64,000 nt of DNA, taken from an uncultured Geobacter sp. (lineage in GTDB: Bacteria > Desulfobacterota > Desulfuromonadia > Geobacterales > Geobacteraceae). Below, in pieces: positions 1 to 64,000 of the stretch. Numbering within the stretch: position 1 is the stretch's first letter; each line of letters starts with the position of its first letter. The translations under genes and the position numbers were made by a program. The stretch covers positions 1 to 64,000 of the forward strand of contig CAIWTU010000048.1 of assembly GCA_903915655.1 (NCBI GenBank), read 5' to 3'. The notes under the pieces are model-generated. The model worked only from the letters and a program-made list of their open reading frames with translations. It was not told where the DNA came from and did no database searches.

Positions 1-70
1 CTGTTGTCAAAGAACAAGTAATTGGACACCCTGAAACCACAACTACGACAGGAAGAAAAGAAGAAAACCA

Positions 71-133
71 CTGTCCAGTTAAAATCGGAAACCCTGTCCA
101 GATAAAACCGGAATCACTGTCCAGTCAAATCGG
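71..133. repeat. Three tandem IS-terminus-like repeats
   Basis: Three imperfect copies of an 18-base unit (ctgtccagttaaaatcgg and variants) start at 71, 94 and 117, giving a 23-base period. Multiple short direct repeats at an element end are typical of IS21-family insertion sequences, where the transposase binds them. No transposase lies inside the window, so if this is an element end the body lies to the left. It sits just downstream of the polysaccharide deacetylase and may mark where the exopolysaccharide locus is interrupted or ends. Confidence 0.5.
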
Positions 134-192
134 CTTGACCAAAAGAGAAGTGTCAAGCAAATATATCACGAAAAATCGTAGGGTTGCAGGCA

Positions 193-1137
193 TCAATTCC
201 CCAGTTGGAAAACATTCGGCGCAGGGAGCAGTGAAATATTCTGCACCTTCGAAAAACGAAAATCAGTGAGCAACCGCCGCAACCTCTCTTCAGTCCTATG
301 GAGGTTCAGATAATGACGGAAGCGGCTCTTCAATCCCGCGCCATTCATCCGAGGCTGTTCAGGATCAATCTCCCAGGGATGCAAATAAAAAACAAATGGG
401 CGTTTTTCTATACTGTTTATCCGGTTAAGTCCCCACTTTGTGAAGGAATATGGGAACAGTCGGAAGTAACCGCCGCCGGCTATAGGGATACTTTTACCGG
501 CAATAGATAGTGTGGTTATCGGGATCTCCGCAATTTTTAAGCAGTTACCAGTGAAAGTCAAACCCTCTTTGCTGTCCACCGTGCGCTGCCCGCTGTCTGA
601 CAAAGCGGGCCGCCATTGACCGTCAGCACCCTTCTCGACAGTAAAGGGATAGCGCGGCCAGTCGGGTATACCGTACAGGTCGTGGCTGACGGGAAAAACG
701 CTGGAATCGTAGCCGTAGCCGGCATCGAGTAGCTCATCGTAGGCCCAAAGAGTATCCATGGAAATGGAATAGCTTGGTGCACGGTAGCCATGGGCCGGCT
801 CTCCAGACAAATCCTCCAATATTTCCTTGCTCCTGCGGATGTCTTCCCTGAACTCACCCCTCGTCTGATTGCATATCCTCTGATGACCGTATCCGTGGCT
901 CGCCACCTCATGCCCCCGACGCGCTATCTCCCTGACCAGAGAGGGGCATCTCTCCGCCACCCAGCCGAGTACGAAGAAGGTAGCCTTGACTCCGAACTCG
1001 TCCAGGATGTCAAGGATGCGGGTGGTATTAACCTCAACGCGCAAGGGATAGCTCTCCCAACTCTCCCTCTGCACACATTGTTCAAAGGCTGAGACATGGA
1101 AATAATCTTCAACGTCGATGGTTAGGGCATTTATCAT
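193..1137 (-). CDS. XrtA-system polysaccharide deacetylase
   Basis: A 314-residue NodB-fold deacetylase of the kind that accompanies exosortase A loci; it would remove acetyl groups from the exported polysaccharide. The first motif TIDVEDYFH (residues 6-14) carries the catalytic aspartate region, SHGYGH (80-85) supplies the metal-binding histidines, RAPSYS (119-124) is the third motif, and HPWEIDPEQPR lies near the C-terminus. There is no signal peptide, as usual for this subfamily. It is the last gene of the leftward exopolysaccharide run in this window, 27 bases after the beta-barrel gene, so co-transcription is likely. Family assignment is firm; the substrate is inferred from context. Confidence 0.9.
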   Translation of the reverse strand: MINALTIDVEDYFHVSAFEQCVQRESWESYPLRVEVNTTRILDILDEFGVKATFFVLGWVAERCPSLVREIARRGHEVASHGYGHQRICNQTRGEFREDIRRSKEILEDLSGEPAHGYRAPSYSISMDTLWAYDELLDAGYGYDSSVFPVSHDLYGIPDWPRYPFTVEKGADGQWRPALSDSGQRTVDSKEGLTFTGNCLKIAEIPITTLSIAGKSIPIAGGGYFRLFPYSFTKWGLNRINSIEKRPFVFYLHPWEIDPEQPRMNGAGLKSRFRHYLNLHRTEERLRRLLTDFRFSKVQNISLLPAPNVFQLGN

Positions 1138-1164
1138 AGTGAGCCTATTCGCTATTCGCTGCTT

Positions 1165-2376
1165 CTAAAACGTTTTTCTCGCCTCCAGAACCACCCTGTT
1201 CACCTGATAATTGTCAGCAAAGATCACGGGGGAATAATAGTCGATAAAGGAGTAAGTCAAGGCAAGCGAGATACCCTTGGGCAATGGATAACTAACCCCG
1301 GTGCTGACGAAAATCCTTCGCGTATAAGAGTTGACCAGTTGATGATCATATCTTTCTAGGCTGCCGGCAAAAGTGCCGGTCAATTTTTGTGTCAGTTCGT
1401 AGCTCGCGGTAATCCCAGCGGCATATCTACTATCAATATCGATATTGGTCCCGGAAAAAGTCGCATAGGAGAAAGAAGCGCCTATAGTTCCCCGATTCAA
1501 TAGCCTGTTTAATGTAAGCGAATAATCCGTTTCCCTGGTCACACCGCTCAAAGGGTCAACAGGGTATTGGACTCCGGTAGCTATAGAAACGGAATAGGGG
1601 CCGAAAGTATGGGTCAGGCCAGCATTCCAGAATGGGTCGTTCGCAGTTCCTCCATTGTTGGAATGAAACCAGGTGTAGCCGAGCTGAGCGAAGATGAACG
1701 ATCTATCCTTATATTCATAGCGTGCGCCAACATACGGGGCATGCCTGGTAAATGGGTTGATAGAATCTTCTTGGGTATAAGTATAGCTTGCGGTCAGGTT
1801 CACTCTAGGGGAATACGCATATGTTGTCTCGACGAAACCGATCTGATCACTCCTGTCTACGCCGTTCGGATCCTTGTACCAGACATTCAGGTAACGGTAA
1901 CCTGTCCTGACTGTTGTCTTGGGCCCCGGGTGAAAAAGAAAATAGGGGGAAGCGGTAAGGGTGTTGCTGTCCGACTGGTCAACAAAGAGACTGTCCCGGG
2001 TCGCATCCCGGGCAACATTCAGAGAGACCGGGAGGTAGGAATCAGTTACGTCAAGAAACAGGAATTCGTCGATAATCTTGATATGCCCTGTCCCGAGAAT
2101 GTTTTGGGAGTTGTCGTTAATTCGGCTCCTGTTTGCGTAATAGCGATAATCATAGTTGTACGCAATGTCCCAATCCCAAAAAGGGGCATTGTATCTAAGG
2201 GCAAGTCCAGGGATGACGCGAGTTATAAAATCGGCACGTTTGGAGGTTCTCGTTTCATAAACGTTGTCGGTATATTCCTCACTGACGCGGAGTAGAGGGG
2301 TCAGCGTGAACTGAGCCGCATACGCAGCCTGGACAATTGCGATGCAGAAGAGGAGAGCTAGTATAAACTGCTTCAT
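1165..2376 (-). CDS. XrtA/PEP-CTERM-associated outer-membrane beta-barrel protein
   Basis: A 403-residue protein with a cleavable signal peptide (MKQFILALLFCIAIVQAAYA, then AQF) and a long run of alternating aromatic/polar strands ending in phenylalanine (EARKTF), the usual outer-membrane barrel terminus. The position between the XrtA-associated ATPase and the deacetylase matches the barrel protein regularly found in exosortase A exopolysaccharide loci. It probably forms or assists an outer-membrane export channel. No enzymatic motif is visible. The barrel call is firm from sequence character; the specific role is inferred from neighbours. Confidence 0.8.
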   Translation of the reverse strand: MKQFILALLFCIAIVQAAYAAQFTLTPLLRVSEEYTDNVYETRTSKRADFITRVIPGLALRYNAPFWDWDIAYNYDYRYYANRSRINDNSQNILGTGHIKIIDEFLFLDVTDSYLPVSLNVARDATRDSLFVDQSDSNTLTASPYFLFHPGPKTTVRTGYRYLNVWYKDPNGVDRSDQIGFVETTYAYSPRVNLTASYTYTQEDSINPFTRHAPYVGARYEYKDRSFIFAQLGYTWFHSNNGGTANDPFWNAGLTHTFGPYSVSIATGVQYPVDPLSGVTRETDYSLTLNRLLNRGTIGASFSYATFSGTNIDIDSRYAAGITASYELTQKLTGTFAGSLERYDHQLVNSYTRRIFVSTGVSYPLPKGISLALTYSFIDYYSPVIFADNYQVNRVVLEARKTF

Positions 2377-2521
2377 ATGATGACCGGTGATAAGCGGGCA
2401 GTGACAAGAGACCTTTCAATAGGCGACTGCACTGTACTCGTATCAATCTCCTTTATTTAGTTTTTTCATATCTCTCTTCACAGATTGGACAGGGTCATAA
2501 AGGGCGACAACTGGCCCATGG

Positions 2522-3682
2522 TCACTTAAAAATTCTCCTGAGAAAACCTTCTTTTTCTGGTTTGCCTTCTTCGTGAACTGTCAAGGCTTCCCATTCATTC
2601 CTTACTTTTTCCACATTTTTGCTTAACGTACAAAGGGTTGCGCTGGTATCTTCAATGTGGACAACAAAAGCATTTTTCCAGGAGGTGAGTTTTTCATCCA
2701 GCTCTTTGCTGATCAGCTGCCTGAATTCAACCGACTCTTTTTCCATGCTGTCGAGACGATGGGTAATCTGTCGCAGGACCGAGGCGAGTTCGCCTTCGGA
2801 TTGCACAGCTTCAGCCTTGCTGGCGACCGGCTCTACTCCAGGCGCTTTTCCCGTCGGATCACTTGTCCAGTACTGGTTTTCAAAATCAAGGTCGCCGACG
2901 ATATCCCGGACGATTTCTTCGCCGATCTCCCTTGTTTCCTCGGCAAAGGCAGAAAGAAGAAGAAAATCACAGATCACATTGATCAGCCTCGGTATACCCC
3001 TGCTGAAGGTATAGATCATATCAAAAGCCGGTTTGGAAAAAATTACGGCCTCACGGTTACCGGCAACAGCCAAACGGTGCAGGATATATTCTTCGACTTC
3101 CAGACGTGACAAAGGATTGATGTGACAGTTTATACTGATGCGCTGGCGAAGCTGCAGAAGGCTCGGCATAGCCAGCGTTCTGCGCAGTTCAGGCTGGCCT
3201 ACAAGTATAATCTGCAGGAGCTTTGCGTTATCCGTCTCCAGATTTGAGAGCATTCTTATTTCTTCAAGTATTTCCAGTGAAAGATTCTGTGCCTCATCGA
3301 TAATCAGCGTCGGCTTGTTGCCCAATGCATACTGTTCTATCAGGAAATCGTTCAGATCCCGCAACAGAGAAACCTTGTCCTTGCCCTGTACAGGGAGATT
3401 GAAGTCATCATTGACCATGGCAATGAGCTGCTCAAAATTAACCTGGGTATTGAAGATCTTTGAGAGCAATACCCTTTCATGGCGTTTATTTATCAGATCT
3501 CTGATAATTGTCGTCTTACCGGAACCAATTTCACCAGTGAGCAGGATAAACCCGGCCCGCTCCCGAATACCATAATCGAGATAGGTCAAAGCCCGTTTAT
3601 GGGATTTACTGTGAAAGAGAAATTCCGGATTCGGAACGAGATCAAAGGGCTTTGCCGTCAGATTAAAATATGATTCGTACAC
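2522..3682 (-). CDS. XrtA-associated AAA ATPase (ExeA/TniB-like)
   Basis: A 386-residue ATPase opening with MYESYFNLTAKPFDLVPNPE, the standard N-terminus of the ExeA-like ATPases in exosortase A loci. The Walker A motif GEIGSGKTT is at residues 50-58 and the Walker B motif LIIDEAQ ends with D129-E130. The C-terminal 120 residues after the AAA fold look coiled-coil and charged (around QITHRLDSMEKESVEFRQ). It probably powers or regulates assembly of the export apparatus. It lies between the tyrosine kinase and barrel genes; the 218-base gap upstream holds an eight-copy microrepeat. Confidence 0.88.
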   Translation of the reverse strand: MYESYFNLTAKPFDLVPNPEFLFHSKSHKRALTYLDYGIRERAGFILLTGEIGSGKTTIIRDLINKRHERVLLSKIFNTQVNFEQLIAMVNDDFNLPVQGKDKVSLLRDLNDFLIEQYALGNKPTLIIDEAQNLSLEILEEIRMLSNLETDNAKLLQIILVGQPELRRTLAMPSLLQLRQRISINCHINPLSRLEVEEYILHRLAVAGNREAVIFSKPAFDMIYTFSRGIPRLINVICDFLLLSAFAEETREIGEEIVRDIVGDLDFENQYWTSDPTGKAPGVEPVASKAEAVQSEGELASVLRQITHRLDSMEKESVEFRQLISKELDEKLTSWKNAFVVHIEDTSATLCTLSKNVEKVRNEWEALTVHEEGKPEKEGFLRRIFK

Positions 3683-3808
3683 TCTGGAGCCTCTCTGATG
3701 TGACCAGTTGTTAGCGGTTGGTGTGCAGTAGCCATCTGCTCGCCTCTTGTCACCGCTTAAATGTTGTCAAAGTTCCTCAACTGACCACTGTTTATTACTG
3801 TCCAGTGA

Positions 3809-3872
3809 CTGTTCAACTGTTCAACTGTTCAACTGTTCAACTGTTCAACTGTTCAACTGTTCAACTGTTCAA
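3809..3872. repeat. Eight-copy 8-bp tandem repeat (CTGTTCAA)
   Basis: Eight perfect head-to-tail copies of CTGTTCAA fill 3809-3872 in the 218-base gap between the tyrosine kinase and the XrtA-associated ATPase. The gap otherwise holds tgaccactg and tatccgctaaccgcta-like words and no ORF with a credible start. Such arrays change copy number by slippage, so the spacing between two co-directional genes could vary between strains. Confidence 0.95.
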
Positions 3873-3900
3873 CTAATCGCTATACCCTATCCGCTAACCG

Positions 3901-4854
3901 CTACAACCGGCCAAACAACCTTTTCAAAATGTTCCCTTTCCATTGCCTCTGCTTGATAGCCGCCGCACCATGGTCCGTTGTCGGTGGTTCGATTCCCGAG
4001 GAAGTTTTTCCATACCTGTACCCATAGTAATGGTAATGGTAACGCTCATTCAGGCTCTCGGCACTCGCATCATTATAGACCGTCCCCACAAGCTTGGACT
4101 TGCCTAGAGCATTTATCGACTCGTTAATATTCTCAAGGGTCGTCTGCCCCTCCCGGACTACGAACACTATTCCGTCCACAAGGGCGCCAAGCAGACGGGT
4201 TTCTGCAAAAGGTAATACGGGAGGAGTATCAATGATAATGAAGCGGTCCGGGTAACGCTTCTTGATTTCTGCAACAAAAACCTTCATTTTCTGAGACGAG
4301 AAAAGCTCGACGGGGTTTCTGATCGGCGTACCAGCAGGGAGGAAAGTCAGCCTGCCAATTCCGATCCTTATCAGGAGATCGCCGAGTACGGCCTCTCCCG
4401 CAAGATAATCCGACAACCCCTTCCCGGTTTCCATACCAAGGTAATCGTGGAGAGACGGTTTTCTCAAGTCGGCGTCAACCAGCAAAACGGTGTGGTCAAA
4501 CTCCTGAGCAAGGGTAATGGCAAGATTAAGCGCTGTTATGCTCTTTCCCTCACAAGCGACTGAACTCGTAACCATGATTACATTTTTGAATTGATCTTTC
4601 CGCATGAATGCCGTCAGGGAAGATTTGAGTTTCCGATACTCCTCGCTCGCAGGGGAATGGGGATCGCACAAAGTGGCAATGAGAGGATTTTTTACCTGCA
4701 GCTTAAAATCACTGTCGAAGCTTGCGGCAGGGAGCGGGGGAGGTAGCGGCGTCTGAGCAGCAGTATCACCATCCTCTCTCTTCTTGGCGGAGCCATTACC
4801 GGGGGAGTTTCTGAGGAGCGCAGCCTTCTCAAGTGCCTGTTCGATTCTGCTCAT
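3901..4854 (-). CDS. XrtA-associated exopolysaccharide tyrosine kinase (BY-kinase)
   Basis: A 317-residue cytoplasmic bacterial tyrosine kinase of the CpsD/CapB type. Walker A-like SSVACEGKS is at 97-105, Walker A-prime VLLVDADLRKP at 123-133 and Walker B FIIIDTPP at 205-212. A tyrosine cluster RYHYHYYGYRYGK (271-283) near the C-terminus is the autophosphorylation tail. It lacks the fused membrane domain, so it must pair with the separate chain-length protein encoded just upstream (5018-6499). Together they would set polymer length and export rate. The split arrangement is normal for exosortase A loci. Confidence 0.92.
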   Translation of the reverse strand: MSRIEQALEKAALLRNSPGNGSAKKREDGDTAAQTPLPPPLPAASFDSDFKLQVKNPLIATLCDPHSPASEEYRKLKSSLTAFMRKDQFKNVIMVTSSVACEGKSITALNLAITLAQEFDHTVLLVDADLRKPSLHDYLGMETGKGLSDYLAGEAVLGDLLIRIGIGRLTFLPAGTPIRNPVELFSSQKMKVFVAEIKKRYPDRFIIIDTPPVLPFAETRLLGALVDGIVFVVREGQTTLENINESINALGKSKLVGTVYNDASAESLNERYHYHYYGYRYGKTSSGIEPPTTDHGAAAIKQRQWKGNILKRLFGRL

Positions 4855-5017
4855 TGAGTTCCTTTCTTAAAAGCAGTGTACAGCGTACAGCGTAACTGTA
4901 CAGCGGTCAGCATTTCGCGTTTCGCGATCATTATGTTATGAATATAAAAAGGGCATTAATCTAAAATCCGCACCCACATTCACTCTTTAACTGTTTTTAC
5001 TGTACGCTCCCTTCCAC

Positions 5018-6499
5018 CTAGCCACTAATCATCCCGATTAATCTTTCCACCGGGGAAAGGTTCAAGACCTCAAGCGCCAGCAGAGCCAAGACCATAGTAA
5101 AATACGTGCCGGCAACCGCGTAGAGCCGAAGGTCATTGCGACGTTCTTTCTCTACCAACTCGGGATCACCGATTTTGGGTATAACGGCAAGAACGGAAAC
5201 TCCGAGCGACTTCAGGGCATCAACGTTCTTGACCGATTTATCGAAGTAATCCATGGCCACCAGCAGACCCAATCCACCAGCCAGACCGGCGAATATCCCA
5301 ATAAAAATGATCCTCACGCGATTCGGGCTGACGGGTGCTATAGGCATTTGAGCCGGTTCAACGATCCTGAATGTTGTCGACTTGTCCTGCACCTCCATCT
5401 GTTTTGAAACCTCCGCCTGCCCCCCCCTTGCCACCAACTGCTCGTAAAGGTTCAGATATTTATTTTTTTCCTGCAGCAGTTTATCCAGGGCTGCTCTGGC
5501 ACTCGGGCTTTCCCGCATCATTCCCCTGGTATTCGCCAGGAGGGCGCGCTGATTTTCTTCGCTGATTCTGACGGCCCGCAGCTCCGCTTCGACCCTTTCA
5601 AGTTCCTGCGGGTCAGAGACCGATGCAGCAGAGGCGCTCGTACCGATGGCAATCTCCCTTTGGGCCGATTCCATATCCGCCTTGACCTTCATCACCTCCG
5701 GATAATTTTCCGTGTATTCCACCCGCAGTTCTTCCAGTCTTTTTTGCAGAGCGATGAGCCTAGTTCTTGCCGGGTTGTTTCTCTTCAGATGGTTGCGTGC
5801 AGCATCAAGCTGGGAGCGTCTCAGAATGAGTTCATCAAGCCGCTGTTGCGCACCGCTGATCTCATTCTGCAGGCTCCCTGCGTCGGTAGCAAGAACAGCT
5901 CCTTTTTCCCTTCTGAAGTCGTTTATTTCAGAATCAGCCTTGTCGATTTTCTCCTTGTAGGATGCGATCTGCTCGGAGAGAAAGCTCGTCGCGCCATAGG
6001 AAGCCTCCCTTTTTGCAGATAAATTGTCTTCGATAAAGCGCCGCACCAGCGCATTGACGTAGTCCCTGGCCTGGCGAGGATTACTATCAATGAAAGCGAC
6101 GGTGATCAAACCGTTTCTTTCATCCAGATTTACAACTGTATTTTTCTGTAACCCAACTATCGTTGCCTCCAATTTTGCGTCACTCTTGGCCTTGATGTTC
6201 AGGTCCAGATCATTCACTACTTTCATCAGGAGAGACTTACTGGTCATCAATTTTACTGAGGAATTCAGAGCCATCTGGGTATCTTCCCTCTCCCTGGAAG
6301 ATGGCCCGGCAATCCCTCTAAGCAGATCGTTGAGGACATTTTTCTCAATGAAAACGATACTTTTAGCCTCGTATTTTTTTGGCAGGAGGTAACATATTAC
6401 AATAGCCCCGGTCATGATGGTCAATGCAGCAATGGCAAACAGCCGCTTGTATCTGAGCAGAAGATTGAGATATTTTCTATAGTCGAATTCGTTCTGCAT
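5018..6499 (-). CDS. XrtA-system polysaccharide chain-length determinant (Wzz-like)
   Basis: A 493-residue inner-membrane protein with a first membrane segment at about 20-39, a long periplasmic coiled-coil region (roughly 160-350), a second segment near 394-417 and an extra hydrophobic segment near 461-482. This is the Wzz/GNVR topology that controls polymer length in partnership with the tyrosine kinase encoded next (3901-4854). The C-terminal extension after the second segment (DYFDKSVKNVDALKSLGV) faces the cytoplasm, where the kinase would dock. The gene starts 76 bases after the export protein and belongs to the same leftward operon. Confidence 0.9.
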   Translation of the reverse strand: MQNEFDYRKYLNLLLRYKRLFAIAALTIMTGAIVICYLLPKKYEAKSIVFIEKNVLNDLLRGIAGPSSREREDTQMALNSSVKLMTSKSLLMKVVNDLDLNIKAKSDAKLEATIVGLQKNTVVNLDERNGLITVAFIDSNPRQARDYVNALVRRFIEDNLSAKREASYGATSFLSEQIASYKEKIDKADSEINDFRREKGAVLATDAGSLQNEISGAQQRLDELILRRSQLDAARNHLKRNNPARTRLIALQKRLEELRVEYTENYPEVMKVKADMESAQREIAIGTSASAASVSDPQELERVEAELRAVRISEENQRALLANTRGMMRESPSARAALDKLLQEKNKYLNLYEQLVARGGQAEVSKQMEVQDKSTTFRIVEPAQMPIAPVSPNRVRIIFIGIFAGLAGGLGLLVAMDYFDKSVKNVDALKSLGVSVLAVIPKIGDPELVEKERRNDLRLYAVAGTYFTMVLALLALEVLNLSPVERLIGMISG

Positions 6500-6574
6500 G
6501 GAAACTCCGTATAACGTTTAGCGTTTAGCGGGTATCGGGTAGGTATTCTGATAGCTATCCGCCAAACGCAGCCT

Positions 6575-7471
6575 CTAAAACATTCCTTCTTTAACTATCA
6601 CATAGTCTCCAGGCTTGAGTTTTACATTCTGGCTAAGGTCACCGGCCTGCACCAGGTCCTTCGCCTTCACTTCGATAGATGTATCCCTCCCCTTATCTTT
6701 CCGGTATATCAGCGTGCTGTTCTCTTTGGCAAATCTGGTGAACCCGCCGGACTCGAGAATAGCCTCCATTACGGTCATCCCCTCGCGGAACTCAATGGAC
6801 CTGGGAGCGGTAACCGCCCCAAGCACATAAATATTTCTGTCAGGCAACTGGGGGATAAATATAACATCATTCGATTCGATGAGGATATCCTCGGCAATCA
6901 CACCGTCGATGAAGAGCTTGGTAAAATCCTCCTTGATCTTTTTACCGTTGCGCAAGACATATGCTCTCTTGAAGTCCGGCGCCCTGACAGATGTTCTCTG
7001 TGCACCCCCACCTGCAGGCGCTGTGGAGATCCCTCCGGGAGCAGGCGGGACGCTACCCCCGGAGGGAGTCGCCGAAGCTACATCGCCGATCATGCAGAGG
7101 AGCTGAAGAAGGGTTGTCCTCCTGTTCAGATCGTGAACACCGGAATTGACCCCTGCCCCGAAAATGTAAGCCCTGCTGTTAGTTATCTCCCGCACCGTAA
7201 CAGAGACAATCGGGTTCTTGACGAGCGCCTTGAGTCTGGACTCAAGGTCTGTCTGGAGGTCTTTCGGGGTAAAGCTGCTGGCAACAACTTCCCCGAGACC
7301 GGGAATAGTTATCTTACCATCCGGGCGCACCCTGACGGACACATTAAGCTCCCGGACCCCCCATACGGATATATCGAGTCCATCCCCTTCACCGATTACA
7401 TAGTCGCCACCATAAACTAGCAGAGGGAGAAGCAAAAACAGTAGCGCAAAAAGAGACTCTCTTATTTTCAT
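6575..7471 (-). CDS. XrtA-system polysaccharide export protein (Wza-like, SLBB)
   Basis: A periplasmic/outer-membrane polysaccharide export protein. I place the start at MKIRESLFALLFLLLPLLV (7471) rather than 13 codons upstream, because AAAGGAG lies seven bases before this ATG and a signal peptide then begins at residue 1. The export domain follows (YVIGEGDGLDISVWG to VSVTVREI), then an SLBB segment (RAYIFGAGVNSGVHDL) and a second repeat (IYVLGAVTAPRSIEF). A glycine/proline-rich loop (GGSVPPAPGGISTAP) interrupts the middle. No lipobox cysteine is visible, unlike classical Wza. Co-operonic with the chain-length protein. Confidence 0.9.
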   Translation of the reverse strand: MKIRESLFALLFLLLPLLVYGGDYVIGEGDGLDISVWGVRELNVSVRVRPDGKITIPGLGEVVASSFTPKDLQTDLESRLKALVKNPIVSVTVREITNSRAYIFGAGVNSGVHDLNRRTTLLQLLCMIGDVASATPSGGSVPPAPGGISTAPAGGGAQRTSVRAPDFKRAYVLRNGKKIKEDFTKLFIDGVIAEDILIESNDVIFIPQLPDRNIYVLGAVTAPRSIEFREGMTVMEAILESGGFTRFAKENSTLIYRKDKGRDTSIEVKAKDLVQAGDLSQNVKLKPGDYVIVKEGMF

Positions 7472-7525
7472 ACGTTGACTCCTTTGTTTATAATCAGAAT
7501 GGCAAAGCACACCCTGTTCAACCGA

Positions 7526-8884
7526 CTATCTCCCCCCTCGCCCGAACAGAACCACCTTCAATGTTTCCAGCAGTATCATCAGATCTAAAGCGAAGGACCA
7601 GTTTTTTATGTAGTACATGTCATAGCGTAATTTTTCAAGGGCATCATTAATGGAAGCGCCGTAAGGGTAACAGACCTGGGCCCAACCGGTAATTCCAGGT
7701 TTGAAAAAATGTCTTTCAGAATAAAATGGCACAACTTCTTTCAGTTCCGCCATGAATTCCGGACGCTCGGGCCTCGGCCCGACAATACTCATCTCCCCCC
7801 CGAGAACATTATAGAGTTGAGGAATTTCGTCGAGACGGCTTTTGCGCAAAAACCTTCCTACCCTTGTAATCCGCGGGTCATTCTGCTTCGCCCAAACAGC
7901 GCCAGTCCTGTTCTCGGCATCCCGAAGCATAGTTCTGAATTTGTAAATGAAGAAAATTACGTCCCTTTCACCGACACGCGCCTGTTTAAACAGTATCGGA
8001 CCCGGTGAATCCAGCTTGATCAAAAGGGCGATGACTGGTAAAAGCGGCAAAGTAGCAACGGCCAGAATCAACGCAATAGCTATATCCATAACTCTTTTGA
8101 TAAAGCGATAAAACGAGGTGATCTTGAACCCCTGGGAGAATATGAACCAGCTCGGGGTAATATATTCCAGAAGCAGCTTCCCGGAGATTTTCTCATAAAA
8201 AGTGGGGGCATCCATTACTTTAATGCCGTTCATTTTACAGTTCATGATACTTTCCAAGGGAAAAACGCCTCTCCGTTCCGAGAGAGAGACCACTATTTTG
8301 TAAATATTTTCCTTTTTCGCCGTTTCCAGGAGCTCGCCTTCAAATCCGACGATAGTGCCATGGGGAACGGTAACAGGTTCGTTGGCACAATTCAGGTAGC
8401 CACAGAAGAGGTAATTGGACTTTGAAGATGTAATAAGGTCTCCAATCTGCCTAGCCAACGGCCCGGTCCCGAGGACTAAAACCCTTCTGGCAAAAGCAGG
8501 CGCCTTGGCCCAGATTTGTAAAAAAGCATGCCAGCAGAACTGGAGCAGACCAAAAGCGGCCAAAGAGAGTATAAGAACGCCCCTTCCCTGCATCGTGAAC
8601 GGTATCAAGTAATAGAAGGCCGAAAGGATCAGGAACGAAAGAAGCAGGGAAAGCACAATTCTTGCTAGAATTTCATAATTATCAAATTCTTTATCCCAAT
8701 TGTAGATTTCCAGTAAGAATGAAGAAAAAAGCAGGACCAGACTGAATATCGCCAGCCTCATCCCATCCTCGCCCAGATTTCCAGAAAAAGGCATTTTACC
8801 AAGAATTATCAGAAACGACACATAGAGCCCGGCCAGAGCGCACAAGAGGTCTCCGGCTATACATGCTACCACTAACTGGTTCAT
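7526..8884 (-). CDS. XrtA-system sugar transferase (polyprenyl-phosphate glycosyl-1-phosphate transferase)
   Basis: A 452-residue membrane enzyme that would load the first sugar-phosphate onto undecaprenyl phosphate to start polymer synthesis. The N-terminal third has four to five membrane segments, a nucleotide-binding-like VLVLGTGPLARQI lies at 135-147, and the C-terminal catalytic domain has a membrane segment at about 264-290. Catalytic-domain motifs are SPGPILFKQARVG (292-304), FRTM (315-318) and DEIPQLYNVLGGEMSIVGPR (351-370). Its ATG overlaps the stop of prsT by four bases (ATGA type), so translation is coupled. Confidence 0.92.
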   Translation of the reverse strand: MNQLVVACIAGDLLCALAGLYVSFLIILGKMPFSGNLGEDGMRLAIFSLVLLFSSFLLEIYNWDKEFDNYEILARIVLSLLLSFLILSAFYYLIPFTMQGRGVLILSLAAFGLLQFCWHAFLQIWAKAPAFARRVLVLGTGPLARQIGDLITSSKSNYLFCGYLNCANEPVTVPHGTIVGFEGELLETAKKENIYKIVVSLSERRGVFPLESIMNCKMNGIKVMDAPTFYEKISGKLLLEYITPSWFIFSQGFKITSFYRFIKRVMDIAIALILAVATLPLLPVIALLIKLDSPGPILFKQARVGERDVIFFIYKFRTMLRDAENRTGAVWAKQNDPRITRVGRFLRKSRLDEIPQLYNVLGGEMSIVGPRPERPEFMAELKEVVPFYSERHFFKPGITGWAQVCYPYGASINDALEKLRYDMYYIKNWSFALDLMILLETLKVVLFGRGGR

Positions 8885-11568
8885 TTGCCGCTCCTCTGCA
8901 AACTTGTCCCATTCAATTCCGACAATAAAATTCTTGCCCGGTTACTCTCCGGAAAATCGCCCAGTCGTATGGCTCTCTGCAATTTCTCGGAAGCCTGTTT
9001 CCTCTCTCCAACAGAATTATAATAGAGTGCCAGATGGTAGAGGACTGTGGGATTATTCGGGAGCAGTTGGGCAGACTTTTCCAAAATATCCCGGGCCTCT
9101 TTCTTTTTACCGTTTTTCAGCAGTGCATATCCCAGGGTATCCATGATCCCGGGATTGCCGGGCTCCTGTTTGTAAGCCACCAGGGCGAGTCTCAATGCCT
9201 CCTGGGGAGTGCCATATCCATCGGCATAGAGATAAGCCAGATTGTTGAGAGCCGGGAGGTAATTTTCAGACTTCTCAAGTGCCAGCCGGTATATCTGGCA
9301 CGCCTCTTTCTTCTGCCCCATCTTTTCGAGAAGCGCCCCCTTGGCAAAATATGCCGTAGCAGAATCAGGATTTTTCTTCAGAGCGTCCTCAAAGGCTTTC
9401 ATGGCGGCAGCACTGTCTTTTTTCCTCTCATAGAGGCTGCCCAGCCTGATGTACGCCTCTGCGGAGCCAGCATCCACCCTGATCCCGTTTTTGACCTCGT
9501 CGATAGCCCGTACCAGGTCATTGCCGCTTTCATAAACGGAGGAGAGGAGTATGTAACCATAGGAGGAATTAGGTTTGAGAACTATAATCCGCCGGGCCTG
9601 TTCCAGTGCCCTGGGCATATCACGCATAAGGAGATAGGTGTTGACCTTGAGCGGTAGTCCACTGTCAGGAGATATTGACTCCAGATCGTCAAAAACCTTA
9701 AGCGCCTCCTTGTATTTATTCTGTCCCAGATAAATACGCCCTTGCATTTCGAGAAGAGCGGAATTCCTCGGTACGGCCTTGATTGCGGCATCAAGAACGG
9801 ACAAAGCCTTCCCCAGCTCCTTCTTCTTAAAATAGTAGCCGGCCATGGCAAGGAAAGCAGCCGGATTCCTTGTCTCCAGGGCACTATTATACGATTTATA
9901 AGCATCCTTCTCCCTCCCCATCAATTCATAGAGGGCCGCCATATTAAGCAGTGCTTTGACATTTACCGGATCTTTTTGCAGTATCGTCCGGAATTCGTTC
10001 AGTGCCTTGTCATGCTCGCCTGACACCAGATAGTACGTCGCCTGGTTAAAGTAGGAGGCAAGAAAAGCCGGATCCGTTACTTTTGCTTTCTGCAGATAGG
10101 TTATGGCCTCCGCACTCTTTTTTTCGGCAAAAGCTACCCCAGCCATATTGTTATACAGAACCGCATCACTTTTATTGCCACTCAGCCCGGCCTTCAGGGT
10201 CGACAAAGCTTTTGCGGGATTTTCCCCGCGCATATAATAGGAGGCAAGAACCAACCTGCTGGCGAGGCTGTCAGGAGCCACCTGGACCGCAGTTTTAAAG
10301 TCCATCTCCGCCTCGGTCTGCTTCCCTTTGCTTAGATGGTATACACCTTTTTTCATGTAGGCATCTATTATCTTCGGATCGATCTCTATTGCCCTGTTCA
10401 GCTCTTTCATCCCCTCATCATACATTCCCTTTGCCATATAGGCACTGCCAAGCAGGCTATGAGCCAGAGCATTGTTGTCGTCAAGCTGTATAACTTTATT
10501 TATTTCAACAATTGAATCATCGACCCGCTTCTGCTGGAGAAGAATCATACCGGAAAGTATTCTGGCCTGATTAAGATTCGGCTTGCTGTCAAGTATGTAA
10601 CGGAACTGACTCAAGGAGCTCTCCAACTCCCCCCTGCTGAAAAAACTGAGCCCCAGAAAATAATAGGCCTCCAGATCAGGTTGAATCTTGATTGAGTTTT
10701 GCAACTCGGTTACAGCAGCGGAGTAATTCTTTTTATGATAGCAAATAATCCCCTTGAGTCTGTACCCTTCAGGGCGCTTCACAAATCTCTTCTGAAGGCT
10801 ATCCGCCAGCTGTTCTGCCTTGTTTAACTCCCCTGCTTGAATATTAATCAAGCCGGCTTTATAGAGTGCCTGAGAATCATCCGGATTAATCTCCGAAATC
10901 TTCCGATATGCGCTCAACGCCTTCCCCTTTGCACCGATTTCGGTTTCCAGGGTTGCCAATATATAGTAAGCCTGTACGTTTTTTGGCTCCATCCCGATGA
11001 TTTCATCCAGAAGAGACCTTGCCTTTTGTTCTCTTCCAGTTGTCGCATAAACTCTAGCCAACTGGAGTTTTGCCGATATTCTCCGTGGATCTGCTCTCAA
11101 GGCCTGCAGTAAATAATCTTCAGCCTCCAGCGGCCTCTTGTTAACAGCATAACTGGTGCCGAGCATCTCAAGGCCGGCAGGGTCAGCAGGTTTGAGGTGC
11201 AGATAGGCAGTGGCTTCCTTGATTGCCATATCAGCTCTATTCGTGGAATTGTAAATCCTTGCAAGACCAAGTTTTATTCCGGCATGGGAGGGATTCTGGC
11301 GGTACAACTTCTGGAATTCCTTTTCCGCCTGCTCAAATTTACCGATAGCAGTATATGCAATTGCCAATTGATACCGGGCATCAAAATAATTCTGGTCCTT
11401 ATCCAGTGCATTTCGCAGATAAACGATGGCGCCGCTCTGATTGCCTTCTCTGATCTGCTTGACACCTTCGGCATAAAGCTCTTCTTTGGTCTTGCTTCCA
11501 CAACCCGTCAGACCAAAGAAAAGAAGCATGATTATGAGTATCTGCTTACACAAGGGCATAGCTAGCAT
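8881..11568 (-). CDS. prsT: PEP-CTERM-system TPR lipoprotein PrsT
   Basis: An 895-residue lipoprotein built almost wholly of tetratricopeptide repeats from residue 27 on. The lipobox is LTGC with the acylated cysteine at 23, after a hydrophobic segment (ILIIMLLFFGL). Length, lipobox and exopolysaccharide context match PrsT, a regular partner of exosortase A loci thought to scaffold the export machinery. Two starts are possible (residue 1 or MPLCKQ at residue 4); the upstream AGGAG fits neither spacing well. It is the first gene of the leftward operon and its promoter must lie in the 510-base gap to typA. Confidence 0.9.
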   Translation of the reverse strand: MLAMPLCKQILIIMLLFFGLTGCGSKTKEELYAEGVKQIREGNQSGAIVYLRNALDKDQNYFDARYQLAIAYTAIGKFEQAEKEFQKLYRQNPSHAGIKLGLARIYNSTNRADMAIKEATAYLHLKPADPAGLEMLGTSYAVNKRPLEAEDYLLQALRADPRRISAKLQLARVYATTGREQKARSLLDEIIGMEPKNVQAYYILATLETEIGAKGKALSAYRKISEINPDDSQALYKAGLINIQAGELNKAEQLADSLQKRFVKRPEGYRLKGIICYHKKNYSAAVTELQNSIKIQPDLEAYYFLGLSFFSRGELESSLSQFRYILDSKPNLNQARILSGMILLQQKRVDDSIVEINKVIQLDDNNALAHSLLGSAYMAKGMYDEGMKELNRAIEIDPKIIDAYMKKGVYHLSKGKQTEAEMDFKTAVQVAPDSLASRLVLASYYMRGENPAKALSTLKAGLSGNKSDAVLYNNMAGVAFAEKKSAEAITYLQKAKVTDPAFLASYFNQATYYLVSGEHDKALNEFRTILQKDPVNVKALLNMAALYELMGREKDAYKSYNSALETRNPAAFLAMAGYYFKKKELGKALSVLDAAIKAVPRNSALLEMQGRIYLGQNKYKEALKVFDDLESISPDSGLPLKVNTYLLMRDMPRALEQARRIIVLKPNSSYGYILLSSVYESGNDLVRAIDEVKNGIRVDAGSAEAYIRLGSLYERKKDSAAAMKAFEDALKKNPDSATAYFAKGALLEKMGQKKEACQIYRLALEKSENYLPALNNLAYLYADGYGTPQEALRLALVAYKQEPGNPGIMDTLGYALLKNGKKKEARDILEKSAQLLPNNPTVLYHLALYYNSVGERKQASEKLQRAIRLGDFPESNRARILLSELNGTSLQRSGK

Positions 11569-12078
11569 ATGAATATCTTATCTCCTGTCATTTTCTCTGG
11601 GCAACATAAGTTGAAACTCTCTCCATCAATAAGAAGAACCTTATCCTCATCTGTTCTCGCTAGTTCTCAATAGAGAGCTAGATTCAGCCCCCAGAGTAAT
11701 AATTATTATCGATTTTGTGATTTTTACAATATTATTTGTTTTTAATCTTATTCTTTCGATAGCTAAACATTTACAAAAAAGAACTGGGACTACGCCAAAT
11801 GGGAACAATCTAAATAGATTTGGAGGTAAATAAGACCATATTCCGGCGTCTGCTGTTCACACCAAATGGACTGTCTCTTTTGATCAAATATTATCTTGTA
11901 ATTAGCAAAAAAATTTGCGACACTGTGGAGTTGATAAGACGAGCCGGCAATAGCTCGTCTTTTATTTTGATCTCTCAGTGGTTCTGATCTGTTTACCCGT
12001 CATCATCTGTCGTTCCGGAAAAGCTGTCAGTCCCATCTAACACATCAATAATTATATGTACTTCCAAGGAGTTTTAAC
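11569..12078. other. Divergent intergenic region between prsT and typA
   Basis: This 510-base gap separates leftward prsT from rightward typA. It is strikingly AT-rich from 11690 to 11780. No credible ORF or clear sigma-54 or sigma-70 promoter was recognised by eye on either strand. It contains one perfect hairpin with a T-rich tail (11937-11967, listed separately). The typA ribosome site (AAGGAG at about 12066) closes the region. Confidence 0.6.
11937..11967 (+). terminator. Orphan intrinsic terminator upstream of typA
   Basis: A perfect 8-bp stem agacgagc/gctcgtct with an 8-base loop is followed by TTATTTT, the form of a rho-independent terminator on the + strand. No gene precedes it on that strand, so it would end either a short RNA from inside the gap or an attenuated typA leader. 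On the other strand the flank is not T-rich. Confidence 0.7.
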
Positions 12079-13881
12079 ATGCAGGAAAGAATCAGAAACA
12101 TTGCAATAATCGCACACGTTGACCACGGCAAGACTACCCTGGTAGATGCCCTGTTGAAACAGTCCGGCATTTTCCGGGAAAATGAAGTTATTACCGAGCG
12201 GGTCATGGACTCAAATGACCTGGAAAAAGAGCGTGGTATAACCATTCTTGCCAAAAACCTTTCAGTTCATCATGGCGAATTCAAGATAAATATCGTGGAT
12301 ACCCCTGGCCATGCCGACTTTGGGGGTGAAGTTGAACGGGTACTCAAGATGGTCGACTCGGTGCTTCTGCTGGTGGATGCACTTGATGGACCGATGCCAC
12401 AAACCCGTTTCGTATTAAAAAAATCACTTGACCTCGGACTGAGGCCAATTGTCGTGATAAACAAAATAGACCGTCCCGGTTCGCGCCCGACTGAAGTTGT
12501 CAACATGGTGTTTGACCTTTTCTGCGAATTGCAGGCGAGCGACGAGCAGCTGGATTTCGCCATAATCTACACAAGCGCAAAAATGGGCTACGCCAAAATT
12601 GACCTCGAAGATGAATCAGACTCCATGGAACCCCTCTTTGAGCTCATCAAAACCAACGTGCACCCCCCGGAGGGAGACTCTTCCGAACCTTTTCAACTTC
12701 TGGTAACCAACATTGACTACAACGATTATATCGGTCGAATCGCCACCGGCAAGATATTCAACGGCAAAGTTACATCTGGGGAAACAGTTGCATTAATCAA
12801 ACGCGATGGTGCAGTCAGCCGCGGAAGAATCTCCAAGCTGTTGGGTTACGAAGGGCTGAAGCAGGTTGAAATCAGCGAAGCCTTTACCGGCGACATTGTA
12901 ACCATCGCCGGTTTTGACGAGGTTGGCATTGGAGAAACCATCGCTTCCGCAGAAAATCCGGTGGCCCTGCCTTATGTATCCATAGACGAACCGACTATCG
13001 CAATGAATTTTATCGTCAACACATCACCCTTTGCCGGTCGCGAAGGGAAGATGGTTACCTCCCGAAACATCCGCGAGAGACTGGACCGGGAGCTCCGCAC
13101 CAATGTATCACTGCGGGTTGAAGATACCGTCAATCCCGACACCTTCAAGGTTTCAGGACGGGGCGAACTGCACCTCTCGATTCTGATAGAAAACATGAGG
13201 CGGGAAAGCTTTGAAATGGCCGTCTCCAAGCCGGAAGTTATCCTCCGGGATATCGACGGTCAAAAGCAGGAACCGATCGAATATCTGGTGGTTGACGTTC
13301 CTTCGGAATTCCAGGGTGCTGTTATCGAAAAGATGGGGCCTCGCAAAGCGGAAATGGTTGCCATGCACCAGTTGGGAGAGATAAATCGACTTGAATTTGT
13401 CATCCCTGCACGAGGCCTGATCGGTTTGCGCGGAGAGATGTTGACCGATACCAAGGGAACCGCCGTTATGACCCATACCTTTCACGGTTATGCACCATAC
13501 AAGGGAGAGATACCCGGACGTAAAAACGGAGTGCTGATGGCCATGGAACAGGGAGAAACAACCGCCTACTCACTGGATGCCCTGCAACCACGCGGAACCC
13601 TGTTTGTTGCTCCCGGTGTCGAGGTGTACGGCGGTATGATTATCGGGCAACACGCCAAAGATAACGATCTCGATGTGAATCCGTGCAGGGGCAAAAAGCT
13701 GACCAACGTCAGGGCATCGGGGTCTGACGACGCCATAAAGCTTACCCCGCCGCGCATCCTTACCCTGGAACAGGCACTGGAATTTATCGACGATGATGAA
13801 CTCGTAGAGGTTACCCCCTCATCCATCCGGTTACGCAAGAAAGAGCTGGATCCAAACAAGCGTAAAAGGGGAAGCCGTTGA
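12079..13881 (+). CDS. typA: Ribosome-associated GTPase TypA/BipA
   Basis: A 600-residue translational GTPase of the elongation-factor superfamily that binds the ribosome and aids 50S assembly and stress or cold adaptation. G1 is AHVDHGKTT (12-20), switch I contains EKERGITI (49-56), G3 is DTPGH (74-78) and G4 is NKID (128-131). The C-terminal TypA-specific region ([17 protein letters not shown] and following) is complete and the length equals the family norm. AAGGAG precedes the ATG by eight bases. It stands alone, with bamD 83 bases downstream in the same direction. Confidence 0.97.
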
Positions 13882-13964
13882 TAGCGGTTAGTTTTGGATT
13901 GACAAAGATGCTCTGTTCCACTAATTTCCCTTATACATGAATGACTGACGGGAAGGGGTACAAA

Positions 13965-14702
13965 ATGTCGCTTAAATTTATTACTTTTCTTTGCCTGCTG
14001 GTTTTAGTCGCAGGTTGCAGCACCACATCCAACATAAAGAAGGCACCAGAGACATATTTCAAGGAAGGTCAGGATTTTTACGCCAAGGGCAACTACGAAG
14101 AAGCGGTAAACCGCTGGAAAAAAGTGAAGGAAAGTTACTCGTCTCCTCTTCTTACCACGGTAGTTGAATTGAAGATCGCCGATGCCCACTTCAGTAGCAA
14201 GAGTTATATTGAAGCGGCAGCGGAATACGAGAATTTCAGAAAGCTTCATCCTAATAACGAAAAAGCGTCATATGCCCTGTTCAGACTAGGCCTCTGCCAT
14301 TACAACCAGATGACAAGAATCGACACGGACCCGGCTCCGCTCAAAAATGCAACGACCGCCTTCGAGACTTTCCTGAAGGAATACCCCGGCTCCGGGCTTT
14401 CCGGTGATGTCCGCGAAAAGCTCGAGTTATGCAGAACAAGGGAATCCCGTTACGAAATATATGTCGGCAGGTTTTACCTCAGGACAGCGCAGTACATTTC
14501 CGCAATAACCCGACTTACGGGCGCGATTCAAAAGTTCCCCACTTCCCCAGCAAACGACGAAGGACTTCTATACCTCGGGCAGGCCTACATCGAAGTTGGC
14601 GAAAGGACAAAGGCGAAAGAGGCGCTGGAGCGTTTGTTAAAAGAGTACAAATCGAGCAAGCTTGCCGATAAGGCCCGAAAGCTGTTGGCAAAAACCGCTT
14701 AG
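13965..14702 (+). CDS. bamD: Outer-membrane assembly lipoprotein BamD-like
   Basis: A 245-residue lipoprotein with TPR-type helical repeats, matching BamD of the beta-barrel assembly machine on the inner face of the outer membrane. I take the start at MSLKFITF (13965), which has GGAAGGGG seven bases upstream and gives a compact signal peptide with lipobox LVAGC (cysteine 18). Repeats such as YFKEGQDFYAKGNYEEAVNRW and AAAEYENFRKLHPNNEKA are typical of BamD/ComL. Other TPR lipoproteins (YbgF-like) are the main alternative, but order and length favour BamD. Confidence 0.82.
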   Translation: MSLKFITFLCLLVLVAGCSTTSNIKKAPETYFKEGQDFYAKGNYEEAVNRWKKVKESYSSPLLTTVVELKIADAHFSSKSYIEAAAEYENFRKLHPNNEKASYALFRLGLCHYNQMTRIDTDPAPLKNATTAFETFLKEYPGSGLSGDVREKLELCRTRESRYEIYVGRFYLRTAQYISAITRLTGAIQKFPTSPANDEGLLYLGQAYIEVGERTKAKEALERLLKEYKSSKLADKARKLLAKTA

Positions 14703-14892
14703 TCAATAATAAAACTCCCTCTTCTTTGCTTATCTGAACAGATAGGGAAAGATCTCCCTCTCTCTCCGCTTCAAGTTCGGCTGGGACTCTCCCATGAAGG
14801 GCGCCAATCGATATGGTTGCGCCCATGACGATATTATTTCCCTCCATTTTTTTCTTCCTGAATTACCACCGTTTTGCTAGATTAGCTTCGAT

Positions 14893-15015
14893 CCGGGAAC
14901 CCCCGGAGAGAAACTGTAGCGTTTCTCTCCGAAACCACGGATTGCGAACCAAACAGCTGATAGGCGCGACCTAAAGAGGCGCGGTTTTCAGGATAATGCT
15001 CTACAGGGAGGTTGA
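14893..15015 (+). promoter_or_regulatory. Structured 5' leader of the NSS transporter
   Basis: The 313-base gap 14703-15015 has no convincing gene. Its last 120 bases are highly structured: a small ccggg/cccgg hairpin (14893-14906) abuts a perfect 11-bp hairpin, cggagagaaac (14904-14914) with gtttctctccg (14921-14931) around a six-base loop, so the two may compete. A G/C-rich segment with repeated ggcgcg follows, then a purine-rich ribosome site gggaggttga before the ATG at 15016. It could be a metabolite- or ion-responsive leader. I compared it by eye with glycine, TPP, SAM, lysine, c-di-GMP and c-di-AMP consensus features and could not match it. Confidence 0.45.
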
Positions 15016-16374
15016 ATGTCAGAATATTCTTCCAAACAGAAACGCGGACTCTGGACAAGCCGCTTCGGCTTTATCATGGCATCGGCCGGCTCGGCCATCG
15101 GGCTTGGCAACATCTGGAAGTTTCCTTATATTGCGGGGATGCATGGCGGCGGGGCATTCGTACTGTTTTTTATTTTTTGCATAATCACGGTCGGCATCCC
15201 GATCATGATTTCCGAGATGGTAATCGGCCGGCACACTCATAAAGATCCCGTGGGAGCCTTCAAAAAAATCAGGGGAGGGGCATGGGTAATAGTAGGATGG
15301 CTCGGGGTCACTGCCGGTTTCGTGATACTCTCCTATTATTGCGTAGTTGCCGGTTGGGCAGTCGACTACCTCTGGCTTGCACTGCAGGGAACTTTTACTG
15401 CACAGCATGCCCAACAGGTGCCACAGCTTTTCGCAGGGCTCTTATCAAGTGATCTGAGCCAGTTATTATGGCAGGCCTTATTCATGGGAATGACGATACT
15501 CATCGTCATGGGTGGCGTGAGCAGCGGACTGGAACTGGCAAACAAGGTTATGATGCCTATCCTTTTCTTCATCCTGCTTTTCCTTGCCATACGTGGAATC
15601 TTCTCTCCCGGAGGGGAGAAGGCTCTCACATTTCTCTTCTCGCCGCAATGGTCAAAACTCGACCCTCCAGCCATGCTCGAAGCACTGGGGCACGCCTTTT
15701 TCAGCCTGAGCCTCGGCATGGGAGCCATGCTCACCTACGGAAGCTATGCCGATGAAGGGACCAACATACCTAAAGTAGCCATTACCGTCTCAATAATGGA
15801 TACCTGCGTGGCGCTGCTCTCCGGAATTGCCATTTTCTCGATCGTTTTTACTTACGGGATCGAACCCGCAGCAGGTCCCGGTCTGGTGTTCAAGACCCTG
15901 CCAATTCTCTTCAGTCAGATGCCGGGGGGAACTCTGATCGCAATCCTCTTCTTCCTGCTGCTGGTATTCGCAGCCCTTACTTCAAGCATCTCGCTGCTGG
16001 AGGTAGTTGTCGCCTATTACTGCGATGAAAAAAAATGGGGACGGAAGAAGGCTACCCTCTTCATGGGCTTTATCATATTTCTTCTCGGGGTCCCCTCTGC
16101 CTTGTCCAACAATCTGCTGAAAGACGTTCATTTCATCGGAGACCGCAATTTTCTTGATTCGATAGATCTCCTTGCCACCAACTATATACTTCCACTGGGG
16201 GGACTGTTCATTGCCATCTTTACCGGATGGATACTCACGACGCGACTGGCAAAGGGAGAAATCGAAAAAGGAGAAGTCCGCTTCCAGCTTTACCCCGCTT
16301 GGCACTTCCTGATCAAGTATGTCTCGCCGGTTCTGGTCGCACTGGTCTTTCTGAATAAGATCGGTCTGTTCTGA
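15016..16374 (+). CDS. Sodium-dependent transporter, NSS/SNF family
   Basis: A 452-residue inner-membrane symporter of the neurotransmitter:sodium family (LeuT fold) that would import an amino acid or related solute with Na+. The signature GSAIGLGNIWKFPY at 25-38 forms the unwound TM1 ion and substrate site. About eleven to twelve membrane segments run through to the C-terminus. The ribosome site is GGGAGG. It is preceded by a structured leader (14893-15015) and is convergent with xerC, whose stop is five bases beyond its own. The substrate cannot be read from the sequence. Confidence 0.93.
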   Translation: MSEYSSKQKRGLWTSRFGFIMASAGSAIGLGNIWKFPYIAGMHGGGAFVLFFIFCIITVGIPIMISEMVIGRHTHKDPVGAFKKIRGGAWVIVGWLGVTAGFVILSYYCVVAGWAVDYLWLALQGTFTAQHAQQVPQLFAGLLSSDLSQLLWQALFMGMTILIVMGGVSSGLELANKVMMPILFFILLFLAIRGIFSPGGEKALTFLFSPQWSKLDPPAMLEALGHAFFSLSLGMGAMLTYGSYADEGTNIPKVAITVSIMDTCVALLSGIAIFSIVFTYGIEPAAGPGLVFKTLPILFSQMPGGTLIAILFFLLLVFAALTSSISLLEVVVAYYCDEKKWGRKKATLFMGFIIFLLGVPSALSNNLLKDVHFIGDRNFLDSIDLLATNYILPLGGLFIAIFTGWILTTRLAKGEIEKGEVRFQLYPAWHFLIKYVSPVLVALVFLNKIGLF

Positions 16375-16379
16375 CAGCT

Positions 16380-17264
16380 TTATTTTCGCGCCTTGGGATG
16401 GGCCTTGTCGTAGACCTCCATTAAACGGTCAATAGTGACATGGGTATATTTCTGGGTAGTAGACAACGATGCGTGACCAAGCAGTTCCTGGATGGAGCGG
16501 AGGTCGGCGCCACCCTCCAGCATATGGGTGGCAAAGGTGTGCCGCAGGGTGTGGGGGGAGATTTTTTTCATCGCGGCTATTTTCAGAATATACTTGTCAA
16601 CGATGCGGGCCACGCTGCGACTGGTCAGCCGCCCCCCCCTGGCATTAAGAAGCAAAGGAGCAGTACAGGAAGGATGGTTTCTCGCTGCGAGGTAGGCCGC
16701 CAGCGCAGATACTGCCTGACTCCCCAGTGGTACCAGCCGCTCTTTCCCCCCTTTCCCGAGAACCCGCGCCAGGCCATTCTCCAGGTCCACTTCGCCAATA
16801 TTCAATCCGGTCAGTTCGGATACCCTGACGCCGCAGGAATAAAGCGTTTCCAGAATGGCCCGGTCGCGCAGGCTCAACAAATCATCCTCTCGTGGCGCCT
16901 CCACCAAGGAAGTAACCTCGTCAATATTCAGATGAAAGGGAACCTTTTTCTCTTTTTTCGGAGTGCTTACCAGTTCCGCCGGATTTTTCCGCACAACTCC
17001 TTCCCGTAGCAGGTATTTGAAAAACGCTCGGATTGCCGCCAGTTTCCTCCCAATGGAACTTTTCCTGTGGCTCTTATGGAGCAGTGAAAGATAGCGTCTT
17101 ATAGTAAGGTGATTCACGGCATCAACGGCGGCTTCTCTCCCCTGCTCCTGGAGAACAAACTCACGGAACATATCCAGGTCGCTCCGGTATGCGTTCAGAG
17201 TATGCGGAGAGACATTTCTTTCAACAGCCAGATATCCAAAAAAATCTTCCAGCTCTTTTTTCAT
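16380..17264 (-). CDS. xerC: Site-specific tyrosine recombinase XerC
   Basis: A 294-residue tyrosine recombinase with the complete active site: R147 (GVRVSEL), K171, H238 and R241 (HTLRHTF), H264 (LGHASLS) and the nucleophile Y273. The N-terminal SAM-like DNA-binding domain spans about 1-90. The ending VYDKAHPKARK resembles XerC rather than XerD. It would resolve chromosome dimers at dif with a XerD partner encoded elsewhere. No integrated element or att site adjoins it, so it looks like the housekeeping enzyme rather than a phage integrase. Confidence 0.85.
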   Translation of the reverse strand: MKKELEDFFGYLAVERNVSPHTLNAYRSDLDMFREFVLQEQGREAAVDAVNHLTIRRYLSLLHKSHRKSSIGRKLAAIRAFFKYLLREGVVRKNPAELVSTPKKEKKVPFHLNIDEVTSLVEAPREDDLLSLRDRAILETLYSCGVRVSELTGLNIGEVDLENGLARVLGKGGKERLVPLGSQAVSALAAYLAARNHPSCTAPLLLNARGGRLTSRSVARIVDKYILKIAAMKKISPHTLRHTFATHMLEGGADLRSIQELLGHASLSTTQKYTHVTIDRLMEVYDKAHPKARK

Positions 17265-17536
17265 TGGTCATCTTCCGTTTTGATAACTGTCATACAAATT
17301 AAAAACCAGATTGCATTGTATGTCTGCTACTCATCCTTGTCAAAGCAGAAAGCATTGATTACTACTCCAGATACAGTTTTTGATATGGTTGTCAGCTGTC
17401 GATAAAAATAACTGCCGTCACTTCTCGCCGGTTTTGACCGGCGCACCAGGCTTGACCTAATTATTTCTACTATTGCAACGGCTCAGCTCATCATTCTTTT
17501 TTTGACAATCCAGAGGAAATAAGCCAATATTTCTCC

Positions 17537-18664
17537 ATGGAGATGGTAACCATCGAAAAAATTCTTAGCTATGACCGGTCGGGAGTGAAACCGGTCATTG
17601 TCCGCCTGCTCGAACCGCTCGGCGGGATGGGTGCCTACGTCAAGCCGGGGGAACTGGTACTCCTTAAACCCAACATGCTTTCCGCCAAGCCGCCGGAGGC
17701 GGCGGTGACCACTCACCCCGAGGTTCTCCGGGCCGTCATCGAGTTGGTTCAGGAAGCGGGTGGCAAGGCAGTTGTAGGAGACAGTCCCGGTGTCGGGAGG
17801 TTCACCACCGTCGCAGCGAAAAGCGGCATGATGAAAGTGGTCGAGGAAACGGGGGCGCAACTGATTGGATTCCATGATTCGGTCGAAATTTACGGTAGCG
17901 GACTATTCAAACGTTTCGAACTGGCGCGCCCCTATCTGGAGGCTGACAGGATCATAAATCTCCCCAAGCTGAAAACCCATGAAATGATGACCATGACCTG
18001 TGCCGTAAAGAACCTGTTCGGCGCGGTAGTGGGAACTGCCAAGGCCGCCTGGCACCTGAAGGCCGGCGCCGACAGGGAGATGTTCGCCAGGATGCTCCTG
18101 GAAATCTACCTGCTGCGAAAACCGGATCTGAATATTGTCGACGCCATTATTGCGATGGAAGGGAACGGGCCAGGCAGCGGCGACCCCCGCCAGGTCGGAT
18201 TGCTCCTTGCGGGGGTTAACCCTGTTGCCGTTGATGTAATTGCCGGAGAGCTGCTCTCTATTCCGAAAAACCTTCTTTACGTGGAAAGAGCGGCAGGCCG
18301 GCTCGATCTCGAGGGAGCGGATCGCACCGCGATCATAACCAGTGGCCTTCCACCCGAGCAAGCCAGGATCAGCGGATTCCGACTCCCCCACAAATCAGAT
18401 CTGCAGTGGGGTCTCCCTCCCTTCCTGAAAAACCGGCTTCGGCACTACCTTACTCCCCGCCCCTTTGCAGTTATGGAAAAATGCCGGCTCTGCGGTATCT
18501 GTCTGGCAGCCTGTCCACCAGGCGCGATCACCATTACCGAGAGTTCTCTTCACTTTGACCATCGGAAATGTATCGGCTGTTTCTGCTGCAGGGAACTCTG
18601 CCCTTACGCTGCTCTAGACATCAGAGAGGGACCTCTGCTCAGCTTCATAAAGAAATATGTATAA
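17537..18664 (+). CDS. DUF362 protein with C-terminal 2x[4Fe-4S] ferredoxin domain
   Basis: A 375-residue protein. Residues 1-300 form the DUF362 domain (LVLLKPNMLSAKPPEAAVTT, then LPKLKTHEMMTMT), found in iron-sulfur proteins of anaerobes. The C-terminal part has two ferredoxin clusters: cysteines 316, 319, 322 and 326 (CRLCGICLAACP) and 345, 348, 351 and 355 (CIGCFCCRELCP). A role in electron transfer is expected, but the reaction is not known for this family. The start could also be the ATG two codons in. The 270-base upstream gap holds a small CGCCGGT/ACCGGCG hairpin near 17430 and no gene. Confidence 0.88.
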   Translation: MEMVTIEKILSYDRSGVKPVIVRLLEPLGGMGAYVKPGELVLLKPNMLSAKPPEAAVTTHPEVLRAVIELVQEAGGKAVVGDSPGVGRFTTVAAKSGMMKVVEETGAQLIGFHDSVEIYGSGLFKRFELARPYLEADRIINLPKLKTHEMMTMTCAVKNLFGAVVGTAKAAWHLKAGADREMFARMLLEIYLLRKPDLNIVDAIIAMEGNGPGSGDPRQVGLLLAGVNPVAVDVIAGELLSIPKNLLYVERAAGRLDLEGADRTAIITSGLPPEQARISGFRLPHKSDLQWGLPPFLKNRLRHYLTPRPFAVMEKCRLCGICLAACPPGAITITESSLHFDHRKCIGCFCCRELCPYAALDIREGPLLSFIKKYV

Positions 18665-18771
18665 TAGAATAGATACCCTTGACATTTGGAATCGGAGACA
18701 TTATCATCTGAAGGTAAATACAAACCTGCTTTTCTGCAAGATGCCAAACCAATCGAAAGGAGGGCTACCGT

Positions 18772-18834
18772 ATGTGGACTGCACAGTTTATGATTCGTCC
18801 TGTATCCCACTGTAAAGAGGGGTGCCTTAGTTAG
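18772..18834 (+). CDS. Candidate 20-residue small protein with strong ribosome site
   Basis: A 20-codon ORF begins MWTAQFMIRP and ends with the two-cysteine motif SHCKEGCLS. It is preceded by AAAGGAGG eight bases before the ATG, one of the best ribosome sites in the window. Its TAG stop runs directly into a 10-bp GNRA hairpin (gcccgtcgct, loop gaaa, agcgatgggc, 18834-18857), and an intrinsic terminator follows at 18867. The unit therefore looks like a complete mini-gene between DUF362 and clsB. I do not recognise the peptide. Tryptophan, histidine and two cysteines would suit metal binding, a redox role or a modified peptide, but that is speculation. Confidence 0.45.
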   Translation: MWTAQFMIRPVSHCKEGCLS

Positions 18835-18857
18835 CCCGTCGCTGAAAAGCGATGGGC
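18834..18857 (+). other. GNRA-capped 10-bp hairpin after the small ORF
   Basis: The stem gcccgtcgct/agcgatgggc (one G-U pair) closes on a gaaa tetraloop. It starts on the last base of the small ORF stop codon and is separated by nine bases from the terminator hairpin, so it may stabilise the 3' end of the message or be part of a small RNA. Confidence 0.7.
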
Positions 18858-18866
18858 GGCTCGAAT

Positions 18867-18903
18867 AAGAAAGCCTCCGGTCGCCAAGGCTGGAGGCTTT
18901 CTT
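18867..18903. terminator. Bidirectional terminator between small ORF/DUF362 and clsB
   Basis: A perfect 12-bp stem aagaaagcctcc/ggaggctttctt with a 13-base loop lies 20 bases beyond the clsB stop and 33 beyond the small ORF stop. A/T runs on both flanks let it serve both strands. Confidence 0.85.
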
Positions 18904-18923
18904 GTCAAATTTACGTTCCGGAC

Positions 18924-20114
18924 TCAGAGGAAACGCCGGATTGGGTCGCACAAGCGTTCCAGCAACCGCTCAGTCCAGCTTCTCGCCTCATGTTGCTGCA
19001 ATGTAATTCTTCGGGATTTCCCCATATTTTCGGCAATCATCAGACCCGCCTGCAAGCCAAATTCACGACTGTCCACAATGACATTCAACTCGTAATTCCG
19101 ATGAAAGCTGCGGTAATCGAGGTTTGCCGAACCGATGGTAACCAGACGGTCGTCCACAGACATTACCTTGGAATGTAGTATTGTCCCTTCCAACTCATAT
19201 ATCTCGACCCCCGCCCGCAGCAGGGGGGTAAGATAAGCCCTGCTTGCCAATCTGACAAGCGGGACATCGCTGATGGCAGGAAGAACTATCTGCACATGTA
19301 CCCCCCGGACAGCGGCACGGAGCAGGGAGCGCACAATACGGGGGCCCGGAATGAAATACGGTGTTACTATCATGATTTTTTCAGATGCACCCGCAATGGC
19401 CATCCTGAATGCGCTGCGAATAAAAGAGCGGTTGTAGTGAGGGGCGCCGGCTACAATCATCACATCGGCATCCCCCACCTCAACGGGCGGGATCGCCGGA
19501 ATAAAACAGCCGGGGAGCGGAGCCTGACATGCTCTTCGCCACGTTTCACTGAAAAGAGCAAGCAATTCAACAACCGAAGGGCCATCAAGCTGCATGCCAA
19601 AATCACGCCATCTTTTCGGGCTTTCTCCAAAACCGGCATATTCATCAGCGACATTCAAGCCGCCAAGAAAAGCAGTTTTGCCGTCAACAATGGCAACCTT
19701 TCTATGATCACGCCTGTCGAGCCACCGCAACCTTCCGAAGGCCGGCTTATTGAAGGGGATGCAATAAACTCCTCCCGCCTCCAGGCGCTTGAAATAAGCG
19801 GAAGGTGTGTCCAGACAGCCGATATAATCGTAGATCAGTGAAACGGTTACGCCTCGAGCGGCAGCCGCAAGCAGTTCATCAGCAAATGTGGTACCGATTC
19901 CGTCATTCCTGATAATGTAGAATTCCAGATGGATACTCCGCACTGCATTCCGGAATGCCTGAAATAACGGGGGGAAAAAGTCCCCTCCATGTGCAAAAAG
20001 GACCACCCTGTTCCCTCCGGTAAAGACCGCCTCGCTATTTCTCCTCAACATTTTTGTAAAACGAAGGGTGCGGAAGATTCCTTTTTTTCTTTTCTTTCGT
20101 TTGAGGAACGCCAT
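18924..20114 (-). CDS. clsB: Cardiolipin synthase B-like phospholipase D family protein
   Basis: A 396-residue protein with two complete HKD motifs: H137-K139-D144 (DHRKVAIVDG) and H314-K316-D321 (LHSKVMSVDD), each followed by the family GGxN or GSANxD signature. The length and the absence of N-terminal membrane helices fit ClsB/YbhO, a soluble-to-peripheral cardiolipin synthase, rather than ClsA. The basic N-terminus (MAFLKRKKRKKG) could bind membrane. It is a single leftward gene ending just before the bidirectional terminator. A different phosphatidyl-transfer specificity is possible. Confidence 0.85.
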   Translation of the reverse strand: MAFLKRKKRKKGIFRTLRFTKMLRRNSEAVFTGGNRVVLFAHGGDFFPPLFQAFRNAVRSIHLEFYIIRNDGIGTTFADELLAAAARGVTVSLIYDYIGCLDTPSAYFKRLEAGGVYCIPFNKPAFGRLRWLDRRDHRKVAIVDGKTAFLGGLNVADEYAGFGESPKRWRDFGMQLDGPSVVELLALFSETWRRACQAPLPGCFIPAIPPVEVGDADVMIVAGAPHYNRSFIRSAFRMAIAGASEKIMIVTPYFIPGPRIVRSLLRAAVRGVHVQIVLPAISDVPLVRLASRAYLTPLLRAGVEIYELEGTILHSKVMSVDDRLVTIGSANLDYRSFHRNYELNVIVDSREFGLQAGLMIAENMGKSRRITLQQHEARSWTERLLERLCDPIRRFL

Positions 20115-20224
20115 AAACTGTTATTTGCTCCGAACTGTCTCTTAAGAGAGCGGAGTATAGCGCGAATAATTACTGATGACATCTAACACTTGCTCTCTTC
20201 ATAAAATCACGGGAAGAGGGGGGA

Positions 20225-21040
20225 TCAACCTACCCCGAGGATAACGCTAGATGCTTTGAACATGGCACAAATTTGGTCGTCCACTTTAAGTTCCAGACTT
20301 TCGGCACATTGGTTGGTTATAACTGCGTTTATAATATCCCGACCCGACAACTCAACATTCAATTCAGTGTTTACGGCTCCTTGCGTAAGACTGATTATCT
20401 TGCCAGGGAGCTTGTTACGGACGCTTACCCTAACTTCCTCTTGACCAATGCCGATGATTACGGAACCTGCCTTGATGATGGCATAAGCGTCACTTCCTTC
20501 AATGAGAGAGAGAGAATCTACGCTTTCGTTGGTGACCATGGCAACAATGCGGTTGCCCCCTTTCAAGACAAGGGTTACCTCGGATTTGACTTCACCCCTC
20601 ACGATTTTTACCACTATACCTGCAAAAGTATTCCTTGCGCTTGCCTGCCTGGAAATTTTCTTTATGAATTTATTGAGACTGCTGGCATCGACATCCCCCA
20701 TCTTGTCTTCCAGGTTTGTAAGAAATTTCTCGTGCTGCTCCTGGATGATCCTATATGTTCTTATGACCTCCCTCCCCTCTTCGGTGATAGTGGTCCCTCC
20801 CCCCGATTTTCCTCCAGTCGCTCGAAGAAAAAGCGGTTTTTCCGAGAGATTGCTGATCGCATCGATTGTGTCCCACGCCTTTTTGTAGCTTATCCCAACT
20901 GCCTTTGCGGCCTTGGTTATGGAGCCATATTCATCGATTTTTTCCAGAAGAGCAATCCTGTCACTTCCCAGAAACTCCATATCGGTTTTTTTCAAAGAGA
21001 CGGTTCCATAAACCTCGATCTGTTTTTTTGATCTGCGCAT
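20225..21040 (-). CDS. ModE-type molybdate-responsive regulator with two TOBE/Mop domains
   Basis: A 271-residue regulator. The N-terminal winged helix (about 20-120; ISYKKAWDTIDAISNLSEKPL and GGKSGGGTTITEEG) is the ModE DNA-binding domain. It is followed by two tandem TOBE/Mop domains (about 136-197 and 208-271), the first beginning ARNTFAGIVVKIVRGEVKSE, that bind molybdate or tungstate. No mod transporter adjoins it, so it acts in trans. The aldehyde ferredoxin oxidoreductase 4.4 kb away is a plausible Mo/W-dependent client, which is inference only. Confidence 0.9.
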   Translation of the reverse strand: MRRSKKQIEVYGTVSLKKTDMEFLGSDRIALLEKIDEYGSITKAAKAVGISYKKAWDTIDAISNLSEKPLFLRATGGKSGGGTTITEEGREVIRTYRIIQEQHEKFLTNLEDKMGDVDASSLNKFIKKISRQASARNTFAGIVVKIVRGEVKSEVTLVLKGGNRIVAMVTNESVDSLSLIEGSDAYAIIKAGSVIIGIGQEEVRVSVRNKLPGKIISLTQGAVNTELNVELSGRDIINAVITNQCAESLELKVDDQICAMFKASSVILGVG

Positions 21041-21465
21041 AAAATGCCTGAATGCCCCTTTCGCTTGTCAGTTGATAGATACTACCACAGCTTTGGAGAA
21101 ATTTTCCAAAAGCATTCAGTGTAAAGCAAAACTATTCTCCGATCTATTTGAAAAGAGATTGACTGAAAAGACTGGATCCCCGATAGAGGGATTCGGGGAT
21201 GACAATCATTTTGCAAGAGCCTCTCATAACACAAAATAAATCGGCAGAAAAATATCTCGAAACCATCAGGAAGAGCTTGCCGGTTTCAAAAGAAAGTGTA
21301 GAATTGGAAAGAATCTTCGAATGGGTATTGTTCACAGGAATTTGGCTTTTCCGGGGGAGAACTATCCGCTGACTGGCGCTTTTTTGTTTCTGGCAGTAGT
21401 TCGATCTAGATCTCTGTGAGACAGCAAGATTAATCGGAACCGAAGTACCGCAAAGGAGACGCGCC
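21041..21465. other. 425-bp divergent gap between modE-type gene and glgP
   Basis: The gap contains one copy of a dispersed ~65-bp repeat (21159-21223, listed separately) and the glgP ribosome site (AAAGGAG before 21466). The left part is A/T-rich. A long antisense reading frame crosses from glgP into it but reads through the repeat and has no ribosome site, so I see no gene. Confidence 0.6.
21159..21223 (-). repeat. Dispersed ~65-bp repeat, copy A
   Basis: Read on the minus strand, this segment runs from gaggctcttgcaaaatgatt to cttttcagtcaa. It matches 35554-35618 over its whole length at roughly 80 percent identity by eye. The core ccccgaatccctctatcgggg is a short inverted repeat, so the element can form a hairpin and resembles a REP/MITE-like intergenic element. 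Confidence 0.8.
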
Positions 21466-23958
21466 ATGAAAAAGCCGATCAAAGGCAAAACACCCCCCGG
21501 TTTTCCGGAGATCCGCACCGGAATGGATCCCGAGTCCCTCTCACAGGCTTTTCTCGACAATCTCTACTATGCACAAGGGAGAATCCCGGTCATTGCCTCG
21601 CAAAACGATCTCTACCTGGCACTGGCCTATACGATCCGAGACAGGCTGCTGGCTCGATGGGTCGTCGAATTTAATCACTACACACACCTCAGTAAAAAAA
21701 ACGGTATAAGGGTGGTCTGTTATCTCTCCGCAGAGTTCCTCCCGGGACCGCACCTCTGCAACAACCTCATAAACCTTGGAATTGTTGATGAAACGCGACA
21801 GGCGATGGAGCAACTCGGATTAAACCTTGAGGAGCTCATCGAGCGGGAAGAGGAGCCGGGTCTGGGCAACGGAGGCCTCGGAAGGCTTGCCTCCTGTTTT
21901 ATGGATTCGCTGGCAACAATGGGAGTTCTGGCGATAGGCTACGGGATACGCTATGAGTTCGGCATTTTCGATCAGGAAATACGGGACGGCTGGCAGGTGG
22001 AGACAACCGATAAATGGCTGAAGCCAGGGAACCCGTGGGAAATACCTCGTCCGGATTTGAGCCGGGAGGTAAAACTCGGCGGGCGTACGGAACAGTACCG
22101 GGACGAACAGGGGCGGCTGCGGGTGCGCTGGCTTCCTGCCATGGTGGTCAACGGAATACCTTATGACACCCCAATTCCCGGCTTTGGGGGCGAAACCTGC
22201 AACACCCTCCGACTCTGGAAGGCGGAAGCGGTAGAATCATTCGACTTCCAGGACTTCAACGTGGGGAATTATTACGCCGCAGTCGAAGAGAAGATCAAGT
22301 CGGAAACGATCACAAAAGTTCTCTACCCCAATGACGAGCCCGGGATAGGGAAGAAGCTCCGCCTCGTTCAGGAATTTTTTTTCGTTTCCTGCTCCCTTCA
22401 GGACATGCTTCGCCTGAACACGCGTATGGAGAAGAGCGCAGGATGTTTCGACAAACAGTTTGCGGCTCAGCTGAATGACACTCACCCCTCCATTGCTGTC
22501 GCCGAGCTGATGAGGCTTCTTCTGGACGAACACGATCTTGAGTGGGATAAGGCATGGGCGATAACGCAAAACACCTTTGCCTATACCAACCACACCCTCC
22601 TTCCGGAAGCCCTGGAGAAATGGCCTCTCGACCTGTTCGGAGAGATTCTCCCCAGACACCTGGAGATCATATACGAGATCAATAAACGCTTCCTCGATCA
22701 GGTACGGCAGACTTTCCCCGGCGACGGGCAACGGGCCGCGCGTCTGTCGCTCATTGATGAATCCGGCTGCAGATACGTGCGGATGGCCCACTTGGCCTGT
22801 GTGGGGAGCCACGCGATCAATGGTGTAGCGAAACTTCACTCCGAGCTCCTCAAACTTGACGTACTGAGAGATTTCTATGAAATGTTCCCGGAGAAATTCC
22901 ATAACGTGACCAATGGCGTAACTCCGCGCCGCTGGATGGCGCTTGTCAACCCACGGCTTGCCGCACTCCTTTTCGGGACAATCGGAAATGCCTGGATCAA
23001 AGATCTCCAGGAGTTGAGAAGGCTTGAACCCTTTGCCGACGATCCTCAGTTCAGGAAGGAATGGAGCAAGATCAAACTGGAGAACAAGAAACAACTTGCG
23101 AACTTCATCTTGAAGCGAACCGGGGTTACGGTTAATCCGGATTCGCTGTTCGATGTCCAGGTAAAACGCCTGCACGAATACAAGCGCCAACACCTCAATC
23201 TCCTTCATATAATAACCCTTTATCTGCGGATGAAGCGCAATCCCGCCGGGGCATGCGTCCCCAGGACATTTGTTTTCGGCGGAAAGGCCGCGCCCGGCTA
23301 CGCGATGGCCAAGCTGATCATAAAGATGATCAACTCGGTTGCCAGTGTGATAAATAATGATCCCGATATCAAAGGGAGGCTGAAGGTTATCTTTCTCCCC
23401 GATTTCAACGTGAAGAACAGCCAGCATATCTATCCTTCTGCAGACCTCTCGGAACAGATATCTCTGGCAGGCAAGGAGGCGTCCGGGACAGGAAATATGA
23501 AATTCTCCATGAACGGCGCGCTGACAATCGGGACCCTCGACGGTGCAAATGTCGAAATACGCGAAGAGGTAGGATCCGAGAATTTTTTCCTCTTCGGACT
23601 GAATGCCGACGAGGTAGGGCAGCTGAAGACGAATGGCTACAACCCGAAAGAATTCTACGAAGCCAACCCGGAGCTGAAGGAGGTTATCGATCTCATCCGA
23701 TCGGGGATTTTCTCCGAGGGGGACAGAGAGCTCTTCGCACCGCTGGTCGACTCGCTCATGCAGCGTGACGATTATCTCCTTTTTGCGGACTACCAGTCGT
23801 ACATTGATTGCCAGGATCGGGTGGCAGAGGCGTTCCTCGATGAGGCGAACTGGACAAGGATGTCCATCCTGAATGTGGCACGAATGGGGAAATTTTCCTC
23901 GGACCGCGCCATCAGAGATTATTGCGACAAAATATGGAAGGTAAAACCGGCGAAATAA
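21466..23958 (+). CDS. glgP: Glycogen/starch/maltodextrin phosphorylase
   Basis: An 830-residue family GT35 phosphorylase that releases glucose-1-phosphate from alpha-glucan. The pyridoxal-phosphate site is seen in EASGTGNMKFSMNGALTIGT, with the Schiff-base lysine near residue 679. N-terminal motifs (GNGGLGRLASCFMDSLAT) and the length are typical. AAAGGAG stands before the ATG. The phosphofructokinase gene follows 122 bases downstream in the same direction, so this segment links storage-glucan breakdown to glycolysis. Confidence 0.97.
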   Translation: MKKPIKGKTPPGFPEIRTGMDPESLSQAFLDNLYYAQGRIPVIASQNDLYLALAYTIRDRLLARWVVEFNHYTHLSKKNGIRVVCYLSAEFLPGPHLCNNLINLGIVDETRQAMEQLGLNLEELIEREEEPGLGNGGLGRLASCFMDSLATMGVLAIGYGIRYEFGIFDQEIRDGWQVETTDKWLKPGNPWEIPRPDLSREVKLGGRTEQYRDEQGRLRVRWLPAMVVNGIPYDTPIPGFGGETCNTLRLWKAEAVESFDFQDFNVGNYYAAVEEKIKSETITKVLYPNDEPGIGKKLRLVQEFFFVSCSLQDMLRLNTRMEKSAGCFDKQFAAQLNDTHPSIAVAELMRLLLDEHDLEWDKAWAITQNTFAYTNHTLLPEALEKWPLDLFGEILPRHLEIIYEINKRFLDQVRQTFPGDGQRAARLSLIDESGCRYVRMAHLACVGSHAINGVAKLHSELLKLDVLRDFYEMFPEKFHNVTNGVTPRRWMALVNPRLAALLFGTIGNAWIKDLQELRRLEPFADDPQFRKEWSKIKLENKKQLANFILKRTGVTVNPDSLFDVQVKRLHEYKRQHLNLLHIITLYLRMKRNPAGACVPRTFVFGGKAAPGYAMAKLIIKMINSVASVINNDPDIKGRLKVIFLPDFNVKNSQHIYPSADLSEQISLAGKEASGTGNMKFSMNGALTIGTLDGANVEIREEVGSENFFLFGLNADEVGQLKTNGYNPKEFYEANPELKEVIDLIRSGIFSEGDRELFAPLVDSLMQRDDYLLFADYQSYIDCQDRVAEAFLDEANWTRMSILNVARMGKFSSDRAIRDYCDKIWKVKPAK

Positions 23959-24080
23959 CCTGGCAGGAAACCCTTGTTAGAGTGAATGCAGCAGCAAGCT
24001 CCTGCAATCAAGATTATCGGGTGCGGACCGCAACGTGCCGGCAAATCGATTTTATACATTAATGGGAGGGGAATGAGGCC

Positions 24081-25370
24081 ATGATAGATAGTGAGCTGAA
24101 CTTCGAAATTTCAAGACTTGGAGAGTGCCGCATCCCGTCGCCGATGACCGGCATACGGTTTGTCACCAATGATGATCATATCCTCTATAATTCACATTCA
24201 TCCGAAATCCGCAACTGTCTGGCAGAAGGGAGGGAACCCCCCTGCATGGAACTGGCAGGTCCGAGAGAGCGTATCTATTTCGACCCTGCCATGCTCAAGT
24301 GCGGTATCGTTACCTGTGGCGGCATATGTCCAGGATTGAACGAGGTTATCAGGTCGCTGGTAATGAGCCTTTTCTTTCATTACGGCGTAAAATCGGTGTT
24401 CGGTTTCAATTACGGTTTTGAAGGACTAACCTACAAGTATGGCCACACGCCGATTGAATTGACACCGCAAAATGTCAATTATATCCACGGCATGGGAGGG
24501 AGCATACTCGGTTCGTCGAGGGGCCCACAGGATGTTTGCGATATGGTGGACACCCTCGATCGCATGAATATCGGGATTTTGTTCGCCATCGGTGGCGATG
24601 GAACCCTCCGGGGGGGAGAGGCAATAGCCGCCGAGATTGCTCAGCGGGGCCTGAAAATCTCCGTGATCGGGATCCCGAAAACCATCGATAACGATATATC
24701 CTTTATCCAGAAATCGTTCGGCTTTGAAACTGCCGTGGCAGAGGCAAGCAGGGCGACCAATTCAGCCCACAACGAAGCCACCGGGGCTCGTAACGGTATC
24801 GGCCTGGTAAAACTCATGGGAAGAGAATCCGGTTTTATTGCCGCCTACTCCGTCCTGGCCGACAACAACGTGAACTTCTGTCTGGTCCCGGAGTCCCCCT
24901 TTACCATCGACGGGTTGCTTGCAGCGCTAAAGGATAGGCTGAAAAGGCGTGGGCACGCCGTTGTCGTCGTGGCCGAGGGGGCGGGTCAGGAGCTGTTCCA
25001 GCATACGAACGAACAGGACGCTTCGGGAAATGCCCGCTTCGGCGACATCGGCATATTCCTCAGAGACGCCATAACCTGCCACTTCAGGGAACTTGGCATG
25101 GAGGTCAACCTCAAGTACATAGACCCGAGTTACACTATCAGAAGTGTACCGGCAAAACCCCACGATTCTTCTTTCTGTCTCCTTCTGGGGCACAATGCAG
25201 TGCATGCGGGGATGACCGGCCGAACAAACATGGTCGTCGGATTCTGGAAGGGTGAATTTACCCATGTGCCGATTTCCCTTGCCGTTTCGAGGAAGAAGAA
25301 CATCGATCCGGAAGGATGGCTCTGGAGCAGCGTTCTCGCCTCAACCGGACAGCCGCGGGAGATGCGGTGA
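24081..25370 (+). CDS. pfkA: ATP-type 6-phosphofructokinase
   Basis: A 429-residue phosphofructokinase of the long bacterial/plant-like group. The donor site reads GGDGT (171-175), where the fourth-position glycine marks ATP use rather than pyrophosphate, and the catalytic loop is IPKTIDND (198-205). An N-terminal extension of about 70 residues precedes the nucleotide fold. GGGAGGGG lies upstream. It sits between glgP and the aldehyde ferredoxin oxidoreductase. A second, PPi-type enzyme is encoded at 49233-50534, so the organism appears to hold both donor types. Donor preference is inferred from one motif. Confidence 0.9.
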   Translation: MIDSELNFEISRLGECRIPSPMTGIRFVTNDDHILYNSHSSEIRNCLAEGREPPCMELAGPRERIYFDPAMLKCGIVTCGGICPGLNEVIRSLVMSLFFHYGVKSVFGFNYGFEGLTYKYGHTPIELTPQNVNYIHGMGGSILGSSRGPQDVCDMVDTLDRMNIGILFAIGGDGTLRGGEAIAAEIAQRGLKISVIGIPKTIDNDISFIQKSFGFETAVAEASRATNSAHNEATGARNGIGLVKLMGRESGFIAAYSVLADNNVNFCLVPESPFTIDGLLAALKDRLKRRGHAVVVVAEGAGQELFQHTNEQDASGNARFGDIGIFLRDAITCHFRELGMEVNLKYIDPSYTIRSVPAKPHDSSFCLLLGHNAVHAGMTGRTNMVVGFWKGEFTHVPISLAVSRKKNIDPEGWLWSSVLASTGQPREMR

Positions 25371-25451
25371 CACGACCATACAGGGGGTATCGTAAACGCT
25401 TATCCAGCGGGAGTCGGAATAGGGCACTTAACGAAATATCGAGAGAGGAAC

Positions 25452-27329
25452 ATGAACAAGTATCAGAGAGTTCTCCTGGTTGATCCGGCCACCGGTTTTT
25501 ACAAAACTAAAAAGTACGGTTTCGCTCGCTATTTCGGTCCGGTGGACCTCGGTATCCATCTGGCCGAAGAGTATCGGAGTCTCAACTTCGGGGTCGGCAT
25601 CTTCGCCGGCTCGATCTTTCCAGGTTCGAACCGCCTGATGGTGACCGGGTTTTCCCCCTGCTGGCAAGGGTATTACATCAGCTCAATGGGTGGTGCCGGT
25701 CTTGTGTTCGACAACCTTGGGATCAACATGCTCAGCCTGGTCGGCAAGGCGCCCGTCCCGTCGGTACTTTACCTGAACCGCAATCATGGTGAAGAGATCG
25801 AGGTAGAGGTGGTCCCGGTCGATCTGGAGGCCATCTGGAAATCTGGACGAACCGGGGTTTACTCCCTCACGGACAGGGTCCATGAGATGTTCGGCACGCG
25901 GTATGAAAACGACCCCCGCATCCTGGTCACCGGCCCCGCGGCCCTCCATACCGACATGGGAGGTATCATGTCCGTCCCCATCAGAAAAGGGACGATCAGC
26001 TACGTCGACACCTGGGCCGGCCGCGGCGGCTTCGGCAGTGCAATGGTTCAAAACCACGGCATCGTGGCAATCATCTACGGCGGCACGGTGGTGGATGAGG
26101 ACTTCCGGGACAACAAGGTGGCGGACGACTGGTTCAGGGACAAGTACAACCTCCGCCTGGTGGAAAAGGACATGGAGTCAACCCGCAAGTACCGTTACGA
26201 CGAAAAGCTGAATACCGGCGGCACCCTGGGCGTCAACTACGCCACCATGGGGGCCAAGATCCTGGCCTTTAACTATCGTACCATCTACCAGACGGAAGCT
26301 GAGCGAACGGCCCTGCATCAGAACTTCGTGGTGAACCACTACCTCAGGCAGTTCAACGAAGAGACGATCACCGCCAGACAGCAGGCCACCTGCGGCGAGC
26401 CGTGCGCGGCCGTTTGCAAAAAAATGAACGGCATCTACAAGAAAGACTACGAACCCTACCAGACAATGGGTCCCCTCTGCGGCATATTTGACCAGCGGGC
26501 TGCGGAAAAGCTCAACCACCACTGCGACGCTGCTGGCTTCGACGCCATCTCCGGAGGTGGCTTACTGGCATGGCTGATGGATCTCCTGGACGGCGGGCTG
26601 CTGACCAGGGAAGAGCTCGGGGTCACCAGGGTTCCACGGTGGGATACGAACGATTTCGACATTATCAATGACTCAATGCACAACGCCGAACTCGGCTGTG
26701 AAATTATCGACGCTATTCTTGAGCGACGCGGCATCCTCGATTTCAGGGAAGGGGTGCGCAAATGGAGCCGGATCCATTCACGTGAGAAGGGTACGGCGCT
26801 CCATGACCGACTGGTATACATCGCCTTCAGCCGCCGGGGATGGATGGTCCCCAACCAGTACTGGGTTTCAGGCGCACTGGTCCCGATGACGATCATGGGG
26901 AAGTACTACATGATTTACAGCTACGATTTCATCCCGCCTCGAACCTTGGGAAGAATGTGCGCAGAGCGGCTGAAAAAGGAGCTCATTCTCGACAACCTGG
27001 GGGTCTGCCGCTTTCACCGTGGGTGGGCGGAAGAACTGCTCCCTGAGGTCATGGATTCCCTCTACGGCTGCAAGGAGTCGTTTCTACGCGCTATCGACGT
27101 CCTTGCCAGCCGCCTTAACAGCCACAACAGCCCTATTTACTGGGAATCGGAGCGTAACATCGACTATCTGCAAACCTTTTTGAAGCGAAAGAAGGAGGTC
27201 GAAAACTGCGAACACCCGGAGCTTTCGACCTGGCTGGAAAAGTTCGACCAAAACCGGGTCGAGGCCGCAAGGGATTTCTGGTACGAGACCCTCAAGGGAA
27301 TCGACGAAAGCCTGCGTGAATTCTTCTGA
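25452..27329 (+). CDS. Aldehyde:ferredoxin oxidoreductase (tungsten/molybdenum bis-pterin)
   Basis: A 625-residue AOR-family enzyme that oxidises aldehydes, or runs in reverse, with ferredoxin. The N-terminal pterin-binding domain contains DTWAGRGGFGSAMVQN (186-201). Candidate [4Fe-4S] ligands are C314, C318 and C322 plus C519 in DNLGVCRFH near the C-terminus; the CxxxCxxxC spacing differs from the CxxCxxxC of archaeal AOR, pointing to a distinct subgroup. No partner ferredoxin or cofactor gene adjoins it. A strong terminator follows at 27371. Substrate unknown. Confidence 0.9.
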   Translation: MNKYQRVLLVDPATGFYKTKKYGFARYFGPVDLGIHLAEEYRSLNFGVGIFAGSIFPGSNRLMVTGFSPCWQGYYISSMGGAGLVFDNLGINMLSLVGKAPVPSVLYLNRNHGEEIEVEVVPVDLEAIWKSGRTGVYSLTDRVHEMFGTRYENDPRILVTGPAALHTDMGGIMSVPIRKGTISYVDTWAGRGGFGSAMVQNHGIVAIIYGGTVVDEDFRDNKVADDWFRDKYNLRLVEKDMESTRKYRYDEKLNTGGTLGVNYATMGAKILAFNYRTIYQTEAERTALHQNFVVNHYLRQFNEETITARQQATCGEPCAAVCKKMNGIYKKDYEPYQTMGPLCGIFDQRAAEKLNHHCDAAGFDAISGGGLLAWLMDLLDGGLLTREELGVTRVPRWDTNDFDIINDSMHNAELGCEIIDAILERRGILDFREGVRKWSRIHSREKGTALHDRLVYIAFSRRGWMVPNQYWVSGALVPMTIMGKYYMIYSYDFIPPRTLGRMCAERLKKELILDNLGVCRFHRGWAEELLPEVMDSLYGCKESFLRAIDVLASRLNSHNSPIYWESERNIDYLQTFLKRKKEVENCEHPELSTWLEKFDQNRVEAARDFWYETLKGIDESLREFF

Positions 27330-27370
27330 AGTAAACAACGAATCGGACATCGAAACAGGCTTCCTGAAAA

Positions 27371-27406
27371 ATAAAATACCCCGCAGCTGGCTACGGGGTA
27401 TTTTAT
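27371..27406. terminator. Bidirectional terminator after AOR
   Basis: A perfect 13-bp stem ataaaataccccg/cggggtattttat with a 10-base loop, A-rich on the left arm and T-rich on the right, lies between convergent AOR (+) and the Nfu gene (-). It can terminate in both directions. Confidence 0.92.
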
Positions 27407-27483
27407 CAGCAACTGTTTCTCCCGGCGAAGCAGGCCTCGGGGGATTTCAACCGGAAAAATCAAATCTCCTGCTACTTAAGAGA

Positions 27484-27705
27484 TCAAACCCCTACAACCT
27501 CTTTTACCCCCGGAATTTTCTGCATTAATGTCTTTTCTATCCCGTTTTTCAAAGTTATCGTAGACATCGGGCAGTGTCCGCAAGCGCCGACAAGCTTTAC
27601 CTTCACCACTCCTTCGGCGGTAACCTCGACCAGCTCAACATCCCCACCATCCGCCTGCAACGCAGGACGAATAGTCTCCAGTACCTTTTTTACCTCTTCT
27701 ATCAT
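27484..27705 (-). CDS. Nfu/NifU C-terminal-domain iron-sulfur scaffold
   Basis: A 73-residue protein consisting only of the NifU C-terminal domain. The Fe-S ligands are C42 and C45 (ACGHCPMST), and the helix VKKVLETIRPALQADGGDVE is standard. It would deliver assembled [4Fe-4S] clusters to apoproteins. The ORF is complete and single-domain, so this is a normal short Nfu rather than a truncated NifU. It is followed by the bidirectional terminator and preceded by aspA in the same direction. Confidence 0.95.
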   Translation of the reverse strand: MIEEVKKVLETIRPALQADGGDVELVEVTAEGVVKVKLVGACGHCPMSTITLKNGIEKTLMQKIPGVKEVVGV

Positions 27706-27768
27706 GCTTTTTTCTCCTTTGTTTTTTTACCGTGCCTGCCATCGCATTATAGCAGATACGGCCCGGTA

Positions 27769-29175
27769 TCAGTTATCTCTTTTACCCGGCACCCCGGGTG
27801 TTGTAAGTGGATATGGATCGATTATTTCCGCAAGAGCCTCCGGAGAAAGCAATTGTCTGGAAACAATGATTTCTTTTGTGCTGCATCCTGTTCGCAATGA
27901 TTCACTGGCTAACTCCGCCGCTGCGGCATAGCCGATAAACGGAGCGAGAACCGTAACAAGTCCCACGGACTCTTCCATATAATTGGCGCAACGGCTTTCA
28001 TTGGCAGTAATCCCCTCAACGCAGGCATCTCTCAGTTTTCTGACGGCATTTTTAAGTATTTCCATGGAAAAAAGGAGGTTATGGATAATCACAGGCATCA
28101 TTACGTTCAATTCCATCTGTCCGGCCTGCGCAGCCATGGTAACGACTGTATCCGCCCCCATGACCTGGAAAGATACCATGTTAACCATCTCGGCAATAAC
28201 CGGATTGACCTTTCCCGGCATGATGGAAGAACCGGGCTGGACCGATGGGAGGTTAATCTCGTTCAATCCCGTCATGGGACCCGATGAAAGTAGCCTCAGG
28301 TCATTGCAAATCCTTGTAAGGTTTACCGCCAATCCCTTCAGTGCGGAACTGAGGACTACAAACGGGTCCATGTTCTGGGTCGTCTCGACAAGGTTAGCGG
28401 CAGAATAGACCGGAAATCCGGACTGTTTGCCAATCCCTTTAACAATTGCATCGATAAACCCGGCTTCAGCGTTGATGCCTGTCCCTACGGCAGTCCCGCC
28501 AATGCCAAGTTCATAGAGGCCCTCAAGGCTTTTGTCGAAGCCCCTGATGTTTTTGTCAAGGGCAACGGCATAGGCTTCAAATTCCTGCCCCAGCCTGATG
28601 GGAACGGCATCCTGCAGGTGGGTCCGTCCCGATTTGACGATCCGATCGAACTCAACTCCCTTGCCATGCAGCGAACTACTGAGCTTCTCAAGTTCCGGTC
28701 GAAGAAGGGAGAGCATTCTGAGCGAAGAGAGCCTCATGGCGGTTGGAAAGACGTCGTTGGTGGACTGAGCCATGTTTACATGATCGTTGGGATTCACCTT
28801 TTTATATTCACCACGGACCCCTCCCAGCAACTCCTCGGCACGGTTCGCCAGCACTTCATTAACATTCATGTTGTGCGACGTCCCGGCACCTGCCTGATAA
28901 GGATCGACAACAATCTGGTCGGCAAACTTCCCGGAAATAAATTCCTGTACTGCGGCAACAATGGCTTCCCCCACTTGCCTGTCAAGGCGACCGGTTGACA
29001 TGTTTGCCTCTGCGGCACACCCTTTGATGAGGAAGGTCGCCCAGACAAGGGTTGGGTGTGCACGCAACCCTGATATAGGGAAGTTCTGAATTGCTCTGGC
29101 CGTCTGGGCGCCGTAATAGGCCTCCCGAGGGACGGCTACTGTACCGAGAGTATCTTTCTCAAGACGCATAGTCAT
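27769..29175 (-). CDS. aspA: Aspartate ammonia-lyase (fumarase/aspartase superfamily)
   Basis: A 468-residue member of the fumarase/aspartase superfamily. The catalytic loop is GSSIMPGKVNPV (315-326) and the active-site segments are GTSHNMNVNE (98-107) and NMAQSTNDVFPTA (134-146). The valine after KVNP and the QMELNVMMPVI segment favour aspartase, interconverting aspartate with fumarate and ammonia, over class II fumarase, which usually has NPTQ. Position 101 is histidine where aspartases often carry threonine or valine. The start could be ATG at residue 3. Fumarase remains the alternative. Confidence 0.82.
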   Translation of the reverse strand: MTMRLEKDTLGTVAVPREAYYGAQTARAIQNFPISGLRAHPTLVWATFLIKGCAAEANMSTGRLDRQVGEAIVAAVQEFISGKFADQIVVDPYQAGAGTSHNMNVNEVLANRAEELLGGVRGEYKKVNPNDHVNMAQSTNDVFPTAMRLSSLRMLSLLRPELEKLSSSLHGKGVEFDRIVKSGRTHLQDAVPIRLGQEFEAYAVALDKNIRGFDKSLEGLYELGIGGTAVGTGINAEAGFIDAIVKGIGKQSGFPVYSAANLVETTQNMDPFVVLSSALKGLAVNLTRICNDLRLLSSGPMTGLNEINLPSVQPGSSIMPGKVNPVIAEMVNMVSFQVMGADTVVTMAAQAGQMELNVMMPVIIHNLLFSMEILKNAVRKLRDACVEGITANESRCANYMEESVGLVTVLAPFIGYAAAAELASESLRTGCSTKEIIVSRQLLSPEALAEIIDPYPLTTPGVPGKRDN

Positions 29176-29284
29176 ATCTTCATTTTACCTTTTGAGCGGA
29201 GCAGCCGTTAACCAATGCCAGAGAGAGAGAGAGTATCCGGCGACTCTTTCCGCTAAATCTCCCGCCAGTATTATCTCTCCTCAC

Positions 29285-29950
29285 TTATACGCCCCCCACA
29301 TGCAATGTTTCGAGCAGAGCAAGAAGTTCCTGTACACTCTTGGAAAGAAAAATAGAACTTCCCATCTGCGCCGGCAAACGTAAATCGACATCGTACCTGT
29401 CACCGATAAAAAGGCACTCTACCGGTTTTCTGTCAATACGCGCAAAAATACTTTCGAGTACGCCGCTATCCGGCTTCGGTTGCCAGAAGTCTTCTATCGT
29501 GAAGATCTGCCGGAACAAGCCGGAAAGAGCCAAACAGTTGAGAATCTTCTCTGTCAAGGCCCGGTTATTGTTGGTGTAGATATAAAGTTCGTATTGATGC
29601 TCAAGTCGCCTGAGCAGTTTTACGAGATGGGGGTCACTTTTCAGAAATAGCTCCGGCCTGAGTGCATCAGCAAAAAAGCGGTGCAACTGCTTCAGATCGC
29701 CACCCAGTTCCAAACAGGCCTCGGTCAGTGTAGCTTCCCTATGGCCGAGGAGTGAAAGCCTTTTCTGGGTCTCAATTATGAGCTGCATCCCAGCGCCGGT
29801 TTCTATACCTGTCAGTGAGGCTATATACCTCCCTGCGAGCAATTTGATCTCCCTGGCAAGGGGATCGCAGACGTAGAGTGTTCCATCGAGATCAAACAGT
29901 ATAGAATTTATTCCCGCCAACAACTGTAACAATCCTTTTCCGCCTGACAA
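29285..29950 (-). CDS. HAD-superfamily hydrolase (phosphoglycolate-phosphatase-like)
   Basis: A 221-residue haloacid-dehalogenase fold phosphatase. Motif I is ILFDLDGTLYVCD (nucleophile D20, acid/base D22), motif II lies around LYIYTNNNRALTEK, and motif IV is LFIGDRYDVDLRLPAQMG. A small helical cap sits between motifs I and II. It resembles pyrimidine nucleotidase and phosphoglycolate-phosphatase-type enzymes, but the substrate cannot be read. It lies between aspA and metXA on the same strand, separated from both by more than 100 bases. Confidence 0.85.
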   Translation of the reverse strand: MSGGKGLLQLLAGINSILFDLDGTLYVCDPLAREIKLLAGRYIASLTGIETGAGMQLIIETQKRLSLLGHREATLTEACLELGGDLKQLHRFFADALRPELFLKSDPHLVKLLRRLEHQYELYIYTNNNRALTEKILNCLALSGLFRQIFTIEDFWQPKPDSGVLESIFARIDRKPVECLFIGDRYDVDLRLPAQMGSSIFLSKSVQELLALLETLHVGGV

Positions 29951-30080
29951 GCCTATGCCTGTCAGATCATTTTCACGTTCAAACAGTTCCCCGTACTCGA
30001 CAGAGAATTACAATAGTGTAATTACTGATGACCCTGTCAAAAAAAGCGCGCAACAGGCATCCCGGGATAAGTCACCCCCC

Positions 30081-31199
30081 TTATCTCAGCCCGATCTCTG
30101 TACCAACCCTTTGCAGAAAGTCCTTCACAAAGGGGGTGAACGTCTCGTGCTCGAGGAGAAAGGCATCATGTCCATAAGAGGAGTCGATCAGATGGTATTC
30201 CACCGGCTTCCCTAGCTCGCGCAACACCTGGACCATTTCCTCGGTCTGGGCAGGTGGGTAGAGCCAGTCGGAAGTGAACGAATAAAACTGAATCGGCGCC
30301 TTGACCGGCGCAAAGGCCTCAAGAAAGGACTCGCAGCCCCAAGCCACATCATACAGGTCAAGAGCCTTTGCCAGATAGAGAAAAGAATTCGCGTCAAAGC
30401 GATCAACAAAATTATAGCCGTTGTAAAAGAGGTACCTTTCCACTTCAAACTGCCCGAAAAAATCAAAGAGCCCGTCCCGGGCAGAAAACCTGCGAGCAAA
30501 CTTGGCGTTCATAGATTCGTCAGAAAGGAAGGTTATATGGCCGATGCCGCGAGCAAGAGCCAGGCCATCTTTGGGATTATTGCGATATTCACCCTTCTTC
30601 CACGAAGGATCATTAAAGATAGCCCAGCGCGCTATGGCGTTCATCGCAATTGCCATCGGTGAGGGGCGGCCGCTCGTTGCCAGGACAACGGCCGAGGCAA
30701 CCCGATCAGGGTAACAGATCGACCACTCCAGAGCCTGCATCCCTCCCATGCTCCCTCCCAGAACTGTGAGGAGTTTTCCGATCCCCAGATGATCGAGCAA
30801 AAGCCTCTGGGCATGGACCATATCCCGCACGGTGATTACAGGGAATGAGAGGTTATATTTCTTTCCGGTTTTCGGGTTGATGGAAGCCGGTCCGGTCGAC
30901 CCGTAACAGGAGCCGATAATATTGGAACAGATAATAAAATATTTATTGGTATCGAGCAGGCGCCCCGGCCCTACAATGGCATCCCACCAGCCGAGCTTCT
31001 GATCCTCTTCGTCATGCTTGCCTGCCAGGTGGGCGCTACCGGTCCATGCATGGGCCACCATAATGGCATTAGACCGATCCTGATTGAGCTCGCCATAAGT
31101 TTCATAGGCAAGCGTAACAGGACCGAGAATGCGCCCGCTCTCCAGGCGAAGTTCGGTATCGAAGTGAGCAAATTTTGTCTCGACAACTCCAACAGACAT
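30081..31199 (-). CDS. metXA: Homoserine O-acetyltransferase
   Basis: A 372-residue alpha/beta-hydrolase enzyme that acetylates homoserine as the first committed step to methionine. I place the start at [10 protein letters not shown] (31199) because AAGGGG precedes it and the upstream codons are part of the riboswitch terminator. The nucleophile elbow is LGGSMGGMQ with Ser150; the acid/base pair lies in DWLYPP and SYGHDAF near the C-terminus. Expression is controlled by the SAM-I riboswitch directly upstream. A succinyltransferase activity cannot be excluded from sequence alone. Confidence 0.93.
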
Positions 31200-31249
31200 G
31201 GAACCCCTTAAAATTTTTGGTAACGAGCCGTGCCTGGATAAAAAGAGAC

Positions 31250-31286
31250 GCAAAAGCCCCTTCCGGTCATGGGAAGGGGCTTTTGC
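31250..31286 (-). terminator. SAM-riboswitch terminator of metXA
   Basis: On the minus strand a perfect 15-bp stem gcaaaagccccttcc/ggaaggggcttttgc with a 7-base loop is followed by gtctctttttat. It lies about 50 bases before the metXA start and is the off-state of the riboswitch expression platform. Confidence 0.92.
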
Positions 31287-31305
31287 TATACTGCTGCTTA
31301 AAGCA

Positions 31306-31410
31306 CCTCTCTCATCTTTACCTTTCGGCAGGATTTAGCACCTGACGTCCAAACGGACCGGTTGCTGTGGTTTCATAGGGCCTATCCCTCCACCACTCTT
31401 GATAAGAAGG
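31306..31410 (-). promoter_or_regulatory. SAM-I (S-box) riboswitch
   Basis: Read on the minus strand the segment contains the conserved S-box blocks in order: ttatcaagagtggtggaggg, the ggccctatgaaaccacagcaacc loop region (given here as cctatgaaaccacagcaac), ggtgctaaatcctgc, and the closing gatgagag. These are the P1/P2 junction, J2/3 and P3-P4 elements of SAM-I. With an intrinsic terminator downstream and metXA after it, high S-adenosylmethionine should stop transcription. Confidence 0.96.
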
Positions 31411-31435
31411 TTATCTTATTCAGTTATTTTGTAAA

Positions 31436-31464
31436 ATGATACGGCAGGGTAAAATTTTTGTCAA
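31436..31464 (-). promoter_or_regulatory. Sigma-70 promoter of the metXA leader
   Basis: On the minus strand TTGACA (31464-31459), a 17-base spacer and TATCAT (31441-31436) form a near-consensus promoter. The expected transcription start near 31429 is about 20 bases before the riboswitch aptamer. Confidence 0.85.
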
Positions 31465-31537
31465 CGCAAATTTTTTATCCATCCTGTCAACCGGAAACTC
31501 CCTTATACTAAAATCCTACTCCCAGCCATCCTGAATT

Positions 31538-32347
31538 TCATTTTTCCCGGTTAAAGATACCCTCTCCGGCCGTTTCTTCCATGAGAGCCACGATGGTCGG
31601 GTGGTCCCCACACGCGGGACAGTGGAGATTTTTCCCCAACGGGACGTTGCGGAAGGAGATCTCACGGGCGTCATAGATCAGCAATCTTCCGGTCAGCAGC
31701 TCCCCCACCCCCAGAAGAAATTTTATCGCCTCCGTCGCCTGAATAACACCTATGACACCTGGGACAACGCCCAGCACTCCTGCCTCTGCACAACCGGGCA
31801 CGACATGTTCCGGCGGTGACGAACCAAAAACACAGCGATAGCAGGTCGATTCGCCCGGCTTTACGGTCATGGTCTGCCCCGCGAACCGAAGAACAGCTCC
31901 GTGGGAAAAAGGCTTGCCTGCCAGGAGACAGGCATCGTTAATAAGGAACTTTGCGGCAAAACTGTCAGTAGCATCTATAACAAAATCGTAGTCGGCGATG
32001 ATCTCCATAATATTGTCCACACCTACCCTCTTACGGTAAATATTTACCGTGACATCCGGGTTGATATCCTCCATCTTTTTTCTGGCGGAGACAACCTTCG
32101 GCTGGCCGATGTCCCCGGTAAAATGGATTACCTGTCGATGTAGATTCGAACTATCGACATCGTCCGGATCGGCGATTCCGATAGTTCCTACCCCTGACGC
32201 AGCCAGATAGAGGGCGGCAGGGGAGCCCAGACCGCCGATTCCTATAATAAGCACTCTTCCGTCCGCCAGTTTCTGCTGTCCCTTTTCACCAACCTCCTGG
32301 AGCGCCATATGGCGGGAATACCGCTCCTGCTGTTCATAGTTAAACAT
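31538..32347 (-). CDS. moeB: ThiF/MoeB/HesA-family adenylyltransferase
   Basis: A 269-residue E1-like enzyme that adenylates the C-terminal glycine of a small sulfur carrier (MoaD or ThiS type). I start it at MFNYEQQERYSRHM (32347), which has AAAGGAAATC before the ATG. GIGGLGS (36-42) binds ATP, the zinc cysteines are C169, C172, C243 and C246, and GCAEAGVLG around residue 186 matches the catalytic cysteine loop. Whether it serves molybdopterin or thiamin synthesis is undecided because no carrier gene adjoins. Its 3' end is 74 bases from the metXA promoter. Confidence 0.88.
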   Translation of the reverse strand: MFNYEQQERYSRHMALQEVGEKGQQKLADGRVLIIGIGGLGSPAALYLAASGVGTIGIADPDDVDSSNLHRQVIHFTGDIGQPKVVSARKKMEDINPDVTVNIYRKRVGVDNIMEIIADYDFVIDATDSFAAKFLINDACLLAGKPFSHGAVLRFAGQTMTVKPGESTCYRCVFGSSPPEHVVPGCAEAGVLGVVPGVIGVIQATEAIKFLLGVGELLTGRLLIYDAREISFRNVPLGKNLHCPACGDHPTIVALMEETAGEGIFNREK

Positions 32348-32398
32348 GATTTCCTTTCCAGATCGATAAGTCTGGCAACTTACCAGTTTCAAACTATT

Positions 32399-32725
32399 TT
32401 AGCGGGCAACAAGTCCCAGTATCAGATGAATGTAGCAGGCAAAGTCCCCTATCTCCTTCCGGTCGCAACCGAGTTCACTCTTCCAGGAGAGCTCTTCTCC
32501 TTCTTCCCGCATATCCATCGCCATAGATTCACAGGCCTCGATAAAGGCATTATGGAGAGCCCTCCTTCTTTCATCCATACCGAGACGCTCTTCAGGAGCG
32601 GAAAGCTGCCATTCAACCCGTATCCGGGCATATTCCACTCCCTTGCGGAAAAGGTCCAGACGTCTTTCACAAAGTCTCGACTTACCGATTCCATAGGCGA
32701 TCCCGGTTGCCTTTTCCCAGTTCAC
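32399..32725 (-). CDS. Small protein of unknown function upstream of moeB
   Basis: I do not recognise this 108-residue protein. I take a GTG start at VNWEKATGIAYGIGKSRLC (32725), which follows GGAGGGGG; an ATG 17 codons upstream would add a low-complexity stretch. The sequence is helical and charged (FRKGVEYARIRVEWQLSAPE, EACESMAMDMREEGEELSWK), with no membrane segment or signal peptide and three scattered cysteines. It is 51 bases upstream of moeB on the same strand and probably shares its transcript. Confidence 0.65.
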   Translation of the reverse strand: MNWEKATGIAYGIGKSRLCERRLDLFRKGVEYARIRVEWQLSAPEERLGMDERRRALHNAFIEACESMAMDMREEGEELSWKSELGCDRKEIGDFACYIHLILGLVAR

Positions 32726-32923
32726 AGCCCCCTCCCCCCCCGCGTTCAGCGCTGATCTATTCTCTCTTCCAGACACCCGACAATACTAGCTTTGCCGCAT
32801 AAGTTCAATAAGATAATCCTGCCCGCAGTTGTATTCTCTTTATCGAAAAAGCGCCGTAAAATCAGATGACCTGGCAAAAAACTACACTTTTTAAAAAAAG
32901 AGCGCGAGAGCTCAATAAGTTGG

Positions 32924-32952
32924 TTGACATTTTATTCCGTTTGCAATATATT
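32924..32952 (+). promoter_or_regulatory. Promoter of the PerR-like operon
   Basis: TTGACA (32924-32929), a 17-base spacer and TATATT (32947-32952) lie directly before the ATG at 32960. The predicted start is at or within a base or two of the A of that ATG, so the message should be leaderless. No ribosome site is present upstream of the ATG. Confidence 0.78.
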
Positions 32953-32959
32953 TCCATCT

Positions 32960-33469
32960 ATGAAAAAAAGAGAGCCGATTTTCAGCAAGTTCAAGAAAAA
33001 CGAATTTGAATCGATCTGCAGGGAACGTGGTCTGGCCCTCACCATCCAGAGGCGCGCAATCCTGGCTGAACTTGCCGGAAGGAGAGATCACCCCACACCG
33101 GACCAGATTTACGATGTCATAAAAGAGCGGCTTGAAGGAGTTTCCAGAACCACCGTTTACCGGGCGCTGGAGACCTTCGTCTGCATCGGAATAGCCAGAA
33201 AGATCAGTAATCCTGAGGCAAAAGCCCGTTACGACGCTGACACATCACGACACCATCACCTGACCTGCCTGCACTGCGGCATCGTTTTGGATATTCACGA
33301 CGGAGATTTGAACAAGCTAAAGCTTCCTAACGAGAGTGAAAGGGGATTCGAGGTTATTGATTATTCAGTCGCCTTTACCGGATTCTGCGGCCATTGCCGA
33401 TCCATGGGAGGCATAGATCGCGCCGTCACAAAAATAAATCCAGGGAGCAGTCACTATGAAACCAGTTGA
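32960..33469 (+). CDS. perR: Fur-family regulator, PerR-like
   Basis: A 169-residue Fur-family repressor. The winged-helix domain covers about 12-90 (SRTTVYRALETFVCIG is the recognition helix region). The structural zinc site has C103, C106, C143 and C146 (CLHCG and CGHC), and the regulatory metal site includes H98-H100 and D92. The context of peroxide and oxygen detoxification genes favours PerR over Fur. I start at MKKREPIF (32960), the first ATG; a TTG 12 codons upstream coincides with the -35 box and cannot be transcribed from this promoter. It overlaps fprA by 14 bases. Confidence 0.85.
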   Translation: MKKREPIFSKFKKNEFESICRERGLALTIQRRAILAELAGRRDHPTPDQIYDVIKERLEGVSRTTVYRALETFVCIGIARKISNPEAKARYDADTSRHHHLTCLHCGIVLDIHDGDLNKLKLPNESERGFEVIDYSVAFTGFCGHCRSMGGIDRAVTKINPGSSHYETS

Positions 33470-34670
33470 ATTGAAAAAGGGAATTTACTGGGTCGGCGCC
33501 ACCGATTGGGCAGTTCGCGATTTTCATGGCTACGAGACACCACGTGGCACCAGTTACAATAACTACCTGATTAAAGATACCGAGATAACCCTTGTAGACA
33601 CGGTCAAACACGATTTTTCTCATGTTACCCTGGAAAATATTAAACGCCTTGTCGACCCTTCCAAGATCAGACACGTGGTCATCAATCACATAGAAAATGA
33701 CCATGTTACGAGTCTGGACAAGATCATGGCCCTTTCCCCGGAAGCCACCATCCATATAACCGAACGGGGCAAAAAGGGGCTGGACCGTTTTTTTGATACT
33801 TCAAAATGGAATTTTAACCTGGTCAAAACCGGAGATACCCTCAAGATCGGCAAACGTACCCTCATTTTTATCGAGACACCGATGCTCCACTGGCCAGACT
33901 CCATGATGACATACTCACCTGAAGAGAGAATTCTCTTCAGCCAGGATGCCTTTGGTCAGCACCTTGCCTCCGCCGGCAGATTTGATGACGAATTCTGCAA
34001 ATCGGAATCGATGGTCGAACTTGAAGACGCGGTTGTCGATTACTACGCCAATATTCTCATGCCGTTTGGTCCACTCATTAATGGCAAGATTGAAGACCTT
34101 AAAAAACTTGGTATTGAGCCGGAAATAATTGCCCCTGACCATGGGGTGATCTGGCGTTCGCATATCCCGAAGGTACTCGAATCCTACCTGGGGATGGCAA
34201 ACGGCAAGGCAGAGCTGAGCGTTTCGATCATCTACGACACCATGTGGCAGAGCACGGAGCGGATGACTATTCCGATAGCAGAGGGAATACGGGATGAGGG
34301 GGTCAACTACAAAATTCTCAAACTCCGGGCAACGCCTATGAATGTAATTATTAAGGAATTCTGGAAATCGAGGGGGGCCCTTATCGGCACCCCGACCCTC
34401 AACAATATAATGTTTCCGTCAGTGGCCGGATTTTTGTCCCATATCAGGGGACTCCGCCCGAAAGGAAGGATTGCAGGCAGCTTCGGCAGCTTCGGCTGGG
34501 GCGGCGGGGGGGTCAGGGACGTATTCGCCAAAATAAGAGAGATCGGGCTGGAGACCTTCGAACCCGGGTTCGAAATCCTATACAGGCCGTCTCAGGATGA
34601 TGAGGCCTCGTGCTACGATTTTGGCAAAAAATTCGCCAGAAGGGTGAAAAAATACCATTCCACCTTCTGA
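33456..34670 (+). CDS. fprA: FprA-family A-type flavoprotein (flavodiiron O2/NO reductase)
   Basis: A 404-residue flavodiiron protein. The metallo-beta-lactamase-like domain (1-250) carries the diiron motif H78-x-E80-x-D82-H83 (HIENDH), and the flavodoxin domain (about 255-395) begins SVSIIYDTMWQSTERM. It would reduce oxygen to water, or NO to N2O, with electrons from rubredoxin. There is no fused rubredoxin domain; the mini-rubredoxin encoded next may donate electrons. Its start overlaps the perR-like gene, giving translational coupling. Confidence 0.95.
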   Translation: MKPVELKKGIYWVGATDWAVRDFHGYETPRGTSYNNYLIKDTEITLVDTVKHDFSHVTLENIKRLVDPSKIRHVVINHIENDHVTSLDKIMALSPEATIHITERGKKGLDRFFDTSKWNFNLVKTGDTLKIGKRTLIFIETPMLHWPDSMMTYSPEERILFSQDAFGQHLASAGRFDDEFCKSESMVELEDAVVDYYANILMPFGPLINGKIEDLKKLGIEPEIIAPDHGVIWRSHIPKVLESYLGMANGKAELSVSIIYDTMWQSTERMTIPIAEGIRDEGVNYKILKLRATPMNVIIKEFWKSRGALIGTPTLNNIMFPSVAGFLSHIRGLRPKGRIAGSFGSFGWGGGGVRDVFAKIREIGLETFEPGFEILYRPSQDDEASCYDFGKKFARRVKKYHSTF

Positions 34671-34758
34671 GCTGTAACCTTAAACTGCTTCGAGCTCAGC
34701 TCAATCGGCAGGTCCGGCAAGATCCGGATTAAACAGACCACTAGAAAAGGAGAATAAG

Positions 34759-34878
34759 ATGGCAAAACCGAAAAAATGGCAATGCGTAGTATGCGGTTAC
34801 ATTCATGACAATTTGGCCCCGCCAAAATCATGTCCCACCTGCGGGGTGGATGCCACTAAATTTGTAGCATTTAAATAG
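34759..34878 (+). CDS. 39-residue rubredoxin-like protein
   Basis: A short complete gene (MAKPKKWQCVVCGYIHDN and onward) with AAAAGGAG before the ATG. The iron ligands are CVVCGY and CPTCG, the two CxxC knuckles of rubredoxin. At 39 residues it is shorter than usual rubredoxins (about 52) and resembles the isolated C-terminal domain of rubrerythrin. Position between fprA and rubrerythrin strongly suggests an electron-transfer role to one or both. Confidence 0.9.
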   Translation: MAKPKKWQCVVCGYIHDNLAPPKSCPTCGVDATKFVAFK

Positions 34879-34939
34879 TTTCTCTATCGAAAGATATGAA
34901 AACCAACGAACAGGCAGATATTTCAAAAAGGAGAGTGTA

Positions 34940-35476
34940 ATGGTTGAATTGAAAGGAACCAAGACGGAAAAAAACTTACAGGAGGCTTTTGCCGGCGAAT
35001 CCCAGGCAAGAAACAAATACACCTATTATGCCTCCGTGGCCAGGAAAGAAGGGTATGAGCAGCTTGCGGAAATCTTTCTGGAAACTGCCGAGAATGAAAA
35101 AGAACATGCAAAATTGCATTTCAAAGCATTGGCAGGAATAGGAAGCACCATTGAAAACCTTAACGCCGCCGCATCGGGTGAAAACAGTGAGTGGACCAAG
35201 ATGTACCCGACAATGGCAAAAGAAGCAAGGGGAGAGGGCTTTGAGAATATAGCCGTCATGTTTGAAGGGATTGCTGCCATTGAGAAGGTCCACCAGGAAC
35301 GCTACCAGCGGATACTTAAAGCCATCGAGGATAGCACCGTTTTCAAGAAACCGGCTAAAGTCACCTGGAAATGCAGAAACTGCGGCCATCTTCACGATGG
35401 CGAAGCGGCCCTGCAGCTTTGTCCTGTCTGCAAACATCCGCAGGCATATTTTGAGGTAAGGGTCGAAAACTATTAA
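34940..35476 (+). CDS. rbr: Rubrerythrin
   Basis: A 178-residue rubrerythrin. The N-terminal four-helix diiron domain holds the glutamates in EAFAGESQARNKY and ETAENEKEHAKLH. The C-terminal rubredoxin domain binds iron with C145, C148, C161 and C164. It reduces hydrogen peroxide to water in anaerobes. It is the last gene of the perR-fprA-rubredoxin-rbr series and is followed at 35491 by a very strong terminator. Confidence 0.96.
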   Translation: MVELKGTKTEKNLQEAFAGESQARNKYTYYASVARKEGYEQLAEIFLETAENEKEHAKLHFKALAGIGSTIENLNAAASGENSEWTKMYPTMAKEARGEGFENIAVMFEGIAAIEKVHQERYQRILKAIEDSTVFKKPAKVTWKCRNCGHLHDGEAALQLCPVCKHPQAYFEVRVENY

Positions 35477-35490
35477 GAGCTGACCTCTTC

Positions 35491-35540
35491 AAAATGACGG
35501 AAGCAGCAACGGCCTCTTGCTGCTTCCGTCATTTTACCCC
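35491..35540 (+). terminator. Terminator of the oxygen-defence operon
   Basis: A perfect 19-bp stem aaaatgacggaagcagcaa/ttgctgcttccgtcatttt with a 7-base loop begins 14 bases after the rubrerythrin stop. The long stem ends in T4 on the right arm. Confidence 0.93.
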
Positions 35541-35553
35541 CTCCATAAACTCC

Positions 35554-35618
35554 GAGGCTCTCGTAAAATTATTGTCATTCCTGAATGCCTCTATCGGGGC
35601 GCCACTCTTTTCAGTCAG
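35554..35618 (+). repeat. Dispersed ~65-bp repeat, copy B
   Basis: This segment from gaggctctcgtaaaattatt to cttttcagtcag matches the reverse strand of 21159-21223. Immediately after it an 8-bp hairpin attccggc/gccggaat (about 35630-35655) followed by gactc resembles another common short intergenic palindrome. The repeat lies between the rbr terminator and the tkt ribosome site. Confidence 0.8.
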
Positions 35619-35732
35619 CTATTATCTGGATTCCGGCCAGAAACCTGCCGGAATGACTCATCAAGGAGGGGTCATTCAATCAGCGTCGATACGCCCTGCC
35701 GTAACGCGGTGATATCTAGGAGAACCATTACT

Positions 35733-37751
35733 ATGGGTAATAATCAGAAACTTCTGGACCAGCTTTGCATCAACACCATCAGGACACTCTCAATCGATGC
35801 TGTGCAGCAGGCCAATTCAGGACACCCGGGTACAGCGATGGCACTAGCCCCGCTGGCATATGTCCTCTGGACAGGTTTTTTGCGCCACAACCCGCGCAAC
35901 CCCAAATGGTTCAACCGTGACCGTTTCATCCTCTCAAATGGCCATGCTTCTGTGCTGCACTACGCCATTCTCTACCTGACCGGCTACGACCTATCCCTTA
36001 ACGATTTAAAAAACTTTCGCCAGTGGGGAAGCAAGACACCCGGGCATCCCGAATACGGCCATACAGCTGGTATCGAGGCCACCACGGGTCCACTCGGACA
36101 GGGAATCATGAACGGAGTCGGTATGGCGATGGCAGAAGCCCACCTGGCTGCGGTTTTCAACCGGGAAGGAGCTGAGGTCGTAGACCACAATACATACCTC
36201 TTCTGTGGTGACGGTGACCTGATGGAAGGGGCCTCCCACGAAGCAGCGTCCCTTGCCGGCCACCTGGAGCTGGGCAAACTGATCTGCGTCTACGACGACA
36301 ACAAGATTACTATCGAAGGCGACACCAGTCTCGCTTGTTCGGATGACGTGTCAAGGCGCTTCGAAGGGTATCACTGGCATGTCCAGAATCTTGGTGACCG
36401 GGCAAATGATCTGGACACCCTTGTCAAGGCCTTTGCCGAGGCCCGTGAGGAAAAAGGGCGACCATCCCTTATCATCCTTCGCTCCCATATCGGCTACGGT
36501 TCGCCGAACCGCCAGGACAGAGCAGAGGCGCACGGCGAGCCTCTCGGTGAGGAAGAGGTCAAACTTGTAAAAAACTACCTCGCTTGGCCGACAGATGAGA
36601 AGTTTTTCGTCCCCGACCAGGTTTTGGAGAAGATGCGCCGAGCCGTTGAACTCGGCAAGGAACTCGAAGAAACCTGGAACAGGCGATACTCGAAGTACCG
36701 GGATGCTTTCCCGGAACTGGCAAGAGGGCTGGAAGCGGCATTGTCCGGGGAACTTCCCACCGGCTGGGACTCCGGAATCCCTCGTTTCGATCCCGAGGAC
36801 GGCTCAATGGCCACCCGGACGGCATCCGGCAAGATACTCAACGCTATTGCCGAGAAAGTCCCCTGGCTGCTCGGGGGGAGCGCCGACCTCTCCCCCTCTA
36901 CAAAGACACTGCTCAAATCATCCCGTTACTTTGCCTGGGGTCGCTATGCCAACCGGAATATCGCCTGGGGAATACGGGAACATGCCATGTGTGGCTGTAG
37001 CAATGGCCTGTATCTCCATGGAGGAATCCGCCCCTACGCGGCAACCTTTTTCGTTTTCACCGACTACGCCCGCCCGGCTATCCGACTGGCAGCCCTGATG
37101 GGGCTCCCAGTCATCTACCTGATGACCCACGACTCGATTGGACTGGGCGAAGATGGCCCGACCCACCAGCCGATCGAACAGCTTGCATCCTTCCGCGCAA
37201 TGCCGAACATCTGCGTCATCCGTCCTGCAGACGCCAACGAAACTGCTTTTGCCTGGCGCTCCGCAATGATCAGGAAGGGGGGTCCGAGCATGCTCGTGCT
37301 GACCCGACAGGGGGTGCCGATTTTCGACCGGACCCTCCTCTCCGGCGCAGAGGGGGCGCTACAAGGGGCCTATATCCTCGCAGTGGAAAATGCGGCAAGG
37401 GCAGATATCATACTGATAGCTTCAGGATCGGAGGTGCAGCTTATTCTCGAGGCTCGGAAGGTTCTGGCAGCAGAAGGTATCGCAGCAAGGGTGGTAAGCA
37501 TGCCTTGCTGGGAGCTGTTCCGTGAACAGTCCCTGGAGTACCGCAACTCTGTTCTGCCGCCGGAGATAACCGCACGTATGGCAGTAGAGGCAGGCGCTAC
37601 ATTTGGCTGGCGGGACTGGGTCGGAGAGAGGGGAGATATAATCGGCATCGACCAGTTTGGCGCCAGTGCCCCAGCCGGGGAAATCTTCAGGAACTACGGT
37701 CTCACCGTAATGAATGTGGTGGAAAGGGCAAGGAAGCTGCTGACGCCATGA
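35733..37751 (+). CDS. tkt: Transketolase
   Basis: A 672-residue thiamin-diphosphate enzyme of the non-oxidative pentose phosphate pathway. The start is [11 protein letters not shown] (35733), with AGGAG upstream; a longer open frame to 35517 only reads through the terminator and dispersed repeat. [12 protein letters not shown] (29-40) holds the catalytic histidine, [18 protein letters not shown] binds the cofactor, and the central pyrimidine-binding domain contains [19 protein letters not shown]. All three domains are complete. Confidence 0.97.
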
Positions 37752-37851
37752 AGGATAACATCGTCTCACCCGGCGTTAAATTTTTTGTAACCTTCGGAAC
37801 AGATATATCGTCTTTTCGTACAGAAGGGTAAAACAACTCAAGGAGGAATAA

Positions 37852-38340
37852 ATGAAAAAGCCGATCAGATCCATTGTAGTAATTGCAGGTATGGCCTCAA
37901 CTCTCATCTTTGCCAGCCAGTTCGCACAAGCCCGCGGGTGGAAAGAATGTTGTAATCACTCAATGGACCAAAAATGTCAGCATAAATTCGAGAAAATGAC
38001 AACAGGTCTCGGGCTTTCGGAGCAGCAGCAAACTAAGATCAAGGAAATATTCAAACAGGAACGGGAAAAGAGTACAACAGCCTATACCGGGCTCCGTGCT
38101 GAAAAGAAAAATCTGAGTTCGCTGGTCCATGCGGATAAGACCGATGAGGCAGCAATCCGCGCCCAGGCTTCAAAAATTGGAGGCATTGAGGGGGATATCG
38201 CAGTTCAGCGTTCCCGCACGCTAAACCAGATATCTGCCATCCTCACACCCGAGCAGGCTCAAAAGTTCAAGTCACTCCAAAAAGAGCGTGACTGCAGGAT
38301 TGAAAAGTCGAGAAAGCATTCAGGTAAACGATCGGAGTAG
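37852..38340 (+). CDS. Periplasmic Spy/CpxP-type LTXXQ protein
   Basis: A 162-residue exported protein with a signal peptide ending ASQFAQA. The helical body has the family features LGLSEQQQTKIKEIFKQE and the LTXXQ motif LTPEQAQKF near the C-terminus. Members act as periplasmic chaperones or envelope-stress sensors. Cysteines and histidines soon after the signal peptide (WKECCNHSMDQKCQHKF) are unusual for Spy and could bind metal. GGAGG lies upstream. It stands alone and is convergent with radC. Confidence 0.82.
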   Translation: MKKPIRSIVVIAGMASTLIFASQFAQARGWKECCNHSMDQKCQHKFEKMTTGLGLSEQQQTKIKEIFKQEREKSTTAYTGLRAEKKNLSSLVHADKTDEAAIRAQASKIGGIEGDIAVQRSRTLNQISAILTPEQAQKFKSLQKERDCRIEKSRKHSGKRSE

Positions 38341-38366
38341 AGAGACGAGGAATGACTGCAGGCTGC

Positions 38367-38409
38367 AACACCTCATCATCTCCCTGAAGGGTGGGAATGA
38401 TGGGGTGTT
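38367..38409. terminator. Inverted repeat between convergent spy-like gene and radC
   Basis: A 13-bp stem aacacctcatcat/atgatggggtgtt (one G-U pair) spans the gap between the two convergent genes. An overlapping 8-bp pair gaagggtg/cacccttc could form instead. There is no clear U tract, so terminator function is tentative. Confidence 0.45.
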
Positions 38410-38431
38410 CACCCTTCTGCACCCTCCTACG

Positions 38432-39118
38432 CTACAGCATCCCCCTCGCTACAAAACTGACGAAACTCCCGTCCCCTATAATTATATGGTCCAGAACCCG
38501 AACTCCCATCAGTTCACCCGCTTCTTTCAACCTGCGGGTTATCTCCGTATCTTCTCGGCTGGGGGCAGGATCGCCGGTCGGGTGGTTGTGAACCAGGATG
38601 ATTGCCGCCGCCGACTCCCTTACTGCTGGACTGAAGACCTCACGCGGGTGGACGATGCTTTGGTTCAGGGACCCCTCCGAGATCTGTACTTCACGCAGGA
38701 TCCGGTTTTTACCGTCCAGAAGGAGTATCATGAAATATTCCTTCCGCCGGTCACGGAAAAAATAGTGATAATGGTTGTAAATCTGCTCCGGAGAGGTAAA
38801 CCGCTCACTGTTTGCCAGCCGGTCGGAATTGAGCCTTTTGGCCATCTCCATTGCCGCTTTGATTGCTGAAGCCTTGGCGGGGCCCGTTCCTTTCGTCCGG
38901 CAGATCTCGCTGATCGTAGCAGACGCCAAAACCCGCAGAGTGCCGAACTCCTGTAGGAGAGTGCGGCCTAAATCAACAGCGCTCTGTCCGGTAACAGGGT
39001 CACCGGTCCGGATTACCAGCGCCAGTAATTCCGCTTCGCTTAATACCTCCGGGCCTCTTTTGATCAATTTTTCCCTGGGGCGTTCATCTTCAGGCCACTG
39101 TTTGATACCGCCTGCCAT
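38432..39118 (-). CDS. radC: RadC/JAB-domain DNA repair-associated protein
   Basis: A 228-residue RadC protein. I place the start at MAGGIKQWPEDERPREKL (39118), with AGGAGG ahead of it; the longer frame overlaps uppP. An N-terminal helix-hairpin-helix region (about 30-100) precedes the JAMM metallo-domain with EVFSPAVRESAAAIILVHNH and the metal motif HNHPTGDPAPSREDTEIT. The molecular function of RadC is unsettled despite its name. Downstream of and co-directional with uppP. Confidence 0.92.
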   Translation of the reverse strand: MAGGIKQWPEDERPREKLIKRGPEVLSEAELLALVIRTGDPVTGQSAVDLGRTLLQEFGTLRVLASATISEICRTKGTGPAKASAIKAAMEMAKRLNSDRLANSERFTSPEQIYNHYHYFFRDRRKEYFMILLLDGKNRILREVQISEGSLNQSIVHPREVFSPAVRESAAAIILVHNHPTGDPAPSREDTEITRRLKEAGELMGVRVLDHIIIGDGSFVSFVARGML

Positions 39119-39266
39119 TTGAGGATACCTCCTGGCTCTCTGAATAACCGCCACGGCACAATACCATGAAAATTGAACAATTAAAACATTTTTATCAATG
39201 CCCGGAGCTGGAGAAGAAGAAACAAGGGGAAACAAAATTTGGTCGGGTTCAGGCAAGGCATCTCTG

Positions 39267-40079
39267 TCAGGCGGAATATGTGTAGAGCAGGATCCCTCCA
39301 CCGATCAGGATGCGGTAGTAGACAAAGGGGGCAAGGGAATGATTCTGTACGTATTTCAGGAGAAAAGCGATACTAAAGTAGCCTGCCACCGCAGAAACGG
39401 ATACCCCTATCAGGAGGAGCCGCGCCTCTCCGGAAGGAATCCCGTGCCTTGCCAGCGTCACCAGCTTTAGGAGCGCGGCAGCGGCCACGATAGGCAATGA
39501 GAGAAGAAACGAAAAACGGGCGGCAGTTTCCCGCTTAAAACCGAGTAGCAGGGCGGCAGTAATTGTTATTCCGGAACGGGAGACACCGGGGACGAGAGCC
39601 AGACACTGGGCAAGACCGATCAGTATCGAGGAACCGATGGCAATTCGGTCCATTTTCAACCGCTTGGAGCCGACCAGTTCGGAAAACCCCAGGAGCAGCC
39701 CGAAAACAATCAGAAATATCGCGATAGCAGAAGGGTTCTTGCGGAACATATCTTCAATGGGCCCTTCTAGAAACTTGCCGACCAAAGCGGCCGGGATCGT
39801 GCCTGCCAGAATGCAGAAAGGGAGCCGGTTGGCCGGAGTCCGTATCCCTTTACGGCTGAAACCGGAAAAAAAGTTGCAGGTAAGCTCAAGGATATCACGC
39901 CGGAAATAGAGAAAAAGGGCAATAAGGGTTCCCAGATGGAGGGCAACATCAAAGGTAAGGCCCGACTCGGTCCAGCGGAATAGCCATGGAACCAGAATCA
40001 GGTGAGCTGAACTGCTTATCGGCAAAATCTCGGTCAGCCCCTGCAATGCGCCGAGAACCACAGCATGCAAAGAATTCAT
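39267..40079 (-). CDS. uppP: Undecaprenyl-diphosphatase UppP (BacA)
   Basis: A 270-residue integral membrane phosphatase that recycles undecaprenyl diphosphate to the lipid carrier used for peptidoglycan and exopolysaccharide. The start MNSLHAVVLGALQGLTEILP (40079) has AGGAG upstream. Signature motifs are LTEILPISSSAHL (15-27) and PGVSRSGITI further on. About eight membrane segments are present. It runs toward radC with about 150 bases between them. Confidence 0.96.
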   Translation of the reverse strand: MNSLHAVVLGALQGLTEILPISSSAHLILVPWLFRWTESGLTFDVALHLGTLIALFLYFRRDILELTCNFFSGFSRKGIRTPANRLPFCILAGTIPAALVGKFLEGPIEDMFRKNPSAIAIFLIVFGLLLGFSELVGSKRLKMDRIAIGSSILIGLAQCLALVPGVSRSGITITAALLLGFKRETAARFSFLLSLPIVAAAALLKLVTLARHGIPSGEARLLLIGVSVSAVAGYFSIAFLLKYVQNHSLAPFVYYRILIGGGILLYTYSA

Positions 40080-40279
40080 TTTGAATATCGCTCCTGATAT
40101 AATCGAACCTCGAGAAGAATAGAGCAACAAAGGCTGAAAATCAAGCCATTAAACGAAATATAACGTAGAGGGGCGATGAAGATTTTGAAATAATGGTGTT
40201 AAGGAGAGGATATTTATGCTAATAATAACTGTTTTGTAAAATTACAGATTCGGCATGGAAAGGCCGTCTGGAGGCATGC

Positions 40280-40897
40280 ATGTTTGGACTTATCCCCAAG
40301 AACGATAAATTTTTTGTGCTGTTCAAGGAAATGGCAGCGAACATAACTCAGGGCGCAAGGCTTTTTAAAGAGATGATGGATTCATTTGACGACCCCGTAG
40401 CAAGTCAGAAAAAGATTAAAGAGATTGAACACAGGGGTGATTCCCAGACCCACGAAATCGTGAAAAAATTAAACAAGAGCTTCGTAACACCTCTGGACAG
40501 AGAAGACATCTATGCTCTGTCAGGCGCTCTGGACGACATCCTCGACCTTATCGACGCCTGCGCCCAAAGATTTGTCATGTACAATGTCGAACTCCCCACT
40601 CCTGCCGCAAAAGAGCTTGCCTTTCTGATTCTCAAATCATGCGAGACACTGGAAGGGGCTGTCTCGTTACTGGGTGGCAAACTGGATGATATCAACAGAT
40701 ACTGCGTGGAGGTAAACTCTCTGGAAAACGAGGCGGACCGGGTCTGCAGGGAGGCAATCAGTCAGCTGTTCGACGAAGAGAAGGACCCCATTCAGCTGAT
40801 CAAATGGAAAGAACTCTATGAAACGATGGAGCGGGCCTCGGACAAATGCGAAGATGCCGCCAACATCCTGGAAAGCGTGGTACTGAAAAATGCCTGA
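40280..40897 (+). CDS. DUF47/PhoU-like phosphate transport regulator
   Basis: A 205-residue helical protein of the DUF47 (YkaA/PhoU-like) family that partners Pit transporters. It opens MFGLIPKNDKFFVLFKEMAA and carries regularly spaced acidic residues in long helices (ALDDILDLIDACAQRFVMYN). Its stop overlaps the downstream pit gene by eight bases, so the pair is translationally coupled. It probably gates or regulates phosphate uptake. Confidence 0.92.
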   Translation: MFGLIPKNDKFFVLFKEMAANITQGARLFKEMMDSFDDPVASQKKIKEIEHRGDSQTHEIVKKLNKSFVTPLDREDIYALSGALDDILDLIDACAQRFVMYNVELPTPAAKELAFLILKSCETLEGAVSLLGGKLDDINRYCVEVNSLENEADRVCREAISQLFDEEKDPIQLIKWKELYETMERASDKCEDAANILESVVLKNA

Positions 40898-41891
40898 TTA
40901 CACTATGATCATACTCTTTCTGGTCATAGCAGCGGCGCTGATCTTCGATTTCATCAACGGCTTTCACGACACCGCGAACGCGATAGCAACCTGCATCTCC
41001 ACCCGGGCACTTTCCGTCAGGTCGGCAATTTTGATGGCCGCCATTCTGAACTTTGTCGGCGCAATGATTTCCACCAAGGTGGCAACCACAATAGGGAAGG
41101 ATATTGTAGATAAGGACAACGTTACCCAGATGGTGGTACTTGCAGGAATAACCGGCGCTATCATTTGGGATCTTATCACCTGGTACTATGGTCTCCCCTC
41201 ATCATCATCCCATGCCATTATCGGTGGGATAATGGGATCGGTGATTGCCCATGCAGGGATTTCGGCACTCCATTTTGAAGGACTGAAAAAAATAATACTG
41301 GCGCTGGTGCTTTCCCCTGTCGTCGGCGCCGTGGCGGGTTTCATATTTATGGTTATTCTCCTCTGGATCTTCAGGAACAGGTCGCCCCATATCCTCAACA
41401 GGGGATTCAGAAAGCTGCAGGTTCTTTCCGCCGCCATTATGGCCTTTTCCCACGGGACTGCGGATGCCCAGAAATCGATGGGGGTGATCACCCTGGCGCT
41501 GGTAAGCTACGGTTCCCTGGAAACCTTCGATGTCCCCGTATGGGTTATGTTTACCTGTGCCCTCGCCATGGCCCTCGGCACTGCAATGGGCGGCTGGAGA
41601 ATCATTAAAACCGTGGGGCATGACTTTGTCAAGCTGCAGCCAGTTCATGGTTTCTGTGTAGAAACCGCTTCCGCCGGGGTTATTCTGGGGGCCGCAGCCT
41701 TCGGCATGCCGACCAGCACAACACATGTCATAACTTCCAGCATTCTCGGAGTTGGCCTTACGAAAAGGCTTTCCGCTGTAAACTGGCAGTTGGCCTACCG
41801 GATTCTCTGGGCGTGGGGCCTCACCATTCCCGCCTCCGGAATAATTTCCTACGTAACTTATGTCGTTTTGAACCCGTTCCTCGGAAAATAA
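40890..41891 (+). CDS. pit: Inorganic phosphate transporter, Pit family
   Basis: A 333-residue membrane protein with the Pit hallmark repeats DFINGFHDTANAIATCIST near the N-terminus and AFSHGTADAQKSMGVITLAL in the second half, each with conserved polar residues. About ten membrane segments. It imports metal-phosphate with protons or sodium. It overlaps the DUF47 gene upstream and is convergent with the DUF2062 gene. Confidence 0.95.
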   Translation: MPDYTMIILFLVIAAALIFDFINGFHDTANAIATCISTRALSVRSAILMAAILNFVGAMISTKVATTIGKDIVDKDNVTQMVVLAGITGAIIWDLITWYYGLPSSSSHAIIGGIMGSVIAHAGISALHFEGLKKIILALVLSPVVGAVAGFIFMVILLWIFRNRSPHILNRGFRKLQVLSAAIMAFSHGTADAQKSMGVITLALVSYGSLETFDVPVWVMFTCALAMALGTAMGGWRIIKTVGHDFVKLQPVHGFCVETASAGVILGAAAFGMPTSTTHVITSSILGVGLTKRLSAVNWQLAYRILWAWGLTIPASGIISYVTYVVLNPFLGK

Positions 41892-41977
41892 AAGGGGTGA
41901 CAAGGCGATAAACTCCACCCAGGATTATAACCCTGCATCCGGAGTATACCGTTTGCCCCCCTTTCCCCTTCTTTGCG

Positions 41978-42466
41978 TTAATTTATTTCTAGATCGTCCC
42001 CCACCGCTTCCATTTCTTCCGTCAATTCCTTGAAGGTTGCGTCTTTCCGTCGGGAGCTGACAATCAGGTAGTAGCAGACAAAATAGGAAATAATCGCCAG
42101 AATTAAGCCGATCACAGAGGAACCAAGGATCAGGGAAGCTGCATGCGCTTTCATAAAATTCCAGTCAAGCCCCTTTATGGTTATCTTGCAGGGCGGCAGA
42201 CCGAGGAGAATCCTGCCGAGCTTGTAGCTTAATGCGGTAACCGGGACAACCGTAAAAGGATTGTTCAGCCAGGTTCCAGTAATACAGGCAACCTTGTTCA
42301 GGCGGAACAGAAAAGCAGCTACAATCGCCATCACCAGATGTAACCCGAAAAAGGGGGTAAAGCTGATGAATACCCCCACTGCAAGGGCTACCGAGATATG
42401 TCCGGGATGACTGTCCAGAGTCAGGATGGCCTTGATTCGCTTTTCCCACTTTTTCTTGTCGAACAA
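41978..42466 (-). CDS. DUF2062 membrane protein
   Basis: A 162-residue protein with two to three membrane segments. Family features are HISVALAVGVFISFTPFFGLH and TWLNNPFTVVPVTALSYKLG. The function of DUF2062 is unknown; in other genomes it is often fused to or adjoins glycosyltransferases. It is a single leftward gene whose start lies 241 bases from the divergent efflux operon. Confidence 0.88.
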   Translation of the reverse strand: MFDKKKWEKRIKAILTLDSHPGHISVALAVGVFISFTPFFGLHLVMAIVAAFLFRLNKVACITGTWLNNPFTVVPVTALSYKLGRILLGLPPCKITIKGLDWNFMKAHAASLILGSSVIGLILAIISYFVCYYLIVSSRRKDATFKELTEEMEAVGDDLEIN

Positions 42467-42633
42467 ACCATTCCTCCTTCGAATTTACTCGACTTTATAG
42501 TCCCCGCCCGGCATTTGTCAAATCATTTCAACGCAGCCCCGGGGCATCCTCGTGTTATTATGAGGTTACGGATGGAAACCGGTCATGAAATCGAGGCCGG
42601 AATGGCATTACCAATCCTCATGCATAATTCTCC

Positions 42634-42662
42634 TTGACAACCTCCGATCCGGAAGATATATA
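42634..42662 (+). promoter_or_regulatory. Promoter of the TolC-RND efflux operon
   Basis: TTGACA (42634-42639), a 17-base spacer and TATATA (42657-42662) lie 45 bases before the GTG start at 42708. The ribosome site AGGAGG follows. No obvious operator palindrome overlaps it. Confidence 0.78.
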
Positions 42663-42707
42663 TAGAATCTTGAATATGTTTACCCGCACACGACAGGAGG
42701 CTTTCTG

Positions 42708-44048
42708 GTGAAGAGATTTTACATCCTTGCTGCTGTACTTTTTTTCATACCTGCGCTCCTTCTTGCAGAAGACCGCTCAATTCCCCTGAACGAGGCGCTC
42801 CGTCTCGCTCTTGAGAAAAATAACCTGATCAGGGCAGCAGAATATGAAAAAGAGGCTGCCGATCACGGAGTTTCCGTCAGCCGAAGCCGCTATCTTCCCC
42901 GCATTTTACTCGATGAAAGTTTCTCTTCGACAAACTCCCCCACCCGGGCATTCATGATGAAACTGGACCAGGCCCGTTTAAGCGAGAATGATTTACTTAT
43001 AAACAATCTGAACCGCCCCTCCTCAACCAACAATTTTCGCACTGCCTTGACCCTTGAGCAGCCCCTGGTCGATCTGAGCATCGGCTATGGCTCCGCAATG
43101 GCCGAAAGAGACGCAGAAGGGAAAAATCTCTCACTGGAAAGACGCCGGGAAGAAATTGGCTACAGGCTTTTTTCTGCCTGTCTTGAAGCACAGAAGGCAG
43201 AGGCGATGCTTGAAATCACGTCAAGAGCGGTTATGGATGCCCGTGAACATCTTCGGTTGGCAAAAGTCAGGACAGAAGCCGGAATGGGCCTGAAATCAGA
43301 TGAACTGCGAGCCGCAACATTTCTGGCAGAGAGGGAACAGCAGGAAATCACGGCAAAGAACAAAGTCGTGCTTGCAGGGATGCGACTTTCCCTGCTGACC
43401 GGCGGCACCGGAGGAGAAACTGTCCGGATAAGGGAAAAGATCATACCCCCGCAGCTTAAATTGAGCGGCAGAGAGGTTCTGCTCCTTGCGCTCAAGAATC
43501 GCAAGGAGCTGCAGGAAATGGCTAAGGAGACGGAAAAGGCAGGGGTGGCAGTCAAGATTGCAGAGAGTGCCTTTTTCCCAACACTGTACGCCAGTGCCAC
43601 ATATGAAATGAATGACCGGGATACCCCTTTCTACCAGGACAACAACGCCTGGGTCGTCGGCGCAAACCTTCGTTGGGAATTGTTCGACGGTATGCGCCGC
43701 GGGGGAGAACGCTCCCGGGCCAGAGCACGCCAGAATGCAGCAGGGGAGTATCTGCTGGAACAGGAAAAGGAAATTGCCTTCCAGGCCAGGGAAAGCTTGT
43801 TGCAGCGGGAAGAAGCGGGCAAAAGGCTGGAGGTGGCCGGGGCTGCGCAGATGGATGCTGCCGAAGGTGTGCGTCTCATCTCGAAACGCTTCAGCAACTC
43901 TCTCGCAGCAATGATAGAGCTGCTGGACGCCCAGACAGCCCTGAACAGGGCCAGGGCAACCGTGGTGGAAAACGAAGCCGACTATGCCCAGGCAACGGCA
44001 CGGGTCTGGTATACTGCAGGTATATTCCTGAAGGAGGTCATGAAATGA
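42708..44048 (+). CDS. TolC-family outer-membrane efflux protein
   Basis: A 446-residue outer-membrane channel. GTG is the start, after AGGAGG with a seven-base spacer, and a signal peptide (MKRFYILAAVLFFIPALLLA) follows. Two long coiled-coil hairpins and the repeat-related segments (LNEALRLALEKNNLI, REVLLLALKNRKELQEM) are typical of TolC/OprM. It is the first gene of a three-gene tripartite pump operon; its TGA overlaps the ATG of the adaptor. Confidence 0.92.
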   Translation: MKRFYILAAVLFFIPALLLAEDRSIPLNEALRLALEKNNLIRAAEYEKEAADHGVSVSRSRYLPRILLDESFSSTNSPTRAFMMKLDQARLSENDLLINNLNRPSSTNNFRTALTLEQPLVDLSIGYGSAMAERDAEGKNLSLERRREEIGYRLFSACLEAQKAEAMLEITSRAVMDAREHLRLAKVRTEAGMGLKSDELRAATFLAEREQQEITAKNKVVLAGMRLSLLTGGTGGETVRIREKIIPPQLKLSGREVLLLALKNRKELQEMAKETEKAGVAVKIAESAFFPTLYASATYEMNDRDTPFYQDNNAWVVGANLRWELFDGMRRGGERSRARARQNAAGEYLLEQEKEIAFQARESLLQREEAGKRLEVAGAAQMDAAEGVRLISKRFSNSLAAMIELLDAQTALNRARATVVENEADYAQATARVWYTAGIFLKEVMK

Positions 44049-45160
44049 AGGTACTATCGGCGGGGATCGCCTGCCTGCTTGCCGCAGGAATCGTGACCGG
44101 CACTGCCGGATGCAGCGATAAGGGAAAGAGGGGCGCAGACGGGACCGAGCACCCTCTTGTCCGGGGCGTTCAGCTGGAAACGGTCGCCTTCGTCCAGATC
44201 CCGGAACGGTTCGAGACAACCGGTACCGTCCGGGCCAGGAATTCCGCCATCCTATCCGCTCGCATTGCCGGAATCGTATCGGGGATTCATGTGAAACCGG
44301 GAGACCGGGTGGCACGAGGGAGGCTGCTGATGACCCTTGACGCCCCGGAGAGCCTTGCCGGATCAGCCGGAGCGGCATTTGCGGTAGAAGAGGCGCAGCG
44401 CGCAGTCGGTGAATCAGAGGCACGCAGCAAACTTGCTGCCGTTACCTGCGAAAGGTTTGCTCAGCTTTACAGGGAAGAGGCGGCAACCAGACAGGAATAC
44501 GATACCCGCCGTGCCGAACGGGAGATGGCTGAACAGGGATTGGCCCGGAGCCGGGCGCGACTGGCACAGATGCGTGAAGCGGCGCGCGCTGCGGGGGCAA
44601 CAGCCGCTTATACCAGGATTACCGCTCCTATATCCGGACTCGTCACCGCTCGCCCTGTTGATGCCGGGTCTACTGTATTCCCGGGAACGCCCCTCCTGAC
44701 AGTAGAGGAAGAGGGATCATTTCGCCTGGAAGTAAACGTACCTGAATCTCTGCTGGGCAAAATCAGGGAAGGGCAATCTGTTCCGGTACTCCTGGACGGG
44801 GTTGAGGGGACTGCTTCCGGCGCGGTTGTCGAGATAGTTCCAGAGGTAGCGCCTATCAGCCGGACCTTCACTGTAAAACTTGAAATCCCGCAGAAGGGAG
44901 TTCGTTCGGGACTATTCGGCAGGGCGCTCTTTCCGGCAGGAGAGAAAAAGGGGCTTTTGATCAGAGGATCGGCGCTGATGGAGCGGGGAGAACTTACCTC
45001 GGTATGGGTGGTTGACCGAAAGAACATCGCCCGCCTCCGGCTGGTCAAACCGGGGAGAACCTTCGGGAACAGGACCGAGATTCTCGCCGGCCTCGTAGAC
45101 GGCGAAAGAATCGCCACCAGTTTGGTGGAAAGGATTGTCGATGGGGCAAAGGTGGAATAA
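44045..45160 (+). CDS. RND efflux periplasmic adaptor lipoprotein
   Basis: A 371-residue membrane-fusion protein. The start at 44045 ([19 protein letters not shown]) overlaps the TolC stop by four bases, although an open frame extends upstream inside the TolC gene. The lipobox TAGC anchors it to the membrane. Barrel-sandwich halves ([20 protein letters not shown] and [19 protein letters not shown]) flank an alpha-hairpin, then a beta-barrel domain. It links the RND pump to the TolC channel. Substrate unknown. Confidence 0.93.
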
Positions 45161-45201
45161 GCACTGGATCAAGGCAGACAACCCCATTTCGGAGTGTATT
45201 A

Positions 45202-48200
45202 ATGGATAATCTCGGCATTGCCGGTAAAATAGCCCGCACCTTCATCGACTCGAAATTAACTCCGCTCATTGTTGCAGCCGCCCTGATCCTCGGTCTCTAT
45301 GCAGTCATGGTGACCCCGCGCGAGGAAGAACCGCAGATCGTGGTCCCTATGGTAGACATCTACCTCCCCCTCCCCGGCTCAACACCTGAAGAGGTAGAAG
45401 CGCGTGTAGTCAAACCGTTTGAAGCTAAAATGTGGGAGATCAAAGGGGTCGAATATGTCTATTCCATGAGCGCGCCGGGCATGGGCATCATCACCGTTCG
45501 TTTTCTGGTTGGCGAAGATATGGAAAAATCGCTGGTGAAGCTCTACAACAAGGTCATGAGCAACCGCGGCATCCTGCCACCGGGATCAGGGGAACCACTG
45601 GTGGCGCCGAAGTCCATTGACGACGTCCCGATTCTGGCCCTGACCCTATGGTCGGACCGTTATGACCCCTACACACTTCGGCGGGTAGCTCGAGAACTGT
45701 GCGATAACCTGAAAAAAAGCGACAATGTTGCGGAAACCGAGATCAGGGGGGGGCTGCGCCGACAGCTCAAGGTACAGCTCGATACCGGCCGTCTCGCCGC
45801 CTATGGGCTATCGCCTCTGCAGGTGATTGGTGCTCTGCAGAGGGGTAATGTTTCGCTCCCCTCGGGGAGTTTTACCAGCGCCAACCGTGAATATCTGGTA
45901 GATACCGGCGATTTCCTGGGTGACGCCGAAGCAGTCGGGCGACTCCTGCTGAACGTCCACGACGGCCGCCCGGTCTACCTCTCCGATGTGGCCACTATCC
46001 GCGACGGCCCGGAGGAACCGAAGGATTATCTATCGTTCGGATTCGGGCCGGCGGGGTACTCCAGAGGCCCCTTTCCCGTCCAGAATTACCGCAATTATCC
46101 GGCCGTCACCGTTTCCATAGCAAAACGCAAAGGGGCCAACGCCACCTGGGTCGCGGAAGATCTGCTGAAACGGGTCAATTCGCTGAAGGGAAAGATCATC
46201 CCCTCCGATATCCAGGTGACAGTCACCCGCAACTACGGCGAAACGGCACGCGAAAAGAACAACGAGCTTCTCTTTCACATGTTCCTGGCCGCCATCTCGG
46301 TGACGATCCTGATTGCCGTTTTCATGGGTTTGCGTGCCGGCGTGGTGGCAGCCATCGCTATCCCGGTTATCCTCGGTCTGACACTATTCGTCTTCTCCAT
46401 GGCAGGATACACCCTTAACCGGATCACCCTGTTTGCCCTGATTTTTTCCATCGGCATCCTGGTGGATGATGCCATTGTGGTTATCGAAAATATCCATCGC
46501 TATTTCGCCACCACCACTCTGAAGCCAATGGAAGCTGCTATCAGGGCTGTGGATGAGATCGGCAACCCGACTATGCTCGCTACAGTGGCGGTCATAGCTT
46601 CCGTGCTGCCGATGGCATTCGTCTCCGGGCTGATGGGGCCTTACATGCGGCCGATTCCGGTAGGATCGAGTATAGCAATGCTCTTCTCCCTGCTGGTCGC
46701 CTTTACTGTGACCCCCTACTTTGCTGTGCGCTTCATGAAAAGTGGAGACCATTCCGGTCACCCCGCAGCTGTCGAAGAGACTCGACTGACCCGCCTATAC
46801 CGCTCGGTCATGGGGGGACTCCTCCACCGAAAAAAGCTGAGAAACGGATTTCTCACCATGGTGGTCGCGCTCCTTCTACTCTCCTGTTCGCTCGTATATT
46901 TCAAGATCGTCACGGTCAAAATGCTCCCCTTCGACAACAAGAACGAGTTGCAGCTTTTGGTAGAGATGCCAAACGGGACGGCGCTCGAGGATACTGCCCG
47001 CCTGGCAGCTGAACTGGGCGACTCTCTGCGAACGGTACCCGAGGTCACCGATTTCCAGACCTATACCGGCATGAGCGCCCCCTTCAACTTCAACGGCCTG
47101 GTGCGCCATTACTATCTCCGCCGGGGCTCGAACCTGGCCGACATCCAGGTCAATTTACTCCCGAAAGGGGAACGCTCTGCACAGTCTCACGATATCGCCA
47201 AACGGATCAGACCGGCTCTGAAGGGGATTGCTGACCGCTACGGGGCGCGAATCAAGGTAGCCGAAATCCCTCCCGGTCCTCCGGTGCTGTCGACTCTGGT
47301 GGCTGAGGTCTACGGACCGGATCAGGCAACCAGACTCGCAATTGCCGCACAGATCAGGGAAATATTCAGGAAGACAGAGGGGGTTGTCGATGTCGACTGG
47401 TACATGGAGGACGACCAGCCCCGCTACACCTTTGCGGTTGACAAGGAAAAGGCCGCCCTCTCAGGAATAACGACCGACGACGTGGCAAAGACGCTCCGTA
47501 CTGCTTTGGGGGGGATCGATACCGGCCTCCTCCACCTGCCGAAAGAAAAGGAGCCGGTTTCCGTAAATGTACGACTGCCGGTCGCCCAGCGGAGTTCCCT
47601 CGAGGCACTCTCTTCCATCTATCTGCCGTCGCCAGGGGGGAATGTCCCTCTTTCCCAGCTGGTCCGAATCAGCCGGGGGATTGAGAACAAGACCATTTAC
47701 CGCAAGAATCTGAAAAATGCCATCTATGTTATTGGGGATGTTGCCGGCAAGATAGAGGCGCCGGTCTACGCTATCCTGCAGATGAGCAAGGAAATTGAAA
47801 GGATCAGGCTCCCTGGCGGTTATCAGATCGAGCAACTCGCGGCGAGGCAACCATGGAGCGAGGAGCAGCCGGCCATCAAGTGGGACGGTGAATGGCATAT
47901 CACCTACGAGGTATTCCGCGACCTTGGCCTCGCCTTCGCAGCAGTCATGGTCCTCATCTATGTGCTGGTAGTCGCATGGTTCAGGAATTTCACCACACCG
48001 CTGGTAATCATGGCGCCGATTCCGCTCACACTGATCGGTATATTGCCGGGACATGCCCTCTTCGGTGCATTCTTCACCGCCACAAGCATGATCGGTTTCA
48101 TCGCCCTGGCAGGGATTATCGTCCGCAACTCCATAATCCTTATCGATTTTGCCGAATTGCGCCGAAGGGAGGGGATGCCTCTGGACGAGGCGATCATTGA

Positions 48201-48417
48201 TGCCGGCGCGGTCCGCTTCCGACCGATGCTCCTGACCGGTGCGGCAGTCGTAGTAGGGAGCTTCGTTATCGTCTTCGACCCGATTTTCCAGGGGCTGGCC
48301 CTCGCCCTGATATGCGGCGAGGTCGCCTCCACAACCCTCTCACGGGTGACTGTTCCGGTACTTTACTACCTGGTGCAGTCCTGGAAAGAACGGCGCGCCG
48401 CGCAACAAGACGAGTAA
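45202..48417 (+). CDS. RND-family efflux permease
   Basis: A 1071-residue inner-membrane proton-driven pump of the AcrB/HAE superfamily. The two-fold repeat is complete: an N-terminal membrane helix ([16 protein letters not shown]), a large periplasmic loop, helices 2-6 with [19 protein letters not shown], then the second half with [20 protein letters not shown]. The acidic pair in LVDDAIV and the polar residues in the second half match proton relay positions. It follows the adaptor by 41 bases. The short periplasmic motif set resembles the subclass often labelled acriflavin-type; the substrate is not deducible. Confidence 0.94.
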
Positions 48418-48487
48418 AAAGTGAGACCGTCAAATGGCAGGGGCGAGCCGACGGGCCGACCTGTGAGAATAAATAATCGGGGGCTAG

Positions 48488-48901
48488 ATGTCTGGATTGA
48501 AGCAAAAGGATGCTCTGGGGGCCACAGTTGAAGCAATCGAAAAAGAGGCGGAAGAGCTCTTTCGTTCCGGAAAAATGAACTGCGCCGAAGCAGTATTGGC
48601 AACCTTGAAAAACCATTTCCGGCCCGAGTTGCCGGATGATATTACCGATATGGCCACCGGCTTCGGCGGCGGGTCGGGCTCGGGCTGCATCTGCGGGGCA
48701 CTGACCGGCGCAACCATGGCAATGGGTCTGATCGTAAAAAACGACAAAAAGCGCCTCAAAGACCTTACCAGGGAGCTGCACAAATGGTTTACTGCAAGCT
48801 ACGGCGCCACCTGCTGCAGGGTCGTCCTCTCCGGACAGAAGGGGATCTGCGCCTCGCTGACAGGCAAGGTTGCCGGCAAAGCAACCTCGCTTCTGTTGTA
48901 A
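48488..48901 (+). CDS. C_GCAxxG_C_C family redox-type protein
   Basis: A 137-residue protein of the cysteine-motif family named for its C-GCAxxG-C-C pattern. Cysteines lie at 32 (MNCAEAVL), 67 and 69 (GCICGALTGATMAMG), 109-110 (ATCCRVV) and 121 (GICASL). The family is found in anaerobes and is thought to have a redox or metal role, but no reaction is established. It lies 70 bases after the RND pump with a weak spacer and may be cotranscribed. Confidence 0.9.
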   Translation: MSGLKQKDALGATVEAIEKEAEELFRSGKMNCAEAVLATLKNHFRPELPDDITDMATGFGGGSGSGCICGALTGATMAMGLIVKNDKKRLKDLTRELHKWFTASYGATCCRVVLSGQKGICASLTGKVAGKATSLLL

Positions 48902-48965
48902 TCAAGCGGAAGAGCCAGGGAGGGATAACCCCTTTTGCCTCGGTCGGTGGCTCTGGATAATCTCC

Positions 48966-48995
48966 TTGACTAAGGAAAATCCGGGGTGATATACT
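48966..48995 (+). promoter_or_regulatory. Promoter in the gap before the PPi-phosphofructokinase
   Basis: TTGACT (48966-48971), an 18-base spacer and TATACT (48990-48995) make a plausible sigma-70 promoter. The predicted start near 49002 precedes two strong hairpins (49014-49043 and 49102-49177). Confidence 0.5.
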
Positions 48996-49001
48996 CCCCT
49001 C

Positions 49002-49177
49002 CGGAAGCCGTTAGTTTCTCATCCGGAGTTTTCGGATGGAAACTGGATAGAACTAAGATGAACTGAAAGATCATCTGCAAAGTGAAGTAATTAAAGACTC
49101 GTGCCGATAAGCGATCAGCTTTTCAAAAAGCCAAATTCTTTAGTCCAACAGGGAGTTCGGCTTTTTAGTTATCGGCA
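49002..49177 (+). ncRNA. Structured leader or small RNA before the PPi-phosphofructokinase
   Basis: The 331-base gap 48902-49232 holds no ORF. It has a hairpin gtttc(t)catccg/cggatggaaac at 49014-49043, then a long-range pair tgccgataa (49102-49110) with ttatcggca (49169-49177). Inside the latter is the terminator-like hairpin listed separately. With the promoter at 48966 this could be a free small RNA of about 165 bases or an attenuated leader of the downstream gene. I do not recognise a known RNA family. Confidence 0.4.
49125..49170 (+). terminator. Terminator-like hairpin before the PPi-phosphofructokinase
   Basis: aaaaagcc (49125-49132) pairs with ggcttttt (49159-49166), and the inner aattc/gagtt extends the stem past one mismatch. 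The T5 right arm gives a terminator form on the + strand. It also sits inside a larger 9-bp closing stem. Confidence 0.65.
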
Positions 49178-49232
49178 GGCGGCTCTCCTCGGTAGTTATT
49201 AAACAGCCTGTCCGGAAAGGGAGGAATGGAAC

Positions 49233-50534
49233 GTGGAGTTATTTATGAATAAGGTACTGGTGAGAAGAGGGGGGGAGATATCGCCCCTGATACAGCTGCT
49301 GCGTGCAAAAGGACTCCGGATCGGAATCCTCCATTCAGGAGGTCCGGCATCAGGTGGAAATCATTTGATCGCCGCCGCCGCCAAACCTTTTCTTGACCAC
49401 GGCATCGAAGTGGCCGGTTTCAGATGTGGCTTTCAATTCCTCGAGCAACGGGCGAGAAATGAGATATCCCATGAGGAACTGGTCGAAAAATATGTCAAAA
49501 ACATCACCTATTCCGTTGCTTCAAAATCTCTCGATCAAAACGGTTTGATTATCGGGACATCCAGGGCAAATCCCGGCAAAGAGATCAAAAACTCCGACGA
49601 CCTGAAAAACCCTGAAAAGACTGAAACCATAGAAAAGATCCTAAATCTCTTTGAAGAGCTGAGGATCGGTGCGCTTATAACTCTGGGGGGAGACGATACG
49701 CTGAAGACAGCTAACTTCTTCCAGACAATCTCACAGGCAAGGCGCGAAAAAAATCCGGACCAGGGCTTCCAGGGAGTCGTTCACGCTCCAAAAACAATCG
49801 ACAATGACTACAAGGGGATTGATTTCACATACGGGTTTTTTACGGCTGTCGAAATCGCGTCAAAACTGGTCCGCAATCTTCATGATGACGCAGAGGCCAC
49901 CGACACCTGGCATGTGGTTGAAATAATGGGGAGGGATGCGGGCTGGATCACCGGCGCTGCAAGTGTGGCGGGAAGAGCTACAAAAACCCTTATCCCGGAG
50001 CAATTCGGTGAAACCCTGGACCTGTCGACAATTGCTGAAAAACTTGTGAGAGAGGTCATTCTTCCGAGAGAGGAGAGGAAGAAGGCTTATGGCGTGGTCT
50101 GTCTGGCCGAAGGTCTCGCAGAAAAACTGCCGAAGGAAGAGGTTCAAGGCGTTGGTAAAGATCTCCATGGCCACGTGAAACTTGCTGACGTAAGACTCGG
50201 AATGAGACTCTCGGACATTCTCAAAGAGAAATACAGGGAGATCACCGGCAGAAACTTGAGCACAAAACCGCATTCGATCGGATACGAAATAAGACAGGCA
50301 GAGCCGGTAGTATACGATAAACTACTCTGCTTTCAGTTGGGTCTCGGGGCTTTCCGCTTGATCGAGAGCGGCCGGTTAGGGGAAATGGTCACGCTCAAGG
50401 ACGGCTGGAATATTTACGGTATCAAATTTGATCAGTTGATTGATCCCGTCTCCCTGAAGGCGCAGAAACAGCTGGTTGACCTCGACAGTGACTTCTTCGC
50501 AATGATCGAAGCCCTTCAGGGCGCTTCACGATAA
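49233..50534 (+). CDS. pfp: Pyrophosphate-type 6-phosphofructokinase
   Basis: A 433-residue phosphofructokinase. The donor site reads GGDDT (152-156); the aspartate in the fourth position is the established marker for pyrophosphate use, contrasted with GGDGT in the enzyme at 24081-25370. The catalytic loop is APKTIDND (185-192). The start is ambiguous: GTG at 49233 after GGGAGG, or ATG four codons later after GGAG. PPi use makes the step reversible, fitting both glycolysis and gluconeogenesis. Confidence 0.88.
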   Translation: MELFMNKVLVRRGGEISPLIQLLRAKGLRIGILHSGGPASGGNHLIAAAAKPFLDHGIEVAGFRCGFQFLEQRARNEISHEELVEKYVKNITYSVASKSLDQNGLIIGTSRANPGKEIKNSDDLKNPEKTETIEKILNLFEELRIGALITLGGDDTLKTANFFQTISQARREKNPDQGFQGVVHAPKTIDNDYKGIDFTYGFFTAVEIASKLVRNLHDDAEATDTWHVVEIMGRDAGWITGAASVAGRATKTLIPEQFGETLDLSTIAEKLVREVILPREERKKAYGVVCLAEGLAEKLPKEEVQGVGKDLHGHVKLADVRLGMRLSDILKEKYREITGRNLSTKPHSIGYEIRQAEPVVYDKLLCFQLGLGAFRLIESGRLGEMVTLKDGWNIYGIKFDQLIDPVSLKAQKQLVDLDSDFFAMIEALQGASR

Positions 50535-50649
50535 AAGAAGAGAACCAGACCGGTTTCAGGATCGAAACAGACCATAAAAACCGACGGCCTCCCGGATAAT
50601 TAAACGTATCAGGGAGGCGTTCTCGCTGAATAGACCTGATAAATTTATA

Positions 50650-51267
50650 ATGAGCGTAACCGATATGGGGGCCAGATCAAAAAGAAGTGAACGTTGTCAG
50701 CGATGCCGAATGCTGGTGCAGCATTGCATCTGCCGGCAGATTCCCCTTTATCCGCTTGAAACCCGCCTTATCCTGATCATGCATCGTCGAGAAGTGAGTA
50801 AAACCACGGCAACCGGTCCGCTTGCCCTCAAAGCGTTACCCAACAGTGAACTCCGTATTCACGGTCATCAGGGCCACCCCCTTGATCTCAGCGATCTCAA
50901 CCTCCCTGAGCGGAGAACGCTCCTTCTCTATCCGGGAGATGAGGCCCCCACCCTGAGCGAGAGTTTACTGGCCCGGGACAACCGGCCTGTCAACCTTCTG
51001 GTTCCCGATGGAAGTTGGCGCCAGGCGGCAAAAATGTGGAAAAGGCTTCCCGGAATCGAACATGCCGAAATGGTCCGGCTTCCCGAAGGGCAGCAGACCC
51101 GGTGGGGAGTCCGAAGGGAACATCACGCCGAGGGTCTGGCAACCTTCGAAGCCATTGCCACTGCCCTCGGAATCATAGAATCCCCCGCTGTCCAATCAGG
51201 GCTGGAAGAGCTCTTTCGCCTGATGGTGCAAAGGACCCTCCTCTCACGGGGATACCCCGACCTTTAG
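50650..51267 (+). CDS. DTW-domain tRNA-uridine aminocarboxypropyltransferase-like protein
   Basis: A 205-residue DTW-domain protein. N-terminal zinc cysteines lie in CQRCRMLVQHCIC, LILIMHRREVSKTTATG is the conserved core, and the signature reads VPDGSWRQAAKM, with DGSW in place of the usual DxTW. The family transfers the aminocarboxypropyl group of SAM to uridine in tRNA. The MFS gene begins 20 bases downstream, suggesting a two-gene transcript. Confidence 0.85.
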   Translation: MSVTDMGARSKRSERCQRCRMLVQHCICRQIPLYPLETRLILIMHRREVSKTTATGPLALKALPNSELRIHGHQGHPLDLSDLNLPERRTLLLYPGDEAPTLSESLLARDNRPVNLLVPDGSWRQAAKMWKRLPGIEHAEMVRLPEGQQTRWGVRREHHAEGLATFEAIATALGIIESPAVQSGLEELFRLMVQRTLLSRGYPDL

Positions 51268-51287
51268 GGAGGAGCTCCCCGGATCTT

Positions 51288-52478
51288 ATGGAAAACCTCC
51301 AGAGAAATATCCAAAAGCTCTACGCCTTCTCTTTTTTGCAGAAGACGTTGTTCCCGATGGCGATTATCACCCTTTTCTGGAAAGAGCAGATAGGTCTGAC
51401 TCTTACCCAGATTCTTCTTCTGCAGAGCATTTATTCCCTGGCTACCGTAGTGCTGGATTACCCGGCCGGTTATGTCAGTGACCGCCTCGGTTACCGGGTT
51501 GCTCTCAATATCGCATCTTTATTTGGAATAGCCGGATGGGGAATGTACACGGTTGCCTCTTCCTTTGGCGAGGTACTGTTCGCCGAGATACTGTTGGGGA
51601 TATCTCTTTCGTTCATCAGCGGCTCGGACAGCGCCCTCCTTTATGAAACATTAAAGGCGGAGGATAAAGAGCATCTCTATGCTCGTTTCGAAGGGAAAAT
51701 GAACGGATTTGCACAGACCGGAGAGTCCCTGGGTGCAATCTTCGCCGGTCTCCTGTACACTGCTGCCCCCCTCCTCCCCTTCTTCCTCCAGATCGGGGTA
51801 TGGATCTCCGCCCTCTGGATTACCCGCCTGATGGTGGAAACTCCGCGGGAGAGCGGCATCTCCACCCGATCACACCTTGCAGAAGCCCTGCATACGACTC
51901 GTTACGCCTTCCTGGAGAACAAGCGCCTTCGCTATACCATCCTCTTCAACACGCTGCTTGGGATCGCCTCTTTTTTCCCGGTATGGCTGATCCAACCCTA
52001 TATGCAGCAATCGGGGGTGCCTGTCGCCTGGTTCGGTCCGGTCTGGGCAGGGGCGAACCTGACCGTTGCCCTTTGCGCTCTGGCGAGCCATCGGGTCCAT
52101 CACCACCTGGGAAACCGTTCCATGGTGGTGCTGTTCCTCTTTCTTATCGCTCTCGGTTATTTCGGTCTCGGTGTTATCGGAGGGTTGTGGGGGTTCCTTT
52201 TTTACTATCTGCTCACCTGTATGCGGGGACTGCGGGGGCCGATGATGCTGAATCATACACAGATGGAAAGCCCATCGGCAAATCGCGCGGGGATCCTTTC
52301 CCTCCAGTCGCTTTCCTTCCGGCTTTTTTTCGCTTGTACCGGCCCCTTTGTCGGCAGGCTGGCTGACCAGGTTGGAGTAATGCAGACCTTCCTGCTGTTA
52401 CTCTACGCATTCTCGCTCATCCTGCCGCCGCTGGCGTTTCTCTTCCTGGTTAATTTCCGGGGTGGGCGAAGTAAATAA
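51288..52478 (+). CDS. MFS transporter
   Basis: A 396-residue major-facilitator protein with twelve predicted membrane segments. The start MENLQRNIQKLYAFSFLQ (51288) follows GGGAGGAG; the frame is open further upstream only because it overlaps the DTW gene. The motif A-like loop between helices 2 and 3 is YPAGYVSDRLGYR. It is likely an exporter, but its substrate is unknown. Confidence 0.88.
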   Translation: MENLQRNIQKLYAFSFLQKTLFPMAIITLFWKEQIGLTLTQILLLQSIYSLATVVLDYPAGYVSDRLGYRVALNIASLFGIAGWGMYTVASSFGEVLFAEILLGISLSFISGSDSALLYETLKAEDKEHLYARFEGKMNGFAQTGESLGAIFAGLLYTAAPLLPFFLQIGVWISALWITRLMVETPRESGISTRSHLAEALHTTRYAFLENKRLRYTILFNTLLGIASFFPVWLIQPYMQQSGVPVAWFGPVWAGANLTVALCALASHRVHHHLGNRSMVVLFLFLIALGYFGLGVIGGLWGFLFYYLLTCMRGLRGPMMLNHTQMESPSANRAGILSLQSLSFRLFFACTGPFVGRLADQVGVMQTFLLLLYAFSLILPPLAFLFLVNFRGGRSK

Positions 52479-52579
52479 AGCCCTCACGGCTCAGACTCAC
52501 TGCAGGCATCGGGGTGGGTATTCCGGGATTTCGTCTCGTTCCGGTCGAGATCCGGCAAGAATTAATAGGGGTGGTCGCT

Positions 52580-53125
52580 TTAAGACTTGGGGCGCAGTTT
52601 AAGCCTGGGATTTCCATTTTCGACCGTAACCCGCAATTCGACGTCGTTGCAACGATATTTTTCCATTACGGCACGTTTATGTTTTTCCACTATATCCGCA
52701 ACCATCTCCCTGGTTATATTCTCTACAGGGAGGTTACATTCCTTGCGGGCCTGGATGTACTCTCGGAAGAACTGCTCCGACTCGCTATTCGCCGCCGGTT
52801 TTTCTCCGACCGGATTCGATTGCTGAAGCTTTGCGTGGATATCCATCTTGAAACGGTCACGTGAATACTTTCCCTCTTCCATCAACCTGTTGGTCCTGCA
52901 CCAGTACTGCTTGTAGCTGACAAGACGGGACTTGAGCGTGTTATATTTGAACGTCTGCATCGTGTTGGTAATAGTGCTGTTCTGGTATTTGCGGGAAAGC
53001 TTTTCCACTTCTGAAAGGAGCTTCAAAGGCTCCCGCCGTTCAAGCCCGAGAAAGTACTGCTCGTATTTAACGATCAGTTCAGCCAGCAACTTTTCGAACA
53101 GTTCGATATCTTCAGGAATCCGCAC
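52580..53125 (-). CDS. MXAN_5187-type protein of unknown function
   Basis: A 181-residue, mostly helical protein resembling the MXAN_5187 C-terminal domain family of deltaproteobacteria. The start is probably GTG at 53125 (VRIPEDIELFEKLL) after a G-rich GGGGGTAAC; an ATG 28 codons upstream would add an unlikely leader. Segments such as KYEQYFLGLERREPLKLLSE and FREYIQARKECNLPVENIT are coiled. It has no signal peptide. It is divergent from glmU, about 175 bases away. Confidence 0.72.
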   Translation of the reverse strand: MRIPEDIELFEKLLAELIVKYEQYFLGLERREPLKLLSEVEKLSRKYQNSTITNTMQTFKYNTLKSRLVSYKQYWCRTNRLMEEGKYSRDRFKMDIHAKLQQSNPVGEKPAANSESEQFFREYIQARKECNLPVENITREMVADIVEKHKRAVMEKYRCNDVELRVTVENGNPRLKLRPKS

Positions 53126-53300
53126 GTTACCCCCACTCTGGAATAATATATTTACCCCCCTTATAAGTAAAGGAAAAGCTTGGCAGGCAGTTACGGCTAA
53201 ATGCGACAAATACGCTTAATTACCTTGACTTGACAACCGTTCACTGTTTAAATTACCTCCGGGTGAAAGATATTCCCGATCAGTTGCAAGGAGGCTTTTG

Positions 53301-54671
53301 ATGGGTGCAATAGCAGCGCTGATACTGGCAGCAGGGAAAGGTACCAGGATGAAATCGGACCTGCTCAAGGTCATGCATCCTTTGGGGGGGCACCCCATGA
53401 TTGAATATCCGGTTGCGGCCGCACGGGAGGCCGGAGCCTCCAGAATTGTAATAGTAACCGGTCATCAGTCCGACTCGGTCCGGAGCTACTTTTGTGGGAG
53501 CAAGGATATCGCTTTTGCCCACCAGGCCGAACAGCTCGGGACCGGTCATGCCGTGGCCTCTGCCAGGCAGTCACTGGCAGGATTCAGTGGCAGGATTCTC
53601 ATACTGTGCGGCGATGTGCCGCTCCTGAAACCGCAGACATTGCAAAAAGCGATCGCTTGCCACGCAGGTAGTAGTGCTGCGGTGACGGTGTTGACCGCTC
53701 AACAAGACAATCCTTACGGTTATGGCAGGATAGTAAAAGACGCGGGGGGGAACATCCTGCGGATTGTCGAAGAAAAAGAGGCCAACGATGCTGAGCGGAA
53801 GATCAGGGAAATAAACTCCGGCATCTACTGCGTGGAATCGGAATTTCTCTTTGACGCAATTTCACGTCTCTCAAACAATAACGTCCAGGGGGAATACTAC
53901 CTTACCGATATAGTGCAGCTCGCAGCAGAGGAGGGGCTTCCATGCGTCGCATTCTCCGTTGTCGATCCGAATGAGCTTATGGGGGTAAATGACCGGATAC
54001 AGCTTGCGGCGGCAGCTGCGCTCCTCCGCAAGGAGGTAAATGAGGCGCTTATGTCTGACGGGGTTACAATCATCGACCCCTGCAATACCTACATAGACAA
54101 AGGGGTCAAGATAGGGAGGGATACTACCATCCACCCGAATGTACATATTAACGGTATGACGGAAATCGGCGCCAACTGCACTGTCGAATCTTCCGTCTCA
54201 ATAAAAGATTGCAGGATCGGCAAGGGAGTAATTATCCGGACGGGCTCGGTTCTGGCCAACGCTCTCCTGCACGATGCCGTTGCCGTCGGGCCAATGGCCC
54301 ATCTCCGCCCGGGGACCGAACTGATGAAGGATGTGAGGATCGGCAACTTTGTAGAGACGAAAAAGGCGCAGATAGGTGAAGGCTCCAAGGCCTCTCATCT
54401 CACCTATCTGGGTGATGTCACCATCGGCAAGGGGGTAAACATAGGCTGCGGTACGATTACCTGTAATTATGACGGTATTAATAAGCACCGCACCATTATC
54501 GAGGACAATGTTTTCGTCGGGAGTGACGTACAGTTGATCGCACCGGTGACCATCGGACGCAATGCCCTTATAGCCGCCGGAAGTACGGTAACCAAAGACG
54601 TACCTCCCGATTCCCTGGCAATCGCCAGAACCCCTCAAGTTAATAAGGAAGGCTGGAAACTCAAAAAATAG
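53301..54671 (+). CDS. glmU: Bifunctional UDP-GlcNAc pyrophosphorylase/glucosamine-1-P acetyltransferase
   Basis: A 456-residue GlmU. The N-terminal uridylyltransferase domain starts ALILAAGKGTRMKSDL, and the C-terminal left-handed beta-helix with hexapeptide repeats runs from about residue 250 (DPCNTYIDKGVKIGRDTTIH). Both domains are complete. The ATG at 53301 follows AAGGAGG. It supplies UDP-GlcNAc for peptidoglycan, lipid A and exopolysaccharide. glmS follows 58 bases downstream, so the two amino-sugar steps are co-transcribed. A TTGACT-N17-TTAAAT promoter candidate lies at 53225-53253. Confidence 0.97.
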   Translation: MGAIAALILAAGKGTRMKSDLLKVMHPLGGHPMIEYPVAAAREAGASRIVIVTGHQSDSVRSYFCGSKDIAFAHQAEQLGTGHAVASARQSLAGFSGRILILCGDVPLLKPQTLQKAIACHAGSSAAVTVLTAQQDNPYGYGRIVKDAGGNILRIVEEKEANDAERKIREINSGIYCVESEFLFDAISRLSNNNVQGEYYLTDIVQLAAEEGLPCVAFSVVDPNELMGVNDRIQLAAAAALLRKEVNEALMSDGVTIIDPCNTYIDKGVKIGRDTTIHPNVHINGMTEIGANCTVESSVSIKDCRIGKGVIIRTGSVLANALLHDAVAVGPMAHLRPGTELMKDVRIGNFVETKKAQIGEGSKASHLTYLGDVTIGKGVNIGCGTITCNYDGINKHRTIIEDNVFVGSDVQLIAPVTIGRNALIAAGSTVTKDVPPDSLAIARTPQVNKEGWKLKK

Positions 54672-54729
54672 TCAGAGCTAAAGCGCAAGGTGTCAGGCGT
54701 GTCAGGCCTCACCCTGAATGGAGGTATAC

Positions 54730-56559
54730 ATGTGCGGAATTGTCGGTTACACAGGAAAACAGGAAGCGACCCCGATCATTTTGGAGGGGCTGCGAAAGCT
54801 TGAATACCGGGGTTACGACTCTGCCGGCGTCTGTGTCATAAACGCAGGACACGCCTCGATCAGGCGTAGCGAGGGGAAACTGGCAAATCTGGACAAACTG
54901 TTGTCAGAAAACCCGACCAGCGGCGAAATCGGCATCGGTCACACCCGTTGGGCCACCCACGGCAGACCTTCGGAAAGGAATGCCCATCCTCACCAGGCAG
55001 GTTCCATCATAGTCGTTCACAACGGCATCATCGAGAACTACCTTGAACTGAAAAAAAGGCTCAAGGATTTGGGACGCGATTTCAAGAGTGATACGGACAC
55101 CGAAGTAATCTCACACATTATCGATGAAAAGCTTAAGGAGACCTGCCGGTTCGAGGAGGCAGTCAGACTGGCCCTGCAGGAACTGAGAGGGGCCTATGCC
55201 CTCTGCATCTTGTGCGAAAGCGAGCCCGGAACCCTTATTGCCGCCAAAAAGGGATCACCGATGGTGGTAGGCCTCGGGGAAAACGAATATTTCGTAGCAT
55301 CCGACATCCCTGCCATCCTTGCCCACACAAGGGAAATGGTTTTCATGGAAGACGGGGAAATGGTCGTATTCCGCGACGGGAAGGCAGCCTTTTCTTCCAT
55401 TGCCGGTAAACCGCTGGACAAAACCCCGCGACATATCGACTGGTCTCCTCTGATGGCGGAAAAGGGGGGCTACAGGCATTTCATGCTGAAGGAGATCTTC
55501 GAGCAGCCGAGAGCGATCCGCGACACCATTGCCGGCAGGCTGGCGGAGGAAGAAGGGACCGTTCACCTGGAAGAGCTGAAAATTCCCGATGCCGACCTGG
55601 CCGGCATTGACCGCATCTTCATAGTGGCGTGCGGTACGTCGTGGCATGCCGCGCTGGTAGGCAAATTCTTGATAGAAGAACATTGCCGGATCCCGGTGGA
55701 GGTGGATATAGCCTCTGAATTTCGCTACCGCAAACCGATAGTAAATGACAAAACCCTGATGGTTCTCATCTCCCAATCGGGAGAAACTGCCGATACCCTG
55801 GCAGCCCTGCGCGAGGGGAAAGCCAGAGGGGCGAAAAATGTTGCCATCTGCAACGTGGTAGACTCATCCATAGCAAGGGAATCAAACGGGGTCATCTACA
55901 CCCATGCCGGTCCAGAGATCGGGGTTGCCTCGACCAAGGCATTTATCACCCAACTGGTTGCCCTCTATCTCTTCACCATAAAACTGGGCAGGACAATAGG
56001 TACAATCGAAAGGGAAAAAGGGAAGGCAATGGTCTCGGCATTGATTCATGTGCCGGTTTTACTGGAGAGAGTTCTGGAATTAAACCCGCAACTGGAGAAA
56101 ATCGCCCGTAGCTACATGCACGCCCGTGATTTCCTCTACCTGGGACGCGGCATCAACTATCCGATTGCCCTGGAAGGGGCGCTGAAGTTGAAGGAAATCT
56201 CCTATATCCATGCGGAGGGGTACCCCGCAGGGGAGATGAAGCACGGACCTATCGCACTTATAGACGAAAACATGCCGGTGGTAGTCCTGGCGCCCAAGAC
56301 CGAGAGCTACGAAAAGGTCGTCTCCAACATGGAGGAGGTAATCGCGCGCGGCGGGCTAGTTATTGCCATCTGTTCGGAGGGAGATGCAGAAATCAGCGCA
56401 AAGGCCCAAGATACGATAAAAATACCGATGGAGAGTGAAGGACTGACACCGATACTTCTTTCCATACCACTACAGCTCCTCGCCTATCACATCGCCGTAC
56501 TTAAAGGGACCGATGTCGACCAGCCTCGCAACCTGGCGAAGAGTGTTACGGTGGAGTAG
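54730..56559 (+). CDS. glmS: Glutamine-fructose-6-phosphate aminotransferase
   Basis: A 609-residue GlmS. The start must be the ATG at 54730, because the N-terminal Cys (MCGIVGYTG) is the glutaminase nucleophile; four extra upstream codons would block it. GGAGG precedes this ATG. The glutaminase domain (1-240) is followed by two SIS domains ([18 protein letters not shown] and the C-terminal [20 protein letters not shown]). The C-terminal NLAKSVTVE is the conserved end. No glmS ribozyme-like leader is visible in the 58-base gap. Confidence 0.98.
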
Positions 56560-56630
56560 GTTTCCTAGAACAGACAGTTGTGATGATTTGTTGGAAAAAT
56601 TAAGGAAACCACAACTGCTAGCTTTTAATG
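56559..56630 (+). terminator. Possible terminator after glmS
   Basis: cagttgtg (56575-56582) pairs with cacaactg (56610-56617), or alternatively ggtttcc (56559-56565) with ggaaacc (56604-56610). A short T run (gctagctttta) follows. The two pairings exclude each other. Function is tentative. Confidence 0.4.
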
Positions 56631-56671
56631 CGTGAACAGCTGCATTATAACCCCGGCGGAACTCACACTTC

Positions 56672-56941
56672 TTGCCGCCTCATAAATATTCAACAGATGC
56701 GAGAACTATCTTGACACCCACCACTACCAAACTCCATCGGGACCGTGATTCCAAAGGATTTGAACCACTCAAGAAGGATGCTAAGGATGGAGGAGCTGTG
56801 GCAGGGAGAACTCGAAAAGATATTGAGAAGCAGGCAGGCAAGCCGGTTCTGTCCAGTGAGAATTTTAAAGAGTTGGCAGTGGGCAGGAAGAAAATAAAGA
56901 AGGGGCATCACCTTGCGCAAGGTAGTAGTTTAACCAGTTGA
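56672..56941 (+). pseudogene. Fragment resembling a BRO/DinD-type regulator tail
   Basis: This 89-codon open frame with only a TTG start and no ribosome site ends GGAVAGRTRKDIEKQAGKPV and then LSSENFKEL. The pattern GGxVAGxxRKxIExxxGKxV followed by an SxxNF-type motif recalls the tail of phage-related BRO/DinD antirepressor-like proteins. No upstream homologous domain is present, so I read it as a 3' remnant. The resemblance is from memory and tentative. The rest of the gap 56560-57043 holds terminators only. Confidence 0.4.
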
Positions 56942-56976
56942 TAGAAAATGACCTACAATATGTAGTGGTGGCACTA

Positions 56977-57014
56977 AAAAGCCCTGCCGAATGAGAATTC
57001 GAGCAAGGGCTTTC
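56977..57014 (-). terminator. Terminator of the zinc-ribbon gene
   Basis: On the minus strand aaagccct/agggcttt with an extended GC pair closes a hairpin whose downstream flank is T-rich (ttttta). It lies 30 bases after the stop of the zinc-ribbon gene. Confidence 0.8.
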
Positions 57015-57043
57015 TTGTATCTATGGGTAATGGGCCAGTTGGC

Positions 57044-57586
57044 TCACTCAAGGTGAGCAACAAGTTTGATATACACACTGTTCTTGATCTCGCTCCTGTG
57101 TTCGTTGATATAGCCCAGCAGCGCGTTCTTGTGTTTCTTCCTGTTCAAATCAATAATGTTCTTTCCACAGGACATGCATTTCGGGAAATTGTGGGCGGTT
57201 GCGGAACTGATTTCGTTGACTGAATCACACTCGTAGCAGGTGACTGTGAAAACGTGTTCTTGTGATTTTGCTGCTTCCTCTGCCGGCCTGACATCCTCTC
57301 CACAGTGTTTACACTTGATCGCGTCGAACTTGATTAACTCCGCACAAAATGGACATTTCTTTGTCGGGTCGCCAGACGCGGCAAAACTCACTTTCGCAGC
57401 AGTACCGCCAGAAAACTTTTTGCCATCTTTCCCTGGCAGTATAGCGACTACCAGGAATAAGCCGGCAATTAAAGGGGATATGAGTATTGCGAGAACGAAC
57501 CAGCCAAGACCGCTGCGTCCATACTTGCTTGCCAGCACACCTACCAGAATTGCGAAAAGAAACCATGTGAAACCCAAAAGCGCCAT
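57044..57586 (-). CDS. Membrane protein with two zinc ribbons
   Basis: A 180-residue protein with two N-terminal membrane segments (about 5-20 and 28-50) and a cytoplasmic tail carrying two zinc-ribbon units: C78, C81, C92 and C95 (KKCPFCAELIKFDAIKCKHC), then C117, C120, C137 and C140. I do not know its function. Related proteins with a PLD-nuclease-like or zinc-ribbon tail occur widely as hypotheticals. It is a free-standing leftward gene with its own terminator in the low-density right part of the window. Confidence 0.75.
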   Translation of the reverse strand: MALLGFTWFLFAILVGVLASKYGRSGLGWFVLAILISPLIAGLFLVVAILPGKDGKKFSGGTAAKVSFAASGDPTKKCPFCAELIKFDAIKCKHCGEDVRPAEEAAKSQEHVFTVTCYECDSVNEISSATAHNFPKCMSCGKNIIDLNRKKHKNALLGYINEHRSEIKNSVYIKLVAHLE

Positions 57587-57754
57587 AATTACTCCTCAAG
57601 ACGATAATGACGGTGACTATATCACAGAAATGTGTATATTTTAACCGTAGTCTCTTTATGGTCTGATATTTTTTCTAACGGTCAACGCCAAAGGCAACAA
57701 AGCTACGCCGTGTCTGCATGAAGCAAGAATCTTTTTCGGTTAGTCGGAGATAGC

Positions 57755-57792
57755 GGCAATAAAAAATAAGCGGCATCGGAAGGACGCCGCTT
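57755..57792 (-). terminator. Minus-strand terminator downstream of a relic gene
   Basis: On the minus strand aagcggc/gccgctt closes an 11-base loop and is followed by TATTTTTTATT. The nearest minus-strand coding trace upstream is the relic at 58020-58274, so this may be the surviving terminator of that decayed gene. Confidence 0.65.
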
Positions 57793-57865
57793 GGAACTAT
57801 CGTATGCATACGAGATCAAGTCGTTTCTCGGGGACATACTGAAGCCGCAGGCTGTGCGGTTTCAG

Positions 57866-57899
57866 TCCAACATTTGGGGTCATCCAACATTTGGGGTCA
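57866..57899 (+). repeat. 17-bp tandem duplication
   Basis: Two perfect adjacent copies of tccaacatttggggtca occupy 57866-57882 and 57883-57899. The second runs into the ~80-bp end repeat that begins with ggggtc. Confidence 0.95.
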
Positions 57900-57973
57900 A
57901 ACCTACACATTTGACAAAACCTGATAAAACAACAACGAGAACACCAAATCTCCAACCAGAAAGTTCGACCCCG
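57893..57973 (+). repeat. ~80-bp end repeat, left copy
   Basis: The segment starts ggggtcaaacctacacattt and ends aaccagaaagttcgacccc, so its ends ggggtc/gacccc are inverted. It matches 63111-63188 in the same orientation, strongly in the right third (tccaaccagaaagtt). Repeats of the ggggtcaaac type often accompany REP-associated (Y1) transposases, but none is encoded here. Confidence 0.7.
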
Positions 57974-58019
57974 GCGGTGGGCGTACCCCCAGTTTTATTT
58001 GCTGTCCGTATGTAAAAAG

Positions 58020-58274
58020 AGAATGGTGAATCTCCCCGCCAAAGTCTGACTGCAGCTTTACTGGAGCTGCCGCACGCTTCTAAGAGGCTTCCCTCAATAC
58101 TTCTGCGGCATAGCTGAGCGGAATCCCAGGGACTTAAGCCCGTGCCATAGTCACATAGTTTGCGTAGGCCTAGACCAAATTAAGTATATGCCTGGGATCG
58201 ATGATGTTCAAGCATGTATATAGTTGACTGACGCCATCGACATATAGCTTGTCGATCAAGTCAGATCTATTCAT
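58020..58274 (-). pseudogene. Relic protein with three in-frame stops (minus strand)
   Basis: From an ATG at 58274, preceded by GAGAGGGATAA, the frame reads MNRSDLIDKLYVDGVSQLYT, CLNIIDPRHILNLV, stop, AYANYVTMARA, stop, VPGIPLSYAAEVLREAS, stop, KRAAAPVKLQSDFGGEIHH. The stops are at 58170-58172, 58134-58136 and 58080-58082. The sequence on both sides of each stop looks like helical protein in one continuous frame without indels. I do not recognise the family. Confidence 0.55.
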
Positions 58275-58339
58275 TTATCCCTCTCAATAAGAGAAATAAC
58301 CCTTTTCGACCATTCAATAGACTGTTGGTTGCGTTACAG

Positions 58340-58703
58340 GGCTTGCAAGGAAATACTACTTTCTGGCGGATCTCTTAAAGATGCGTACCATCGCTACGCC
58401 ATCGAAGCCAACCGCAAGACGACAAATCTGGCAACTTTTCGTGCAATTGTCTAAAAATACCCGAATAAGAATCCAAGCAATATTCTAACCGATTTGGCGA
58501 CAAGATCACCAGGAGAGGAAGGAAAATGATTTGCTGCAGCAAAAACAGCAGGGCTCTACCAAGAAGCTCTCGAACTAGCGAACAGGTCACCCTGTGACCA
58601 CAAAAACCTCACTAGAGCAGCGCATGATATGCCAGAGACTTTGCCGTTATTTTCCATCAAGGTCGGCGTGGTTAAACAGTTGTACTTTAGTCAAAAAGGG
58701 TAG
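58340..58703 (+). pseudogene. Relic C-terminal region of a DUF6880/SWIM-associated-type protein
   Basis: One frame, interrupted by TAA at 58452-58454 and TGA at 58527-58529, reads KEILLSGGSLKDAYHRYAI, EANRKTTNLATFRAIV, stop, KYPNKNPSNILTDLATRSPG, EEGK, stop, FAAAKTAGLYQEALELANRS and ends at a TAG (58701-58703). The pattern RYA-xx-AN-xxxTxLATFRAIxKKYP followed by GKWFAAAKxAGLYxxALELANRSP recalls proteins annotated with DUF6880 or SWIM zinc fingers. There are no indels across 108 codons. The N-terminal part is missing. The family assignment is from memory. Confidence 0.65.
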
Positions 58704-58752
58704 ATTATTGTCTTGCGTTACTAAACAATGTAATGCCACAAAGAGGTGATTT

Positions 58753-60414
58753 ATGAAAAGGATGTTGTTGGCTGGCTCAATCATGGCATTGTTCCTGGCT
58801 AATGGTTGCAGCGATAGCAACGGCGGCGGCTCTATTTACTCTCCTGACATTATTGTGCGTGCCGCCAAACTGCCGGCGAAAGACATGTCACAGAGTCCGC
58901 TCTACGACAACCTGCAGGAATGGGAAAAAGCCGTATTGGCGAAAATGGTGCAGGCGGCCGCCTACATGGATGCCGCTTTCTGGCAGCAGGTAGATCCGGA
59001 AGGTGAAAAATTGTGGCGCAGTCTTGCTTCGGCTGTTACCCCGCTGGAAAAGGCGGCTTATTCGATGCTCGACGCCAACTACGGACGATGGGACCGGTTT
59101 CTGGATTTTGCGTCCTTTGCCGGCACGGTAAAGCGTCCCCCCGGAGGGTATGTCTATCCGGCTGATCTGACCAAAAGCGAGTTGGACGCCTATATCGCTG
59201 CCCATCCGTCGGAGAAGGACGCCTTGCTCAACCCTTTTGCCGTGGTTCGACGCAGTGGCGATAAGCTGGTGACGATACCGTACCATCAGGAATACGCGGC
59301 ATTTGTGGATCCTGCCGCTTTACTGCTCTTCGAGGCTGCCGAGCTTTCCCAAAACGCGACCCTGACAAAATACCTGCGGCTGCAGGCCCAGGCGTTGCGT
59401 AGCGATGATTACTTTGAAGCCGATCTCGCCTGGCTTGATTTGGACTCCAACATAGATGTCAGCATCGGCCCTCATGAAACCTATGATGACCAGCTTTACG
59501 GGCAGAAAGCGTTTTACAAGGCCAATGTCTTAATCGTTGACCAGGCAGCCGCCTCGCAACTCTTGAAATACAAATCTACCGGTCCGGCATTGCAGGAAAA
59601 TTTGCCGGTTGACCCGAAATATAAACCGGCATATGACTCAAAAACCATGATGCCGCTGCTCCTTGCGGATGATATCCGCCGTTCCGGCCAGGGGCGAGCC
59701 ATCATGGAACCGGTTGCCTTCAGCCTGCCCAACGACCCGAAGGTTTGGGCAAAAAAAGGGTCTAAAAAAGTTATGATGGGGAATTATCTGAACACCCGTC
59801 GCACAGTGGTTCTGGAGCCGTTGGCCCAGGTGATTCTCGATCCTTCAGTAACCGCGATGATCAAGCATGAGGCCTATTTTACCTGGGTACTGATGCATGA
59901 AGTCTGTCATACCCTGGGGCCACGCGAAGTTGTGAAAAACGGCCAGACCATGACACCACGTGAGGCGCTTGGGCAGTATTATTCGCCAATAGAAGAAGGG
60001 AAAGCCGATATCGGCGGCCTGTACAACCTCCAATATCTCATCGACCAGAAGATTATCACCGCACCGCTTGGACCGTATTACGCCGGATTCATGGCGGAAT
60101 CGCTTCGCTCGATCCGTTTCGGCATGGGTTCCGCCTATGGTGTCATCCGGTCCGCAGCCTGGAACATATTCATCGATGAAGGTGCTCTGGTGTATGATTC
60201 CGCCGCCAGCCGTTTCACCATGGATATACCCAAAATGACGGCAGCGATCCGCAAACTGCTGATCATCCTGATTACCATCGAAGGTGAGGGGGACTCAACA
60301 GCAGCAGCCAACCTTATCAAAACATACTCCAACATCCGCCCCGAATTAAAAAAACTTCTTGATACGGCTGAAAGCACGGTACCGCTTGAGTTTGTGCCGG
60401 TGTATGCGAAGTGA
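58753..60414 (+). CDS. Dipeptidyl-peptidase III-like (M49) lipoprotein
   Basis: A 553-residue predicted lipoprotein: signal peptide with lipobox LANGC (cysteine 19), followed by a serine/glycine linker. The zinc motif is HEVCHTLGP (382-390) with the third-ligand segment EEGKAD (414-419), the arrangement of the bacterial HExxH...EExKAD subgroup related to peptidase family M49, rather than the HExxGH of classical DPP III. It should act at the cell envelope on short peptides. AAAGAGGTG precedes the ATG. Its TGA overlaps the GTG start of the broken nitrilase gene. Confidence 0.82.
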   Translation: MKRMLLAGSIMALFLANGCSDSNGGGSIYSPDIIVRAAKLPAKDMSQSPLYDNLQEWEKAVLAKMVQAAAYMDAAFWQQVDPEGEKLWRSLASAVTPLEKAAYSMLDANYGRWDRFLDFASFAGTVKRPPGGYVYPADLTKSELDAYIAAHPSEKDALLNPFAVVRRSGDKLVTIPYHQEYAAFVDPAALLLFEAAELSQNATLTKYLRLQAQALRSDDYFEADLAWLDLDSNIDVSIGPHETYDDQLYGQKAFYKANVLIVDQAAASQLLKYKSTGPALQENLPVDPKYKPAYDSKTMMPLLLADDIRRSGQGRAIMEPVAFSLPNDPKVWAKKGSKKVMMGNYLNTRRTVVLEPLAQVILDPSVTAMIKHEAYFTWVLMHEVCHTLGPREVVKNGQTMTPREALGQYYSPIEEGKADIGGLYNLQYLIDQKIITAPLGPYYAGFMAESLRSIRFGMGSAYGVIRSAAWNIFIDEGALVYDSAASRFTMDIPKMTAAIRKLLIILITIEGEGDSTAAANLIKTYSNIRPELKKLLDTAESTVPLEFVPVYAK

Positions 60415-60856
60415 AGTTCAGGAATATATCCACAATGTTAAAGACCGTTTGCCGGCTGCTCCTGCTCTTGCTTTGCTGCATAAACCTTGTGGCTTGGGGC
60501 GCTTCGGACAACACACAACCTGCGCGAATCAGGATTGCCATGATCCACTTTGCACCGGAACCAGGCGGAGTTGATGCCAATCGCCTCCGCATCGAGCAGG
60601 GCACGAGATTGGCTGCCGAGAAGGGGGCAAACTGGGTCCTGACTCCAGAGCTGGCCGTATCCGGCTACGGGTTCGCAGATGTCATCGGAACCGACTGGAT
60701 TCAGCCCCAGCCGGACGTATGGATGAACTCCTACGCTACTCTGCTCTTGGACGCTTGGCCTGACTCCCTTCATCGGGACACCCGAAAAGGACCCGGTTTC
60801 GGGCAAACTTCATAACAGCCTGGTGGTAATTGGAAGTGACGGCCTTGTTATTGGTC
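60411..60856 (+). pseudogene. Broken nitrilase/carbon-nitrogen hydrolase gene
   Basis: The frame opens at a GTG overlapping the M49 stop, with a signal peptide (LKTVCRLLLLLLCCINLVAW) and a nitrilase-superfamily start (RIRIAMIHFAPEPGG, then GANWVLTPELAVSGYGF with the catalytic glutamate region). Between about 60730 and 60757 one base is gained or lost: the +1 frame continues LTPFIGTPEKDPVSGKLHNS and LVVIGSDGLVIG. The family sequence then stops at about 60856 where unrelated DNA begins. The lysine and cysteine of the nitrilase triad are lost, so the product is inactive. Confidence 0.8.
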
Positions 60857-61403
60857 TTGACTATACTGAGTCTGTAACCCCAGATGGACAGCATGTCATT
60901 AAAATTGCGTCTCTTGGTCCAAAAGAGTTCTTTTCCGTTGAATTTCTGAGTTTACAACAAGTCGCAGGATCAGATTGTGGTTGTGGTTGGGTAGGTGTCA
61001 CAGGCGAAATAACCGGATGAGTATTGGGCTGTACAGGTATAACCGGTGTAACTGAGGAGAAAAATGCAAATGAAGGCTGATTTGGCATTAATAAATTAGG
61101 ATTCGGTGCAGCTGCTTGTTGCTTAGTATCTTTAGCGGGAGAGTTGGCCTGTTTTTTTTGGCTAAAGTAGATGTAATTTCATTTCGTAATCGAACAGCCT
61201 TCGGTTTTTCTCTGGCCTGAAGTTCTTTTAAAATATCGTTAAGAATTGCGATATTGTCAATGTTATTTCTATAAATTGTCTCTAGTTCTGCGGTCGATTT
61301 GTTGAAATGTGATCTCGACTCCATTTATACGAGGCCCTCCTATGGGCCAATTCATTGAAGAAAACCAAACAGCTTCTGTCTGGAAGTGATAGCACAAAAA
61401 TAG
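60857..61403. mobile_element. AT-rich insertion within the broken nitrilase locus
   Basis: The nitrilase reading ends at about 60856 and the tail of an unrelated transporter/binding protein starts at 61404. Between them lies about 550 bases of visibly more A/T-rich DNA carrying a leftward two-frame gene. Neither terminal inverted repeats nor target duplications were recognised, so the element type is open. The event also deleted the 3' part of the nitrilase and the 5' part of the next gene. Confidence 0.5.
60861..61324 (-). CDS. Two-frame hypothetical protein with A_AAA_AAC slip site
   Basis: The first frame (78 residues, MESRSHFNKSTAELETIYRN onward) has AGGAGGG ten bases before the ATG and runs to a stop at 61088. 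At 61157-61151 it contains the heptamer A AAA AAC, in register for -1 frameshifting. A -1 shift there joins a second open frame rich in Q, P, N and T (KQANSPAKDTKQQAAAPNP, then VIPVQPNTHPVISPVTPTQP) ending at 60861, about 154 residues in all. The break may instead be a simple loss of one A in the A8 run. I do not recognise the protein. Confidence 0.5.
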
Positions 61404-61778
61404 TATAGGCAGCAAGTCTACCGGGATTCGCTGCGCTCACTTATTCCAAACGCCGCCCTCGTCGTACTTGATGAAAAGTCACTTTTTTTCAAAGAGAACT
61501 TGGCCGATGCCCTGTTCGTCACTGCCGAGGAGGGATCCACATGGACGCTCATCAACCCTTTCTACACAGAGGCAATGACCCAGCCCTCACTTTTCAAGGA
61601 GTATCTCTCCTACCCGGTCGCCATGGGCGATACGGACTTCGTCGAATACATCAACCACTGGATTCAGACGCAACACCACTCCGGAGCTCAACAAAAGGAG
61701 TACGATTACTGGATCCTCGGGAAGCAGCCTTTCGGGAAACAACAGCGCTGGTCCGTCATTCGGGACGTTCTGCACTAG
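61404..61778 (+). pseudogene. C-terminal fragment of a solute-binding/symporter protein
   Basis: After a TAG at 61401 the frame reads YRQQVYRDSLRSLIPNAALV and continues through LADALFVTAEEGSTWTLINP and PVAMGDTDFVEYINHWIQT to WILGKQPFGKQQRWSVIRDV. This resembles the C-terminal lobe of family 3 solute-binding domains, including those fused to dicarboxylate symporters. There is no start codon or ribosome site at the left, so it is a truncated remnant created by the neighbouring insertion/deletion. Confidence 0.7.
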
Positions 61779-61854
61779 ATTGAATGACCTGAGCCGGACA
61801 GCAACCAGAGTAACTCCGGATACCTGGCGAACACGGTTCAAAGGAGAAAAACAG

Positions 61855-63102
61855 ATGGAAAGCCGGTGGATGACGTTGCAAAAGGTGCGAAGGATGTTCA
61901 TAATCATCCCGTCTATAGTGCTGTTTTCTGTCTTTGTGGCTCATGGAGCTGACGACTATATCGATTCGCATTTCCATATCGCCAACTACGCCATGCAGGG
62001 TATACCGTTGAAAACACTCCTCGATAAATACATGGGTAACAAAGTCGTCAGGTCGGTTGTCTTTCCCCTGCCATTGCAGCAGAAGTGGGACCGATTCGAG
62101 CATTACGCTGGAGACAGGATGGCACCCAATTATTATATGGGACCGAAAGCGGGGATGTACTACTACTCTTTCATCGATGCGATGGTTGCGATGGACTATC
62201 TCAAGCTGTCTGAAGCGGACAAGGCGCGGCTCGATCCAATGATCGTCGGGTTTAACCCCATGGATCAGTACGGCGTCAATCATATCAAGCGGATGCTGAT
62301 TCTATTCCCCAAGGTTTTTACGGGGATAGGCGAATTTTCAGTCCATAAGGAACTTGTCGGCGACAAGATAAACGATGACCTGACCAGAGCGAACATGGCT
62401 CAGGATGGGGCGCTTCCTCCTGACGTGACTGACTCAAGCAGGAACACTCTCTACAATCCGTCACTCAAGACTATCCTGGATTTCGCGGCCAAATCGGGTC
62501 TGATCGTCAATCTTCACAGCGATATATACCCCGCCAGAGTCACGTATGACGGCAGGGTCATCAGTTTGGCTCCGGAGGCGCCATATACCGCCGGCATGAA
62601 GCGCCTCTGCAGGGAAAGCCCGAATGCCACTGTTTACTGGGCACATACCGGTCTCGGTCGCTTTGTGAAGCCGGCACCGGATCACCTCAAGCAGGTTTCA
62701 GAACTATTGGATGCATGCCCGAACTGGTATGCCGATCTTTCCTGGGACCTCGTGCAGAAATGCATGGTTGACCCGAAGCCGAGCATGCCGTCATTGAATG
62801 ATTGGGCCAATTTTGTCATAAAATATCAAGACCGGCTCCTCTGGGGATCGGACACGGTGATTTACACAAGAAACAGGATCGGTGACAAAGACAATCTGAT
62901 TATGGGATCGGAAATGCCTGTCGCGGATTACCTTGCCGTTACGGAAATATTGAAGCCCCTTTGGAAAGAGGTTGGCCCGGAGGTCTCCCGCAAAGTCAAG
63001 ATAGCCAACCACGTGCGCCTGTTTGACGCGGCCAGGGCAAAGGTAAGGAAATGGGAAGCAGCCCACGCAAAGGACAATGTCTGGAACCTGGCAGGTGAAT
63101 AG
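61855..63102 (+). CDS. Exported amidohydrolase-family protein
   Basis: A 415-residue metal-dependent hydrolase of the amidohydrolase-2 type. The start MESRWMTLQKVRRMF (61855) has AAAGGAG eight bases upstream and gives a signal peptide ending near VFVAHGA. DSHFH (37-41) provides the first metal ligands, IVNLHSDIYPARV and TVYWAHTGLGRF the later histidines, and LLWGSDTVIYTR the final aspartate. The barrel looks intact. It lies next to broken genes yet has no lesion. The substrate is unknown; lactone or decarboxylase-type chemistry is typical of the superfamily. Confidence 0.82.
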   Translation: MESRWMTLQKVRRMFIIIPSIVLFSVFVAHGADDYIDSHFHIANYAMQGIPLKTLLDKYMGNKVVRSVVFPLPLQQKWDRFEHYAGDRMAPNYYMGPKAGMYYYSFIDAMVAMDYLKLSEADKARLDPMIVGFNPMDQYGVNHIKRMLILFPKVFTGIGEFSVHKELVGDKINDDLTRANMAQDGALPPDVTDSSRNTLYNPSLKTILDFAAKSGLIVNLHSDIYPARVTYDGRVISLAPEAPYTAGMKRLCRESPNATVYWAHTGLGRFVKPAPDHLKQVSELLDACPNWYADLSWDLVQKCMVDPKPSMPSLNDWANFVIKYQDRLLWGSDTVIYTRNRIGDKDNLIMGSEMPVADYLAVTEILKPLWKEVGPEVSRKVKIANHVRLFDAARAKVRKWEAAHAKDNVWNLAGE

Positions 63103-63110
63103 GAAGAAGC

Positions 63111-63188
63111 AGGGTCACCTACGCAAAAGACAAACTAGATAAACCAACGGCGAAATAAGGTAAATATCCAACCAGAAAGTTAGACCCG
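63111..63188 (+). repeat. ~80-bp end repeat, right copy
   Basis: This segment (agggtcacctacgcaaaaga to aaccagaaagttagacccg) matches 57893-57973 in the same orientation. It begins eight bases after the amidohydrolase stop. Its right end flows into a 13-bp hairpin (63177-63216). Confidence 0.7.
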
Positions 63189-63216
63189 CCAAAAACAAAA
63201 GACGGCGGGTCAACTT
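63177..63216 (+). other. Hairpin with bulged base, attC-like
   Basis: aagtt(a)gacccgcc pairs with ggcgggtcaactt: 13 bp with one bulged A at 63182 and a 13-base loop. ATCCAAC (63166-63172) lies to its left and GTTATGC (63224-63230) to its right, which recalls the R-box layout of integron attC sites, followed by a small gene. The outer boxes are poorly complementary, so this may be chance. Confidence 0.35.
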
Positions 63217-63249
63217 CATGCCCGTTATGCAAAATCAAGGAGGAAACAT

Positions 63250-63450
63250 ATGAAGATGCCAAGAACGTTTCTCGCATGGCCTCTGATCTTTGCTGCAACG
63301 GGGTATTTCTCTTCTTTCCAAATCGGAGTCATCGTTTCTTTAGCTTATCTCCATGTTGTAACTATCCTACTATTTCAAATAACCGAAAAACAAAAAGACA
63401 AATTTGGTGAAAGGATCTGGCGGGAAGAAGGTTTTTCCTACACGAGGTAG
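63250..63450 (+). CDS. Small membrane protein of unknown function
   Basis: I do not recognise this 66-residue protein (MKMPRTFLAWPLIFAATGYF onward). It has two hydrophobic segments (about 8-20 and 24-43) and a charged tail (EKQKDKFGERIWREEG). The ribosome site AAGGAGG with a seven-base spacer is strong, which supports expression. It stands alone after the end repeat and hairpin, and its base composition is a little A/T-richer than the core genes. Confidence 0.6.
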   Translation: MKMPRTFLAWPLIFAATGYFSSFQIGVIVSLAYLHVVTILLFQITEKQKDKFGERIWREEGFSYTR

Positions 63451-63540
63451 GTGATATTTCTCGGATTACATACTCCGTTTATTCGGATTATTCAGACGTC
63501 TGACAGCGAATTGTCAGCGCACATCGCTGTTCAATCAACG

Positions 63541-63708
63541 TCATGATTTGAGGCAGGATGGTGTGACCATTACCTTCTGCCTCAAAAACTGTGACTGTTT
63601 TTGCCGCAAGGACCAGACGGCCAGTTGCGGCTGCGTTAAGCCAAGGCGTTTACGTGCGGTTCGTACTGCCAAGCCAAGTGAAATTTGAGTGTCTATTTTT
63701 GTAATCAT
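63541..63708 (-). pseudogene. Truncated HipB-like XRE-family repressor
   Basis: From an ATG at 63708 the frame reads MITKIDTQISLGLAVRTARK and RLGLTQPQLA, the first two helices of an XRE/HipB-type helix-turn-helix, then changes to unrelated VWSLRQKQSQFLRQKV and stops. The recognition helix and the rest of the domain are missing, and no hipA toxin gene follows. The frame remains open upstream to 63810, but the operator lies there, so I start at 63708. A 3' recombination or deletion is the likely cause. Confidence 0.6.
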
Positions 63709-63711
63709 AAA

Positions 63712-63829
63712 TATTTCCCATTTGGGAATTATTACTCCAACAATGGCATAAAGCAAACTATATTTCCTGATCGGGAAATAATAGGAGAGATGGCTTAGGC
63801 GCAATGACATATATACCGAACGGGAAATG
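63712..63829. promoter_or_regulatory. Three operator palindromes with 49-bp spacing
   Basis: Three related 20-base sites start at 63712 (TATTTCCCATTTGGGAATTA), 63761 (TATTTCCTGATCGGGAAATA) and 63810 (TATATACCGAACGGGAAATG), exactly 49 bases apart. The second has perfect 7-base arms TATTTCC/GGAAATA. They lie upstream of the truncated HipB-like gene, the first ending four bases from its ATG, as expected for an autoregulated antitoxin operator set. Confidence 0.75.
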
Positions 63830-63854
63830 TTCTCACTGGATGCATGCAGAGAAA

Positions 63855-63888
63855 ATTAAAAATAGGCGGCCCATTATCGAGGCCGCCT
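63855..63888 (-). terminator. Terminator of the gene entering from the right edge
   Basis: aggcggcc (63864-63871) pairs with ggccgcct (63881-63888). On the minus strand the stem is followed by tatttttaatttt. It lies downstream of the partial minus-strand gene at the right edge. Confidence 0.85.
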
Positions 63889-63944
63889 CTTTCCGAAGGG
63901 TATGGGTTATACCGCTTCGAAGATCAAATTTTGCTTTGCGACTA

Positions 63945-64000
63945 CTATTCGCCAAGAATCAGGCGAACGTAGTTGCTTGCTTTGGTTTCTGCACCACGCC
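63945..64000 (-). CDS. C-terminal end of an unidentified protein (partial)
   Basis: On the minus strand the edge sequence reads RGAETKASNYVRLILGE and then TAG (63947-63945), followed by a terminator. Only 17 residues are in the window, so no family can be named. Confidence 0.4.
   Translation of the reverse strand, partial: RGAETKASNYVRLILGE

Follow-up and report, generated by a model that had tools for sequence, protein, structure and literature searches.

A putative family of cysteine-pair micro-genes with an RNA structure at a fixed codon distance in Geobacterales and other bacteria

Arrest and leader peptides such as TnaC, SecM and ErmCL are encoded by very short, strongly initiated ORFs with conserved C-terminal residues and an RNA structure just 3' of them, and the readthrough and frameshift pseudoknots of MLV and MMTV are compact H-type structures placed some 8 nt beyond a particular codon. 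The preQ1-I-like riboswitches are also built on a small H-type pseudoknot with an A-rich third loop, which lies before a coding region. PqqA, a very small gene product, often starts with MWT. SCO proteins, which have a thioredoxin fold, carry the copper loop T-H-C-P-D-V-C-P. Here we describe a mini-gene that resembles each of these in part.

The window is the whole stretch of DNA analysed, 64,000 nt of contig CAIWTU010000048.1 from an uncultured Geobacter sp. The original prediction, made without database searches, recognised between two of its genes a Shine-Dalgarno sequence eight bases before an ATG, a 20-codon ORF with a C-terminal HCKEGC motif, a 10-bp gaaa-capped hairpin beginning on the stop codon, and a 'perfect terminator', all within about 150 bases. 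The first three are read directly (Table 1), and the hairpin, whose stem is perfect, shares its first base with the end of the stop codon (position 18834). The terminator stem is present too, but 'perfect' was an overstatement, as its + strand tail (TTTCTTGT) is only moderately U-rich, and the length must be revised because a promoter that had been missed extends the expected transcript, which should be ~190 nt (about 18714-18903). Promoter, Shine-Dalgarno sequence, ORF, hairpin and terminator are thus predicted to form a discrete unit, complete in itself, and RNA folding of 18752-18905 gives -74.1 kcal/mol (z = -7.1), with none of 200 shuffles as good. A DUF362/4Fe-4S protein gene lies upstream and a convergent PLD-type protein gene (18924-20114, - strand) downstream, and the mini-gene is present in a single copy in this genome. 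Elsewhere in the window there is an ordinary SAM-I riboswitch (31309-31408, - strand, 80 bits), and the ORF downstream of it (30081-31253) resembles homoserine O-acetyltransferase (MetX), as judged from sequence only.

Table 1. Coordinates of the mini-gene and its parts in the window.
Feature	Coordinates	Strand	Remarks
Sigma-70 type promoter TTGACA-17-TATCAT	18679..18707	+	11/12 matches
Shine-Dalgarno AAAGGAGG	18756..18763	+	8 nt 5' of ATG 18772
20-codon ORF MWTAQFMIRPVSHCKEGCLS, TAG stop	18772..18834	+	Homologues in relatives; codon-level purifying selection
CKEGC motif codons	18811..18825	+	Cys1 18811-18813, Cys2 18823-18825; across phyla the family core is CxEGC/CxDGC
8-nt spacer CTTAGTTA (family form NNUANNNN)	18826..18833	+	Between Cys2 codon and structure
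10-bp GAAA-capped hairpin GCCCGTCGCT-GAAA-AGCGATGGGC	18834..18857	+	Takes the place that the pseudoknot has in other phyla
Intrinsic terminator stem	about 18866..18903	+	Bidirectional; usable by the convergent PLD gene as well

Of 97 relatives, drawn from four families, 95 carry homologues of the 20-residue peptide, at 1-4 copies per genome and mostly full length and open, and many of the same loci were recovered independently by a DNA search. Codon changes in 76 non-redundant loci are mostly synonymous: 85% of single-base codon differences at codons 9-18 (25% expected) and 89% at codons 2-3 (33% expected), with N/S relative to neutral expectation of 0.06 for both segments and 0.29 for codons 4-7, and Ser12 is encoded by both TCN and AGC. 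The amino acids of codons 9-18 were fixed by the search pattern, so that their strict invariance partly reflects how loci were selected. Codons 2-3 lay outside it, and those codons not covered by search patterns agree (2-3, 4-7 and, in the pseudoknot set, -8 to -1, with N/S 0.12). The Shine-Dalgarno sequence is kept in all 75 homologous loci, an upstream TTGAC in 66 (7.8 in shuffles), accompanied by a plausible -10 in 61, and a terminator in 71 (5.2 in shuffles). The strongest helix begins exactly 8 nt past the Cys2 codon in 62 of the 75 and 7 or 8 nt past it in 69, against 4% at 8 nt in the shuffled control, and compensatory changes occur at pairs 4-9 of the equivalent stem (74 loci). The stop codon is variable in position, lying two codons past Cys2 in 51 loci and six in 19.

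A finding that homologous regions keep the hairpin and lose the frame or ribosome site would have refuted the original prediction; the opposite is seen, with frame, ribosome site, hairpin and terminator all conserved. We therefore regard the window locus as a strongly supported, real and unannotated gene on comparative grounds, and its peptide, which had only been inferred, is very probably produced, although there are no expression data. Besides the promoter, what had escaped notice was that the unit is conserved throughout the order and in several phyla and that ORF and structure are a fixed distance apart. Of 76 Geobacterales loci, 75 use TGC for Cys2, whereas the Cys1 codon is TGC in 54 and TGT in 22, which argues that a constraint at the nucleotide level begins at 18823-18825. 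The spacer (18826-18829 and equivalents) keeps U-A at positions 3-4 in hairpin and pseudoknot clades alike, whatever the amino acids, and this is unexplained.

A degenerate DNA pattern for RPV[ST][HR]CKEGC, scanned across 84,980 species genomes, gave matches of which those listed are mostly from Geobacterales but also from Omnitrophota, a Spirochaetes MAG, Theseobacter and Firmicutes MAGs, as tiny ORFs. A composite search pattern, made up of the CxEGC codons, 9 nt and UCCYGGRYANGACNNUAAAM with at most 3 mismatches, is present in 64 of 193 sampled Omnitrophota genomes, in 38 of 395 from other members of the window's own phylum, Desulfobacterota, and in 31 of 299 from one Firmicutes phylum; reversed, it had zero matches in any genome listed. 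The broader family motif is [FYW]M[LIV]xx[VTI][AST][HR]CxEGC, and 71 non-redundant loci give the consensus [RK][YFW]M[LIV][RP][PR]V[ATS]H-C-[KS]-[ED]-G-C, in which Cys1 and Gly are invariant. Typical peptides are MKRFM[IVL]PRVAHCSEGC in Desulfobacterota, MDITxKYMLRPVAHCKEGC in Omnitrophota and M(L/F)xKHWMLRxTAHCKEGC, often followed immediately by the stop, in Firmicutes; the N-terminus varies in length and the peptides have 16-27 residues. Paralogues ending CGEGH or CDEGH, with Cys2 replaced by His, occur in three genomes (G149, G337 at locus L194, and G430), two of which also hold CSEGC copies. Outside Geobacterales there is mostly one copy per genome. The family appears to be ancient and common to Geobacterales, other Desulfobacterota, Omnitrophota and Firmicutes. 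Isolated copies were also seen in Patescibacteria (L129 and L155, in Wolfebacteria and Parcubacteria records); these are not regular hosts, as the motif occurs in only the source genome among 287 and the other 286 of the L129 phylum lack it, which points to isolated transfer or binning.

Outside Geobacterales a compact H-type pseudoknot with covariation in both stems comes after the ORF. Stem 1 is GUC/GAC, CUC/GAG or GCC/GGC with a CY loop, stem 2 is GGGCA/UGCCC, GGACA/UGUCC, GAGCA/UGCUC or GGAUA/UAUCU, and the A-rich third loop, NNUAAAC, is near-invariant. Pairing holds in 94.9% of cells across 27 diverse sequences, 22 cells carry double changes, and neither value was reached by any of 500 shuffles; sliding the partners out of register reduces pairing to 30-43%, and the covariation was confirmed in a larger non-redundant set. 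The pseudoknot begins 8 nt past the Cys2 codon, the same distance as the plain hairpin of Geobacterales. The composite pattern presupposed this spacing, but it is also seen in all 17 element-bearing loci outside Geobacterales among the matches listed for the peptide alone. The rule is not absolute, since two loci without the pseudoknot element (L112 and L131) have a hairpin 1-2 nt past Cys2. At L146 there are two tandem pseudoknots, the second without a peptide ORF, preceding a ferritin-like gene. The pseudoknot is not in general a terminator for the downstream gene, as a T-run follows directly in just 9 of 77 loci (3 at the control position); Firmicutes have their own terminators after it.

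What is conserved in every main clade is the peptide core, along with its distance to the downstream structure. That two unlike structures should lie equally far from the same codon argues for a role related to the ribosome, most simply a pause, and the fixed 8-nt geometry suggests that this is programmed; only the geometry is observed, and stalling is inferred from it. We give an even chance to the ribosome pausing while the last Cys is decoded or joined, with the hairpin or pseudoknot at the mRNA entry. Recoding finds no support: the sequence GGN UGY NNU ANN, with its third bases free, contains no X XXY YYZ slippery heptamer for a -1 frameshift, and a selenoprotein with a SECIS is rejected because the position holds UGY or CAC, with UGA only as a stop right after Cys2 in some Firmicutes and others. 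An internal Shine-Dalgarno sequence in the KEG codons is not the selected feature either, as Glu changes to Asp (GAY) in several lineages with loss of the SD-like bases.

Rrf2 regulators account for 12 of 54 downstream genes scanned in all clades, often as the next gene in Omnitrophota, and hemerythrins for 7 of the 54. These Rrf2 proteins keep three Cys ligands and are of the [Fe-S] type, and in the closest Omnitrophota cases the rrf2 start codon is 9-35 nt past the pseudoknot, often without its own SD. Upstream neighbours include Prismane/Hcp, rubrerythrin and Metal_resist, and others are ferritin, FprA, superoxide reductase, NifU/Suf and, of metal type, CopA-type HMA ATPases, a CsoR-type repressor and YHS. 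The counts come partly from related genomes and are not independent events. An Rrf2-type palindrome, TGATACN6GGTATCA, is found in 16 of 77 promoters and in none of the shuffles, and is likely, from its sequence, to act as operator for an Omnitrophota Rrf2 regulator not yet characterised; it sits between -35 and -10 in L079, L090, L117, L174, L177, L250, L257 and L260-L268. In Geobacterales two neighbours are stable: DUF362 on the upstream side, which the window shares, and, in one family, MacA/MacB-type genes on the downstream side; there MacA/HlyD and MacB-type ABC genes lie ~110-190 nt 3' of the mini-gene (L069 and similar loci); these could be an exporter or just old synteny.

The explanation that we prefer, at a probability of roughly 45%, is that this is a stand-alone micro-gene whose 20-residue peptide, with its conserved C-x3-C pair, would act in trans. 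It is favoured because contexts change, the gene is usually single-copy outside Geobacterales, and Geobacterales and Firmicutes copies end in a terminator of their own; neither the peptide core nor the 8-nt spacing changes, although stop position and neighbours do. The near-invariant CxEGC with occasional Cys-to-His change, together with neighbours concerned with metals, Fe-S, ROS and NO, argues for a thiol or soft-metal role. Of a metallothionein-like microprotein, which would bind metal through Cys/His, what is observed is the near-invariant Cys pair, the His-bearing paralogues and the metal-gene neighbours; binding itself is inferred. The metal or redox role guessed earlier fits these data and stays unproven. 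A part in the response of anaerobes to Fe-S, soft-metal and oxidative or nitrosative stress seems reasonably probable for the family and slightly less likely than not for Geobacterales, where DUF362 and MacAB-like genes, and not stress genes, are the constant neighbours. More tentatively, the two thiols, often with an adjacent His, would bind a soft metal or form a redox-active group; Cys2 replaced by His suits a metal ligand better than a disulfide. The His is not essential, as one Geobacterales subtype has Arg in its place, and one homologue (L063) has lost the second Cys; both count against this explanation, as does the kinship of the genomes behind the neighbour enrichments. In many Omnitrophota the mini-gene would be transcribed with the [Fe-S]-type Rrf2 regulator from the operator-bearing promoter, and in Firmicutes and Geobacterales it is free-standing.

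A free peptide of 16-20 residues is hard to keep stable, and if it alone mattered the fixed spacing would need another reason. The main rival, a nascent-chain sensor in which the peptide acts while still inside the ribosome, accounts for the spacing better: about 12 conserved residues by the peptidyl-transferase centre and the structure 8 nt downstream would stall the ribosome, and thiol oxidation, nitrosation or metal binding would alter the stall and hence expression of a downstream gene (e.g. rrf2) or of the mini-mRNA. The conserved residues do directly precede the structure, N-terminal length and stop position are variable, and the closeness of the Omnitrophota rrf2 start codons, often without an SD, is as expected. 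However, the window and many relatives lack a co-directional follower and the unit is closed by a terminator, which leaves the stand-alone copies unexplained, the gene is mostly present once per genome and not once per operon, and MW[TI] at the other end of the peptide is also conserved in Geobacterales; we consider this sensor possible but unlikely. Whether the peptide acts in trans or within the ribosome is inferred, and neither is proven.

A tiny conserved Cys peptide with HlyD/ABC genes downstream in many loci could also be a RiPP precursor, the substrate of an unlinked maturase, possibly exported by the MacA/MacB-type products of one Geobacterales family. This is improbable, as no recurrent maturase adjoins the gene in any clade examined, in keeping with the original prediction; the unlinked candidate GeoRSP is absent as well (best radical SAM TIGR04303 match in the window's genome 73.6 bits, cut-off 400), there is no leader/core split, and MacAB is missing from most contexts, with a terminator between. 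The near-invariant A-rich loop, the strong covariation and the tandem pseudoknot would suit a dual-function or regulatory RNA with a secondary ORF, but the peptide is common to clades with unrelated 3' structures and its codon changes are mostly synonymous in hairpin and pseudoknot clades alike, so that this is improbable too. A 20-codon ORF is by itself presumably common, yet a chance ORF ahead of an ordinary terminator is refuted by its conservation among relatives and in other phyla, by codon selection and by conservation of the whole unit, and can be dismissed with near certainty.

A trans-acting peptide remains our preferred reading. We also raise, as a speculation less probable than not, a previously unseen class of stand-alone paused micro-genes: ancient ORFs of 16-27 codons whose synthesis would halt on the last Cys through the structure 8 nt downstream, the nascent thiol pair sensing or capturing a metal, NO or an oxidant. 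If true, this would be a translation-based stress sensor in Geobacterales, other Desulfobacterota, Omnitrophota and Firmicutes. The gene is present in nearly every member of a well-studied electroactive order and a third of sampled Omnitrophota, and is unannotated because it is 20 codons long; the covariation-supported new pseudoknot at a fixed codon distance makes pausing testable, and the mini-gene opens a way into the responses of strict anaerobes to Fe-S damage, metals, NO and oxygen.

The family seems undescribed so far. At E values up to 10 the 20-mer matched nothing in Pfam or NCBIfam, PqqA included, neither the window locus nor eight pseudoknot loci reached an Rfam gathering score (the best weak hit, Acido-Lenti-1 on the other strand at E = 0.29, is taken as chance), and nothing relevant on the peptide, or on a pseudoknot with Rrf2 or Omnitrophota, was found in the open literature, subscription papers and outside preprints not being covered. 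As in arrest and leader peptides, a short and strongly initiated ORF has conserved C-terminal residues and a structure close downstream, but in Geobacterales and Firmicutes the mini-gene has its own terminator and lacks a cis-regulated gene, and it shows no known stall motif and a free stop position. The co-directional gene directly downstream of an attenuator is absent in the window, where the next gene is on the - strand, and is met only in Omnitrophota-type loci; in place of a run of regulatory codons there are only two separated Cys codons. The pseudoknot shares with those of MLV and MMTV its compact H-type form ~8 nt past a defined codon, but there is no recoded stop or conserved slippery heptamer and it carries in-frame stops; like that of preQ1-I riboswitches it is small with an A-rich third loop, but it follows the coding region and has no Rfam match. 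The peptide shares the presumed-ligand spacing of the SCO loop, [TSA]-H-C-x-[ED]-x-C-(P), in a product of only 16-27 residues and not a thioredoxin fold, and it has the ~20-residue size of PqqA and other tiny RiPP precursors and the MWT-type start frequent in PqqA, with a conserved Cys pair replacing Glu/Tyr and without a database match or maturase. The general kind, bacterial microproteins, is known; what is new is the family and its unusual fixed-distance pseudoknot.
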